Shown here: positions 1 to 34,595 of the stretch, piece after piece
Position numbering within the stretch: position 1 is the first letter of the stretch
How the letters are laid out: each line of letters starts with the position of its first letter
Source: a virus
Length of the DNA stretch: 34,595 nt
IMG/VR virus record: IMGVR_UViG_3300033388_002136
Location: 1-34,595 of that record
Reading direction: 5' to 3' (one strand)
Notes under the pieces: model-generated
Databases searched by the model: none
Seen by the model: only the letters and a program-made list of their open reading frames with translations
What the model was told of the DNA's origin: nothing
Program-made: the position numbers and the translations under genes

Positions 1-30
1 TGATTATGATATATTATTGGTGGACAACTA

Positions 31-1071
31 ATGGCTAGTGTAATTACATCGGTAGGTAAGGGTTCGTTAATAACCCAAGCAGAGCATGACTCTAACTTAG
101 ACATCATGACGGGGCTTAATGTCCTTGACGCAAATGATATAACAATTACAGATGCTCACCAAAACGCCACGGTCGAAATGACTAGCGCGAGTGCTAAGGA
201 CGTAACCCTTACACTTCTGTCAACGATCATAGCCGCGATAGATACAACTGACTTTCAGTTTACTATTTACAACTCAGGCGCAGGTACTTGTACAATCACC
301 TGTAACGGTTCTGATTCAATAAATGGTGGCACAGGCGCATCTACGGTAGTTTTACTTGTAGACGAATCCGTAACATTTCAATCCGCTAATGTCGCTACTG
401 AGTGGAATGTACTTGCGCCGGGGTTTAATTTAGCCACACGTACCGGGAACAATACATTTTCTGGAATACAAACTTTCTCTGGAACAATAGCCGGAGCTAC
501 GCCTTTTGTTTTAGAGGGGTCAACAGTAGATGGGAATGAACTTTCGATTGTTGTAACAGACCCTACCGCAGACCGCACTCAAACTCATCCAGATGCTAGT
601 GGTGAATTTGTTATAAATAATGGTGGGGCGATAGTTCAATCAAAATTCACAGAAGATACGAATAACAGAAGTAGCACAAATAATTCATATGCCACAATGA
701 CCTCTGCTATTACATTAGACAATGATCTACAGAAGTCTACCCACAAAGTAAAGATTACAGTAAACGGAGTAATTGGGCATAGTGGTACTGCAAATGCAGT
801 ATGTGGACTTACTTTATACGATGGAAGCTCTACAGTACATAATGCGGCTGTAGGCGGTTTATGTATGGCATCAGCAGATAATAGCTCTCCTTCAACATGG
901 ACTGATAATTTTAATTTTACATTTGTTGATTCGCCCGGAACAGTCACCCCTAAAACGTATACGGTTTATGGAAAAGTTAGCGCGGGAACAATATATTTGG
1001 GGCGAAGGGGATCAGATACATTAATAGATACGCCTGTTTTACTGACTATCGAAGAAATAATCGCATTATGA
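31..1071 (+). CDS. Virion/tail-fibre-like structural protein
   Basis: 346 residues, rich in Thr, Ser, Gly and Val with few charges, as in beta-structured phage fibres. Around residues 150-200 it has the TVDGNELSI and TADRTQTHPDASG type of repeat seen in many phage fibre or adaptor proteins. The C-terminal half (about 210-346) looks like a beta-sandwich receptor- or virion-binding domain. A GGTGG Shine-Dalgarno lies before the ATG. The stop overlaps the next start (ATGA), so it is coupled to the cupin-like gene. The role is inferred from composition and position beside ejection and tailspike genes. It could instead be a head-decoration protein. Confidence 0.6.
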   Translation: MASVITSVGKGSLITQAEHDSNLDIMTGLNVLDANDITITDAHQNATVEMTSASAKDVTLTLLSTIIAAIDTTDFQFTIYNSGAGTCTITCNGSDSINGGTGASTVVLLVDESVTFQSANVATEWNVLAPGFNLATRTGNNTFSGIQTFSGTIAGATPFVLEGSTVDGNELSIVVTDPTADRTQTHPDASGEFVINNGGAIVQSKFTEDTNNRSSTNNSYATMTSAITLDNDLQKSTHKVKITVNGVIGHSGTANAVCGLTLYDGSSTVHNAAVGGLCMASADNSSPSTWTDNFNFTFVDSPGTVTPKTYTVYGKVSAGTIYLGRRGSDTLIDTPVLLTIEEIIAL

Positions 1072-1565
1072 GCAATCTTTGCGTTCTTGACGAAATCTCA
1101 CCTGAGTTATCCTATGGTATTCGTCAATTATTCTTTCATGAAACCAAAACAAGAGAAGATGTATTAAAGCTTGAAGAAGAGATAAAAGACCTTCCTACTG
1201 CTTACGCAGGTAATCCTTACCCGTTATTTCATTCATTCGCAGACGGAATGTATACAAGAGAGATGCACGTTCCAAAAGGCGACTTCATAGTTGGAGCAAT
1301 TCATAAGAATGAATATTTCGTAAACGTCCTTAAAGGAAGACTTTGGGTTGTGAGTGAATTCGGAGCGAAAGACTTAACGGCTCCATGTTCATTTAAAGCG
1401 AAAGCTGGTGTAAAACACATAGGTTTTATTATTGAAGACACTGTTTGGTCAGATACACACAAAGTCACAACAGAAAGCATCGAAGATGCCGAGAAGGAAA
1501 TATTTGTGGAATCATACGAAGAATTAGATGAAAACATAATCGAGGTAATAGAATGTCAGGCTTAA
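1068..1565 (+). CDS. Cupin-like small protein in virion operon
   Basis: 165 residues. The central part (about 65-130) has the alternating beta pattern of a small cupin fold: a REMHVPKGDFIVG strand, an ENVLKGR-like turn (here VNVLKGRLWVV) and a following APCSFKAKAGVKHIGF strand. Proteins of this type are often found beside tail or ejection genes in podoviruses, and their function is unknown. The start overlaps the preceding stop (ATGA), and its own 3' end overlaps the next gene by 13 nt, so it belongs to the late structural operon. No signal peptide or membrane segment is visible. Metal ligands are not convincing, so an enzymatic role is not claimed. Confidence 0.6.
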   Translation: MSNLCVLDEISPELSYGIRQLFFHETKTREDVLKLEEEIKDLPTAYAGNPYPLFHSFADGMYTREMHVPKGDFIVGAIHKNEYFVNVLKGRLWVVSEFGAKDLTAPCSFKAKAGVKHIGFIIEDTVWSDTHKVTTESIEDAEKEIFVESYEELDENIIEVIECQA

Positions 1566-2371
1566 TAGCAGGCGCAACTCTAGTTGGCGGGGCGATAGCC
1601 GGTAGAGGTGCTAAAAAAGCAGGTGAATCTCAACTAGCTGGCACACAGGCTGGAATAGCGGAAACAGGGCGACAATTCGACCTTACAAGGGCTGATCTAG
1701 CCCCGTGGATGGAGGCTGGTGAACGTGCGCTAGGTCAATATGAAGAATACGGAGCGCAACCCTCAAGAGTATTAGAGGGAGACTACATACCAGCAGTAAG
1801 TCCTTTCCAGTTCGGTGCGGCAGAATTTGAACAATATAAAGACCCCGGCTATCAATGGCGAGTAGGTGAGGGTGAAAGAGGTGTAAATCGTGCTGCGGCT
1901 TCTATGGGTCAATTAGGCTCTGGAAACCGACTTAGGGCATTGATGGAGCTTAATCAGCAGATGGGTTCTCAGGAGTTCGGACAAGCCCGTGGACGCGCCC
2001 AACAGGATTACGCTACAAACGTACTAGCTCCTTACCAAAGGGGCGTAGACGCTTACGGACGGGCTTACGGTGCAGAAGGAGACTATCTTAACCGATTAGC
2101 GGGACTTTCTAACGTAGGACAGTCTACGGCTACTAATCTAGGTCAGTTTGGTGCTAGTGCCGCTCAGAACACCTCTAACATGCTCATGGCAGGGGGGGAA
2201 GCTCAAAAAGAAAGCCTAATGGGGCAGTATGGAGCATGGGGTAGTGCTTTAAGTGATTTAGGTCGTCAATTCCAAGACTATAACAAACCTCAAGGAGGAT
2301 ACGGCTCTGCTGGTGGAGGCGGGGGCGTACCGTGGGTAAACCCTGATACTCAGCGAACATATACTTGGTGA
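1553..2371 (+). CDS. DNA ejection (injection) protein, P22 gp7-like
   Basis: 272 residues. The N-terminus is a Gly/Ala-rich hydrophobic segment (GLIAGATLVGGAIAG, residues 3-17), followed by Gln/Ala/Gly-rich helices and a Gly-rich C-terminus. This architecture is typical of the small internal virion proteins of P22-like phages that are ejected with the DNA and help it cross the cell envelope. It is first in a run of three genes whose sizes (272, 399 and 831 aa) match the gp7-gp20-gp16 order. The assignment rests on composition and gene order; no catalytic motif is seen. Confidence 0.65.
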   Translation: MSGLIAGATLVGGAIAGRGAKKAGESQLAGTQAGIAETGRQFDLTRADLAPWMEAGERALGQYEEYGAQPSRVLEGDYIPAVSPFQFGAAEFEQYKDPGYQWRVGEGERGVNRAAASMGQLGSGNRLRALMELNQQMGSQEFGQARGRAQQDYATNVLAPYQRGVDAYGRAYGAEGDYLNRLAGLSNVGQSTATNLGQFGASAAQNTSNMLMAGGEAQKESLMGQYGAWGSALSDLGRQFQDYNKPQGGYGSAGGGGGVPWVNPDTQRTYTW

Positions 2372-2406
2372 AAAAATGAATGACATAAACCCACCATGGA
2401 GATGAT

Positions 2407-3606
2407 ATGCCAACTAATTCATTAGCACAATTCGGCCCTGCATTATACGAAACTATCCGTAAAGGCTTCTATCAAAGACCAGAAGAAAAACAGGCTAATC
2501 GCCTAGCTCAACTTCAAACAGAGACACTTGAATACGGTCTTGAGAGTAAGAAAAAAGCTGATGTAATGGCAAGACAGAAGTTTTCTATGGAAGTCATGAC
2601 TAAAGGAGCAAATCACGTACTGTCTGCTACACCCGAACAAATGCCCGGTCGATATGCTCAGGTGCTTCAGGATATGGGTAAGATGGGTGTGGATACAAGC
2701 CAGATGCCACAACAGTTCACACCCGACGTTCATGAGAAGCTAAAGATGTTTCGTGAGAAAGCAAAACCATTGTCGCCTGCTGGTAAGTTAGCTAGAGATG
2801 TCGAGACTGGAGTTCTTACACAGGAACAAGCCGATCTTGCGAGGAAGGAGCCTAAAGAGCGGAGAATAATTAAAGGTGCGGGAGGGTATCAGCGATTTGT
2901 CGATACTGGGGAGAGGGTATTTCCTACCTCCGTTAAAACAGAAAAAGGAACCACTAAGACATATAGACAAGAATATGATGATGGTAGAGTAGGATTACAT
3001 AATAAGGAGGGCGCTTTTCTTAGATACCTAACCGATAAAGAAGGTAATCCAATTACAACAGGGGTTAGTGAGAGAGCGAAAGGTGTGGGAGTCAGAGCAG
3101 GGGTTAGAGAGAAGGGAATTCAAGCAAGACACGCGCAAAAAGAAGTTCGTTTATCGGTTGGACAATTAACAGATGACTATAGGGCTGATCGAAAGAAAAT
3201 ACTTGAAGTTTCTCGATCCGTAACAAAGGTTGAATCATTATTGGCAGAACCTCAAACTCCAGCAAGGGACTTGGCTTTACAGAAAGAAATCTCACAATTA
3301 TTCGATACAAGCTCAAGAGCTGAATCAGAGGTTGGCGCATGGCGTAACTTCGGTGATTTACCAACAAGACTTGCTGGTGCAATCAGTCGGTTTACAACTG
3401 GTGAATATGTGCCCGAGCAAATAGTAGAACTTGAACAAATTGTCGCTTCATTAAAGAATGACTTGGTTGTTCCGTCCATGAGAGAAGTTGACAATATTTA
3501 TACCAAGCAAGCAAAAGAATTTAAGATCGACCCTAAACTAATAATCAGAAAGAGTGTTATGCCTAAATGGAAAATAGAGAACGGCGTAATGGTTGAGACT
3601 AACTAA
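2407..3606 (+). CDS. Putative ejection protein (P22 gp20 position)
   Basis: 399 residues, highly charged and mostly helical, with Gln/Lys/Glu-rich stretches that could form coiled coils (about residues 20-60 and 210-330). There is no signal peptide. A GGAG Shine-Dalgarno precedes the ATG, and the stop overlaps the next start (TAATG). It lies between a gp7-like protein and a very long gp16-like protein, the place of the middle ejection protein in P22-like phages. No sequence motif of its own is recognised, so the function is inferred from synteny. Confidence 0.55.
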   Translation: MPTNSLAQFGPALYETIRKGFYQRPEEKQANRLAQLQTETLEYGLESKKKADVMARQKFSMEVMTKGANHVLSATPEQMPGRYAQVLQDMGKMGVDTSQMPQQFTPDVHEKLKMFREKAKPLSPAGKLARDVETGVLTQEQADLARKEPKERRIIKGAGGYQRFVDTGERVFPTSVKTEKGTTKTYRQEYDDGRVGLHNKEGAFLRYLTDKEGNPITTGVSERAKGVGVRAGVREKGIQARHAQKEVRLSVGQLTDDYRADRKKILEVSRSVTKVESLLAEPQTPARDLALQKEISQLFDTSSRAESEVGAWRNFGDLPTRLAGAISRFTTGEYVPEQIVELEQIVASLKNDLVVPSMREVDNIYTKQAKEFKIDPKLIIRKSVMPKWKIENGVMVETN

Positions 3607-6101
3607 TGGGATCAATATTTGTACAAGGGATAGGCGAGGTTGAGATTGCCGGTGATACTCCCACCCCGGAAGAACAAAGTGTTATTGCAAGCTCTATGAC
3701 TCAACCGGAAGACTCAGGGCGCATTAATTCCAGATGGTCACTAGCTGGTGACGCCTTTAAAAAAGGGATGATTGATTTATTATCTAATGTTAGTCATTTG
3801 CCGGGTGGTCAGATAACAAAAAAAGAAGTCCGTGATGAATACGATAAAATAGCTGGCGTTAAAGATATCATCCCAGAAGATAAGATTGATGAATATATTG
3901 AGTCTATATCAAGATTTGCTGGCGCGTCTGTAATACCGGGAACTGGTGTAATTGCAAAATCATCACAAAAAGCTCTTGCAGCCGTTACAGAAGTGTCTAG
4001 TACATTATTTGGTGGCGCCGGCGCAGTATTAGGCGGGGATATTGCAGAACAATTAGAAATACCTAGAGAGTACGGGGAAGTAGGTGGCGGGTTGGTTGGA
4101 GGTATTTTACCAATAGCGAGTCAAGGACTTATTCAAAAAGGAGTTGCGAAAGGCAGGCAATTACTAAAAAAGGAAAGCCAAGAGGCTTTTGCTCGTAATC
4201 AAGCTAGACAGGAAATTGAAAGTGCTATAGCAACCGATCCAAGAGCGCAGGCTAATTTGCAGCGTGCAGAACAGTTAAAACAAGATATACCGGGTTTTGA
4301 ACCCATGCTTCCACAGGCCGTTGGTGCGCCCGGAATTGTTGCTTTAGGTAAGAGGGTGGCAGAAAGAACCACTGAAAATCTCAATAAAACAACCATTAGA
4401 ATGGATCAGAATATTGATGCTATTCAAAGAAAATTTGAAACAGATTTTCCGGAAGCGGCTATTGATGCGATAAAGCCAGCAAGAGAAACTCTGAAGCGTA
4501 CTGAATTATCACTTGAATCTGATCTTACAATACTTAAAACACAACAAGATGAGCTTGCTGAAAGGTTTTCAAGAAAACTCGCACCAGAAATAGGCGAGGA
4601 ATTAAGAGAACTAAGAATTGTTGCCAAGGATGCTGCTAGAGCAGTAAAAAATAGTAAGTATATTGATGCTTATGAGGCGGCGGAGGCTCAAGGTGTTAGG
4701 GTTCGCGTGGATGATGTATACGATGATGTTAGGTCAATAATCAGAAGTGCTGATTTTCAAGAAACTGAGCTTCCGTTTGTATTTAAGCAGGTTATATCAA
4801 AATACAAACCAGCTCAATCAAAGGGAGTGGAATATAGTTTAGGAAAAGGTATTACTGGGCAACGGCAGATTGATGTAATAGAGCCAACTACAGTCGATTT
4901 CCCTGAATTTCATTCATTAATAAGGCAAACGAACAAGGAAATAGGCGCGGCTCGCGCGGCTAATGATCCAACGAAAGAATATTTCTTGATTAAACTTTCA
5001 AAGAAGTTAGAAAGGAAGCTGGAGCCACTGAGAACTGGTGATTTTGGAGCTAAATTGAATGAAGCCGATAGATTTTGGTTGGAAGATTATCATAATGTAT
5101 TCCGTAAAGGCGTTGGCGGGAAAATGGAACGGTTCAACCGCTTTGGTGAAATCACGCCTGATGAAAAGATTGTTTCTGATTTAGCCTTTAAATCTAAAGC
5201 GTCTTTAGCCCAATTCAGAAGATTATTTCAAGATACCCCGGAAGCAACGGAATTATTGATTGATGGGACACTTGATATGTTCTCCAAAGCGGCTGTACGA
5301 GATGGAATTATAAAGCCCAATCTAGCTAAAACTTTCCTTAGAAAACACAAACACATTCTTGATGATTTACCAGAAGTAAGCGGAATTTTAAGAAACGCTG
5401 ATTCACTCAATGATGCGCTCTTATTAAGACAGTCAGAAGTTTCAACAAAAATGTCTGCATTAGCCAAGAGCCGTCTAAGTAAAATAACAAAAATTGATAA
5501 TGTAGACGATGCTATAGAAAAAGCTTTAAAAGACCCGAAAGAGATGTTTGCTTTAATGGGGTCAGCTAGAAAGTCTCCTGAAGGGCGTAAAGCATTAGCG
5601 AGAGCTGTAGCGGATCATGTCAAATCAAAACCCAATCCATATCAATATATTCTTGAGAATGAAAAAAATCTTTCTATGGCTTTAAACCCACTAGGCAAAG
5701 ATCATCTCAAGAATTTAAAAGTTATTGCAGAAGCCGAAGAGATATTAGCGAGAGCCAAACCACCTACCACTGTAGATATAGGAAAGACTATACACGACCC
5801 TCTTGAAAGAAGGATTGGAACAACAGTAAAAAGTGTTATTTCTCAATTAAGGGCTGCTGCACAAGGTCGTGTTTCTCAGCAATATGTATTTTCTGATATA
5901 TCAGGTAAATTCATATTCAAGATTCAGCAGGATGAAGCACAAAGGCTATTAGAAGCTGCTATTTTCGACCCAGATATTTCTAAAACATTAGCTGGGCTTG
6001 CAACAAGAGAAACAATGACAAAAATTCAATCCAATAGAATAAGAAATCATTTGTATAGTTTAGGAATTAAATCAATCGCAACAACCGAACAATCGGAGTA
6101 G
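3606..6101 (+). CDS. Large ejection protein, P22 gp16-like
   Basis: 831 residues. Near the N-terminus (about 95-190) is a long Gly/Ala/Ile-rich amphipathic to hydrophobic region (VIPGTGVIAK, LFGGAGAVLGGDIAE, VGGGLVGGILPIA), followed by about 600 residues of charged helix-rich sequence. This is the usual form of the largest internal protein of P22-like and related podoviruses, released with the genome to form part of the conduit through the envelope. No lysozyme or transglycosylase signature is recognisable. The start is coupled to the upstream stop (TAATG). Confidence 0.6.
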   Translation: MGSIFVQGIGEVEIAGDTPTPEEQSVIASSMTQPEDSGRINSRWSLAGDAFKKGMIDLLSNVSHLPGGQITKKEVRDEYDKIAGVKDIIPEDKIDEYIESISRFAGASVIPGTGVIAKSSQKALAAVTEVSSTLFGGAGAVLGGDIAEQLEIPREYGEVGGGLVGGILPIASQGLIQKGVAKGRQLLKKESQEAFARNQARQEIESAIATDPRAQANLQRAEQLKQDIPGFEPMLPQAVGAPGIVALGKRVAERTTENLNKTTIRMDQNIDAIQRKFETDFPEAAIDAIKPARETLKRTELSLESDLTILKTQQDELAERFSRKLAPEIGEELRELRIVAKDAARAVKNSKYIDAYEAAEAQGVRVRVDDVYDDVRSIIRSADFQETELPFVFKQVISKYKPAQSKGVEYSLGKGITGQRQIDVIEPTTVDFPEFHSLIRQTNKEIGAARAANDPTKEYFLIKLSKKLERKLEPLRTGDFGAKLNEADRFWLEDYHNVFRKGVGGKMERFNRFGEITPDEKIVSDLAFKSKASLAQFRRLFQDTPEATELLIDGTLDMFSKAAVRDGIIKPNLAKTFLRKHKHILDDLPEVSGILRNADSLNDALLLRQSEVSTKMSALAKSRLSKITKIDNVDDAIEKALKDPKEMFALMGSARKSPEGRKALARAVADHVKSKPNPYQYILENEKNLSMALNPLGKDHLKNLKVIAEAEEILARAKPPTTVDIGKTIHDPLERRIGTTVKSVISQLRAAAQGRVSQQYVFSDISGKFIFKIQQDEAQRLLEAAIFDPDISKTLAGLATRETMTKIQSNRIRNHLYSLGIKSIATTEQSE

Positions 6102-6104
6102 AAT

Positions 6105-6650
6105 ATGGATCAAATAACAGCATCACGAAAAGAATTTACAGGCACTAATGCCGAAAGAACGGCATTAAAAAAGACCACCCTCAATGCCAGAGATACATGG
6201 CTTGAATCAGATACAGGTGATGAGTTTGTATTTGACGGGAACGGAGCTTTAGGTAGTTGGGTGCAAACAAGCGCAGGCGGCTCGGCGAACACAAATCCAA
6301 ACCATCAGGCCGGTGAACGTGGTGTAGATGTTCCGGCAACGAGTTATCTGTCTGTTGTTAATGAATGTCAGTGGGTAACACCTCTTTCTGCAACAGCATT
6401 TACAACATCTGCGGCTAATGATGCGTGTTTAATCGGTATCCATATTCTCACTCAATTGGTGGGGACTGTTACAGTTACAGGGTTTCAAAGTTCCGATGAT
6501 GTAGCAGATAGTATACTATTCCCCATAGCCACACCCATCAACTTTTATCCTTTCTACGGCGCTATAAATACAGCAGGGGCATTAACGGTGACGTTATCAA
6601 GTGGATCGGATAATTCTGACGTAGTCGTTCTATGGAGAGCTAAGAAATAA
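6105..6650 (+). CDS. Virion protein before the tailspike
   Basis: 181 residues. An N-terminal part (about 1-60) with a KEFTGTNAERTA stretch and WLESDTGDEFVFDG resembles short phage particle-binding segments that carry a display-type motif. The C-terminal 100 residues are Thr/Val-rich beta sequence. A GGAG Shine-Dalgarno lies 8 nt before the ATG, and the stop overlaps the tailspike start (TAATG). Tight coupling suggests that it joins the same particle substructure as the tailspike, perhaps as an adaptor. This is inference; no domain is firmly recognised. Confidence 0.5.
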   Translation: MDQITASRKEFTGTNAERTALKKTTLNARDTWLESDTGDEFVFDGNGALGSWVQTSAGGSANTNPNHQAGERGVDVPATSYLSVVNECQWVTPLSATAFTTSAANDACLIGIHILTQLVGTVTVTGFQSSDDVADSILFPIATPINFYPFYGAINTAGALTVTLSSGSDNSDVVVLWRAKK

Positions 6651-8005
6651 TGGCTAGAGCAGCCACTCCGCAAGCTCGTTCTGCATCTACTGATAGGGGA
6701 GCGTTGCCTCAAGCTCGTTCTGACAATCCACAGTATTATGAAAATACTCCGTGGATAGAGTTGTTCGATTTCACTGACGCGGCACTGTCTTTCACTCCGT
6801 CATCCGGTGTTGTCGAAGATTCTGTTGACCCTATAACTGGAAGGCCAGCATTGAAATGGTCTGGTATGGATGTGGGAGCAGTTCTAAGTGGGGGTAGTTT
6901 TACTCCCACCACAGGATTTACACTAGACGATATAAAAGCGCACCCCATAAGGTTCAATGTTACCGCTGCCGAATCCGGCACAGCTATGCACATTAATTTT
7001 GGTATGACCAGTTTAGCAGTTGGGGACAAAAGGTCGTACTTCTTTACCGCAGATCAGTGTGGTGTAGGAGCTAATGGGCTATTAACTCATTTTGATATTG
7101 GCACTGATCCCTTTAATACATTGCGAACATGGTCAGGTACGGGTGACACATCTTTAACGGTGGATAGGTTTAGTATTTTATTAGCTGGCAACACTACTAA
7201 TCAGGTGCTTTATTTTAGCCCGATGGAATATGGCGGCAGATCAAACCCTAAAATTATGTTTGGTATAGACAATCATTCTAATTCTTTTGGGGCAGTTCAA
7301 TCAACAATCCTTCCTGATATGCAGGCACTTAACTGGCCGGGGTATATGGCATGGTCAAGCGGTGAAGGTCAGAATGATTGGGTTGGCGAAACTGATTTAG
7401 CAGACTCATTATCAATGGTTTACGACGATAGCTGGACAGTCTGCAATCATTCGCTCGATCATGTGTCGGCTGCGGACTTAGATTCTAATTATGCGGCAGA
7501 GGGTTTTTCATCAGCCGTTGAATATGCAAGACAGCAGTATTTGGATAATGCTGCAATACAGGTCTCTGAAGGTTTCCCGGCTGAGCATGTGTACAAATAC
7601 TCTGCTCAACCCGAAAATGGCATGACCGCGAATCTGAAAACAGCACTTGATGGTATGGGTTTTTTGTATAGTAGATCAATATCCCCGCCATTCATTGAAT
7701 CTACAACAATGCAATATAATCCTAACTGGTCAGGATGCTATAGCATTGTATCGAAAACATCAGGTGATGTACCCATTGATGCCCCTGCAATTATTGACTA
7801 TGTATTGAACGCGGCAAAACTTTTAGGATGCTCAATTAATTTCTTTTCTCATGGAGTACATGACACGCAGGGGGCGTATACAACTACTGCCCATTGGGAT
7901 TATTTCATTGCAGCCATTACCAAAGAAAGGAACGATGGTTGGATTGATTTAGTTTCTGTTGATGAGTGGTACAAAGGATTAACTAATCCAAGAATTAGTA
8001 CATAA
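6650..8005 (+). CDS. Tailspike with polysaccharide deacetylase (NodB/CE4-like) domain
   Basis: 451 residues. Residues 1-40 are a probable particle-binding tail and 40-195 a beta-rich domain. From about 200 to the end is a NodB-type fold: motif 1 is FGIDN with D207 as the probable metal/catalytic Asp, motif 2 is H267-S-L-D-H271 (the H-x3-H metal pair), and a late motif around H401 (FSHGVHD) would supply the C-terminal catalytic His. The family removes N- or O-acetyl groups from polysaccharides. On a phage tailspike this would modify capsule or O-antigen for adsorption. The motif 1 sequence is divergent from TFDDG, so activity is predicted and not certain. Confidence 0.72.
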   Translation: MARAATPQARSASTDRGALPQARSDNPQYYENTPWIELFDFTDAALSFTPSSGVVEDSVDPITGRPALKWSGMDVGAVLSGGSFTPTTGFTLDDIKAHPIRFNVTAAESGTAMHINFGMTSLAVGDKRSYFFTADQCGVGANGLLTHFDIGTDPFNTLRTWSGTGDTSLTVDRFSILLAGNTTNQVLYFSPMEYGGRSNPKIMFGIDNHSNSFGAVQSTILPDMQALNWPGYMAWSSGEGQNDWVGETDLADSLSMVYDDSWTVCNHSLDHVSAADLDSNYAAEGFSSAVEYARQQYLDNAAIQVSEGFPAEHVYKYSAQPENGMTANLKTALDGMGFLYSRSISPPFIESTTMQYNPNWSGCYSIVSKTSGDVPIDAPAIIDYVLNAAKLLGCSINFFSHGVHDTQGAYTTTAHWDYFIAAITKERNDGWIDLVSVDEWYKGLTNPRIST

Positions 8006-8009
8006 GCTA

Positions 8010-8066
8010 ATGCCTAAAACATATATAGCAAGAGAATTTATTAATTGGAGCAAATATGTCAGATAA
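8010..8066 (+). pseudogene. Degenerate duplicate of the next gene's 5' end
   Basis: An 18-codon reading frame (MPKTYIAREFINWSKYV then a stop) closely resembles the first 18 codons of the gene at 8102 (MPEQTVAKELINWGYVAF), in both protein and DNA: ATGCCT, TAGCAA and ATTAATTGG are shared in register. It ends at a TAA just after the similarity fades. The best reading is a tandem partial duplication that has decayed, or a short decoy start. A second tiny frame (8056-8109) overlaps it and has a GGAG site but no recognisable product. Confidence 0.45.
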
Positions 8067-8101
8067 ACGTAAAAACTACTTACTTGGTATTCTGGTGAAT
8101 C

Positions 8102-8359
8102 ATGCCTGAACAAACTGTAGCAAAAGAACTGATTAATTGGGGATATGTTGCCTTTAGTGCGGTGGCTAGTATTCTTGGAATCAGTATAAAGAGAGCATCT
8201 GACAAAATAGACCGACATGATAGAGAACACGCTTCAAGGGAAGAGTTAACAAAATCAATTAACTCAGTACGAACAGAAATCTCGGAAGGTAGGAAAGAAA
8301 ATGCCGATAGAATAGACAAATTAACCGAAACAATCATTCAGTTAGTGGCTAAGAAATGA
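8102..8359 (+). CDS. One-TM coiled-coil protein, probable lysis accessory (holin-like)
   Basis: 85 residues. A single hydrophobic segment (about 13-29, WGYVAFSAVASILGISI) is followed by a long charged helix with heptad character to the C-terminus. This is the general layout of small phage lysis accessory proteins such as XhlA-like haemolysins. Its stop overlaps the start of the M23 endolysin (ATGA), which supports a lysis role. A GGTGA site precedes the ATG. A more typical holin lies further right at 9846, so this protein may be an accessory or second holin. Confidence 0.55.
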   Translation: MPEQTVAKELINWGYVAFSAVASILGISIKRASDKIDRHDREHASREELTKSINSVRTEISEGRKENADRIDKLTETIIQLVAKK

Positions 8360-8766
8360 AGATAATCCCCCCTATTCGTGGTAACGACGAGCAAGGCTCT
8401 GGTTATTTTGGAGCGCCTCGCGGTGAAAAGACCCACAGAGGGGTTGATCTGGCCTGTCATAAGGGGTCTATAGTCCTAAGCCTTACTCCGGGGTTCGTAA
8501 CCAAAATAGGATTTCCGTATGACCCATCAGACCGCCTCAAGGGACATTTAAGATACGTCCAAGTGACTTATGACGAAACAAATTACAGGTACTTTTATAT
8601 ATATCCTACCGTTAAGCTAGGGAATACCGTAGAGATAGATGAGCCTTTAGGAATAGTTCAGGGATTGACCAAAATATATCATGGAATAACAGACCACTTT
8701 CACCTAGAAATTACCCGTGACGGAATTTATTTAGACCCAACAAAGTTCTTAGAGTCAGTCGATTGA
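8356..8766 (+). CDS. M23-family peptidase, putative endolysin
   Basis: 136 residues, a minimal M23 (LytM/lysostaphin-like) domain with no signal peptide. The zinc-binding H27-x3-D31 motif sits in SGYFGAPRGEKTHRGVDL, and the H114-x-H116 motif in HFHLEI gives the remaining ligand and the catalytic His. M23 enzymes cut peptide cross-bridges of murein. The position directly after a small membrane protein with ATGA overlap fits a phage endolysin that reaches the wall through a holin. The length is short but complete for a single catalytic domain. A virion-associated role is less likely given the gene order. Confidence 0.8.
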   Translation: MKIIPPIRGNDEQGSGYFGAPRGEKTHRGVDLACHKGSIVLSLTPGFVTKIGFPYDPSDRLKGHLRYVQVTYDETNYRYFYIYPTVKLGNTVEIDEPLGIVQGLTKIYHGITDHFHLEITRDGIYLDPTKFLESVD

Positions 8767-8775
8767 TCTTATTAA

Positions 8776-8862
8776 TGGCAGAGAGTAGAGGAGTTGAACC
8801 TCAAGCGTTGCCACTCACTTTGGTTAGCAACCAAGCCCATTCACCGAAATGGATTACTCTCT
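8776..8862 (-). tRNA. tRNA-Ser(GCU)
   Basis: On the minus strand a 7-bp acceptor stem (AGAGAGT with ACTCTCT) is followed by discriminator G and an encoded CCA. The anticodon loop TTGCTAA gives anticodon GCU (codons AGC/AGU). A long variable arm (GAGTGGCAACGCTT region) marks it as class II, as expected for Ser. Length 87 nt. It is the most distal of six tRNA genes on this strand. Confidence 0.9.
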
Positions 8863-8865
8863 AAA

Positions 8866-8954
8866 TGGCAGAAGGCGGAGGAGTCGAACCCCTAACACGC
8901 AATGGTCACTCACGGGTTCAAACCGTGTTGCCAGCCAACCTAGCAGCGCCTTCC
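8866..8954 (-). tRNA. tRNA-Ser(UGA)
   Basis: Acceptor GGAAGGC pairs with GCCTTCT (one G-U), followed by G and encoded CCA. The anticodon stem CACGG/CCGTG encloses the loop TTTGAAC, giving anticodon UGA (codon UCA). It has a long class II variable arm. Length 89 nt, separated by 3 nt from the Ser(GCU) gene. Confidence 0.9.
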
Positions 8955-8959
8955 TTATT

Positions 8960-9036
8960 TGGTACCCTCAGTGAGACTCGAACTCACAAATCACGGTTTC
9001 TAAAACCGCTGGCTATGCCAATTCGCCTACAAGGGC
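8960..9036 (-). tRNA. tRNA with UAG anticodon (Leu codon CUA), short variable loop
   Basis: A complete 77-nt cloverleaf: acceptor GCCCTTG with TGAGGGT (several G-U pairs), anticodon stem GCGGT/ACCGT, loop TTTAGAA giving anticodon UAG, T-arm GTGAG/CTCAC, discriminator A and CCA. By codon it is Leu, but the variable loop is only 5 nt (GATTT) instead of the long arm normal for bacterial tRNA-Leu. Discriminator A73 suits LeuRS. The charging identity is uncertain. Confidence 0.85.
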
Positions 9037-9037
9037 A

Positions 9038-9124
9038 TGGTGGAGAGAGCTGGATTCGAACCAACACGGAACTAGCCGACCTCCGGGTTACAGCCGGGTG
9101 CCCTACCTAATGGGCGTTCTCTCC
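9038..9124 (-). tRNA. tRNA-Tyr(GUA)
   Basis: Perfect acceptor stem GGAGAGA/TCTCTCC, discriminator A and encoded CCA. The D-stem is GCCC/GGGC, and the anticodon loop CTGTAAC gives GUA. It has a long variable arm, as in bacterial class II tRNA-Tyr. Length 87 nt. Confidence 0.92.
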
Positions 9125-9128
9125 AAAA

Positions 9129-9205
9129 TGGTGCCAGTGGCTAGATTCGAACTAGCAACCCACGGATTTTAAATCCGTTGCCTCTGCCTATTGGACTACA
9201 CTGGC
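9129..9205 (-). tRNA. tRNA with UAA anticodon (Leu codon UUA), short variable loop
   Basis: A 77-nt cloverleaf: perfect acceptor GCCAGTG/CACTGGC, anticodon stem ACGGA/TCCGT, loop TTTAAAA giving anticodon UAA, T-arm GCTAG/CTAGC, discriminator A and CCA. The variable loop is 5 nt (GGGTT), so like the UAG gene it is a class I tRNA with a Leu anticodon. It is structurally well formed and not obviously decayed. Confidence 0.86.
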
Positions 9206-9206
9206 T

Positions 9207-9283
9207 TGGTCTGCGCGGTTGGATTTGAACCAGCGGCTTCCCCGTTCCAAGCGGGGGTGTCTACCAAACTGACTTACGCACAG
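9207..9283 (-). tRNA. tRNA-Pro(UGG)
   Basis: Acceptor CTGTGCG pairs with CGCGCAG (one T-G), followed by discriminator A and CCA. The anticodon stem CCCCG/CGGGG encloses CTTGGAA, giving anticodon UGG. The T-stem has one mismatch. Length 77 nt. It is the promoter-proximal tRNA if the array is transcribed leftward, with a terminator-like hairpin starting 12 nt upstream. Confidence 0.9.
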
Positions 9284-9287
9284 AAAT

Positions 9288-9319
9288 AAAAAAACCACCT
9301 ATAACTTTCGCTATGGTGG
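9288..9319 (-). terminator. Intrinsic terminator, leftward, just upstream of tRNA array
   Basis: In the minus-strand RNA the arms CCACC (9319-9315) and GGTGG (9299-9295) pair, extended by ATA/TAT with one bulged A, and are followed at once by seven U. This is a convincing leftward terminator. On the plus strand the downstream bases are not U-rich. It would stop leftward transcripts that cross the holin region and shields or attenuates the tRNA array. Confidence 0.7.
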
Positions 9320-9393
9320 CTTCTTGGTACTACTTGTCCGAAAAAACTACATAGCTGTCCGATCCGAATAACTCGGCGAGAGAGATAAATAGC

Positions 9394-9423
9394 TTGATGG
9401 CAAAATATTCATTAATTTATGAT
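9394..9423 (+). promoter_or_regulatory. Sigma70-like promoter for the holin operon
   Basis: TTGATG (-35) and TATGAT (-10) are separated by 18 bp, in an AT-rich stretch that starts a new rightward unit after the tRNA array. Transcription would begin near 9430, about 30 nt before the tiny ORF at 9461. Not tested; the fit to consensus is moderate to good. Confidence 0.55.
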
Positions 9424-9460
9424 ACAATACAGGTATCCACAAAGTCAACAGGAGAAACCC

Positions 9461-9511
9461 ATGCCAACATTACTAGCTTTACTAATTCTATTCGCGAATA
9501 GCGCAAGATAA
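9461..9511 (+). CDS. Tiny hydrophobic peptide MPTLLALLILFANSAR
   Basis: 16 codons preceded by a good AGGAG site. Its TAA overlaps the next ATG (TAATG). The sequence is almost entirely hydrophobic (LLALLILFA), as in a short membrane peptide or a leader peptide coupled to the following membrane protein. The strong ribosome site and the overlap argue for translation; the function is unknown. Confidence 0.5.
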   Translation: MPTLLALLILFANSAR

Positions 9512-9849
9512 TGAACATAATCTTACAGATATTCTTATCCACTTTAGGCTTGTGGTTGTTCTTCATAGCTGCTGCAACATTAAGAGATAAATACGGTGGC
9601 GATAATAAATTCATTAAAGCCTTTATCGTAGCTTTTGTGTTTTGTGATGGAATTTATAATATATTATACGGAACCATATTGTTTGCCGAGATACCCCATC
9701 CTAAACGACTTCTTTTGACTGCAAGACTAAAAGATATTCTCAGAAGGAAGAAGTCATGGATTGATAAATACTGGCGCTATCCGTTAGCGGGATTTTTCTG
9801 TAAATATCTAATCGAACCTTGGGATTTTGGACATTGCTCCATCAAATGA
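9511..9849 (+). CDS. Two-TM phage membrane protein next to holin
   Basis: 112 residues. Two hydrophobic helices (about 4-22, ILQIFLSTLGLWLFFIAAA, and 37-62) precede a basic segment (LLLTARLKDILRRKKSW) and a conserved-looking C-terminus, FCKYLIEPWDFGHC. Proteins with this ending are common small membrane proteins encoded beside phage lysis genes. The start overlaps the tiny upstream ORF, and the stop overlaps the holin start (ATGA). The role is unknown; a lysis accessory function is suggested by position only. Confidence 0.65.
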   Translation: MNIILQIFLSTLGLWLFFIAAATLRDKYGGDNKFIKAFIVAFVFCDGIYNILYGTILFAEIPHPKRLLLTARLKDILRRKKSWIDKYWRYPLAGFFCKYLIEPWDFGHCSIK

Positions 9850-10247
9850 ATATATTTAGCGCATTATTCGGGGGTCAAAAGACTGCTGAAAAAACAATCG
9901 ACTTTGTAACGGATTCGGCTAAAGGAGTGGGTAACTGGATTGATGGTCTAAAATTTACCGATCAGGAGAAGTCTGAAGCCAATACTAAGACGCTTGGAAT
10001 GGTACTGAAGGCCATAGAGCTGACAAGAGGTGAGAATAGTACCCGTAGCGTCACAAGGCGTTATTTAGCATGGTCAATCATGGGTTCTTATTTGCTCTTA
10101 AATCTTGGCTCGGCAATAGTATATAAATTCGATCAAGAATACGCTGAATATCTATACAAAGTAGCCAATGAATCAGGATTAGGCGAATTATCTTTAGGGA
10201 TTGGAATGTTCTACTTTTTGACTAATATAGTCAGAGCAAATAAGTAA
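9846..10247 (+). CDS. 3TM holin of GTA type
   Basis: 133 residues. The start at 9846 was chosen for its ATGA overlap with the preceding stop; a longer upstream start is possible but unsupported. Residues 20-65 contain FTDQEKSEANTKTL and a following ENSTRSVTRRYLAW stretch, typical of the GTA_holin_3TM family, then hydrophobic helices (about 70-90 and 112-128). Such proteins form membrane lesions that release endolysin. Together with the M23 enzyme at 8356 it would complete a lysis cassette that has been split by the tRNA array. No spanin pair was found. Confidence 0.72.
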   Translation: MNIFSALFGGQKTAEKTIDFVTDSAKGVGNWIDGLKFTDQEKSEANTKTLGMVLKAIELTRGENSTRSVTRRYLAWSIMGSYLLLNLGSAIVYKFDQEYAEYLYKVANESGLGELSLGIGMFYFLTNIVRANK

Positions 10248-10253
10248 ATCACT

Positions 10254-10274
10254 TCCTATCAAGTTGGTTTATGG
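10254..10274. repeat. 21-bp direct repeat, copy 1
   Basis: Identical to 11445-11465. This copy sits at the convergence point between the holin and the leftward early operon and covers the stop codon of the 98-aa gene. The other copy forms the Shine-Dalgarno leader of the gene at 11200-11436. Confidence 0.8.
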
Positions 10275-10562
10275 AAGATACTTGTCAAGTATGTGCATAA
10301 CGCCGCCAGCTAATGACTCAACTTTTGCATGAAATAGCGGATCACTCCTGTATTTTAATATGATAGACTCTGGTGTTTCGGTGGCGGTCGGCATCGGACA
10401 ATCTAGCCTATGTTGATAATTTATAAAGGCATCTGTCAAATCATCAGCTAATGATCTTCTATCAAGGTATCCTGTCGCGTAGTCATGCAGCTCTTTATAT
10501 GCCTCACACGGATCAGCGCCATCAGGCATCATGCAATCTGGAAGTTTATTTAATATCTTCAT
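10269..10562 (-). CDS. Hypothetical early protein, last gene of leftward operon
   Basis: 97 residues from the ATG at 10562, which has GGGAGGAGAGTG just upstream. Soluble, mostly helical and acidic, with two Cys in an N-terminal PDCMMPDGADPCEAY segment. No family is recognised. Its stop lies inside the 21-bp repeat, and it converges on the holin gene with only about 20 nt between stops. Confidence 0.6.
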   Translation of the reverse strand: MKILNKLPDCMMPDGADPCEAYKELHDYATGYLDRRSLADDLTDAFINYQHRLDCPMPTATETPESIILKYRSDPLFHAKVESLAGGVMHILDKYLP

Positions 10563-10607
10563 CACTCTCCTCCCTCATCTGTTGTTAAGCGTTCTTCTGT
10601 GGGTGGG

Positions 10608-10796
10608 TCATGGGATATACCTCTCATACTGATGCAATCTTTTTAACCCGTCTTTGTTTTCTTCTTTTAAGTTACCCGCATAGAACCAGCCACTTGCCGC
10701 GCCAAAGGCGATAAAGCCTTCCATATATGCGTTGTTTATTAAACAAACAATTGTTAGCATCAAATATATAATTGCTGTAAAATGATTAGAGTTCAT
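10608..10796 (-). CDS. Small membrane protein
   Basis: 62 residues from the ATG at 10796 (AAGGAG upstream). One or two hydrophobic segments (about 6-22 and 27-42) are followed by a charged tail, KEENKDGLKRLHQYER. It overlaps the end of the upstream gene by 11 nt, as is usual in this operon. Function unknown. Confidence 0.6.
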   Translation of the reverse strand: MNSNHFTAIIYLMLTIVCLINNAYMEGFIAFGAASGWFYAGNLKEENKDGLKRLHQYERYIP

Positions 10797-11115
10797 CACT
10801 ATCTCCTTTGAGGGCTTCTACACGCAGATCAAACCAATTCTTACCATTAATATCCATAGTATAAATACCATCAATATCTACCGTTACAGACCTAACCATT
10901 GTTTCTAATAAGTGTATCCTCTCCTCATTCGCCGCAAGCTGCCTCTCTAGTCCTCGTATTACTTCTATATTAATTGCTTCACAATGAGATATATCCTTAT
11001 TAATTTCTAAAAGGGCTTCATCGTCATCTTCGTGGTAAAACTCACCGTTCTTATTCTCAAGCATATCTTTCCATTTAACTGACCACTTATACCGCTTCAC
11101 TTTATCACTTCGCAT
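10786..11115 (-). CDS. Hypothetical coiled-coil protein
   Basis: 109 residues, charged, with a probable coiled coil about residues 45-75 (GLERQLAANEERIHLLETMV) and a short beta-rich end containing GKNWFDLRV. The start overlaps the micro-lipoprotein gene by 11 nt. Part of the leftward early operon; no family recognised. Confidence 0.6.
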   Translation of the reverse strand: MRSDKVKRYKWSVKWKDMLENKNGEFYHEDDDEALLEINKDISHCEAINIEVIRGLERQLAANEERIHLLETMVRSVTVDIDGIYTMDINGKNWFDLRVEALKGDSDEL

Positions 11116-11203
11116 TATATATCCCTACCTCTACCGTATCTGGCTCCTCATAGCCACAGCCTAAACAGGTAATAAGGGTTATAATTAAGACTATGGTTTT
11201 CAT
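11105..11203 (-). CDS. Micro-lipoprotein (32 aa)
   Basis: MKTIVLIITLITCLGCGYEEPD begins with a Lys and a hydrophobic stretch that ends in a lipobox-like LGC (or LITC), with a short acidic tail after it. This is the form of a very small lipoprotein signal peptide protein. The start overlaps the upstream stop (ATGA), so translation is probably coupled. Rz1-type spanin lipoproteins are similarly small, but this one is early and far from the lysis genes and lacks the Pro-rich tail. Confidence 0.55.
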   Translation of the reverse strand: MKTIVLIITLITCLGCGYEEPDTVEVGIYNAK

Positions 11204-11436
11204 TGGCTATTCTTCCTATCTGTTATGTGGCCTTTTACCCAAGCAACACATCTTTTAAGCTCAGTATGGTGATCCTGATATCCACTTAATATCTCTCCAC
11301 ATTTCTTCCCTGATTGACCATATTTTTTATCAAGCTCTTCTTCTGTCATATTACCGAATTGACGATTGGCACGAAATAGATTGTCTTCCGCACCGGCCAT
11401 CGCGTTTTTTACAATTTCTAATACTTGTTTTTTCAT
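11200..11436 (-). CDS. Hypothetical early protein
   Basis: 78 residues with a strong site (TAGGAGAGGTGAG) before the ATG; part of that leader is the 21-bp repeat. Helical and basic to neutral, with two Cys and a DHHTELKRCVAWVKGH segment. No family recognised. Coupled to the micro-lipoprotein by ATGA. Confidence 0.6.
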   Translation of the reverse strand: MKKQVLEIVKNAMAGAEDNLFRANRQFGNMTEEELDKKYGQSGKKCGEILSGYQDHHTELKRCVAWVKGHITDRKNSQ

Positions 11437-11444
11437 CTCACCTC

Positions 11445-11465
11445 TCCTATCAAGTTGGTTTATGG
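11445..11465. repeat. 21-bp direct repeat, copy 2
   Basis: Same sequence as 10254-10274. On the minus strand it supplies the leader and part of the ribosome-binding site of the gene starting at 11436. Confidence 0.8.
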
Positions 11466-11473
11466 GGTTGGGC

Positions 11474-11746
11474 TTAAATATACTGTCCTTGTGGCTCTAC
11501 CTCAAACGCGTCTAATTCTTCATTAGCTTTTTTTAATACGATTTCTTTATCGGTATTCCATCTACCTTTATTATAATCATTCCAAGACATGTGATACTGC
11601 TCAATTACATATCTATATTCCGTAATCTCATTTCTAAATAAAGGCTTTTTAGTTCTGGTTTCAATTCTAGCTCTAAATTTATAGAGCATGGCAGCATTTG
11701 TCCCATGCACAGGATATGCAATTCGCTGATTCAATTCTTTATTCAT
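11474..11746 (-). CDS. Hypothetical early protein
   Basis: 90 residues, basic and aromatic-rich (YRYVIEQYHMSWNDYNKGRW), with GGAG before the ATG. No known motif. It sits directly downstream of the Cas4-like nuclease gene and may be co-regulated with it. Confidence 0.6.
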   Translation of the reverse strand: MNKELNQRIAYPVHGTNAAMLYKFRARIETRTKKPLFRNEITEYRYVIEQYHMSWNDYNKGRWNTDKEIVLKKANEELDAFEVEPQGQYI

Positions 11747-11768
11747 TCAATCTCCTCCTCATCAGGGC

Positions 11769-12668
11769 TTACCGTATATTAAACTGTGGACAAAATTCAG
11801 AGCAGCTACAATAGTTCTCACATCTTACATATGAGCCGGGCCTGAGTTCTATGGAGATTCCTGTTTTTAAATCACCAGTGAGATTGCCGTCTATCATTTC
11901 TGCGCTATTGGTATGACCGTTATCAACACACCATACAACCGCATCAAACTCACTTCCTAACAGTCTGAGAGCTGATTTACGGCCTTTTTTCATCACAGCC
12001 CACACATCATCCTTCTTCCACCTTTCTTCGTCTGTACACTCAACTATAAGCCCTTTCTCGGCGGATTGATGCAAAAGAACGCGCTTCTCCATGAAATCCA
12101 TAGCCTCTTCTGGTTTCCACATCGGAACATCAATAACCTCAACCTTGTTAGGGTATCCACTAAAGTCTCGTAGCATCTCAGAATTACGCCAGTCTTTAGC
12201 GAAAGCCACTATTTGAAGTTTCTTGGGGTGAGGCATTAAATCATCTTTCCTCACTAAAACAGCTAATAAATTCAATTGCTGCTCCCATTCTTTCTTCCCA
12301 TTCGCCAAAGCGTCCTTGATAGCCCATACAGAGGTCATTTTGAAGTCCTGTAAAGCTCTCAGAACCGTTAAAAGGTCAAACTGGCCTGATACCCTTACTC
12401 CGCCTATTTCGGCGTGTATACGCTGTTCTGCTATGTCTCCATCGTCTACGCATCTTTCAAGGATATGATGTACGGATTGCCCATAAAGAGACCACAAACG
12501 ATCTGATACGTCCTCTACAATTTCATCCTTATGCCGAAGCTCAAGAATTCTCATTTGAGGCGGTTTGATTAAAGTCGTTACAGAAAGTGTTCCTTTATTA
12601 TCATAAGGGTCACGAGTTACAGCATTGACCACTGACTTTGGTAGATTTAACCTATTTGTGTATTGCAT
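11769..12668 (-). CDS. PD-(D/E)XK nuclease, Cas4/RecB-like with C-terminal Cys cluster
   Basis: 299 residues. Motifs in order: GQSVHHILER (His 67/68, RecB-type motif), VSGQFDLL (D98), LQDFK (D108-x-K110, catalytic) and EWEQQLNLLAVL (Gln motif, about 128-138). At the C-terminus are four closely spaced Cys (283, 287, 289, 293) ahead of a PQF end, which could bind an iron-sulfur cluster as in Cas4 or AddB-type nucleases. The family acts on DNA ends in recombination. A GGAGG site precedes the ATG. Its neighbour at 12702 is an SSB-like protein, so the two probably work together in phage replication or recombination. Confidence 0.8.
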   Translation of the reverse strand: MQYTNRLNLPKSVVNAVTRDPYDNKGTLSVTTLIKPPQMRILELRHKDEIVEDVSDRLWSLYGQSVHHILERCVDDGDIAEQRIHAEIGGVRVSGQFDLLTVLRALQDFKMTSVWAIKDALANGKKEWEQQLNLLAVLVRKDDLMPHPKKLQIVAFAKDWRNSEMLRDFSGYPNKVEVIDVPMWKPEEAMDFMEKRVLLHQSAEKGLIVECTDEERWKKDDVWAVMKKGRKSALRLLGSEFDAVVWCVDNGHTNSAEMIDGNLTGDLKTGISIELRPGSYVRCENYCSCSEFCPQFNIR

Positions 12669-12701
12669 TGTTCCTCCAGTGCCGTCCTTGGCTATGGTTG
12701 A

Positions 12702-13304
12702 TTAAAATGGCACGTCAGAATTATCGCTTGTGCTTTGTCCTTGTGGGCTTTGCATAGCAATATATTCATCAGATTTCATTATCTGATTCTTGAATCCATC
12801 GGATATTTTATCAAATGTACCCTGATCAAACTCACTTAGATCAAACATAAAAACCTCATTTTCAGAAGATGGTGCTTCAAGTCCTTGGGGTACTTTAATG
12901 AGGGAAGCTATTTCAGCTTTATCATCACCGTTACCCTTTTTACCATGAATGATTGTTAAGTAAGCGGGTTTTCCCAATAACTGAGCAATATCATATTGGG
13001 AAGCTTCTTCATCAGAATCAAATGCCGCCCCCCTCCAAGACTCTACACGTTTACGTAAATTCGCCTTTTCATTCATTGAAAGAGTAAGGAACTCATATTG
13101 CACAAATGGATGCTGATTACCATTTTCGTCAGGCTCCATTAATGCGTTACATAATTCAAATCCCCACGCTATTTTATGCTGACTTTTGCTATACATTTCA
13201 TTCATAGTTGTACCAAGATCAATAATACGAATTAATCTTGAAATATAACTATCGGCTGGTGGTAATTGAAAACTACCACTACTTGCTGGTGCTGTAAATG
13301 CCAT
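12702..13304 (-). CDS. Phage single-stranded DNA-binding-like protein
   Basis: 200 residues. An N-terminal domain begins PADSYISRLIRIIDLGTT and runs as a beta-rich fold to about residue 150, a layout seen in phage SSB-like proteins. The C-terminus is an acidic linker ending DNSDVPF, the classic SSB tail that recruits replication and repair partners. An AGAGG site precedes the ATG. Neighbouring nuclease and small proteins fit a replication/recombination operon. Confidence 0.75.
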   Translation of the reverse strand: MAFTAPASSGSFQLPPADSYISRLIRIIDLGTTMNEMYSKSQHKIAWGFELCNALMEPDENGNQHPFVQYEFLTLSMNEKANLRKRVESWRGAAFDSDEEASQYDIAQLLGKPAYLTIIHGKKGNGDDKAEIASLIKVPQGLEAPSSENEVFMFDLSEFDQGTFDKISDGFKNQIMKSDEYIAMQSPQGQSTSDNSDVPF

Positions 13305-13350
13305 CTTTATTTCCTCTTGGTATGCTCATTTGTCACATGACGTTCGAGCG

Positions 13351-13521
13351 TTAAAATGGTGCTTCCTGCGAATCTTCATCCTTTATTCTGTACGCTAAAT
13401 CCTCCTGATTACGATCATCACTCCACTTCTCTCTTCCCTCGTCATATGGATCAGGTGACTCAGGTAGGAATATACCTTTCTCCTCATTGGGTAATATCAG
13501 GTCTTGCATTATTCTGCTCAT
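13351..13521 (-). CDS. Small acidic protein with SSB-like C-terminal tail
   Basis: 56 residues from the ATG at 13521, which overlaps the upstream stop (TAATG) and has GGGGGAG just before it; a TTG start at 13533 is less likely. Very acidic, no folded domain evident. The end (KDEDSQEAPF) looks like the acidic tail of the adjacent SSB-like protein. It may mimic or share SSB-tail partners; this is inference. Confidence 0.55.
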   Translation of the reverse strand: MSRIMQDLILPNEEKGIFLPESPDPYDEGREKWSDDRNQEDLAYRIKDEDSQEAPF

Positions 13522-13694
13522 TATCTCCCCCAATACGCTGTAAATTTCAATTTATCGTCAGGATCAGGCGGGTCACGATCTTTATTATAACAGTCTTCAC
13601 AATAATCCACTGTACTATTATCGGCTAATTCAACCTCGACTGTTTCCTCAAAGTCTGTAGGTTTAGAGCAGAGATAGCAGCGTATTATACTCAT
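13521..13694 (-). CDS. Small zinc-ribbon-like protein
   Basis: 57 residues (MSIIRCYLCSKPTDFEE start). CxxC at residues 6-9 and CEDC near 32-35 form a treble-clef or zinc-ribbon ligand set. Coupled on both sides: ATGA with the DUF551 gene upstream and TAATG with the next gene. Probable nucleic-acid or protein-binding accessory protein; exact role unknown. Confidence 0.65.
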   Translation of the reverse strand: MSIIRCYLCSKPTDFEETVEVELADNSTVDYCEDCYNKDRDPPDPDDKLKFTAYWGR

Positions 13695-13903
13695 GATGCC
13701 TCTGGTAGTTTAGGTAAAGATTGCCAATGAGTTACGTTTGACCAATCTTCCGCAATCTCTGTATCCCAAACATCAACAGTTCCTTGCCGTGATTCATATT
13801 GAATATATTTCCCAATTACAGGCTCAGGATATATTTCTTCAACTACTAACACCCTCTCACCATAATCTGGTAATTCATCTTCTACTGAAATCCATTCCTT
13901 CAT
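13691..13903 (-). CDS. DUF551-like protein
   Basis: 70 residues. WISVEDELPDYGERVLVVEE at the start and VTHWQSLPKLPE at the end are the two ends of the DUF551 family, common in phages and prophages of Gram-negative bacteria and of unknown function. Full length for the family. ATGA overlaps on both sides. Confidence 0.78.
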   Translation of the reverse strand: MKEWISVEDELPDYGERVLVVEEIYPEPVIGKYIQYESRQGTVDVWDTEIAEDWSNVTHWQSLPKLPEAS

Positions 13904-14100
13904 GGTGCCTGAAACCTTAAATATTTAGGAAGGTCGTTAATCTGGTTAATAAGCTCCCCTTGTTTTCCAACACTCACCCCTATTTGATATACCGCAAATA
14001 TCTTTCTGGTTTCGTATTCCTTATAACCATCATGCTCTCTAGTGAAATCAAGGTCTAGGTAATCAATATCTGATTCAAATTTATCTCTTATTTCGTCCAT
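13900..14100 (-). CDS. Hypothetical phage protein
   Basis: 66 residues, acidic (MDEIRDKFESDIDYLDLDFTRE). The opening DEIRDKFE with a FTREHDGYKEYETRKIFAVYQIG stretch resembles a common small family found in early regions of proteobacterial phages. Start coupled by TAATG, stop by ATGA. Function unknown. Confidence 0.6.
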   Translation of the reverse strand: MDEIRDKFESDIDYLDLDFTREHDGYKEYETRKIFAVYQIGVSVGKQGELINQINDLPKYLRFQAP

Positions 14101-14396
14101 TATTCCACAACCTCTATGTATTTAACGGCTGTTCTGAGTACAGTGCCATTATTTCCAAGAGCGCCATTCTCGGCTCTTTCTTTATTATCATAAATGCCAT
14201 TACAGCGCACATTTTCATACTCATTAACATAGATGACCTTTGGTTCTGGTACAATTTCGTATTCATAAGTACCCCAATCCCATATTGGGAATGAAAAATC
14301 AATAATCTCAAAACCAACGCTACCCCGTTTCCGATACCGCACCTTCTCCCCATCTTCAAAAGCCTGCATTACTTTAATTTTATCTGCTGTATTCAT
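14100..14396 (-). CDS. Hypothetical early protein
   Basis: 98 residues from the ATG at 14396, which has AAAGGGGGAATT upstream; the GTG at 14414 would put the ribosome site inside the gene. Beta-rich with two Trp-Asp stretches (FPIWDWGTYEYEIVPEP). The amino end NTADKIKVMQAFEDGEKVRYR is typical of small phage early proteins of unknown role. Confidence 0.62.
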   Translation of the reverse strand: MNTADKIKVMQAFEDGEKVRYRKRGSVGFEIIDFSFPIWDWGTYEYEIVPEPKVIYVNEYENVRCNGIYDNKERAENGALGNNGTVLRTAVKYIEVVE

Positions 14397-14420
14397 AATT
14401 CCCCCTTTAACCACATAACA

Positions 14421-14648
14421 TTATAATATTGGATTAATGTTCTTCAGGGCTGTTTCCAGCTCATCCTTGTAGTATTTCTTGTCACCAATAGAGATTGTTT
14501 CACGCTTGGCTCTTTTTTCTTCCGCCCTAATTATATTCTTAATATTTTCTTTGACATCATACCAATAACCATACCCTTGAGGGGTGTCAGACCAAGTCAT
14601 AGCCACGCTTATATCTGATGCTATACTCTGTAAGAGTTTTAAGTTCAT
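14421..14648 (-). CDS. First gene of the leftward operon, hypothetical
   Basis: 75 residues from the ATG at 14648 (GGAG six bases upstream; an ATG at 14660 lacks a site). Mostly helical and charged. It is the promoter-proximal gene of the leftward early operon, a position held by regulators such as N in lambda, but it has no Arg-rich N-like motif. Confidence 0.6.
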   Translation of the reverse strand: MNLKLLQSIASDISVAMTWSDTPQGYGYWYDVKENIKNIIRAEEKRAKRETISIGDKKYYKDELETALKNINPIL

Positions 14649-14692
14649 ATCATTCTCCATAGTTTTTATTGATAGTGGATTTAATAGACACT

Positions 14693-14762
14693 AATCTAGC
14701 ACACCTAGTTTCAATATGCAAATATATTTAGCTATTGCAATAAGCGCAAATCCATGTATACT
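14693..14762. promoter_or_regulatory. Divergent early promoters with TTGCAA-type operator candidates
   Basis: Leftward: TTGCAT (14721-14716) and TAGATT (14698-14693), spacer 17. Rightward: TTGCAA (14735-14740) and TATACT (14757-14762), spacer 16. TGCAA (14717-14721), TTGCAA (14735-14740) and GCGCAA (14744-14749) form repeated half-sites, with TGCAA and TTGCA as an inverted pair across both -35 boxes. This is what an operator for the Cro-like protein at 14769 should look like. Confidence 0.5.
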
Positions 14763-14768
14763 TCGAGA

Positions 14769-14978
14769 ATGAAAATAAAAACACATGCAGACATAATTGG
14801 ACTTTGGCCTAATATAGATGATCTTTCCAAAGACTTAGGAAAGAAATTTAATACCGTCAATTCTTGGTCAGGTCGCAATCAAATCCCTTCTATATTCTGG
14901 CCTCAACTTATTAAAGCCGGAAAGAAAAGGAATATTGAATTAACTCCTAAAATATTAATGGATACTCAGAGGAAATGA
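14769..14978 (+). CDS. Cro-like HTH regulator
   Basis: 69 residues from the ATG at 14769. The sequence (ADIIGLWPNIDDLSKDLGKK, then FNTVNSWSGRNQIPSIFWP) follows the pattern of small phage Cro-like HTH proteins: helix-turn-helix about residues 10-35 and the IPxxFWPxLIKA end. An ATG at 14754 has no ribosome site and overlaps the -10. The chosen ATG lies 6 nt after the -10, so the mRNA may be leaderless. First gene of the rightward operon. Confidence 0.65.
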   Translation: MKIKTHADIIGLWPNIDDLSKDLGKKFNTVNSWSGRNQIPSIFWPQLIKAGKKRNIELTPKILMDTQRK

Positions 14979-15088
14979 GCTTCCCAGACATAATTATGAC
15001 AGTACTAGGTGTAATAGCGGTTATTTGGTTATCAGCAGTAGGGTTATACTTACTTTGCGTGTGGATTATTAAGAGGATGAGGGGATGA
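14975..15088 (+). CDS. Small single-TM protein (37 aa)
   Basis: MSFPDIIMTVLGVIAVIWLS opens a protein with one long hydrophobic helix (about 5-31) and a basic KRMRG end, so a cytoplasmic C-terminus is likely. ATGA overlaps on both sides. No family recognised. Confidence 0.6.
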   Translation: MSFPDIIMTVLGVIAVIWLSAVGLYLLCVWIIKRMRG

Positions 15089-15351
15089 AAATAGGTGATG
15101 AGACTAAAATCTTCCTAAAGGGTGAAAGCCCTTGGGGAACTATATTAGAGATTGCTGGTGATAAAATCAAAGTTCGCATAGATAGTAAGTTATTTTTTGA
15201 TATGAGTGAACACGAGCAAGCGCAATTCCTTAATAAAGAGTTTGATGAGGTTGGTAAGCTGGAAAACCCGCATGGAAAGACTCAGGGTGATGAGGTTTGG
15301 TGTGAACGTGGTGAATATGGTGAATGGGTTGAAGTAAGCAATTTGGGATAA
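15085..15351 (+). CDS. Hypothetical conserved phage early protein
   Basis: 88 residues with a GAGGGG site before the ATG. The middle (GESPWGTILE, KVRIDSKLFFDMSEHEQAQF) resembles a widely distributed small phage protein of unknown function. Acidic, no membrane segment. Coupled to the upstream TM protein by ATGA. Confidence 0.65.
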   Translation: MKIGDETKIFLKGESPWGTILEIAGDKIKVRIDSKLFFDMSEHEQAQFLNKEFDEVGKLENPHGKTQGDEVWCERGEYGEWVEVSNLG

Positions 15352-15353
15352 AT

Positions 15354-15494
15354 ATGAAACCTAACAAAATAGAACGTAGAGCCGCTACAGAGCGCAGAAG
15401 AGACATAACGGTACTCAGCTTCCCTATCAGAGATGATCGCGGTTGCAGGGTGCTTAGAAACAGGCGTACAGGCATTGTGAGAAGGCATACATGA
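15354..15494 (+). CDS. Small Arg-rich protein (46 aa)
   Basis: MKPNKIERRAATERRRDITV... is strongly basic (about a quarter Arg/Lys), so nucleic-acid binding is possible. Starts 2 nt after the preceding stop and overlaps the next start by ATGA. No family recognised. Confidence 0.5.
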   Translation: MKPNKIERRAATERRRDITVLSFPIRDDRGCRVLRNRRTGIVRRHT

Positions 15495-15661
15495 ATAACT
15501 TCACCACACTTACAGACGAAGAACTTAAAGCCCTTACAGCAAGGATAGAGGAGCTAGAGAAGGCTCTTGAAGACATTAAACTGTATTACAAGGACAAAAG
15601 GTTTAATCGGGCTATAGTAAATCCTATCCCGTTAATGATAGCAGAGAGAGCGTTGAAATGA
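15491..15661 (+). CDS. Small helical protein (56 aa)
   Basis: MNNFTTLTDEELKALTARIEEL... forms an amphipathic helix or coiled coil over residues 7-30, then a short basic region. ATGA overlaps on both sides. Unknown function. Confidence 0.5.
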   Translation: MNNFTTLTDEELKALTARIEELEKALEDIKLYYKDKRFNRAIVNPIPLMIAERALK

Positions 15662-15867
15662 TTGATAGTATGATTAAGGATTTTAAGAAATACGCTAGGG
15701 TTTGCGGACTAAATAACGAGTTCTATATTTATTACGGCGGGAAGTATCTACATAATGACGGTGTTGTTCGTAGTGATTGCTTTACTACTGATGATTATAA
15801 CTGTTTCTTCACTACCCAACAAGCAGCCCAAGCCTTTTTTGATAAGTGGAAGAAAAAGCATGTATGA
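15658..15867 (+). CDS. Hypothetical protein (69 aa)
   Basis: Small, aromatic-rich soluble protein ending QAAQAFFDKWKKKHV. The middle has YYGGKYLHNDGVV and FTTDDYNCFFTTQQA, suggesting a small alpha/beta fold. Translation coupled by ATGA. No family recognised. Confidence 0.55.
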   Translation: MIDSMIKDFKKYARVCGLNNEFYIYYGGKYLHNDGVVRSDCFTTDDYNCFFTTQQAAQAFFDKWKKKHV

Positions 15868-16045
15868 AAGATGTAAAAAATGTGACGGTAAAATGATTAT
15901 TTCTGATTACATAGAAAACACATACACAGGGATAGGGGATTTTGGAGAACACGATGTTGTTACAGTAAGCTATGGCGGTAGTGGTAAACATATAAAGAAT
16001 GGTGCAAAGAAGTGTGAAGAGTGTGGTTGGAGTGTAACTAAATGA
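15860..16045 (+). CDS. Zinc-ribbon protein (61 aa)
   Basis: Start placed at the ATG at 15860, inside the end of the preceding gene. CKKC near the start and CEEC near the end form a zinc ribbon; the loop between is Gly- and Thr-rich. Similar ribbons occur in many phage early proteins. Unknown partner. Confidence 0.6.
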   Translation: MYERCKKCDGKMIISDYIENTYTGIGDFGEHDVVTVSYGGSGKHIKNGAKKCEECGWSVTK

Positions 16046-16212
16046 AAGAAACACACCCACCAACACGGGGAGCTACTACACACGAGATATTAACGTATTT
16101 AGAGTATGAAACTAATTTAGTAACTAAGGCAACATACCGTCAGATATTAGGAAACAGGATTGATGAATGGAAGATAACTGAACTGAGGAAACAGATAAAT
16201 GAAACCGTTTGA
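16042..16212 (+). CDS. Hypothetical protein (56 aa)
   Basis: MKETHPPTRGATTHEILTYL begins a charged, helical protein (YLEYETNLVTKATYRQILGNRIDEWKI). The layout resembles a small HTH but no confident motif is seen. ATGA overlap upstream, 14-nt overlap downstream. Confidence 0.5.
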   Translation: MKETHPPTRGATTHEILTYLEYETNLVTKATYRQILGNRIDEWKITELRKQINETV

Positions 16213-16357
16213 TCTTGGATTAAAAGCTTATAGCGAAGGTGAAGACTCTGAGAGTAATCCTTATAGCAAGAATGACCTTCGACATAATAAATGGGATGAT
16301 GGGTACTATTCAGAGAAGCGAGACTGTGAGGATGAGGGTGATGAAAACAATCACTAG
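16199..16357 (+). CDS. Rmf/CrpP-like small protein
   Basis: 52 residues: AYSEGEDSESNPYSKNDLRH then WDDGYY. The pattern A-x3-G-x-NPY-x(8)-W-x2-G is that of small proteins related to ribosome modulation factor that are frequent in phages, whose function is not settled. Very acidic C-terminal tail. Starts inside the end of the previous gene. Confidence 0.5.
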   Translation: MKPFDLGLKAYSEGEDSESNPYSKNDLRHNKWDDGYYSEKRDCEDEGDENNH

Positions 16358-16538
16358 GAAGATGGTTGTGCCTGATTGGGCTAATTGGATAGCTCAAGAC
16401 CAAGGCGGAGATTGGTTTGTTTATGAGTTTGTGCCAGTTGAAAATCAGTTTGGATGGGAAGCACCTGATGGCAAAGAAGTTCATTTGTATGAGGGGCTAC
16501 CTAAGAAAGCGTGGCGTAGAACATTACAAAGAATTTAA
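16341..16538 (+). CDS. Hypothetical protein (65 aa)
   Basis: ATG at 16341 chosen for GAGGGTG just upstream; the earlier in-frame start lies inside another gene. The protein has WANWIAQDQGGDWFVYEFVP and a basic KKAWRRTLQRI end. Similar small proteins with a W-x2-W-I-A-x-D-x2-G pattern are common in phages; function unknown. Confidence 0.6.
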   Translation: MKTITRKMVVPDWANWIAQDQGGDWFVYEFVPVENQFGWEAPDGKEVHLYEGLPKKAWRRTLQRI

Positions 16539-16564
16539 TCAGACAAGCGTAAGAGGATAGAGTG

Positions 16565-16951
16565 ATGGAAGCAATAGAGTTCACTGAACAACAAATAGTG
16601 GACGAGAAAAACAGATTCGCTCCTTTCGATGCAAGGATGCTGCCAAAGAATGGGAAAGGGGCTGAACATAGGACTGGATACTGCACAAGATGCGGAGGCA
16701 GATCATATCCGTATGCTTTATGCAGGAAACATAGAGAGTATGGGTCTGTCAAACGGTCTGTTGATAGGCTTGTTGATGCTGGTGTAGTTGAAAGACTTAC
16801 AGATGGCAGAGGTAAGAAGGGTGGTGCAAAATATATTACGGTTGGGGCTGTAAAACAAAAACCTTATGTTCGCAAAGATATAAGAGTTGGACGTAATGCT
16901 ATTTGTCCATGCGGGAGCTGTAAAAAATACAAAAAATGCTGTGGCAAATAA
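16565..16951 (+). CDS. SEC-C motif and zinc-ribbon protein
   Basis: 128 residues from the ATG at 16565. The C-terminus ([20 protein letters not shown]) is a SEC-C zinc motif, known from SecA and many nucleic-acid-linked proteins. A second Cys set (CTRCGGR, then C-x3-H) lies about residues 40-58, and a short wHTH-like stretch ([13 protein letters not shown]) between. Function unknown; adaptor or nucleic-acid binding likely. Confidence 0.72.
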
Positions 16952-16980
16952 CACTTGCAATTCCAACAAATAGGCTTGAT

Positions 16981-17136
16981 ATGAACTCAGAAGCCCTAGA
17001 GACTGAAATACAGCAGAAAAAGAAAGACCTTAATTCTGCAATAGTCCGTAATGATGTAGCGGCAGCACTTAGTATTCAAGACGAATACTTTAGGCTGATA
17101 GATAAGAGAGCTGAGATGAAAAAGGAGGAAGGGTGA
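16981..17136 (+). CDS. Small coiled-coil protein
   Basis: 51 residues from the ATG at 16981; the longer start at 16936 lies inside the SEC-C gene. Charged helix throughout (LETEIQQKKKDLNSAIV). Ends TGATG with the next start. Unknown function. Confidence 0.5.
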   Translation: MNSEALETEIQQKKKDLNSAIVRNDVAAALSIQDEYFRLIDKRAEMKKEEG

Positions 17137-17498
17137 TGCTAAATTGGTTTAAAAAGTTAAAAGAAATTGTGGCTTGTCATAGACAATTAATGCACTTGTC
17201 TGGAAGTTATGAAGATGATCTCGTTTGGTTGAATAGAAAAATAAATGCAGCAGAGCAAATAATAAAGGATAGAACAGATATAAGTGCGGATGTTCATTTT
17301 CATGGTCATAACCGAAATCAGATTATTGTTACCGGAAGATATAGAAAGATGGATTATGTTCAAGTTTTTACTTTGGCTGATAATGAGCTGGCTTCTTTAA
17401 TAAATCAATTAAGAGATATGGAAAGATTTGGTGTTGTGGACAAGGTTGACGCAATTCGTGATATGAAATATGTGATTGAGCGAGAATTACAGCTATAA
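17136..17498 (+). CDS. Hypothetical protein (120 aa)
   Basis: A strong AAAGGAGGA site precedes the ATG, which overlaps the previous stop (TGATG). N-terminal amphipathic helix (FKKLKEIVACHRQL), helical middle and a beta stretch (HFHGHNRNQIIVTGRYRKMDYVQVF). No family recognised. Followed by about 390 nt without a convincing gene on the plus strand. Confidence 0.6.
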   Translation: MLNWFKKLKEIVACHRQLMHLSGSYEDDLVWLNRKINAAEQIIKDRTDISADVHFHGHNRNQIIVTGRYRKMDYVQVFTLADNELASLINQLRDMERFGVVDKVDAIRDMKYVIERELQL

Positions 17499-17556
17499 CT
17501 AAAACCTTATCGTTACCATAAGAAAACGTAACTAGACATGAATATTTACCTATGGT

Positions 17557-17591
17557 ATAAAATAGAAAAGGGGTTGCAAGAAGCAACCCCT
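17557..17591 (-). terminator. Strong intrinsic terminator facing left
   Basis: A perfect 9-bp hairpin (AGGGGTTGC 17569-17577, loop AAGAA, GCAACCCCT 17583-17591). On the minus strand it is followed by UUUCUAUUUUAUA. On the plus strand the following bases are not U-rich. It terminates a leftward RNA although all neighbouring genes run rightward. Confidence 0.7.
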
Positions 17592-17850
17592 ATTGAATCG
17601 GAAAGTTTTGACGGACACCGACTCAGATTTGAGCCAAAAGTACCACAAACTAAGTCACCCGTCAAATTATTTCTGATTCCGCAAAGAGACAGCGATATGT
17701 CTAGGAGCGGCTTTGAGATCCGGGTAGAAAGTTTCCGCAGAGCACCGGCCGCGTACAACTGGTGTCGTGCCAGCTACGATAAACATCGTTGATAAACTCC
17801 ACGCGACGGCCAAAATTTCATCCAAGGTCTGATGACGGTGCAGTATTTTA
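17557..17850. ncRNA. Candidate structured ncRNA, about 290 nt, probably leftward
   Basis: The stretch 17499-17892 has no convincing gene and is more GC-rich than its surroundings. It contains nested arms 17595-17604/17670-17679 and 17607-17614/17659-17666, plus hairpins AGACA/TGTCT, CACCGG/CTGGTG and ACGAT/ATCGT. At its left end is the leftward terminator; at its right end is a possible leftward promoter, TTTTGA-17-TAAAAT. Two G-U pairs of the plus strand would be C-A mismatches in the leftward RNA, so the strand is not settled. No known RNA family is recognised. Confidence 0.45.
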
Positions 17851-17892
17851 AATAAAATTCCTTAAAATCAAAAGATTAAAAGAGGTTATCCA

Positions 17893-18111
17893 ATGAGTAA
17901 CTTATGGAATCCCACTAAAGACGATAAGACTTTTTTTAATAGGGGAGAACGAAAGGTACGAATGTACAACTACAGACGCGAAGGAAGGCTTACAGAAACT
18001 AAGTGTATTTGTGGAAAGAATATCTATTTATTGGACGGAAAGAAGAAAATCACAGTAAATGGAGCAAACCATACGTGCGTAGCTTCCTGTAGACCTGTTT
18101 TAAAAGGCTAA
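17893..18111 (+). CDS. Small basic Cys protein (72 aa)
   Basis: AGAGG precedes the ATG. Basic N-terminal half, then CICGKN and a later HTCVASC, which could hold a metal. Restarts the rightward gene series after the noncoding stretch. Unknown function. Confidence 0.6.
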   Translation: MSNLWNPTKDDKTFFNRGERKVRMYNYRREGRLTETKCICGKNIYLLDGKKKITVNGANHTCVASCRPVLKG

Positions 18112-18137
18112 AAGCATATTAATAGTGAGGATAGATT

Positions 18138-18326
18138 ATGAGTGAAGAAGAAGATGATTCTTTATGTTGCCCGTCATGTAAAGGAGATTTAGAAAGCCTA
18201 GATTTACAAGTAGGAATACATGATTTGTTTTCATTGGATGACAGTAAAGAGGAGTGGGGGTGTCCGTACTGCCAACAAAATTTGTCTATTGAAATGAAAA
18301 CGACCTATATTATAGAGGAAATATAA
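18138..18326 (+). CDS. Zinc-ribbon protein (62 aa)
   Basis: CPSC at residues 11-14 and CPYC at about 42-45 make a zinc ribbon; the rest is acidic. GTGAGG precedes the ATG. Function unknown. Confidence 0.62.
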   Translation: MSEEEDDSLCCPSCKGDLESLDLQVGIHDLFSLDDSKEEWGCPYCQQNLSIEMKTTYIIEEI

Positions 18327-18340
18327 CAAGGGATTTATGT

Positions 18341-18523
18341 ATGGAAGAGAAAGAATTTAAAATAATGTATGACCTGACGTGGACTTTTGAAGACAGGAGC
18401 AAGGAAAGCCAAGTGCAGTTTATTGATAGCACCGATGCTTATAACGCTGTTGCAACTCTGCAATATGTAATTGGCGGAACCGCTAAAGCAGACATCATAA
18501 GCGTAGAAGAAACGAAAGGTTAA
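18341..18523 (+). CDS. Hypothetical protein (60 aa)
   Basis: Small soluble protein (MEEKEFKIMYDLTWTFEDRS start), alpha/beta in appearance with no Cys. No clear ribosome site beyond AGGGA upstream. No family recognised. Confidence 0.5.
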   Translation: MEEKEFKIMYDLTWTFEDRSKESQVQFIDSTDAYNAVATLQYVIGGTAKADIISVEETKG

Positions 18524-18547
18524 CCCACCCCTAACATAGGTGTAAAT

Positions 18548-19003
18548 GTGAACCAAGAAGAATTAAAAGCAAAACTTGATTATGATCCTGAAACTGGAAT
18601 TTTTACGAGGGAAGGGGAAATTGCTGGCACTATTACTAATAATGGTTATGTGCAAATATCTATAAATAATGAACCATATCTAGCGCACAGATTGGCCTTT
18701 CTATATATGGAAGGAAAATTACCAAAAAATTGTGTTGATCATATCGACCGATGTAGATTGGATAATAGCTGGACAAATTTAAGACACGCAACAAAGGGAG
18801 AAAATCAGTATAATAAAAAGGATAACAATAAATGTATAGGGGTAATGTTTAGCAAGGGTAAATATTGGCGCGTTCGTTCACCTAGGATTAAAGGAGCAAG
18901 AATACATTTAGGACATTCAATAGACTTTTTTGAAGCATGCTGCTTGAGAAAATCATGGGAAGCTGCTAATAATTGGGTGGCTCCATTTGAGGGGGCGATA
19001 TGA
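18548..19003 (+). CDS. HNH homing endonuclease with AP2-like domain
   Basis: 151 residues, GTG start with AGGTG upstream. The N-terminal half shows the repeated pattern of this family (LDYDPETGIFTRE, GYVQISINNEPYLAHRLAFLY). The HNH core is VDHIDRCRLDNSWTNLR (D64-H65, N77) with a later N86. Residues 96-143 (IGVMFSKGKYWRV...) look like an AP2 DNA-binding domain. Free-standing homing endonuclease inserted in the early operon; it cuts a target DNA site to spread its own gene. Neighbours overlap by few bases, so the insertion is recent or well adapted. Confidence 0.85.
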   Translation: MNQEELKAKLDYDPETGIFTREGEIAGTITNNGYVQISINNEPYLAHRLAFLYMEGKLPKNCVDHIDRCRLDNSWTNLRHATKGENQYNKKDNNKCIGVMFSKGKYWRVRSPRIKGARIHLGHSIDFFEACCLRKSWEAANNWVAPFEGAI

Positions 19004-19236
19004 AAGCAGGAGATAAAATAAAAGTATTTACAGTTTATGGCGATACTGCTGATTATATAGTAGAAGAGTTTAGGTACTGTTTGGGCGTGTTTGCTAGCCC
19101 TCAGCATAGGGAAGCAGGATATTTCACCCCGTTATGTGATCTATATGAAAACGGTGCCGAGTCTGAGCAGAAATATATTTCTAATTATGGGGAATATTAT
19201 TCAAATCAAGTACAAGCATGGATGGACATACCATGA
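19000..19236 (+). CDS. Hypothetical protein (78 aa)
   Basis: Soluble, acidic, aromatic-rich (GDKIKVFTVYGDTADYIVEEF start, possibly a small beta domain). Coupled to the HNH gene by ATGA. Function unknown. Confidence 0.55.
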   Translation: MKAGDKIKVFTVYGDTADYIVEEFRYCLGVFASPQHREAGYFTPLCDLYENGAESEQKYISNYGEYYSNQVQAWMDIP

Positions 19237-19286
19237 ACAGATCAGAAAAAAAAGCATTTGATGAGTGGTGGGGAATATGGACTTAA
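19233..19286 (+). CDS. Tiny peptide MNRSEKKAFDEWWGIWT
   Basis: 17 codons, ATGA overlap with the preceding stop, and overlapping the next start by 10 nt. It may only bridge translation to the replication gene. Weak evidence. Confidence 0.3.
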   Translation: MNRSEKKAFDEWWGIWT

Positions 19287-19600
19287 TACTATACGACACC
19301 AGAAATATAAATAAGCTAGTGCCTTATGATGGTATACGAGACTTGTATCATGAGGTATTACACGAATTACCCAAGATAGCCAAATTAACCACGGCAAGGA
19401 AAACAAGTATAAAACGTAGGTGGATAGAAGACCTGCATACACTGGATGACTGGAAGAGATATTTTGAAATCGTAAGTGAGTCAGCATTTTTAATGGGGAA
19501 ATCTATAAACGGCACAAGGACGTTTAAAGCGAATATTGATTGGTTAATAAATGAATCCAACATGGTAAAAATAATTGAAGGTAACTACCATGAAGACTAG
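19277..19600 (+). CDS. Replication-protein C-terminal domain (O/DnaT-like), stand-alone
   Basis: 107 residues from the ATG at 19277 (GGGGA upstream; a GTG at 19265 is less likely). The second half (KRRWIEDLHTLDDWKRYFEI, SAFLMGKSINGTRTFKANI, DWLINESNMVKIIEGNYHE) matches the C-terminal domain of many phage replication initiator or DnaB-loader proteins. The usual N-terminal wHTH DNA-binding domain is missing and not found nearby. It may be a helicase-loader domain acting alone, or a truncated initiator. No helicase or polymerase is in this window. Confidence 0.6.
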   Translation: MDLILYDTRNINKLVPYDGIRDLYHEVLHELPKIAKLTTARKTSIKRRWIEDLHTLDDWKRYFEIVSESAFLMGKSINGTRTFKANIDWLINESNMVKIIEGNYHED

Positions 19601-20057
19601 CCTTGTAAATCAATTTGAAAAACCTAAGTCTGATAAAATACCGCCAAGACCAGACAATTGTCCTTGTGGGAATAAAGCTGACTACTTTTATGTGGAGGTA
19701 TGGGAAGGACAGAATGTTAAGCGTGGCGTATATTCACAATTTTCCGTGCTTGGCTCAAATGACGGATTGCGCCCGGATTACGAATTTAAAGAGTGGGTAG
19801 TGACTTGTACAAGCTGTCATTCAACGGATTGGCGAGATGAGCTAATGAACACAGCCGTTAAAGAGGGCGTGAAAGTGGCTTTAGAAAAACACACTACCCC
19901 CGCCAAACCTAAAGAAGCCCCTGAGCCATTAATAGATGAGGAGCTTCTTGTTAAATGCGACAGAAGAGATAAGGAAGAAAAAGAACCTCTTACACAAGAT
20001 GAATTGAACCAGATTCTTGAAGATGCAAAAGCAGCCCATAACACGAGAGAATTATGA
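19590..20057 (+). CDS. Zinc-binding early protein (155 aa)
   Basis: Start at the ATG at 19590 with GAAGG upstream. N-terminal half has two Cys pairs (NCPCGNKADYF and CTSCHSTDWRDE), a zinc-ribbon arrangement around about residues 20-80. The C-terminal half is acidic and Lys/Glu-rich, probably disordered. Similar proteins occur beside phage replication genes; function unknown. Confidence 0.6.
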   Translation: MKTSLVNQFEKPKSDKIPPRPDNCPCGNKADYFYVEVWEGQNVKRGVYSQFSVLGSNDGLRPDYEFKEWVVTCTSCHSTDWRDELMNTAVKEGVKVALEKHTTPAKPKEAPEPLIDEELLVKCDRRDKEEKEPLTQDELNQILEDAKAAHNTREL

Positions 20058-20404
20058 CTGAATTTATAGAAGGCAAACCATGTAAACATCACGGAACCAC
20101 TAAACGCTATGCTCATGGAGATAAACCCTGTGTTCAATGTGACAATGAAAGAAGCGCGAGGAATAGAATGACAAACTCAAACTATAACAATGCTATTAAC
20201 CCTGAACAAGTAGCTTTACTAGGTAAATACAAACTAGTACAGGCTACCAATAAAGAAGGTAAGGTATTAGGATGGGCTTTGCCCGGAAATAAAATAGTAA
20301 CGGCAGAAGCCTTAGAGAGAATAGCCGTAAATAATATGCTGTCATTACAAATAATGACTACAAGTAAATTTGGAATAGATGTAGAGCCTATTGTGATTAA
20401 CTAG
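20054..20404 (+). CDS. Small Cys/His protein (116 aa)
   Basis: Near the N-terminus CKHHGTTKRYAHGDKPCVQC could hold zinc. The rest is a soluble alpha/beta sequence (LVQATNKEGKVLGWALPGNKIVTAEA). ATGA coupled to the preceding gene. Unknown function. Confidence 0.6.
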   Translation: MTEFIEGKPCKHHGTTKRYAHGDKPCVQCDNERSARNRMTNSNYNNAINPEQVALLGKYKLVQATNKEGKVLGWALPGNKIVTAEALERIAVNNMLSLQIMTTSKFGIDVEPIVIN

Positions 20405-20413
20405 GAGATAGAT

Positions 20414-20650
20414 ATGTTGATTGATAGCGTAACAAGTATAACAAAAAGAATGTTTGGTGTTGCTGGTGTTATCGTTTTGGCAATTGCCATATTATGCTTT
20501 ATTCCTATGGTTGCTTTGTGGACGTTAAACACATTGGTAGAGTTAGGAGGCGGTAATTTCTATATTGAGCATACGTTATTTTCTTATTTTGTCGCATTTG
20601 TCGCAGTAGCATTAATGAATAGCGGAAGCTCTAAGAGTAGCGATAAATAA
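20414..20650 (+). CDS. Two-TM membrane protein (78 aa)
   Basis: AGGAG before the ATG. Two hydrophobic helices (about 15-38, FGVAGVIVLAIAILCFIPMV, and 55-68) flank a short loop; Ser/Lys-rich end. Early membrane protein of unknown role, possibly superinfection or host-membrane related. Confidence 0.62.
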   Translation: MLIDSVTSITKRMFGVAGVIVLAIAILCFIPMVALWTLNTLVELGGGNFYIEHTLFSYFVAFVAVALMNSGSSKSSDK

Positions 20651-20654
20651 CTAG

Positions 20655-20726
20655 ATGAAAGACCTATTCTATATAACTATGTTAATAATCCTATCTAGGA
20701 TAGCCCTATGGCTGGAGATGGAATGA
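20655..20726 (+). CDS. Tiny TM peptide (23 aa)
   Basis: MKDLFYITMLIILSRIALWL... is hydrophobic and overlaps the next start (ATGA). It carries the GGAG site of the following gene at its end. Weakly supported on its own; coupling is the main argument. Confidence 0.4.
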   Translation: MKDLFYITMLIILSRIALWLEME

Positions 20727-21052
20727 ACTTACCTGACGAAAAGAAAATAGGCCAAGCCCTAAATTACTTAGGGGAAACGGACGAATCTTATGCCCAAGCA
20801 AAAGCACGTGTAAAGGCGTTAGAGCATACCAGAAAGATCATTAAGGCTGGTATCTACCTAGACGCAGAAGGCACTAACGGAGAGCGTGAGCAGAAAGCAT
20901 ACGCAGATACAGCCTATAAAGAATGGGTAAGTGAATATGAAGATGCTATACTTGACGAACAGACTTTAGGCGCAAAGAGGAAACGTGCTGAATTGACTAT
21001 AGAGGTATGGCGCTCATTAAATAGTGCAAGGAGCAAGGGAATTATGATATAA
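20723..21052 (+). CDS. Conserved phage helical protein (109 aa)
   Basis: Start at the ATG at 20723 with GGAG five bases upstream. Sequence runs ALNYLGETDESYAQAKARVK then helix, GTNGEREQKAYAD, and AELTIEVWRSLNSARSKG at the end. This is a common helical protein of phage early regions, linked by position to recombination and replication genes; function unknown. Confidence 0.7.
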   Translation: MNLPDEKKIGQALNYLGETDESYAQAKARVKALEHTRKIIKAGIYLDAEGTNGEREQKAYADTAYKEWVSEYEDAILDEQTLGAKRKRAELTIEVWRSLNSARSKGIMI

Positions 21053-21085
21053 TTGTGGCGGTCATTAATGCAATAGGAGAATAAA

Positions 21086-21682
21086 ATGATTTGCTCAATT
21101 GGCGGGTGTGATAGTAAAGCTGCTGGCAGAGGGTGGTGTCATAAGCATTATAAAAGATGGCAGACTCACGGCGATCCTGAATGTGTAAAGAATAATAGAA
21201 TACACGGCATGACCCTAAAAGAACGAATACTTGATACGGTTGTTAAAGAAAACGGGTGTTGGATTTGGCTTGGCAGTGTCTCAAAGAAAACTGGCAGACC
21301 TAGATTAAAATATAAATGCAAAACTACATCTGCTCATAGGGTGGCATTCATAGCGTTTAATGGAGAAATTCCTAAAGGGCTAATGGTTCTTCATAAATGT
21401 GATAATAAGATGTGCGTGAATCCAGATCATTTATATGCAGGAACTCATAAAGACAATATGTGGGATAGGCGGGTACGCGGGATAGCTGGAAAAAGAGCTT
21501 TACATCATAAAGCTAAACTCACTGAAGAAAGTATAAGATTTATTCGGAACTATAGTGATTTAACGGCAACTGAATTAGCTTCAAAGCTGGGGGTGTGTAT
21601 TAGCACTGTTTGCAGGGTAAGAAATATGGCTACATGGAAAGAACCAATTAATAATGCGAACCAAAGAAAGGGGAATATATGA
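21086..21682 (+). CDS. HNH homing endonuclease with HTH tail
   Basis: 198 residues with AGGAG before the ATG. An N-terminal Cys/His set (MICSIGGCDSKAAGRGWCHKH) precedes an HNH core: HRVAF, then H103-K-C105, C110, N112-P-D-H115-L. Residues 147-182 are a predicted DNA-binding HTH (ATELASKLGVCISTVCRV). Free-standing homing endonuclease; second in this operon. The stop is coupled to the next gene by ATGA. Confidence 0.85.
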   Translation: MICSIGGCDSKAAGRGWCHKHYKRWQTHGDPECVKNNRIHGMTLKERILDTVVKENGCWIWLGSVSKKTGRPRLKYKCKTTSAHRVAFIAFNGEIPKGLMVLHKCDNKMCVNPDHLYAGTHKDNMWDRRVRGIAGKRALHHKAKLTEESIRFIRNYSDLTATELASKLGVCISTVCRVRNMATWKEPINNANQRKGNI

Positions 21683-21834
21683 GTTATTTTTATTTAATAT
21701 TTTGTGGGTTGGCAGCATTTTTTTTGCCCCATTTAACGCATGATAGTGTTGATGCTGTAACTCAAATAATGCTGCAATTGCTTTTTATACTGGTTGGGCT
21801 TTGGGGCGCATTTACTTTTTGGAAGCATGAATAA
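21679..21834 (+). CDS. Two-TM small protein (51 aa)
   Basis: Two hydrophobic helices (residues 2-17 and 30-47) with a short acidic loop. Coupled to the HNH gene stop by ATGA. Function unknown. Confidence 0.55.
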   Translation: MSYFYLIFCGLAAFFLPHLTHDSVDAVTQIMLQLLFILVGLWGAFTFWKHE

Positions 21835-21883
21835 CGCAATGGGATAGAATGATGGGCAACCAAGATAGGTGGAATAGGAGAAG

Positions 21884-22417
21884 ATGAAGAAGCTTAAGGA
21901 TAAGAAGTGTAAAGCGTGTAAGGGACTATACCCGCCATTCACTTCCACCCAAACAGCCTGTAGTCCAAATTGCGCGTACAAGCTTGCTACAGCCGCTAGG
22001 GAGAAGAAAGAAGCTAAAGAGCTACGAGAACGCAAGAAAGCATTAAAGTCCCGTAGCCAGCACCTAAAGGAGTGTCAGGCAATATTTAACAAGTACATCA
22101 GAATGCGTGATGCCGGCCTTCCTTGCATAAGCTGCGGAACGACTAAACCGAATATTCAATATTGCGCTGGTCATTATCTTACACGAGGCGGTCATCCTGA
22201 ATTGAGATTCCATGAAAAAAATGTGCATAAACAATGTAATCAATATTGCAACTTGCAGTTATCAGGAAATATTAGCAAGTACAGAATCAATCTTGTGGAA
22301 AAGATAGGATTATCGGAAGTTGAGAAATTAGAGGGAAAGCATGAAGCAAAGCATTATACTATTGACGAAATACAAGCAATTAAGGTAAAATACAGGAATA
22401 AAACCAAAGAGTTATGA
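21884..22417 (+). CDS. ninG: NinG-like recombination protein
   Basis: 177 residues with AGGAG before the ATG. Three sets of Cys (CKACKG, CSPNC, CISCG then CAGH and CNQYCN) and a long Lys/Arg-rich helix (residues 35-65) match the NinG/Rap family, which has a DUF968-like HNH fold and acts on recombination intermediates. In lambda-like phages NinG lies between replication and Q genes, as here. The stop overlaps the next start (ATGA). Confidence 0.85.
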   Translation: MKKLKDKKCKACKGLYPPFTSTQTACSPNCAYKLATAAREKKEAKELRERKKALKSRSQHLKECQAIFNKYIRMRDAGLPCISCGTTKPNIQYCAGHYLTRGGHPELRFHEKNVHKQCNQYCNLQLSGNISKYRINLVEKIGLSEVEKLEGKHEAKHYTIDEIQAIKVKYRNKTKEL

Positions 22418-22590
22418 CTATTTTAACAGGAATAGAGCAAGAAATACTAAGCCAGCAAATACTTAATGAAGGTTGTAAATTGTGTGTACACGGATACCTA
22501 CCAAAATCAGGGGAATATATCTGTAAAGTAGGAGCCAAGCACCCGGCATGTTTAAAAAAGGGCGGTAAGTTTGAGTTAATAGATGACTGA
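22414..22590 (+). CDS. Small Cys protein (58 aa)
   Basis: MTILTGIEQEILSQQILNEG start, then CKLCVHGYLPKSGEYICKVGAK form. Four Cys (CxxC, C, C) could hold a metal. ATGA coupled to ninG, suggesting a partner or an operon bystander. Function unknown. Confidence 0.55.
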   Translation: MTILTGIEQEILSQQILNEGCKLCVHGYLPKSGEYICKVGAKHPACLKKGGKFELIDD

Positions 22591-22596
22591 GGGGGA

Positions 22597-22791
22597 ATGA
22601 TGTACGAAGATAAAAGTTTAAAGGATATATGGGTTTCCGGGATTGTGGCAAGCGGATTAGAGCTAAGGTTAGACTTTAAGAATGACCGCCACCACGCGAC
22701 ACAAATTAACCCCGGCGATTCTCGTAAACAAGTCGCGCAAAAACTTAGAGCGTTGGCTGATAACCTACTGAAGGACAAAGAATTAGATTGA
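22597..22791 (+). CDS. Hypothetical protein (64 aa)
   Basis: GAGGGGGA before two tandem ATG codons (22597 and 22600). Small alpha/beta protein with a helical KQVAQKLRALADNLLKDKE end. No family recognised. Confidence 0.6.
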   Translation: MMYEDKSLKDIWVSGIVASGLELRLDFKNDRHHATQINPGDSRKQVAQKLRALADNLLKDKELD

Positions 22792-22814
22792 TAACCCCAT
22801 AGGAGGAGAATCTA

Positions 22815-23099
22815 ATGAGTGAAGAACTATACAGACAGAGAGTAATGAAAGGCGAAAGGCCGGTAGAGGATGGTCTAATGAGTGAAGATCATGTGAAGGT
22901 GAGTGAAGAGCTATTACCTTGTCCGTTTTGTGGTGATGATGGTGACTTGATTTACGATAAGAAAAAAGACGCATGGTATATATGTTGTATAAATCTTAAA
23001 ACAGACACGGATACAGATTGCATTCTAAGTGCGCTAGATTATCTAATCTCGTTTTATAGTAAGGAAGAAGCAACAAAAGCTTGGAATACAAGAGCCTAA
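22815..23099 (+). CDS. Lar-like restriction alleviation protein
   Basis: 94 residues with AGGAGGAG before the ATG. The family features are LLPCPFCGDDGDL, a later WYICC, and the EEATKAWNTRA end, the standard Lar layout; Lar modulates host type I restriction. The 5' end is odd: ATGAGTGAAGA occurs at 22815 and again at 22878, with a third related GTGAGTGAAGA just before the domain, so the N-terminus looks tandemly extended. An alternative start at 22878 would still keep the whole domain. Confidence 0.78.
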   Translation: MSEELYRQRVMKGERPVEDGLMSEDHVKVSEELLPCPFCGDDGDLIYDKKKDAWYICCINLKTDTDTDCILSALDYLISFYSKEEATKAWNTRA

Positions 23100-23120
23100 C
23101 AACCAATAGGAGAGGTAAGG

Positions 23121-23309
23121 ATGGGACAAGCTAAAAACAGAGGTACATTTGAAGAACGTAAGAAGCAGGCTATTGAGCGCGATGAAAAGCTATTCCTAGC
23201 CAAGCGTGAAATTGAGTTACGGAAACCATCACCAAAACACGCTCAATTGATTGGTATAATGGCTGCAATGTCAATGAGTAGACGTAGATCGTTTTTAACC
23301 CAACCATAA
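23121..23309 (+). CDS. Small conserved protein (62 aa)
   Basis: MGQAKNRGTFEERKKQAIER... is a widespread short protein type in phages and bacteria; function unknown. Basic and helical. GAGAGG before the ATG. Confidence 0.65.
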   Translation: MGQAKNRGTFEERKKQAIERDEKLFLAKREIELRKPSPKHAQLIGIMAAMSMSRRRSFLTQP

Positions 23310-23322
23310 CAAGGGGTATAGA

Positions 23323-23535
23323 ATGAGTTATCATGGCGATTGTAAACATAACTGCGGTGGAACTGATTGCCCCGCGCTGGAGCCTATTGAATTTATTTAC
23401 AGCATACGTTCAACGCCTTGTGCCCCCATTGAGTTTTGGTGGCGAGAAAACCCGTATTCATGGACGCTAGATTACTTCGATGATTGGAGATGTGTAGTTG
23501 ATTATTTGAGATATAAATATAACGTAACCCATTAA
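23323..23535 (+). CDS. Hypothetical Cys/Trp-rich protein (70 aa)
   Basis: CKHNCGGTDC near the start and a Trp/Tyr-rich body. AAGGGG lies before the ATG. No family recognised. Confidence 0.55.
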   Translation: MSYHGDCKHNCGGTDCPALEPIEFIYSIRSTPCAPIEFWWRENPYSWTLDYFDDWRCVVDYLRYKYNVTH

Positions 23536-23585
23536 TATACCCTATAACGAATATACGGTAAAGAGTATAGAGCTATGAGTGAAAT

Positions 23586-24056
23586 ATGAAACCATCAATT
23601 GTAATGGCTATGCAATCTCACAGAGCCAGAGACTATCTATCAGTGGGGAGAACGACAAAGGTAAACTTCGACCCATTCACAGCCGCCGCCATGTGTAGAG
23701 GCGTTCAGAGGAAGCACTACCTAGCCGCCAGAGTCCATTATTGTCTTGATTTGTCGGGTATTCGGCAACTAGAAAAATGGCTTATGTCAGTAGCGCAAGA
23801 CTTTGAAAAACAAGAGAAATGGAGAGTGCCAAAAGGAAGAAATTACTTAACAAACATGTGTTTGCTTGCTATAATTGAAGCTCATGGAAGTCAAGATATG
23901 AAGTTCGCAAAACAAAAGGCCGAATGGGTGGGGGTAAGTGAGTCCCAATGGAATAGAGTATGGCAAACAAGATACGAGGCTATTTATTTACGGCTAATGG
24001 GTTGGGTTGATATAGCGACAAGACAAATAATAAAAAATCAATATGGGTCAAGTTAG
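23586..24056 (+). CDS. Possible late-gene regulator (Q-like position)
   Basis: 156 residues. The C-terminal half (KAEWVGVSESQWNRVWQTRY) has the look of an HTH seen in phage antitermination or late-regulatory proteins, and it is the last ordinary gene before a strong promoter plus terminated leader, the place of Q in lambda. The N-terminal half has a Cys-containing RGVQRKHYLAARVHYC. It is not assigned to a specific Q family; the regulator call comes from position and partial resemblance. Its stop overlaps the following endonuclease gene. Confidence 0.5.
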   Translation: MKPSIVMAMQSHRARDYLSVGRTTKVNFDPFTAAAMCRGVQRKHYLAARVHYCLDLSGIRQLEKWLMSVAQDFEKQEKWRVPKGRNYLTNMCLLAIIEAHGSQDMKFAKQKAEWVGVSESQWNRVWQTRYEAIYLRLMGWVDIATRQIIKNQYGSS

Positions 24057-24486
24057 ATATCACAGAGTATTTCAGAGGGATGAAATTTATAACCAACATA
24101 AATTATGTTGTGTGGAGGGATGCGAAATACACAGGGAAAAAATAGAGAAATACTGTTATCTACACCAAAGGCCAGAGGAAGAAAGCGAAGAACACAAGGA
24201 AAGGATGTGTTACTTCATAAAATCAGAGGATGATACGCTATTAAAAATAGGTAAAAGCAGGGATATAGGTGCGCGTCTTGCATCATTACAGACAGGCTCA
24301 CCACAAAAGCTTGTTTTGATAGGCATGTTTCCCAATAATGGGAACTTGGAAAAGAAGCTACATAAGCGGCTAAGACAGTATAGAACACATGGAGAATGGT
24401 TTAAAATTGAAGGGGAAATTGAGGAACTATTGTGTATTGTTAGATCAGGTGATGACATTAAATTGATTAAATATCTGAAAAGTTAG
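24043..24486 (+). CDS. GIY-YIG (T5orf172-like) endonuclease
   Basis: 147 residues. An N-terminal Cys/His cluster (C22-C23-x3-C27, C38, H41) precedes a GIY-YIG-type domain: CYFIKSEDD then LLKIGKSRDIGARL (R78 region) and NLEKKLHKRLRQYR with E103 and H107, ending HGEWF. The pattern fits the T5orf172/Mug113 subfamily, which includes homing nucleases. It sits between the Q-like gene and the late promoter, so it is probably a mobile insert. Overlaps the previous gene by 14 nt. Confidence 0.72.
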   Translation: MGQVRYHRVFQRDEIYNQHKLCCVEGCEIHREKIEKYCYLHQRPEEESEEHKERMCYFIKSEDDTLLKIGKSRDIGARLASLQTGSPQKLVLIGMFPNNGNLEKKLHKRLRQYRTHGEWFKIEGEIEELLCIVRSGDDIKLIKYLKS

Positions 24487-24495
24487 ACGATTGTC

Positions 24496-24524
24496 TTGAC
24501 AACCGCAATCGCTAGACCTACAAT
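24496..24524 (+). promoter_or_regulatory. Strong sigma70-like promoter (pR'-like)
   Basis: TTGACA (24496-24501) and TACAAT (24519-24524) with a 17-bp spacer: near-consensus. Transcription would start close to 24531, in front of a gene-free stretch that ends in a terminator. Confidence 0.75.
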
Positions 24525-24530
24525 TATCTA

Positions 24531-24863
24531 GAGTGGATTAGCATCACTTAAATGTTAGTGTAATAAGCGCATTAAGACCCGATAACCCTCCAATAAGGCA
24601 GCGCAAATGAATTCTCTAGTGGGTAGCCGTGACTGGTGAGAGGCTAAAGATAACGCAGGATAAAAGTATCGTTTGGCCTTTACCTGCCATAAATAATTAA
24701 TTATCGGCACTTGTCATGCTGAATGTAGTTATTTATGTAGACCTTACCTAGTTCATAAAGAAGACCGAAAGAAGTGCCTGCTATTGGTACGCAGGAATAA
24801 TAAAACCTCCATAGTGTGTATTGTCCCTAGTGAGCTTATTCTCTGTAGTCTAGGGGCTTTTTT
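24531..24863 (+). ncRNA. Candidate structured leader/ncRNA, about 333 nt
   Basis: No ORF of note. Paired arms: TAGCC/GGCTA (24624/24642), GCAGG-TAAA-G with C-TTTA-CCTGC (24655-24687), GGCACTT/AAGTGCC (24706-24712/24772-24778) enclosing TTTATG/CATAAA (24732/24754), and CCTGC/GCAGG (24777/24791). GCAGG and CCTGC each occur twice, so alternative folds are possible. It starts at a near-consensus promoter and ends at a terminator, as lambda 6S RNA does between pR' and tR'. No known RNA family is recognised. Confidence 0.6.
24825..24863 (+). terminator. Intrinsic terminator of the leader RNA (tR'-like)
   Basis: CCCTAG (24825-24830) pairs with CTAGGG (24850-24855) and is followed by GCTTTTTT. The loop is long (19 nt). 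Faces right. Confidence 0.68.
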
Positions 24864-25077
24864 AATTGGATTCACTACTTATTGTAGATGAACTTACCGA
24901 GGCTTCGGATAGCTGAGCCAGCGTAGCAAATCAGCGTCCAATCTTACAAAGTACCCACAATCCCGCTCAGGAACCCTAAGATTCTTTTAACTTAAGGCTT
25001 TGTTTTTGTTCCGTTATGGGAATTCCCATTTCGGGGAAAGCACCCCCAGAGGACTATAAGCCGTAGGGGTAAACGGG
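24864..25077. other. Gene-free stretch with further hairpins and a palindrome
   Basis: No gene seen. ATTGGA/TCCAAT (24865/24937) encloses GGCT/AGCC; a second rightward terminator follows. ATGGGAATTCCCAT at 25016-25029 is a perfect 14-bp palindrome. Arms AGCAC (25039) and GTGCT (25095) enclose two smaller hairpins, which reach into the end of the leftward gene. It could be a tandem terminator or antiterminator leader, or a protein-binding site. Confidence 0.4.
24975..25010 (+). terminator. Second rightward terminator-like hairpin
   Basis: CCTAAG (24975-24980) pairs with CTTAAGG (24991-24997) with one bulge, followed by CTTTGTTTTTGTT. Weaker than the one at 24825. Confidence 0.45.
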
Positions 25078-25284
25078 TTACAACCTTGTGGTTGGTGCTG
25101 ATGGGTCTATTTTAGATAGCTTATCCATAGCATTGTTAAACTTGCGCTTATGTGTTCTGACAGACGGAGAGATATGTTCCGCCAAGCCTGCGCCGCAACT
25201 ATAATTGTCAAGAGCATCATGATAGGCGTTATAATGCTTTTTAGCTGCCGTTTTTAGTATAGTGATTTCTAATTGTTTAAGCAC
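25078..25284 (-). CDS. Hypothetical accessory protein (68 aa)
   Basis: GTG start with a GGAGG site five bases upstream. Basic and helical, with one CGAG stretch. Last gene of the leftward accessory cluster; no family recognised. Confidence 0.6.
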   Translation of the reverse strand: MLKQLEITILKTAAKKHYNAYHDALDNYSCGAGLAEHISPSVRTHKRKFNNAMDKLSKIDPSAPTTRL

Positions 25285-25285
25285 A

Positions 25286-25381
25286 TTAACCTCCTAACAC
25301 TGGTATTATAAAATATAACGTAACTAACGAACACCACACAAAGGCCAATAAACCTATATAGTAGTACGGTAGGAAGCTCAC
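25286..25381 (-). CDS. Small membrane protein (31 aa, GTG start)
   Basis: MSFLPYYYIGLLAFVWCSLV... is almost wholly hydrophobic, beginning at a GTG that overlaps the lipoprotein stop (TAGTG). It uses a different frame from a longer alternative ORF (25269-25496), which overlaps the lipoprotein gene and lacks a ribosome site. Its stop lies just after the GGAGG site of the next gene. Confidence 0.4.
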   Translation of the reverse strand: MSFLPYYYIGLLAFVWCSLVTLYFIIPVLGG

Positions 25382-25551
25382 TAGAGTATAAATCTTGCTG
25401 TATTTTTGCAAGATACCTGTATATCACCGACGAGATGAGTAATGATATCAACGCCGTCATTGTCTTTACATAATTCGGTAGCCCGAGTAATTTCACCGGA
25501 ATTTACAGAGCAGCCAGTTAATAAAATGGCTATAATTAGTAGCTTTTTCAT
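25381..25551 (-). CDS. Small lipoprotein (56 aa)
   Basis: MKKLLIIAILLTGCSVNSGE: two Lys, a hydrophobic stretch and the lipobox LTGC, so Cys14 would be lipidated. The mature part has two Cys (near residues 28 and 48). Small lipoproteins of this form occur in many phages; some block superinfection at the periplasm. Its frame excludes the overlapping 75-aa alternative. Confidence 0.7.
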   Translation of the reverse strand: MKKLLIIAILLTGCSVNSGEITRATELCKDNDGVDIITHLVGDIQVSCKNTARFIL

Positions 25552-25565
25552 AGTTTTAATCCTCT

Positions 25566-25739
25566 TTAATGGTTAAGTAATAGTAATAAAGCCATTATAC
25601 CTGCGGCTAAACAAGCCGCTATAAGAGCCAACACCCATTCAGGCACCTTCTTATTAAGGAACATCTCAGGGGTATACCGTCTAGGATAATACCTATGTCT
25701 TTCAGTACGGATACAGTTTGATGGCGTGTTAGATTTCAT
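25566..25739 (-). CDS. Tail-anchored small membrane protein (57 aa)
   Basis: A basic, Arg/Tyr-rich N-terminus (RTERHRYYPRRYTPE) is followed by one hydrophobic helix at the end (WVLALIAACLAAGIMALLLLL). The topology would put the basic part in the cytoplasm. Overlaps the upstream gene by 11 nt. Confidence 0.6.
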   Translation of the reverse strand: MKSNTPSNCIRTERHRYYPRRYTPEMFLNKKVPEWVLALIAACLAAGIMALLLLLNH

Positions 25740-26004
25740 TAGTTAACTCCTTATTGATTTGATATACCCAAGCTTTGGAATGGTATTTCGGGGAACGGTT
25801 CAAGTATCCCTTTTTATACAAGTGATAAAGATGATACATAGCCATTGAATGGGACATTTCACCCATTTCGGACAATTTATTTGAAGTTATATTGCCACAA
25901 GCAGATATAAGACTAATTATATTTGTCTGATATTCAGAGATGAGTAATTTATTAAACCCCTTAGTATCAGAAAGGATGCAGGCTCTGATCTGTTTAGGTT
26001 TCAT
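25729..26004 (-). CDS. wHTH-like DNA-binding protein (91 aa)
   Basis: Start at the ATG at 26004 (ATGA overlap, GGGAAG upstream). A winged-helix pattern is visible: ISLISACGNITSNKLSEMGE, MSHSMAMYHLYHLYKKGYL, then AWVYQI as the wing strand. Probably a small transcriptional regulator, perhaps acting on the cluster promoter region near 28300. Confidence 0.6.
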   Translation of the reverse strand: MKPKQIRACILSDTKGFNKLLISEYQTNIISLISACGNITSNKLSEMGEMSHSMAMYHLYHLYKKGYLNRSPKYHSKAWVYQINKELTNEI

Positions 26005-26327
26005 GATTCTTCCCATTCAATACGGGCATAACAGCCTTCAGGGAAGTGCTTATAAACTAATTCATCGAATTCGGTAAAAGTATGATTTTTACGTTCTCGT
26101 TCAATAAATACTTCTTTATTGTAAATAGAATAGCCATCTTTTAACTGAAGTTTATAACTATTTTTCATTGGTTCATCAGATAAAATACCGACAATAAAAG
26201 GCTGTTTCGACGGGAAATTAAAATAATTTCTTAAATCGTTATGGCATAATATCGGAGTATTGGCAATATAATAACAAGCACCTTCACTAAAATGTTGACG
26301 TAGTTTCAGCTTAAACTCTTTTTTCAT
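26001..26327 (-). CDS. Hypothetical accessory protein (108 aa)
   Basis: Start at the ATG at 26327 (GGAG eight bases upstream). Soluble, basic and aromatic (KLKLRQHFSEGACYYIAN...). No family recognised; coupled to the wHTH gene. Confidence 0.55.
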   Translation of the reverse strand: MKKEFKLKLRQHFSEGACYYIANTPILCHNDLRNYFNFPSKQPFIVGILSDEPMKNSYKLQLKDGYSIYNKEVFIERERKNHTFTEFDELVYKHFPEGCYARIEWEES

Positions 26328-26353
26328 AATATACACTCCATAGGGTTATATAG

Positions 26354-26569
26354 TTAGTTAAAGCCGTTTATAAATTTACGCATTTCTTCTGGTGAGCCAC
26401 TATTAACGGCCAGCATACCCAACAGAAATGCTATATGGGCACTATCAGAAGTTTCTTTATGCTTACCTAGGTCACTAAGTAGTGAAGAAAAGGCTTGCTG
26501 ATTATCGCCAGCATCAACATATTCTAAAGCGCGGTCTTTGCACCATTGTAAATGTTCTGATCTGTTCAT
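26354..26569 (-). CDS. Conserved phage protein (71 aa)
   Basis: MNRSEHLQWCKDRALEYVDA... then SDLGKHKETSD and PEEMRKFINGFN. This is a recognisable conserved small phage/prophage protein type of unknown function. Its ATG overlaps the stop of the RHH gene (TAATG). Confidence 0.72.
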   Translation of the reverse strand: MNRSEHLQWCKDRALEYVDAGDNQQAFSSLLSDLGKHKETSDSAHIAFLLGMLAVNSGSPEEMRKFINGFN

Positions 26570-26721
26570 TATTTACCCCCTAGTAAGTCAACAGCCTTTA
26601 GAACCTGAACACGGGTAAAGTCAGCTACCTTACGATTATCAAGCTTAGCGGCCTCTTTAATGGCTTTAAACTCTGTTTTAGTAACCCGAAGCGGGATTAA
26701 TTTAGTACGGTTTTCTTTCAT
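26569..26721 (-). CDS. Ribbon-helix-helix-like DNA-binding protein (50 aa)
   Basis: MKENRTKLIPLRVTKTEFKAI...: an N-terminal strand (KLIPLRVT) then two helices separated by a turn (TEFKAIKEAAKLDN, KVADFTRVQVLKAVDL) is the RHH/Arc layout. AAAGGAA lies before the ATG. Candidate regulator of this cluster. Confidence 0.65.
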   Translation of the reverse strand: MKENRTKLIPLRVTKTEFKAIKEAAKLDNRKVADFTRVQVLKAVDLLGGK

Positions 26722-26742
26722 GTTAATTCCTTTGGTTAGTGG

Positions 26743-26991
26743 TTAATTGTGTACATCTTTAATGTGCATTGATAAGCCAGCTTTTTTGACTCGTTTACCA
26801 CATTGAGGACAAGATACTTTATTACTGCTTATTTTTGAAAGTCTTTCTTGTTCTTCACGCGCTTGGCGTTCATAACTAATAGGGAAGCCGGGAGATTCTG
26901 TACCGTAACGGTCCAGATTAACATCGCCTATATATTCACCTGTTTCTTCGTCAAGGATGCCTTCAAGCATCATGTCGGCTATTTCGCCCAT
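26743..26991 (-). CDS. C2H2 zinc-finger-like protein (82 aa)
   Basis: The C-terminus CPQCGKRVKKAGLSMHIKDVH is a C2H2 finger. The N-terminal part (MGEIADMMLEGILDEETGEY) follows a form common in small phage proteins that have a similar zinc knuckle. AGGAGG lies upstream of the ATG. Probable nucleic-acid binding. Confidence 0.7.
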   Translation of the reverse strand: MGEIADMMLEGILDEETGEYIGDVNLDRYGTESPGFPISYERQAREEQERLSKISSNKVSCPQCGKRVKKAGLSMHIKDVHN

Positions 26992-27003
26992 AATATTTAC
27001 CTC

Positions 27004-27087
27004 CTAAAGTGAGTTAAGAACCCCTGCCACTATCAAAACGATAGCAGACAGGATGTAGAAACAAGTTAAAATGATACGTTCAAGCAT
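27004..27087 (-). CDS. Micro membrane protein (27 aa)
   Basis: MLERIILTCFYILSAIVLIV...: a single hydrophobic helix with a good GAGG site seven bases upstream. Sits cleanly between two genes with their own ribosome sites. Unknown function. Confidence 0.55.
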   Translation of the reverse strand: MLERIILTCFYILSAIVLIVAGVLNSL

Positions 27088-27089
27088 GG

Positions 27090-27503
27090 TTAAGCCTCAA
27101 TCGGATTATTTATGGTTCTACCAAGCGCAAGGCCAGCAAGCTGGACACCAGCTGACCACTCTTTAGGGGTACCGTTAGAGCCAATGTCTATATCATCACC
27201 AAAAATGTCTTTAGCAACGGCTAAGGCAGCTACAACGAAAATATCATAAGGCTTGTAGGCTGTTTTACAGAATTCAAAGCCTACAGTAGTTCTATTGAGT
27301 AAAAATGTTTCGTGTCCAGCATCATTAAGGCCATTAAACCTGACTATTTCAGAAGTTAGTTGGGGCGGTTTGTCAGTATTGTCATATTCAAAGGCAACTG
27401 GAATATGACAAGCATTGACTACCTTTCGTATATCGTCTGAATATGCCTTGAATTTATCAGCATCAAGTACGTTTTTAGTTGTAAAATAGTGTGTGTATCC
27501 CAT
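27090..27503 (-). CDS. Conserved phage protein starting MGYTHYF (137 aa)
   Basis: Start at the ATG at 27503 (GGAGGG seven bases upstream). MGYTHYFTTKNVLDADKF opens a family found in many phages and mobile elements, with a central GLNDAGHETFLLNRTTVGFEFCKTA and a KPYD region. Function unknown, soluble alpha/beta protein. Confidence 0.75.
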   Translation of the reverse strand: MGYTHYFTTKNVLDADKFKAYSDDIRKVVNACHIPVAFEYDNTDKPPQLTSEIVRFNGLNDAGHETFLLNRTTVGFEFCKTAYKPYDIFVVAALAVAKDIFGDDIDIGSNGTPKEWSAGVQLAGLALGRTINNPIEA

Positions 27504-27529
27504 TAGTTTGCCCTCCATAGGGTATAGTG

Positions 27530-27676
27530 TTAAGAGTGATTATGAGTGAAGCGGCCAGTAAACGCCCAGCCTTTCGGCTTAGTTGACTTAGCCCCATGAA
27601 ACCAAATAGTTTCACGATAGCCAGTTCTCTTATTAATTCTTGTTATTTCATGTAATGTTTCGGTAACGTGTTGCAT
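27530..27676 (-). CDS. Small basic protein (48 aa)
   Basis: MQHVTETLHEITRINKRTGY... with GGAG before the ATG. Basic, aromatic, rich in His; no family recognised. Confidence 0.55.
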   Translation of the reverse strand: MQHVTETLHEITRINKRTGYRETIWFHGAKSTKPKGWAFTGRFTHNHS

Positions 27677-27706
27677 GTTTTTACTCCTTTAGGGTATAGG
27701 TGTTAG

Positions 27707-27949
27707 TTAAGGCAGTAATGCCAAGCATTCGCCGGTTAGGAAGTAGTTCATACGTTGCCATATAGTAAAATTATTATCATGCTTACCTGATTCTATTTCA
27801 TGTGCATATTGTCTTTCTTTGGCGGCGTATTGCTTCTTTTCTGATTCCGTTACATGACTAGCGAAGCCAAAATCTTCGTCGAGGGCGTGATCTGCAAGGG
27901 AGTGATTGATTTTAGCTGCGCATATTCTGGCTTGTTGTATAGTTTTCAT
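27707..27949 (-). CDS. Hypothetical accessory protein (80 aa)
   Basis: MKTIQQARICAAKINHSLAD... helical and charged, AAGGGG before the ATG. No family recognised. Confidence 0.6.
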   Translation of the reverse strand: MKTIQQARICAAKINHSLADHALDEDFGFASHVTESEKKQYAAKERQYAHEIESGKHDNNFTIWQRMNYFLTGECLALLP

Positions 27950-27984
27950 ATCTTTACCCCTTATAAGTGTCTTGCGCGTTAGTG

Positions 27985-28254
27985 TTAACGTGTGAATCTT
28001 GGTAAAAAGAAGTTTTCCATTTCGCCGGAATCGCGGTTAATGTTCTTCTGGATTCCATGAATATCATGACCGAAATTAAAATCATCGGCATCAAAAAGCT
28101 CTTTAAGCTTTAATTTACTTGCTATATGCGCGGCGGTAATATCCATTTGTAATGATATTTTATCATCCCACGCAAAGCCTGATGTGATAGCTCGGTTAAC
28201 TATCTTGTTGATAATAGCCGTATCTTTCTTGCTTATTTTGTTCCAGTTAATCAT
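27985..28254 (-). CDS. First gene of the accessory cluster (89 aa)
   Basis: Start at the ATG at 28254 (GGGGG six bases upstream; the earlier ATG at 28302 lies in the control region). Begins MINWNKISKKDTAIINKIVN. Helical soluble protein; similar small proteins occur in other phages but function is unknown. Confidence 0.65.
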   Translation of the reverse strand: MINWNKISKKDTAIINKIVNRAITSGFAWDDKISLQMDITAAHIASKLKLKELFDADDFNFGHDIHGIQKNINRDSGEMENFFLPRFTR

Positions 28255-28290
28255 AATTAACCCCCTTAGTGTGTAGATAGAGCATATACT

Positions 28291-28310
28291 AAAAGTATAC
28301 AAAAGTATAC
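28291..28310. promoter_or_regulatory. Tandem AAAAGTATAC repeats in divergent control region
   Basis: Two exact 10-bp copies in tandem, each with the palindrome GTATAC, and a degenerate third (CATATACT) next to them, all between the accessory cluster (left) and the terminase operon (right). The 10-bp spacing puts the palindromes on one face of the DNA. Further AT-rich palindromic DNA (TTAATATTAA) follows. A likely operator for one of the small regulators; no firm -35/-10 pair is assigned. Confidence 0.45.
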
Positions 28311-28343
28311 ATTAATATTAATTAATTACCCCAAAACATTCTT

Positions 28344-28484
28344 ATGGCTGACATAAAATATATCTTCCCTGAATACATAGAAGAAGAAGTAAAAGACAGT
28401 CCTTATGCTAGTTTAATAATGCTGTGGGAAAACAACCTAGCCGCAAGGAAAGAAGTAGTTAATACTACATCAGAGATGATATGA
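28344..28484 (+). CDS. Small acidic protein before TerS (46 aa)
   Basis: MADIKYIFPEYIEEEVKDSP... overlaps the TerS start (ATGA). There is no clear ribosome site, so translation efficiency is uncertain. Helical, no family recognised. Confidence 0.5.
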   Translation: MADIKYIFPEYIEEEVKDSPYASLIMLWENNLAARKEVVNTTSEMI

Positions 28485-28885
28485 CAAAACAACAGCAAGA
28501 ATGGCTTGACCATTACATTGACACTGGTGACGCAAAGGAGGCCGTTAGACTTGCCTGCGGGTGTAAAGAAGAGTCAGTGAAGGCCAGAGCCAGCCAAATG
28601 AAGAAAACAATGGCCGTCGAGATAGATAAACGGTTAAAAGAAACACTCGGCCAAGATTCAATCAAAATGCTGAAGATAATCAGTGACCTTGCTTCAAACG
28701 CAGATAATGAAAGCGTTAAACTAAATGCAGCTAAAGACTGGCTTGATAGAGCAGGATATAAACCTATCGACAAGACATTAGACATAACTCCTGAAAGACA
28801 GATAGACGACATAGACCAAGAGATAAAGGAACTACAGGAAGGCATAGCCAAGGAAGAAGGTACTAAACTGAAGGTAGTCAAATGA
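28481..28885 (+). CDS. terS: Terminase small subunit
   Basis: 134 residues. An N-terminal HTH region (QQQEWLDHYIDTGDAKEAVR, then ESVKARASQMKK) is followed by a helical oligomerisation part (IISDLASNADNESVKLNAAKDWLDRAGYKP) and an acidic coiled tail. This is the standard small terminase subunit form that recognises the packaging site and hands DNA to TerL. Position ahead of TerL supports it. Confidence 0.8.
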   Translation: MTKQQQEWLDHYIDTGDAKEAVRLACGCKEESVKARASQMKKTMAVEIDKRLKETLGQDSIKMLKIISDLASNADNESVKLNAAKDWLDRAGYKPIDKTLDITPERQIDDIDQEIKELQEGIAKEEGTKLKVVK

Positions 28886-29010
28886 AGGAATGGGTACAGT
28901 TAATACTTAATGGTAAGAGACAATGGCTATACCTTAACAAGGCTTCAGTTAACCATAATGAATGGTGGGACAATAATCAGAATATAAAAAGACCAAGTAC
29001 CGGTAAATAG
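28882..29010 (+). CDS. Small protein after TerS (42 aa)
   Basis: MKEWVQLILNGKRQWLYLNK...: basic and Trp-rich, ATGA coupled to TerS. No family recognised. Confidence 0.5.
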   Translation: MKEWVQLILNGKRQWLYLNKASVNHNEWWDNNQNIKRPSTGK

Positions 29011-29329
29011 ATAACCATCACACTCACTCACCCATCCCCGGTATAAACACCATACAGCCCATCCTAAGCCTGTATCTATAGGTAAGGCAGGGGTAAGCAT
29101 AGATAGTCCTGTAGACAGGCTCCTATACAGTGATATAGATAGTCTAAGGCTGGATGAGGGGGGCACGGAGGGTCATTAGGAGTACTGATGTGTATATGGG
29201 ATATGTATTACTAACTTTTCGGGAGTATATCCATTACCAACTATCAATGACTTAGCTTAATTAGAACGCATATGTAGACATCTACGGACGACAGTGATAC
29301 CATTATGGTACTTACTTAGGGGGTGATAT
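29011..29329. other. Gene-free stretch with a long imperfect hairpin
   Basis: No gene seen. Arms CATCC/GGATG (29060/29152), AGCCT/AGGCT (29067/29147) and TATCTATA/TATAGATA (29073-29080/29134-29141) form one long hairpin, with CCTG/CAGG (29108/29116) near its tip. It lies between the small and large terminase genes, where a packaging site or structured RNA would fit. Which one cannot be told from sequence. Confidence 0.45.
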
Positions 29330-29533
29330 ATGTATCCGTGGTATAATGAGTTTGAGGGAATTTGGGCGCAGCAGCTAAAAGAAGAGGCTATTCGCTTAAT
29401 TAAGCTACAACCTTTCTTTGATTGCTTCTATCGAGGCACACAATGGAGCAAAGGGCAACGGGAAGTGTTGAGATTACGTGGTTTAGCCGAGCTACAGATT
29501 AACAGGATTATAAATGACCGACCTTCTCGCTAA
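29330..29533 (+). CDS. Hypothetical protein (67 aa)
   Basis: GGGGGTG precedes the ATG. Basic and helical (WAQQLKEEAIRLIKLQPFFD). Overlaps the HTH gene that follows. No family recognised. Confidence 0.55.
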   Translation: MYPWYNEFEGIWAQQLKEEAIRLIKLQPFFDCFYRGTQWSKGQREVLRLRGLAELQINRIINDRPSR

Positions 29534-29669
29534 ACTAGGTTGGTCACAAGCCTTCTTCGCCCGTAAGGTCGGAGTCTCTACCCAAACTGTCTCAAGGTGG
29601 TGTAATGGAGAGCCTAATTCAGTCGCTATGACATATTTAAGATTAACCGCTAGATTGTTGGGGGTGTAG
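29514..29669 (+). CDS. XRE-type HTH protein (51 aa)
   Basis: MTDLLAKLGWSQAFFARKVG, then VSTQTVSRWCNGEPNS: a textbook XRE helix-turn-helix (SQ-x2-A-x3-VSxxTVSRW), with little else. A minimal repressor-like protein starting inside the end of the previous gene. May regulate the terminase region. Confidence 0.72.
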   Translation: MTDLLAKLGWSQAFFARKVGVSTQTVSRWCNGEPNSVAMTYLRLTARLLGV

Positions 29670-29670
29670 A

Positions 29671-29937
29671 ATGAAAAGACGATTATTTTTACAGGGTTTA
29701 TTGGGGGCTAGTGCTTCGCTTCCTGTATTAGCTAAGGTTCCTATAGAGGAGCGGCCTGTTTTAGATGTTAAGGCTATTTCAGAGAAGGTATCCGGGAATA
29801 CAATAATTACTCCCAGCCAGATTACCAGAGAAGCGTTAGAGGTCTACAATGAAAATCTCCAGTGGTCTGCTGCTGAACAAGCGGTTTTACGAGGAAGAAA
29901 AAGCCCGCCTTTAGAGATAAATCGTATAACACGATAG
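29671..29937 (+). CDS. Exported small protein with Tat-like signal (88 aa)
   Basis: MKRRLFLQGLLGASASLPVLA is a short signal peptide with twin arginine followed by LFLQG (Tat consensus is S/T-RR-x-FLK) and an Ala-x-Ala-like end. The mature part is about 65 residues, soluble, with no recognised domain. A phage protein sent through Tat would be unusual; a Sec signal remains possible. Confidence 0.5.
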   Translation: MKRRLFLQGLLGASASLPVLAKVPIEERPVLDVKAISEKVSGNTIITPSQITREALEVYNENLQWSAAEQAVLRGRKSPPLEINRITR

Positions 29938-29958
29938 ACCCGTCAAAATCTAACCAAG

Positions 29959-29978
29959 CCGCCTCCGGGCGGTTTTTT
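29959..29978 (+). terminator. Intrinsic terminator just before the terL start
   Basis: CCGCC (29959-29963), loop TCCG, GGCGG (29968-29972), then six T, ending 1 nt before the terL ATG at 29980. Faces right, so terL and the genes beyond it lie behind it. Confidence 0.75.
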
Positions 29979-29979
29979 A

Positions 29980-32346
29980 ATGCCTATGTCAAAAGAACGA
30001 TTACACCAATTACTTACTGAGAAAGCCAAAGCCCTTAAATACGACAAACTGAGAAACTTCGACCCTTACGTGTGGCAGCAAAAGTTTGTTAACGACAAGG
30101 CGATGTCAAAAGGACTGCGCTGTGGAAATCAGCAAGGAAAATGCACTTCGTTTAGTACGGTTATTAATACGTCATCTGGTAAGAAACGGATGGGTGATAT
30201 ATTTGGTACTGAATGTGAGGTATTAACCTTTCCCGACAAGGAGCCGAGAAAGGTCTTAGGATGGGTTAGGAAGCCTAAAGAAGAGTGTTTTAGAATTACG
30301 ATGTCGGATGGCCAGTGGATTGAGTGTCCAAAAGGACATCGAATTTTGGTCGGGTCTGACTACCTCTTTGTTTCAGAGATTTTACAATCGCTTCCCGACA
30401 GCGTCTTTTTCCGTCAGGAGTCCACTTTGGGCATTTGCCGGTTAATTCATGCTTTAGATGTTCGGCGTTACTACCAAAGACTGCTAGATTATCTGGATGA
30501 TTATTTAGTGGATCGCCGTCTATGTGATGGACAACTTCTTTCCGACCAAGATAGCGTCCAAGTTTTTGCTCCATTACAAGACGATGCTCAGAAACATAAT
30601 TGCCTCTGGTTTTATTTGGATGGTTTGGCGAGTAAATGTACAAATATCCTTTCACGAGGCAAGTACCGCCTTTCCAATCTGGGTGACGCTCTCCGGACTT
30701 CGGCCCAGTACGTTGTTTCTTCAAACCAAATCGTTTCATCCGGCTTTCGATCGTTCTTCGATGACAGCCAAAATGGTCAGCTATCAAACGGGTTTGAATG
30801 TCATCTGCAACCATTTGACGTAATACCTCTACATCTATCTGAATCTTATCAGTACCCATTATTATCTCCTGTATCCGTATGTGGAAACCATATTGTATCA
30901 ATCAAGTCGGTTGGCTTCAAGACTTTATATGATATGGAGGTTGAGGGGAGGCATAACTATATTGCAGGCGGAATGGTTCATCACAACACATACGTTGGTT
31001 GCGCTGCTGATGCTTTTGACCTAACTGGGGAATACCCTGATTGGTATGTGGGGCATAAATTCACCCATCCTGTAACGGTAGTTGTTGGTTGTATCAATAA
31101 TGATAAAACCCGCGATATCCTCCAAAAAGAGCTTTTCGGTAATCCGATTGAGTGGGAGAAAGAATTAGGGACTGGCTGGATACCCAAAAGGTGTATAGGG
31201 AAGATACAGAAGAAACGCGGAGTCCCAGATGCCTTTTATAATGTAAGGATTAAACACTTCACGGATGGGGTTTTTGATGGATGGTCACAAATCGTCTTCT
31301 TAGCTTACGAAATGGGTAAGGCGACATGGATGGGACATAAAGCCCACGTTACCCATTTAGACGAAGAACCCCCTGAAGAAATTTTAGAGCAGGCATCACG
31401 AAGTTCTATCGCCACCAGTGGCCGGATCAGGATTACATGGACTCCTGAGAACGGAATGACCAAAGTAGTAAAATTGGTTCAGGATAAATGGAGTATGCAC
31501 ACAGCAGAATGGGCTGATGTTGCGGGAGAAGACTTCACTATTGAGGTTGAAGGAGAGGAGTTCGAGTTTAAGACGGTTTACACGTTGAAAGGTCGAAAAG
31601 GACATCTTGATAAAAAGAGCGTTCTTTCTGCCCAAACAAATATTCTCCCTTATCAGATGAAGATGAGGATGAGAGGAATACCCGTTCTAGGTTCAGGTTT
31701 GGTCTTTGCTTACCCTGAAGACCAGATTAAATGCGAGCCGATGTCATTTCCAGACCATTTCTTATTTCTGGACGCTTTAGATTTTGGTGGATTGAGTTCA
31801 ACGGCTCATCCAACAGCCTTCGTGAGAACCGCATACGACCCTGATAATGACGTTATATACATCTATGACGGATTTCGCTTAAAAGGCCGTGAGATACCTG
31901 AGATTGCCTCTCACATCATAATGAAGCCTAATGCCGACATTATTCCCGTAGCGTGGCCGCATGACGGTAATAAAATCACTGGTCAGGGACAGTCTACAGC
32001 CGATCAGTATTTAGCTGCTGGTGTGAATATGTACGAGACTTTTGCTACTAATCCTCCGGCTGAGAATCAGATCGAAGGCAAAGGCGGGATTCAGATAATG
32101 CCCGGAATTACGGATATGTCTACGAGAATGGCAGATGGACGTCTTAAAGTCGTAAACACAGTAAATGATTTTTTTGAGGAATTTAGACAATATCATATGA
32201 AAGACGGAAAAATAGTCGATGTTGATGATGATTTTATGTCTGCTACACGATACGCAGTTATGTTTAAGAGATTTGCGGTTAAATTAGAGCAACCAAAGCC
32301 TTATGTGTCGAGTTTTGAGAATGTTGGCGGGTGGATGAGCGCATGA
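29980..32346 (+). CDS. terL: Terminase large subunit (TerL) with intein in the Walker A motif
   Basis: 788 residues before splicing; removal of residues 55-336 gives a 506-residue TerL. The N-extein ends GNQQGK (residues 49-54), and T337 completes the Walker A lysine-threonine. Walker B is VTHLDEEPP (D461-E462), with TWTPENG as the coupling motif. The nuclease half has D598 and D601 (LDALDFGG), KITGQGQSTADQY and a DVDDD cluster (747-751). TerL pumps DNA into the capsid and cuts it. The start may be ATG 29980 or 29986; no ribosome site is clear. The intein must splice for ATPase activity. Confidence 0.88.
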   Translation: MPMSKERLHQLLTEKAKALKYDKLRNFDPYVWQQKFVNDKAMSKGLRCGNQQGKCTSFSTVINTSSGKKRMGDIFGTECEVLTFPDKEPRKVLGWVRKPKEECFRITMSDGQWIECPKGHRILVGSDYLFVSEILQSLPDSVFFRQESTLGICRLIHALDVRRYYQRLLDYLDDYLVDRRLCDGQLLSDQDSVQVFAPLQDDAQKHNCLWFYLDGLASKCTNILSRGKYRLSNLGDALRTSAQYVVSSNQIVSSGFRSFFDDSQNGQLSNGFECHLQPFDVIPLHLSESYQYPLLSPVSVCGNHIVSIKSVGFKTLYDMEVEGRHNYIAGGMVHHNTYVGCAADAFDLTGEYPDWYVGHKFTHPVTVVVGCINNDKTRDILQKELFGNPIEWEKELGTGWIPKRCIGKIQKKRGVPDAFYNVRIKHFTDGVFDGWSQIVFLAYEMGKATWMGHKAHVTHLDEEPPEEILEQASRSSIATSGRIRITWTPENGMTKVVKLVQDKWSMHTAEWADVAGEDFTIEVEGEEFEFKTVYTLKGRKGHLDKKSVLSAQTNILPYQMKMRMRGIPVLGSGLVFAYPEDQIKCEPMSFPDHFLFLDALDFGGLSSTAHPTAFVRTAYDPDNDVIYIYDGFRLKGREIPEIASHIIMKPNADIIPVAWPHDGNKITGQGQSTADQYLAAGVNMYETFATNPPAENQIEGKGGIQIMPGITDMSTRMADGRLKVVNTVNDFFEEFRQYHMKDGKIVDVDDDFMSATRYAVMFKRFAVKLEQPKPYVSSFENVGGWMSA
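30296..30859 (-). CDS. HNH homing endonuclease encoded antisense inside the TerL intein
   Basis: 187 residues from the ATG at 30859, which has AGGAG six bases upstream. An N-terminal HTH (about 20-48, IQTRLIADHFGCHRRTIESR) is followed by the family signature HPDWKGG (59-65), GYLYIYSPNHPN, NYVSEHRLVMEQKLGR and the HNH core EVVHHIDGDPLNNHPDNL (H111, H112, D114, N124) with H134 and H137. The basic tail KRRCREAIVKSLKQR is also typical. The last 20 or so residues are read from the intein N-terminal domain. A complete, ordinary homing endonuclease; only its position is odd. Confidence 0.88.
   Translation of the reverse strand: MGTDKIQIDVEVLRQMVADDIQTRLIADHFGCHRRTIESRMKRFGLKKQRTGPKSGERHPDWKGGTCLVKGYLYIYSPNHPNKTRGNYVSEHRLVMEQKLGRYLGRKEVVHHIDGDPLNNHPDNLAVFGSNAEHLKHELTGKCPKWTPDGKRRCREAIVKSLKQRGSQTRPKFDVLLDTQSTGHPTS
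30892..30920 (-). promoter_or_regulatory. Sigma70-like promoter of the antisense HNH gene
   Basis: On the minus strand TTGAAG (30920-30915) and TACAAT (30897-30892) are 17 bp apart. The start would be near 30885, about 26 nt before the HNH ATG, leaving room for its AGGAG site. It overlaps the coding sequence of the intein C-terminal splicing domain. Confidence 0.65.
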
Positions 32347-34277
32347 CTGACGAAGAAATCATTGAAGAAGCGGTAAAACGCTTTAAAATCGCCGTTGATG
32401 CCGAATCCCTAAACCGTGAACTAGCGTTAGACGACATAAATTTCAGGAATGGCGATCAGTGGGAAACAGGGATAAAACAGGAAAGGGAAAGAGAAGGACG
32501 GCCTTGTTTAACGATTAATAAATTAGAACAAAGAGTCGATCAAGTCACTGGCGATCAACGCATGAACCGCATGGGGGCTTTAATTCGACCTCTGGACTCA
32601 ACCAATTCCTATACCGAAAGAGTAGAGGGCGCTAATTTCACTCTCGCTCAGATTTATCAGGGAATTATTAAAAATATCGAAAATGTGTCTAATGCAAAAT
32701 CTGCCTACGACATGGGATTTGACCACGCTGTAGGCCACGGGTTTGGATATTGGTCGATTTACACCGAATACAACGATGATGACTCTTTTGACCAAGATAT
32801 TAAGATTCGAAGAATAAATAACTCCTTTAGGGTGTATTTAGACCCCTCTGCGGAAGAAGTCACTAAAATAGACGCTATGTGGGGCTTTATTACTTCTTTT
32901 GTTGATAAAGAAGAATACCCCAACGCTAATTGGGAAAGAGGTCGCGGTGAACACCATGAACTATGGTATGAAGGAGAGAAAGTTCGTATAGCGGAATATT
33001 TCCGTAGAGTAGAGATGGAAATAATCATCTGGAAGACCTCTGATGGACGTGTTTTGAAAGTAAAAGACGACTTCATGGACATTAGGGACGAGCTTATTGC
33101 AGAAGGGATTACGCGCGTAAAAGAAAGAAAAGGGACTACTTATAAAGTAGAATGGTATGAGCTAAGTACTAATGAAATTTTCAGTAAGACCGATTTTCCT
33201 TCTAAATACATCCCGATTATCCCTTGTTATGGAAAAGAACTAAACGTAGATGGAAAAACCATTTATCGTGGAGTTATAAGGTACGCAAAAGACCCCCAGA
33301 GAATTTATAACTATACAAGAACTGCGAGTGTAGAACAGGTTGCCCTTGCACCTAAAGCTCCGTGGGTTATCGAAGAAAGCCAAATTGGCAACCATAAGAA
33401 AATGTGGGATACGGCCAATGTTAAAAACCATGCTGTTTTACCTTATAAGAATAAACCCGGTGTTCCGCCACCTCAAAGACAGGCTCCTCCTCAACCCTCT
33501 AGTGGGTGGTTAGCAGAAAGCTCAATATCAGATCAGGACATAGACGCTTCTTCTGGTCTTTATAAGGCTTCTCTTGGTGCACCCTCAAATGAGAGATCAG
33601 GTAAGGCGATTAACGCCCGTAAGATCGAAGGAGATGTAGGGACTTATCATTTTCACGACAATAGAGCTTTAAGTCTTCAGCATACCTATGAAATTTTAGT
33701 AGACATGATTCCCCGTGTTTATGACAACGACAGGATTGTAAGAATCAAAACCCCTCAAGATAAAGAGGAGATGATTAATATCAATCAGGAAATATTTGAT
33801 GATGAGTCTGGATGGGTAAAGATATACGACCTTTCTCAAGGTAAGTATGACGTTACCGTAGACATAGGCGCAAGCTACACCACTCAGAGAGAATTAGCCT
33901 CCGAAGGTATGAAAGAGACTCTACAGTACGCTCCTCAACTAACACAAAAGCTACTCCCACTTATTGCCAAGAATTTAGACTGGCCGGGTGCTGATGACAT
34001 TGTAGACGTCTTAAAAGAAGATGAAATTACACCAGAGCAAGTACAGCAGGCAGTAGAACAAGCCGTACAACAGGCTCTTGCTGGTCAAGAGTACCAAGTC
34101 AAGCAATTTGAAGCCCAGACTAAAAGACTTACCGCAATGGGTAGTATCGAAAACGATGAAGAAAATCTTAAAGTCGAGCTTCTAAAAGTTATGGAATCTG
34201 CCGAAATATCAGATCAGGAAGTCCATACAAGAGCAGTAGAATTAATCAACCAAATAGGTGAACCACAACAACAATAG
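32343..34277 (+). CDS. P22-family portal protein
   Basis: 644 residues. Start at the ATG overlapping the TerL stop (ATGA). The N-terminal part (LNRELALDDINFRNGDQWET, then LTINKLEQRVDQVTGDQRMNR) is typical of P22-type portals, and the C-terminal 100 residues are Gln/Glu-rich helix (QQAVEQAVQQALAGQEYQVK), like the long portal barrel. Portals form the dodecameric gate at the capsid vertex and bind TerL. Order TerL-portal-scaffold is that of P22. Confidence 0.85.
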   Translation: MTDEEIIEEAVKRFKIAVDAESLNRELALDDINFRNGDQWETGIKQEREREGRPCLTINKLEQRVDQVTGDQRMNRMGALIRPLDSTNSYTERVEGANFTLAQIYQGIIKNIENVSNAKSAYDMGFDHAVGHGFGYWSIYTEYNDDDSFDQDIKIRRINNSFRVYLDPSAEEVTKIDAMWGFITSFVDKEEYPNANWERGRGEHHELWYEGEKVRIAEYFRRVEMEIIIWKTSDGRVLKVKDDFMDIRDELIAEGITRVKERKGTTYKVEWYELSTNEIFSKTDFPSKYIPIIPCYGKELNVDGKTIYRGVIRYAKDPQRIYNYTRTASVEQVALAPKAPWVIEESQIGNHKKMWDTANVKNHAVLPYKNKPGVPPPQRQAPPQPSSGWLAESSISDQDIDASSGLYKASLGAPSNERSGKAINARKIEGDVGTYHFHDNRALSLQHTYEILVDMIPRVYDNDRIVRIKTPQDKEEMININQEIFDDESGWVKIYDLSQGKYDVTVDIGASYTTQRELASEGMKETLQYAPQLTQKLLPLIAKNLDWPGADDIVDVLKEDEITPEQVQQAVEQAVQQALAGQEYQVKQFEAQTKRLTAMGSIENDEENLKVELLKVMESAEISDQEVHTRAVELINQIGEPQQQ

Positions 34278-34289
34278 AGGAAATAATTA

Positions 34290-34595
34290 TGAATGATGCT
34301 GTGCAGACAGAAGTTCTCGACGAGAGCGAAACCACTGAGGAATCCCAAGAGGAAACCTTACAAGCCACTGAAGAAACTGTAGAAACTACAGAAGAAGAGA
34401 ATGGCGAAGCCAAGCAATCACGTTCACAGAACGCCAAACAACGTCTTAGACGAAAGTTAGGTGAATCTGAACACCGTAACGCGGAGCTTGCAGAAGAAAA
34501 CAAAAAACTGAATGAAAGATTTAGCGCACTTGAAGACAAAGTAGATGGTGTGATTAATCCCGCGCCCCCAAGACCGGCAAGGGATAGTTATGAAA
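34290..34595 (+). CDS. Scaffold protein, partial (start only)
   Basis: 102 residues visible; the gene runs off the window. GAGG precedes the ATG. Very acidic, Glu/Thr-rich N-terminus, then a basic helical part (AKQRLRRKLGESEHRNAELA). The composition and position behind the portal fit a P22-type scaffold (gp8-like), which helps assemble the procapsid and then leaves it. Not certain without the C-terminus. Confidence 0.55.

Follow-up and report, generated by a model that had tools for sequence, protein, structure and literature searches.

In the phage lambda genome, the pR'-6S-tR' late leader, made up of a promoter, a short untranslated leader and a terminator, follows the nin region. RNA-based anti-CRISPRs are phage-encoded solitary repeat units, and RNA motifs associated with DUF3800 were reportedly described by Weinberg et al. 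in 2017. A precedent for RNA mimicry is phage PhiTE, which escapes ToxIN by means of a pseudo-ToxI RNA (PMC3475682), and DUF3800 was found earlier in the company of putative non-coding RNAs (PMC10910872, its reference 59). The locus that we compare here with these systems lies in the viral record IMG/VR IMGVR_UViG_3300033388_002136, and the whole stretch analysed, all 34,595 nucleotides of it, is referred to as the window. The portal protein of this phage is P22-like and closest to those of Vibrio, Shewanella, and Thalassomonas phages. Its TerL gene (29980–32346) contains an in-frame insert of ~280 amino acids at 30142–30987 that is absent from 75%-identical relatives and is probably an intein, as it matches Pfam Intein_splicing.

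At positions 24496 to 24863 the initial annotation had placed a strong promoter, a gene-free region with long-range paired arms and a terminator, together yielding a 333-nt structured RNA on the lambda plan; the promoter, the gene-free stretch and the terminator all stand, whereas the 333-nt RNA shows no more folding than chance would give it. The near-consensus sigma70-type promoter (TTGACA-17-TACAAT, 24496–24524, plus strand) agrees with 11 of 12 consensus positions in a consensus scan, and no other good promoter precedes the conserved RNA described below. One equally good plus-strand site occurs elsewhere in the whole window, at 23847, and shuffled windows contain a mean of 1.4, and the 24496 promoter is good without being exceptional. 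The other site, also 11/12, spans 23847–23875 and is promoter-like sequence within ORF 23586–24056. No gene occupies the plus strand from 24531 to 24863, and the non-coding leader within it (24531–24822) has no homologue and folds at chance level. The arms proposed for it, GGCACTT (24706) with AAGTGCC (24772) and GCAGG (24655 and 24791) with CCTGC (24683 and 24777), are present in the sequence, but in a number that chance provides, with six exact 7-bp inverted repeats in the 333 nt compared with 3.75 in shuffles, 20% of which reach six. The 333-nt RNA folds at −82.6 kcal/mol and its shuffles at −79.6 ± 4.9 (z −0.62), a weak test in that the covariation-supported RNA at 24868–24941 itself scores only −1.7, and in a sliding-window analysis of 24460–25100 an AT-rich hairpin at ~24680–24759 is alone in standing out (z −3.3). 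DNA similar to 24490–24870 was found neither among phages or plasmids by blastn nor in the relatives that were fetched, and the relatives reached by TerL (L015–L018) hold no homologue of 24531–24863.

The intrinsic terminator (24823–24863, plus strand) has an 8-bp stem (24823–24830/24850–24857), a 19-nt loop, and a U6 tract at 24858–24863, with a folding energy of −13.4 kcal/mol; the consensus scan missed it because the loop is long. A second terminator 3' of the conserved RNA, at 24970–25006, was considered and discarded as too weak (−2.1 kcal/mol), and matches to Rfam IS009 (E 0.08 and 0.8), far below gathering, were judged to be chance. Beyond these, the palindromic TTATGGGAATTCCCATTTCGGGG at 25009–25039 has short, mostly unannotated matches in phages of Serratia, Providencia, Proteus, Hafnia, and enterobacteria as well as in a plasmid of E. 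coli, and it may perhaps be a shared operator or recombination site. The ORF at 23586–24056, which had been put forward as a possible Q-like gene, is located after ninG (21884–22417) in a lambdoid-like placement and is separated from the promoter by a GIY-YIG nuclease gene (24043–24486), but it has no PHROG, Pfam, or PADLOC match and no relative in phages by tblastn; the two proteins upstream of the leader likewise have no relatives in viral contigs. Late genes do begin past a leftward cluster as had been described, with leftward ORFs at 25078–28302 and the small terminase starting at 28481.

What the rightward unit does contain, in addition to the promoter, leader, and terminator, is a genuine structured RNA, though not the 333-nt one: it is ~70 nt long, has a probable role in trans, and begins 5 nt past the end of the terminator, where the annotated feature had stopped. 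This conserved RNA, at 24868–24941 on the plus strand, is matched by our covariance model R1 with a score of 74.1 bits and, for a search of the window, an E-value of 1.2e-15, and it has two covarying helices. In helix P1 (24871–24892) the inner pairs are CUAC/GUAG in the window and CUGC/GCAG in the nearest relatives, and this compensatory change on both sides is a sign of structure kept under selection. Helix P2 (24907–24916/24931–24939, together 24907–24939) encloses the invariant core GCCAGCGUAGCAAA (24917–24930). Over 61 distinct sequences, 96.4% of P1 and P2 cells pair, changes on both sides occur at 16 of 20 pairs, and double-change cells number 214 compared with 54 in shuffles; when the partners are shifted by one base the pairing falls below 40%, and a separately built alignment also supports the covariation. 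The strand is indicated by 52 G-U cells as against 18 A-C cells on the strand that was modelled. The invariant core strand CGAGGCUU (24898–24905) and the remainder of the core, CGAGGCUU...GAGCCAGCGUAGCAAAUC, are nearly invariant across homologues, an apparent invariance that is due in part to the pattern searches having required the core. Within it, GGC (24901–24903) and GCC (24917–24919) form the 5' and 3' sides of a likely pseudoknot, with 98.9% of cells paired; variation is concentrated in a single pair of the three (C-G 51, U-G 8, U-A 1), the other two being almost fixed, and the U-A comes from L161, a locus found without the pattern, so that variation at this third pair lends modest support. 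No Rfam 15 covariance model matches any copy of the RNA, and there is no credible further copy in the window (best other E 0.2). A resemblance to the 530-loop of 16S rRNA was set aside, as only a six-base string is common to the two.

The first lead to homologues was a blastn phage match lying past the end of the annotated feature, in a part of Sphingobium phage Lacusarx devoid of genes, and among plasmids a stronger match (69 nt, E 4e-10) adjoined a type I restriction locus in Phyllobacterium. Viral contigs and 84,980 genomes of bacteria and archaea were then scanned with patterns, which brought the number of copies to ~60, all scored with R1, and these homologues fall into two main settings, namely bacterial PDC-M04 loci and phages in which the RNA is alone. 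A few of the 65 model matches (L138, L142, L151, and L157) score poorly or are incomplete and count for nothing individually, and a looser pattern gave 108 matches, most of which were due to chance and were used as the control set for tRNA proximity. No copy was found in E. coli, and neither the RNA itself nor an RNA component of PDC-M04 turned up in searches of the literature.

In 17 bacterial loci the RNA is convergent to a type I restriction-modification operon encoding HsdS, a DUF3800 protein, a protein of ~153 amino acids, and HsdR, and it sits between the gene for the ~153-amino acid protein and HsdR. PADLOC identifies the DUF3800 protein as PDC-M04A (6e-72) and the smaller one as PDC-M04B (1e-62), the two members of a candidate phage-defence pair, which are adjacent in the bacterial loci; neither has a tblastn match in the window, and this phage possesses the RNA only. 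The linkage is with the RNase-like gene PDC-M04B, from which the convergent RNA is separated by <10 bp in bacterial loci. When 295 genomes of Ruegeria's family were sampled starting from the protein, four strong PDC-M04B homologues were found and all four adjoin the RNA, at 5 to 9 bp from the protein match, and a fifth, also found protein-first elsewhere in the class, has the RNA as well (5/5). Conversely, the RNA is present in five of the 295 genomes, and the sole one with no strong PDC-M04B homologue has a decayed orphan. A lone decayed copy with a mutated core is located at 1501–1579 of L164, from a roseobacter-family genome with no RNase gene. Two loci, L161 and L162, have no HsdR nearby, suggesting that DUF3800, PDC-M04B, and the RNA constitute the minimal unit. 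A TTGAC box lies 30 to 33 nt upstream of the model start in 20 of 22 loci (exactly −32 in 17), and the remaining two have TTGCTT and a −10-like box, so in these loci a dedicated promoter appears to serve the RNA, with a transcript that would start at P1.

The structure model of PDC-M04B (pLDDT 88) is matched by a Salmonella toxin-antitoxin complex (VIA Z 6.3), by colicin D (Z 5.6 and 4.8), and by YoeB and RelE, where Z-scores of 6.3 and 5.6 are to be read as middling and where the colicin D match was recognised through its structure entry, which describes a ribonuclease of the colicin type together with its inhibitor. In agreement with these, Pfam gives weak matches, below gathering, to PBECR2 and PBECR3. 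The best Foldseek match was not significant (E 0.2), and it is from the modelled fold that we infer that PDC-M04B is a BECR-type RNase resembling RelE, YoeB, and colicin D.

The partnership can be followed into diverged PDC-M04 subfamilies. Loci L169 and L170 contain PDC-M04 pairs whose DUF3800 proteins are 36% identical, and a different RNA, type 2, takes the same convergent spot opposite the RNase-like gene (L169 1933–2007, minus strand; L170 1216–1290, plus strand), and repeats the layout of the first type, in that a hairpin at the 5' end is accompanied by a GGCUU stretch and a 9-bp P2 enclosing GCC; a TTGACT box lies upstream. A third type, again convergent to the RNase-like gene (L176 ~1445–1511 and L177 ~1440–1507, both plus strand), has the same layout, with P2 being an intrinsic terminator. 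Neither type matches Rfam 15. That the RNAs change together with the neighboring gene suggests that the partnership is direct.

Our favored explanation, to which we assign about an even chance, is that the RNA in the window is a phage copy of the antitoxin-like RNA of PDC-M04 and acts as a decoy against the predicted RNase. In the bacterial locus, the RNA would bind the putative RNase PDC-M04B and hold it in check in the manner of an antitoxin RNA, and in the infected cell the phage-borne RNA would serve as a decoy that keeps the putative RNase bound and inactive. In other phages the RNA might be made from tRNA operons. In the window there is no dedicated promoter at the usual place, which is taken instead by the terminator at 24823–24863, so that the likeliest source of a transcript would be the 24496 promoter with read-through of the terminator, possibly under antitermination, and the antitermination idea of the initial annotation thus keeps a place. 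Expression of this copy is on these grounds uncertain, and the promoter, leader, and terminator may belong to the unit from which the conserved RNA is transcribed. The broader proposal, which we hold as possible though a little short of evenly balanced, is that PDC-M04 is a new toxin-RNA defence composed of a BECR RNase, DUF3800, and a convergent inhibitor RNA, often within type I restriction-modification operons, and that it is widely countered by phages carrying the inhibitor RNA alone in their tRNA arrays.

In phages the RNA occurs as a lone copy, often within tRNA arrays and on the strand of the tRNAs. It fills a 72-nt gap between tRNA-Gly and tRNA-Gln in phage DSS3_MAL1, and it has the same placement in Phaeobacter phage MD18. 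A tRNA is found within 1 kb of the RNA at 16 loci that lack PDC-M04, on the same strand in 16 of 16, and the corresponding figure in controls is 0 of 79. Phaeobacter is the host of MD18, and the name of MAL1 refers to Ruegeria strain DSS-3, the MAL1 record giving no host; the roseobacters, to which the host of the one and the namesake of the other belong, are a group in which PDC-M04 with the RNA is found. Elsewhere, in phage Lacusarx (L002), a permuted tmRNA, an ORF of LAGLIDADG type, and a sequence resembling a tRNA lie next to the RNA, at 3190–4224, and the window has a tRNA array of its own at 8866–9283 on the minus strand, five genes (Ser, Leu, Tyr, Leu, Pro) far from the RNA. A third setting is a close group of Pasteurellaceae-like prophages (L022, L036, L059, L093, and L096), in which the RNA lies close to a DUF3560 gene and PDC-M04 proteins are absent.

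The phage setting invites the opposite derivation, in which the RNA has a job of its own in phage tRNA arrays (in the processing of tRNAs, for instance, or at the ribosome) and was captured by bacteria, which use it within PDC-M04 as a bait to signal infection. Such an origin would suit the same-strand position at 0 to 10 nt from a tRNA gene in several phages, where one would expect the ends of the RNA to be trimmed by RNase P and by tRNA 3' processing, and it would suit the wide occurrence of the RNA in phages and prophages where PDC-M04 is absent from the vicinity. The Pasteurellaceae-like prophage copies and many phage copies are in fact away from both tRNAs and PDC-M04, a distribution compatible with a pure decoy model, though not foreseen by it. 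Against this derivation, the diverged RNAs at the same site in diverged subfamilies point to a long co-evolution with the RNase gene, and in one viral-contig scan for lone phage copies of the type 2 and type 3 RNAs none of the 119 pattern matches survived the P2 filter. Judging from sequence identity, moreover, the copies closest to the window RNA are defence-locus copies (L121 from Nitrosomonas, 79%; L135 from Kangiellaceae, 78%), and phage copies are more distant, starting with L013 at 66%, as expected if the RNA had been picked up from a defence locus. We consider capture from phages unlikely, albeit worth keeping in mind.

More doubtful still is the idea that the RNA is an activating or targeting cofactor, or a guide, of the DUF3800 and BECR nucleases, for which phage copies would compete to occupy the complex; DUF3800 is found near putative non-coding RNAs and in Cas12a2 loci and has an RNase H-like fold (PMC10910872), and two putative nucleases at once accompany the RNA, but no variable guide-like segment is seen beside the conserved core and the sequence 3' of P2 is unrelated between distant loci. 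The original suggestion of a 333-nt leader like that of lambda pR'-6S, ending at a tR'-like terminator and targeted by Q-type antitermination for the late genes, is improbable, because the correct order of promoter, leader without genes, and terminator after ninG is offset by an ORF that matches no Q family, by a leader with no homologue that folds at chance, and by a leftward gene cluster of ~3.2 kb between the leader and the terminase genes. A 6S-like or put-like role of the 333 nt is suggested by position.

The analysis names an unrecognised structured RNA family and gives the candidate defence system PDC-M04, known by its proteins only, its missing RNA part, while offering a concrete reason for the presence of a non-tRNA RNA within some phage tRNA arrays. 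If the decoy model is true, natural mimicry of a bacterial RNase inhibitor RNA would be no rare means of escape but a strategy common to many unrelated phages. Phages already isolated, DSS3_MAL1, MD18, and Lacusarx, are suited to testing that model.

Compared with the lambda late leader, the window also has a strong promoter and a terminator flanking an untranslated leader, but it has no recognisable Q, its late genes are not directly downstream of the terminator, and its conserved RNA sits beyond the terminator. The likeness to the RNA-based anti-CRISPRs is that a phage RNA resembles the RNA of a defence locus, in this case with no link to CRISPR-Cas. The DUF3800 motifs share with the present family a structured RNA near a DUF3800 gene, whereas the copies described here and the type 2 and type 3 RNAs match no Rfam 15 family, and the PDC-M04 entry of PADLOC as searched consists of protein models, with no RNA component found described. 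The closest parallel is ToxIN with its pseudo-ToxI, in which a small, probably pseudoknotted RNA likewise accompanies an RNase-like gene in an anti-phage system and has a phage-borne homologue. The ToxIN antitoxin, however, is a tandem repeat co-transcribed ahead of the toxin, whereas the PDC-M04 RNA is a single copy with its own promoter, convergent on the opposite strand, and PDC-M04 differs further in the RelE/colicin D-like fold predicted for its RNase, in its DUF3800 partner, and in its type I restriction-modification setting. By layout PDC-M04 is thus not a type III system, and its mechanism would be ToxIN-like at most. Unlike pseudo-ToxI, the natural phage copies of the PDC-M04 RNA are often found in tRNA arrays.

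Follow-up and report, generated by a model that had tools for sequence, protein, structure and literature searches.

We identified an intein in the gene for the large terminase subunit (terL) of a phage whose probable homing endonuclease is not a domain of the intein polypeptide, but a separate gene on the opposite DNA strand. The element was found in a 34,595-nucleotide stretch of DNA that constitutes a whole viral record (IMG/VR record IMGVR_UViG_3300033388_002136, hereafter the window). About 100 related loci, including nine cultured phages, are built the same way, which looks like an undescribed but common architecture of mobile intein. A preliminary description made from the sequence alone had proposed a two-gene homing unit, in which a splicing element and an HNH nuclease are read from opposite strands and the nuclease can be made independently of terL expression. 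Our analysis supports this reading and shows that the unit belongs to a whole family, although splicing, antisense expression and cutting of the intein-free site are inferred from sequence.

Anatomy of the element

The sense strand carries one uninterrupted 788-codon open reading frame (29980–32346, plus strand) with TerL motifs (Terminase_6C, 5e-12). It consists of an N-extein (30142 being the first intein position, the N-extein spans 29980–30141), a 282-residue intein (30142–30987, plus strand), and a C-extein (30988–32343). The intein interrupts the Walker A motif between lysine and threonine (GNQQGK^TYVG). All of the class-1 residues are present: C1, the block-B histidine H66, the penultimate H281, the terminal N282 and the +1 threonine, of which the first four are invariant in 17 aligned inteins. 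The Pfam intein splicing match of the window is 2.6e-6, which is below the curated cut-off. However, the profile of the set matches many solved inteins, and DnaB, DnaE, RecA and gp41-1 inteins top the lists. Structure prediction indicates that residues 1–90 (30142–30411) and 243–282 (30868–30987), the N- and C-terminal splicing domains, fold as a HINT intein. In contrast, the sense-encoded spacer between them (residues 91–242; 30412–30867) matches no endonuclease and is predicted to be disordered (pLDDT under 50).

On the minus strand, a complete gene of 187 amino acids lies inside the intein (30296–30859), with its ATG at 30859 and its TAA stop at 30296–30298. The product contains an N-terminal helix-turn-helix (HTH) region (about residues 10–45; 30725–30832, minus strand) and an HNH_3 catalytic domain (residues 92–128, EHRLVME...EVVHHIDGD...N; 30476–30586, minus strand), with matches to Pfam HNH_3 (6e-10) and the PHROG HNH endonuclease (1e-25). 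The last ~38 codons of the gene (30296–30411, minus strand) overlap the sense codons of splicing block B, which refines the preliminary description. The antisense frame is confidently predicted to fold (mean pLDDT 87.5). Although a Foldseek search with this model gave no significant PDB match (the best being I-HmuI, E 0.49), a second comparison showed that the HNH part resembles I-HmuI (1u3e; VIA Z 6.6, rmsd 3.8, 79 residues aligned). Both have an HNH domain fold and helical DNA-binding parts, but the HTH of the new protein is N-terminal. The window also contains a small ORF at 18524–19000 (plus strand) with a weak HNH-like match (VDHIDRCRLDNSWTNLR), which is probably a separate free-standing HNH endonuclease.

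A Shine-Dalgarno sequence, AGGAG (30866–30870, minus strand), lies six nucleotides before the HNH ATG. A promoter-like site, TTGAAG-17-TACAAT with an extended –10 (TG), lies 32 nucleotides before the ATG (30892–30920, minus strand) and agrees at 9 of 12 positions. This site is weak alone, since promoter-like sites in the window are not much above shuffles (six found against 3.3 expected), and only the family-wide test described below is informative. No group I intron or other RNA element was found near the region, and a split intein was rejected because the sense ORF is continuous.

A family of phage inteins with antisense HNH genes

Viral contigs and phages were searched with HNH proteins alone, and every hit was classified by its antisense strand. 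This search yielded 46 HNHs (the window, two Pectobacterium phages and 43 viral contigs) that lie wholly inside an antisense ORF of more than 350 amino acids with intein motifs, always in phase 1. About 100 other HNH relatives are free-standing or otherwise placed. Two loci (L102 and L108) carry ordinary same-strand, in-frame HNH inteins in what look like ribonucleotide reductases of an archaeon and a bacterium, and L108 seems to hold a second intein. Three further loci (L076, L078 and L095; about 0.7–4.4 kb in each) carry HNH_3 genes antisense in a different phase (0), inside very large ORFs (604–2508 amino acids) that show no intein motifs. A single query with the window intein gave only one weak locus, because the insert is not conserved in the sense frame. 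In cellular genomes 0 of 25 hits were antisense-in-intein, and the element thus looks phage-specific at this sensitivity. In plasmids only five weak HNH relatives were found.

In a reverse search, an alignment of intein C-termini alone returned 304 relatives, of which the best 80 loci were classified. Of these, 61 carry an antisense HNH, 17 are mini-inteins of 129–159 amino acids, two are unclassifiable, and none has a same-strand HNH. The alignment was made from members of the family, so these proportions describe this lineage rather than all inteins. We used the same set to ask whether the reverse ORF is degraded in related inteins. Of the 61 antisense HNHs, 58 are open for 160 amino acids or more, two (L181 and L185) lie at or near a contig end, and one (L183) is a remnant within a 148-amino-acid intein. 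After removal of six contigs found in both searches, the union is about 100 loci. A divergent subfamily (L187, L193–L197, L213, L217 and L218) encodes antisense nucleases of 229–349 amino acids with HTH domains and a weak HNH_3 core (GWVIHHMNE), also in phase 1.

The cultured members are Pectobacterium phages Ymer, Abuela, Sabo, Koroua, Amona, Taid and Pappous, Dickeya phage Setonix, and Pseudoalteromonas phage PHS3. In the annotated Pectobacterium phage records examined (L049, L051, L156, L157 and L159) TerL is left as hypothetical and the antisense HNH is unannotated, whereas in PHS3 the HNH is annotated and TerL is truncated inside the intein. The host proteins comprise several TerL families, a SNF2/DEAD-type helicase (L020) and a primase/MCM-like protein (L122). 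Insertion points are Walker A between Lys and Thr, Walker A before (S/T)GK, a site near Walker B, and a helicase site. In one TerL (L030) the C-terminal part contains a second intein-like insert in addition to the antisense-HNH intein.

Dual coding, control sequences and transfer

The phase is the same wherever it was measured: each sense codon is the reverse complement of HNH codon positions 2, 3 and the next 1, and thus the wobble base of each frame is a non-wobble base of the other. In 34 non-redundant elements there are 0 sense stops across 6,828 HNH codons, against 245 expected when synonymous codons are permuted within each gene. In contrast, 98 control HNH relatives show 364 against 414. 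Between relatives, sense codon position 3 varies most in exteins and splicing domains. Within the HNH stretch, however, sense position 2, the HNH wobble base, varies most, and the pattern reverts after it. For example, differences between L004 and L009 at sense positions 1, 2 and 3 are 18, 77 and 18 in the HNH but 82, 49 and 206 in the C-extein (pooled HNH wobble 644 against 294 at position 2, p 9e-31). The HNH protein is therefore under purifying selection, while the sense spacer only has to remain open. Nothing obvious forces the one phase, and we interpret it as common descent. The HNH tree requires only four changes between intein and free (about 50 in shuffles), although its forks are weakly resolved, and one or few origins are likely.

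The nuclease gene lies between blocks B and F, the canonical endonuclease position whose conservation is discussed in PMC6801210, and its putative control elements lie in the codons of the C-terminal splicing domain. First in-frame ATGs have a Shine-Dalgarno in 28 of 64 elements (5.6 expected). Sigma70-like promoters are enriched in the 150 bases upstream (p 1e-6 to 1e-7 against the same segment's sense strand and against exteins), and this enrichment is absent in mini-inteins (p 0.008). Perfect TTGACA-16/17-TATAAT sites are present in L032, L035 and L063, and PHS3 shows TTGACA-17-GATAAT by eye. However, not every member has a recognisable Shine-Dalgarno or promoter, and neither is clear in Ymer. 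These sequences support independent expression of the nuclease only indirectly.

Some inteins are nearly identical between phages whose exteins differ by 4–15%, which is a homing signature. Differences in intein and extein are 0 of 903 against 37 of 834 bases for L056/L058 (p 1e-12), 6 of 948 against 35 of 462 for L012/L014, and 24 of 945 against 136 of 900 for L120/L121. This signature was seen in relatives, not for the window's own copy. Dual coding may slow change a little, but it does not alone explain the pattern, because in L012/L013 and L194/L196 the inteins diverge as fast as the exteins. Intein-free alleles also exist, as the interrupted site FVAGFG|TGKSQT in Ymer corresponds to contiguous FVAGFGTGKSQT in Klebsiella and E. 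coli phages. HNH and splicing-domain distances correlate only moderately (r 0.61), and HNH tracks the extein nearly as well (0.58), such that strict co-inheritance as a unit is not proven.

Interpretation and relation to known systems

We consider it highly likely, in the absence of biochemical evidence, that this is a mobile class-1 intein whose homing endonuclease is an autonomous antisense transcription unit. In this model, sense transcription of terL makes a TerL-intein precursor, from which the HINT halves splice out together with a meaningless disordered spacer encoded opposite the nuclease gene. Antisense transcription from a promoter in the codons of the C-terminal splicing domain makes a free HTH-HNH protein, which cuts or nicks the intein-free Walker A site of another phage's terL during co-infection, and recombinational repair then copies in the whole element. 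Selection keeps the sense frame free of stops by restricting codon choice in the nuclease gene.

Alternatively, the HNH could be a separate parasite nested in the intein, which recognises HNH-less mini-inteins rather than intein-free terL and homes into them. Mini-inteins without HNH do exist at the same sites as full ones (L201/L195 and L212/L227), and the HNH and splicing-domain distances are only partly congruent. However, low-divergence blocks cover the whole intein including both splicing halves (L056/L058 are identical over 903 nucleotides, and L120/L121 differ at 2 of 72 splice-domain third positions). In addition, one constant phase fits one old insertion better than repeated invasions, and the HNH remnant in the near-mini intein L183 suggests decay. 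We regard this alternative as unlikely, although it cannot be excluded. It is very improbable that the HNH is a DNA-packaging accessory of TerL, like the HNH proteins beside terminase genes of HK97-like phages, located for co-regulation with packaging. Most copies lie in terL, and HNH proteins that aid terminases are known (mentioned in PMC11855218), but the same unit sits in a helicase (L020) and a primase/MCM-like protein (L122), is absent from mini-intein alleles, and is opposite in direction to terL. Although some coding sequences tend to have long antisense ORFs, a chance shadow is excluded by the stop count, the codon-position data, and the confident predicted fold of the antisense frame only.

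Mobile inteins are described as one polypeptide with a nested endonuclease. Mycobacteriophage TerL P-loop inteins (PMC5050341) share the host gene and P-loop region, including one site between Lys and Thr, as well as class-1 splicing motifs and a nuclease between blocks B and F. However, their nuclease is an in-frame LAGLIDADG domain, rather than a separate HTH-HNH gene on the other strand. In ShiLan-type hidden HNH insertions in phage DNA methylases (PMC11855218), an HNH gene is likewise read in another frame than the host ORF, which stays open, but it is on the same strand, without splicing domains or a Shine-Dalgarno. An HNH gene in another frame on the same strand within a DNA methyltransferase gene of Mycobacterium phage Constella (gp104/gp105; L161, 1782–3209) is apparently such an insertion. 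Group I introns with antisense homing endonuclease genes (Didymium rDNA L2066, PMC9548176) are also self-splicing elements with an antisense, independently expressed nuclease. However, this is an RNA intron in rDNA with a His-Cys nuclease, and its sense strand is not protein-coding, so there is no dual-coding constraint. 'Fractured genes' appear to be split inteins with a free-standing endonuclease gene between the halves (Dassa et al. 2009), in which the host ORF and intein are broken in two, while here the sense ORF is continuous. We found no description of an antisense nuclease inside a continuous intein in full-text searches, which did not cover all of the literature.

The architecture involves roughly 150–300 codons of dual coding, in which one frame is a real enzyme and the other is only required to stay open. 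It provides a clean natural experiment on overlapping genes, points to a place in inteins that tolerates long arbitrary sequence, hides homing endonucleases from annotation, and suggests how a nuclease can be expressed independently of a late host gene. More tentatively, antisense encoding might be the ancestral, dominant design of a large phage intein lineage at P-loops, which would uncouple nuclease timing from late terL expression through a promoter hidden in the splicing domain and whose antisense transcript would also tune the host gene.

Follow-up and report, generated by a model that had tools for sequence, protein, structure and literature searches.

Background

Non-canonical inteins are reportedly present in phages, as set out by Gosselin et al. 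in 2025, and Dassa et al. are said to have described fractured genes, split inteins and free-standing endonucleases in 2009. Fractured genes resemble the locus analyzed here in that an endonuclease gene lies between two intein halves, but in them the host gene is broken into two parts, whereas our locus has one continuous ORF. The TerL inteins of mycobacteriophages (PMC5050341) and of Mic1 (PMC7156551) are canonical large inteins with an in-frame endonuclease. They too have HINT halves at TerL NTPase motifs and an endonuclease encoded between blocks B and F, yet the enzyme, a LAGLIDADG protein in the mycobacteriophages, is translated within the precursor. In the intein described below, by contrast, the enzyme is an HNH protein, encoded antisense as a separate product that appears to have its own promoter-like sequence and ribosome site. 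The two-intein TerL of Mic1 was considered as a further example and set aside as conventional, with no antisense ORF of at least 90 aa.

Two other systems come close. The ShiLan type consists of HNH genes hidden out of frame within insertions in phage methylases (Arsenault et al. 2025, PMC11855218). As in our case, the HNH gene occupies another frame of an insertion that is open in the host frame, and the prediction for the in-frame product has poor confidence; however, the HNH gene is on the same strand, without splicing domains and without a detectable ribosome site. Our locus falls outside that type, since its HNH gene is antisense and HINT halves are present. For I-DsqI (PMC9548176), homing endonuclease genes lie antisense in nuclear group I introns. 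The endonuclease gene is likewise antisense to a self-splicing element, but that element is an RNA intron in eukaryotic rDNA, the enzyme is of the His-Cys family, and there is no second open frame to preserve. No earlier antisense endonuclease gene in an intein was found in the literature covered, from which subscription papers and bioRxiv were mostly absent.

The terL intein and its antisense HNH gene

The window, by which we mean the whole stretch analyzed, is a virus record of 34,595 bases. Its plus strand carries a terL ORF of 788 aa (29980..32346), in which PF17289 matches the C-terminal TerL nuclease domain (5e-12). An in-frame intein of 282 aa, running from C1 to HN282 (30142..30987, plus strand), splits TerL at Walker A (GNQQGK|C...HN|T). 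The interrupted motif reads GNQQGK|T; in the intein-free homologue from Pelagibacter phage Baldr, the P-loop is continuous (GNRVGKS). The PF14890 intein match (E 2.6e-6) is under the curated cut-off, and the intein profile searched against solved structures hit the DnaB mini-intein 1mi8 with an E-value of 1.9e-15, the top PDB matches being DnaB, DnaE and gp41-1 inteins. Besides being inserted in frame, the intein has C1, H281-N282 and T+1, and C1, H281 and N282 occur without exception across 23 inteins.

AlphaFold modeling divided the intein into three parts, all on the plus strand. The N-terminal HINT half (residues 1–91; 30142..30414) has pLDDT mostly 83–95, falling to 72 in its final block of ten, and the C-terminal half (residues 246–282; 30877..30987) has pLDDT 80–92. 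The linker between them (residues 92–245; 30415..30876) is open, unconserved in the alignment and predicted to be disordered. Residues 1–91 and 246–282 are thus confidently predicted to fold as HINT, with pLDDT mostly <50 over the 154 residues between. An in-frame endonuclease within the intein is ruled out, the linker being unconserved and predicted disordered and the HNH gene lying on the opposite strand.

That gene (30296..30859, minus strand; ATG at 30859, stop at 30296) encodes a 187-aa protein with an N-terminal HTH followed by HNH_3, and at its 3' end the gene runs into the code for the N-terminal splicing half of the intein. The protein matched PF13392 at 6e-10 and PHROG HNH families down to 1e-25. 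Its DNA-binding part is represented by weak HTH matches and a three-helix N-terminus, so that it combines an HNH motif with a DNA-binding domain, as HNH homing endonucleases do. When the HNH model was searched by fold, no match reached significance; the nearest, weakly, was the homing enzyme I-HmuI.

The minus-strand sequence carrying the start signals is CTTGAAGCCAACCGACTTGATTGATACAATATGGTTTCCACATACGGATACAGGAGATAATAATG. A –35 element, TTGAAG (30920–30915), is followed after a 17-nt spacer by an extended –10 element, TGA TACAAT (30892..30900, with TG at 30900–30899 and TACAAT at 30897–30892). Transcription would be expected to start at 30885, ∼7 nt past the –10 element. The ribosome-binding site AGGAG (30870–30866) lies 6 nt before the ATG, with a duplex energy of –7.4 kcal/mol, and the ATG (30859–30857) starts 33 nt past the last –10 base. 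The original prediction had named TTGAAG-17-TACAAT, AGGAG and ATG within code for the C-terminal domain of the intein. These motifs and their coordinates are exact on the minus strand, and the placement is borne out: the hexamers lie opposite the code for the C-terminal splicing block, the C-terminal HINT half containing the promoter-like sequence.

Recurrence in related inteins

Using the HNH protein and its alignments as queries, we searched viral contigs and prokaryote genomes, and sorted loci by the position of intein blocks relative to HNH. An HNH gene was found antisense inside one uninterrupted intein ORF at 160 loci, which form 101 clusters at 85% nucleotide identity. Both intein blocks belong to the same ORF in all 153 loci that have both, and the remainder nearly all end at contig ends. 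A split intein or fractured gene is therefore ruled out, as a single ORF spans all 153. The phase is the same in 160/160, intein codon position 1 pairing with HNH position 1 and intein position 2 with HNH position 3. None of the 160 loci has HNH in frame between the intein blocks. A search seeded with the intein returned 61 inteins with antisense HNH, four HNH-less mini-inteins (132–144 aa) and none with in-frame HNH, counts that do not give a frequency among all inteins because the seed came from the same family. The mini-inteins (loci L326, L327, L321 and L324) have HHN ends and lack both the HNH gene and the antisense promoter.

Most host genes are TerL; among the insertion points in terminases are the P-loop (GK|T, x|SGK and GGRG|SGKS) and the Walker B region. 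Three hosts encode helicases instead: one of the strawberry-notch type (L110), one of the SNF2 type (L193) and one DEAD helicase (L019). Two loci of the Walker-B type (L031 and L034) have HNH first and a long C-terminal part, as opposed to HTH then HNH in the window type; both domain orders share the same antisense phase. Another locus (L122:956-5332, minus strand) carries an ORF of 1459 aa that matches Hint/intein around residues 437, 874 and 1343, which looks as if a single gene contained more than one intein. In Xanthomonas phage phiL7 and MW202481, HNH is free-standing and on the same strand as its neighbors, and these loci were placed outside the antisense class.

Taken over this set, inteins with an antisense HNH gene, and with its promoter within the codons for the C-terminal splicing block, probably form a large undescribed class of mobile inteins, in which the same bases would specify a splicing-block peptide on one strand and a promoter on the other. 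Antisense coding of HNH looks like a widespread and overlooked way for inteins to carry the enzyme that spreads them.

A promoter-like sequence in the C-terminal splicing block

Simple counting of consensus matches was dropped as promoter evidence, the counts not being above chance: 32 matches of the 9-of-12 class were found in 10 kb, versus 25.5±6.2 in shuffled sequence, which means that such a match is not in itself unusual. Sites were scored instead with a sigma70-type matrix of approximate E. coli frequencies, which may differ from those of the hosts. By this measure, the window promoter is the 8th best site on both strands of the 34.6-kb window and outscores 98.5% of the sequences obtained by recoding the intein protein synonymously (p=0.015). 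The Shine–Dalgarno site alone did not differ significantly from recodings (p=0.13). Taken on its own, the window sequence is only suggestive of a promoter signal above chance. The site is nonetheless judged to be more than chance, because it recurs in relatives and is absent from four kinds of control.

Across the family, the best site upstream of the HNH start has a mean score of 10.2 on the approximate E. coli matrix, versus 7.8 under synonymous recoding (Fisher p 3e-30, a value that, like the other Fisher p-values, overstates independence because the loci are related). Upstream of HNH, 54/99 cases score at least 10; in the first two extein windows the figures are 1/99 and 0/99, and extein windows 250–650 nt away show no excess over recodings. 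When only local synonymous codons were permuted, the HNH strand had p 8e-25 and the intein strand p 0.99. No promoter excess was seen in 37 conventional inteins (z=0.005) or in the four mini-inteins of the same family (p 0.27–0.52). When the loci are clustered at 60% HNH identity, 32/36 clusters remain positive (p 2e-6); a 50% threshold leaves only 3 clusters, too few for the test to have power. Some sites are perfect or near-perfect, such as TTGACA-16-TATAAT (L031 and L034) and TTGACA-18-TATAAT (L010). The sites thus have sigma70-type hexamers and spacing and exceed chance on the HNH strand specifically, with family p of ∼1e-24 to 1e-30.

Shine–Dalgarno pairing is stronger than in recodings (p 1.6e-5), and the HNH start codon is ATG in 93/101. 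HNH starts were picked partly by Shine–Dalgarno strength for the promoter test, though not for the Shine–Dalgarno test itself. These comparisons, over ∼100 related inteins, back the proposal of the original prediction that the HNH gene has what appear to be its own promoter and ribosome site.

It could be argued that the HNH gene is real but read from minus-strand promoters elsewhere, the hexamers being chance matches favored by the amino acids of the C-block. Null scores in the C-block are already high (7.8 versus 5.2–6.1 in exteins), so the protein sequence there does predispose to promoter-like sites; moreover, only 40% of loci have an individually significant promoter (p<0.05), about 60% do not, and the best site in Pectobacterium phage Ymer is weak (7.1). 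Yet the excess persists with the protein sequence fixed, is restricted to the HNH strand, and is missing from conventional inteins and related mini-inteins. The position of the –10 element within the intein also varies with site class, ∼30 residues from the intein end in GK|T inteins and ∼10 in Walker-B inteins, and promoters therefore arose in different places, probably more than once. On this evidence we consider read-through with chance hexamers unlikely. An AT-rich C-block was rejected as the source of the signal: two synonymous nulls, the opposite strand, exteins, and conventional and mini-inteins all speak against it.

Selection on the two frames

We compared the HNH body in 29 related pairs, a set that includes the same phage pair three times. 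Differences at HNH codon positions 1, 2 and 3 numbered 791, 605 and 1639, a skew from which it follows that purifying selection maintains the HNH protein and not the linker encoded on the intein strand. The intein frame is nevertheless free of stops across the HNH body in 101/101 clusters; were only the HNH protein preserved, with its codons redrawn synonymously, each locus would be expected to have 5.6. For the window, 6.4 stops were expected and 0/300 simulations left the frame open. In the two remaining antisense frames, the mean number of stops is 9.3 and 5.3. Hence, the intein frame must be read through. At four loci (L002, L009, L089 and L101), HNH contains in-frame stops and the intein frame is intact. 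Some HNH copies are therefore degenerate, as expected from decay of a homing gene.

On a tree of 152 HNH rows, antisense versus free-standing placement requires 6 state changes, compared with 42.8 after shuffling, and insertion-site classes cluster. The scatter of insertion sites and hosts, together with this clustering by site, hints indirectly at homing.

HNH proteins associated with packaging are already known, reportedly from the work of Kala et al. in 2014, which PMC10448857 cites, and hosts of the antisense HNH are mostly TerL genes; the enzyme might accordingly serve the packaging motor, like the terminase-adjacent HNH of the HK97 gp74 type, its place in a terL intein being incidental. 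Several results make this very improbable. The identical arrangement occurs in the three helicase genes, the HNH protein bears an HTH and weakly resembles I-HmuI, four copies are broken by stops, and the site classes group on the tree as expected of site-specific enzymes. That the antisense transcript acts instead as an RNA that lowers early terL expression, the HNH protein being secondary or dead, would suit the geometry, which makes every such transcript a complement of terL mRNA, but is a most remote prospect given purifying selection on the HNH protein frame and the maintenance of ATG starts and Shine–Dalgarno sites.

A probable free endonuclease nested in a mobile intein

The locus is thus likely to be a mobile intein whose HNH endonuclease is encoded antisense as a free protein, apparently with its own promoter and ribosome site. 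The homing endonuclease would be a separate protein made from the opposite strand of the linker rather than an intein domain. On the plus strand, terL would be translated straight through the intein, and the two HINT halves would join, splice and throw out the disordered linker, which would be nothing more than the HNH gene read antisense. Expression of the free HTH-HNH endonuclease from the minus strand would be driven by the sigma70-type promoter within the codons of the C-terminal splicing half, together with the Shine–Dalgarno site. The enzyme's most likely targets are terL alleles without the intein in co-infected cells, and repair of the cut would copy the intein together with the nested HNH gene. 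Transcription, splicing, empty-site cutting and homing are steps that we infer.

A transcript from ∼30885 would necessarily complement ∼590 nt of terL mRNA, a regulatory role for which is only a possibility. The original prediction had also proposed that early expression would uncouple the nuclease from late terL transcription and yield RNA antisense to terL mRNA; by geometry, early timing and an effect of this RNA on terL are possible.

If this reading is true, inteins need not fuse the endonuclease into the spliced precursor, and the nuclease can be made independently of host gene expression. Such loci would then provide many natural examples of double-coding DNA, with a promoter, a ribosome site and two proteins written in shared bases. 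The same reading would account for TerL proteins annotated as 'hypothetical' and for HNH genes that went unnoticed in phages of the Ymer group and PHS3.

Among cultured phages, whole-HNH matches were found in seven Pectobacterium phages and in Dickeya phage Setonix, and such phages could show whether the nuclease precedes TerL. In Ymer (L231, OP748252.2), the 754-aa intein-bearing TerL ORF is labelled 'hypothetical protein' and the antisense HNH is unannotated. In Pseudoalteromonas phage PHS3 (L232, KX912252.1), HNH is annotated and terL is annotated as truncated, starting after the antisense HNH; the terL frame actually continues through the intein, giving 708 aa. PHS3 has TTGACA-17-GATAAT 31 nt before the HNH ATG.

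In the window, an 88-aa ORF just 5' of terL (29671–29937, plus strand) opens with what looks like a signal peptide, and over its last 35 residues it resembles positions 19–52 of the P22 portal family (PF16510, E 8e-5). A full portal gene lies downstream of terL, at 32331–34277.
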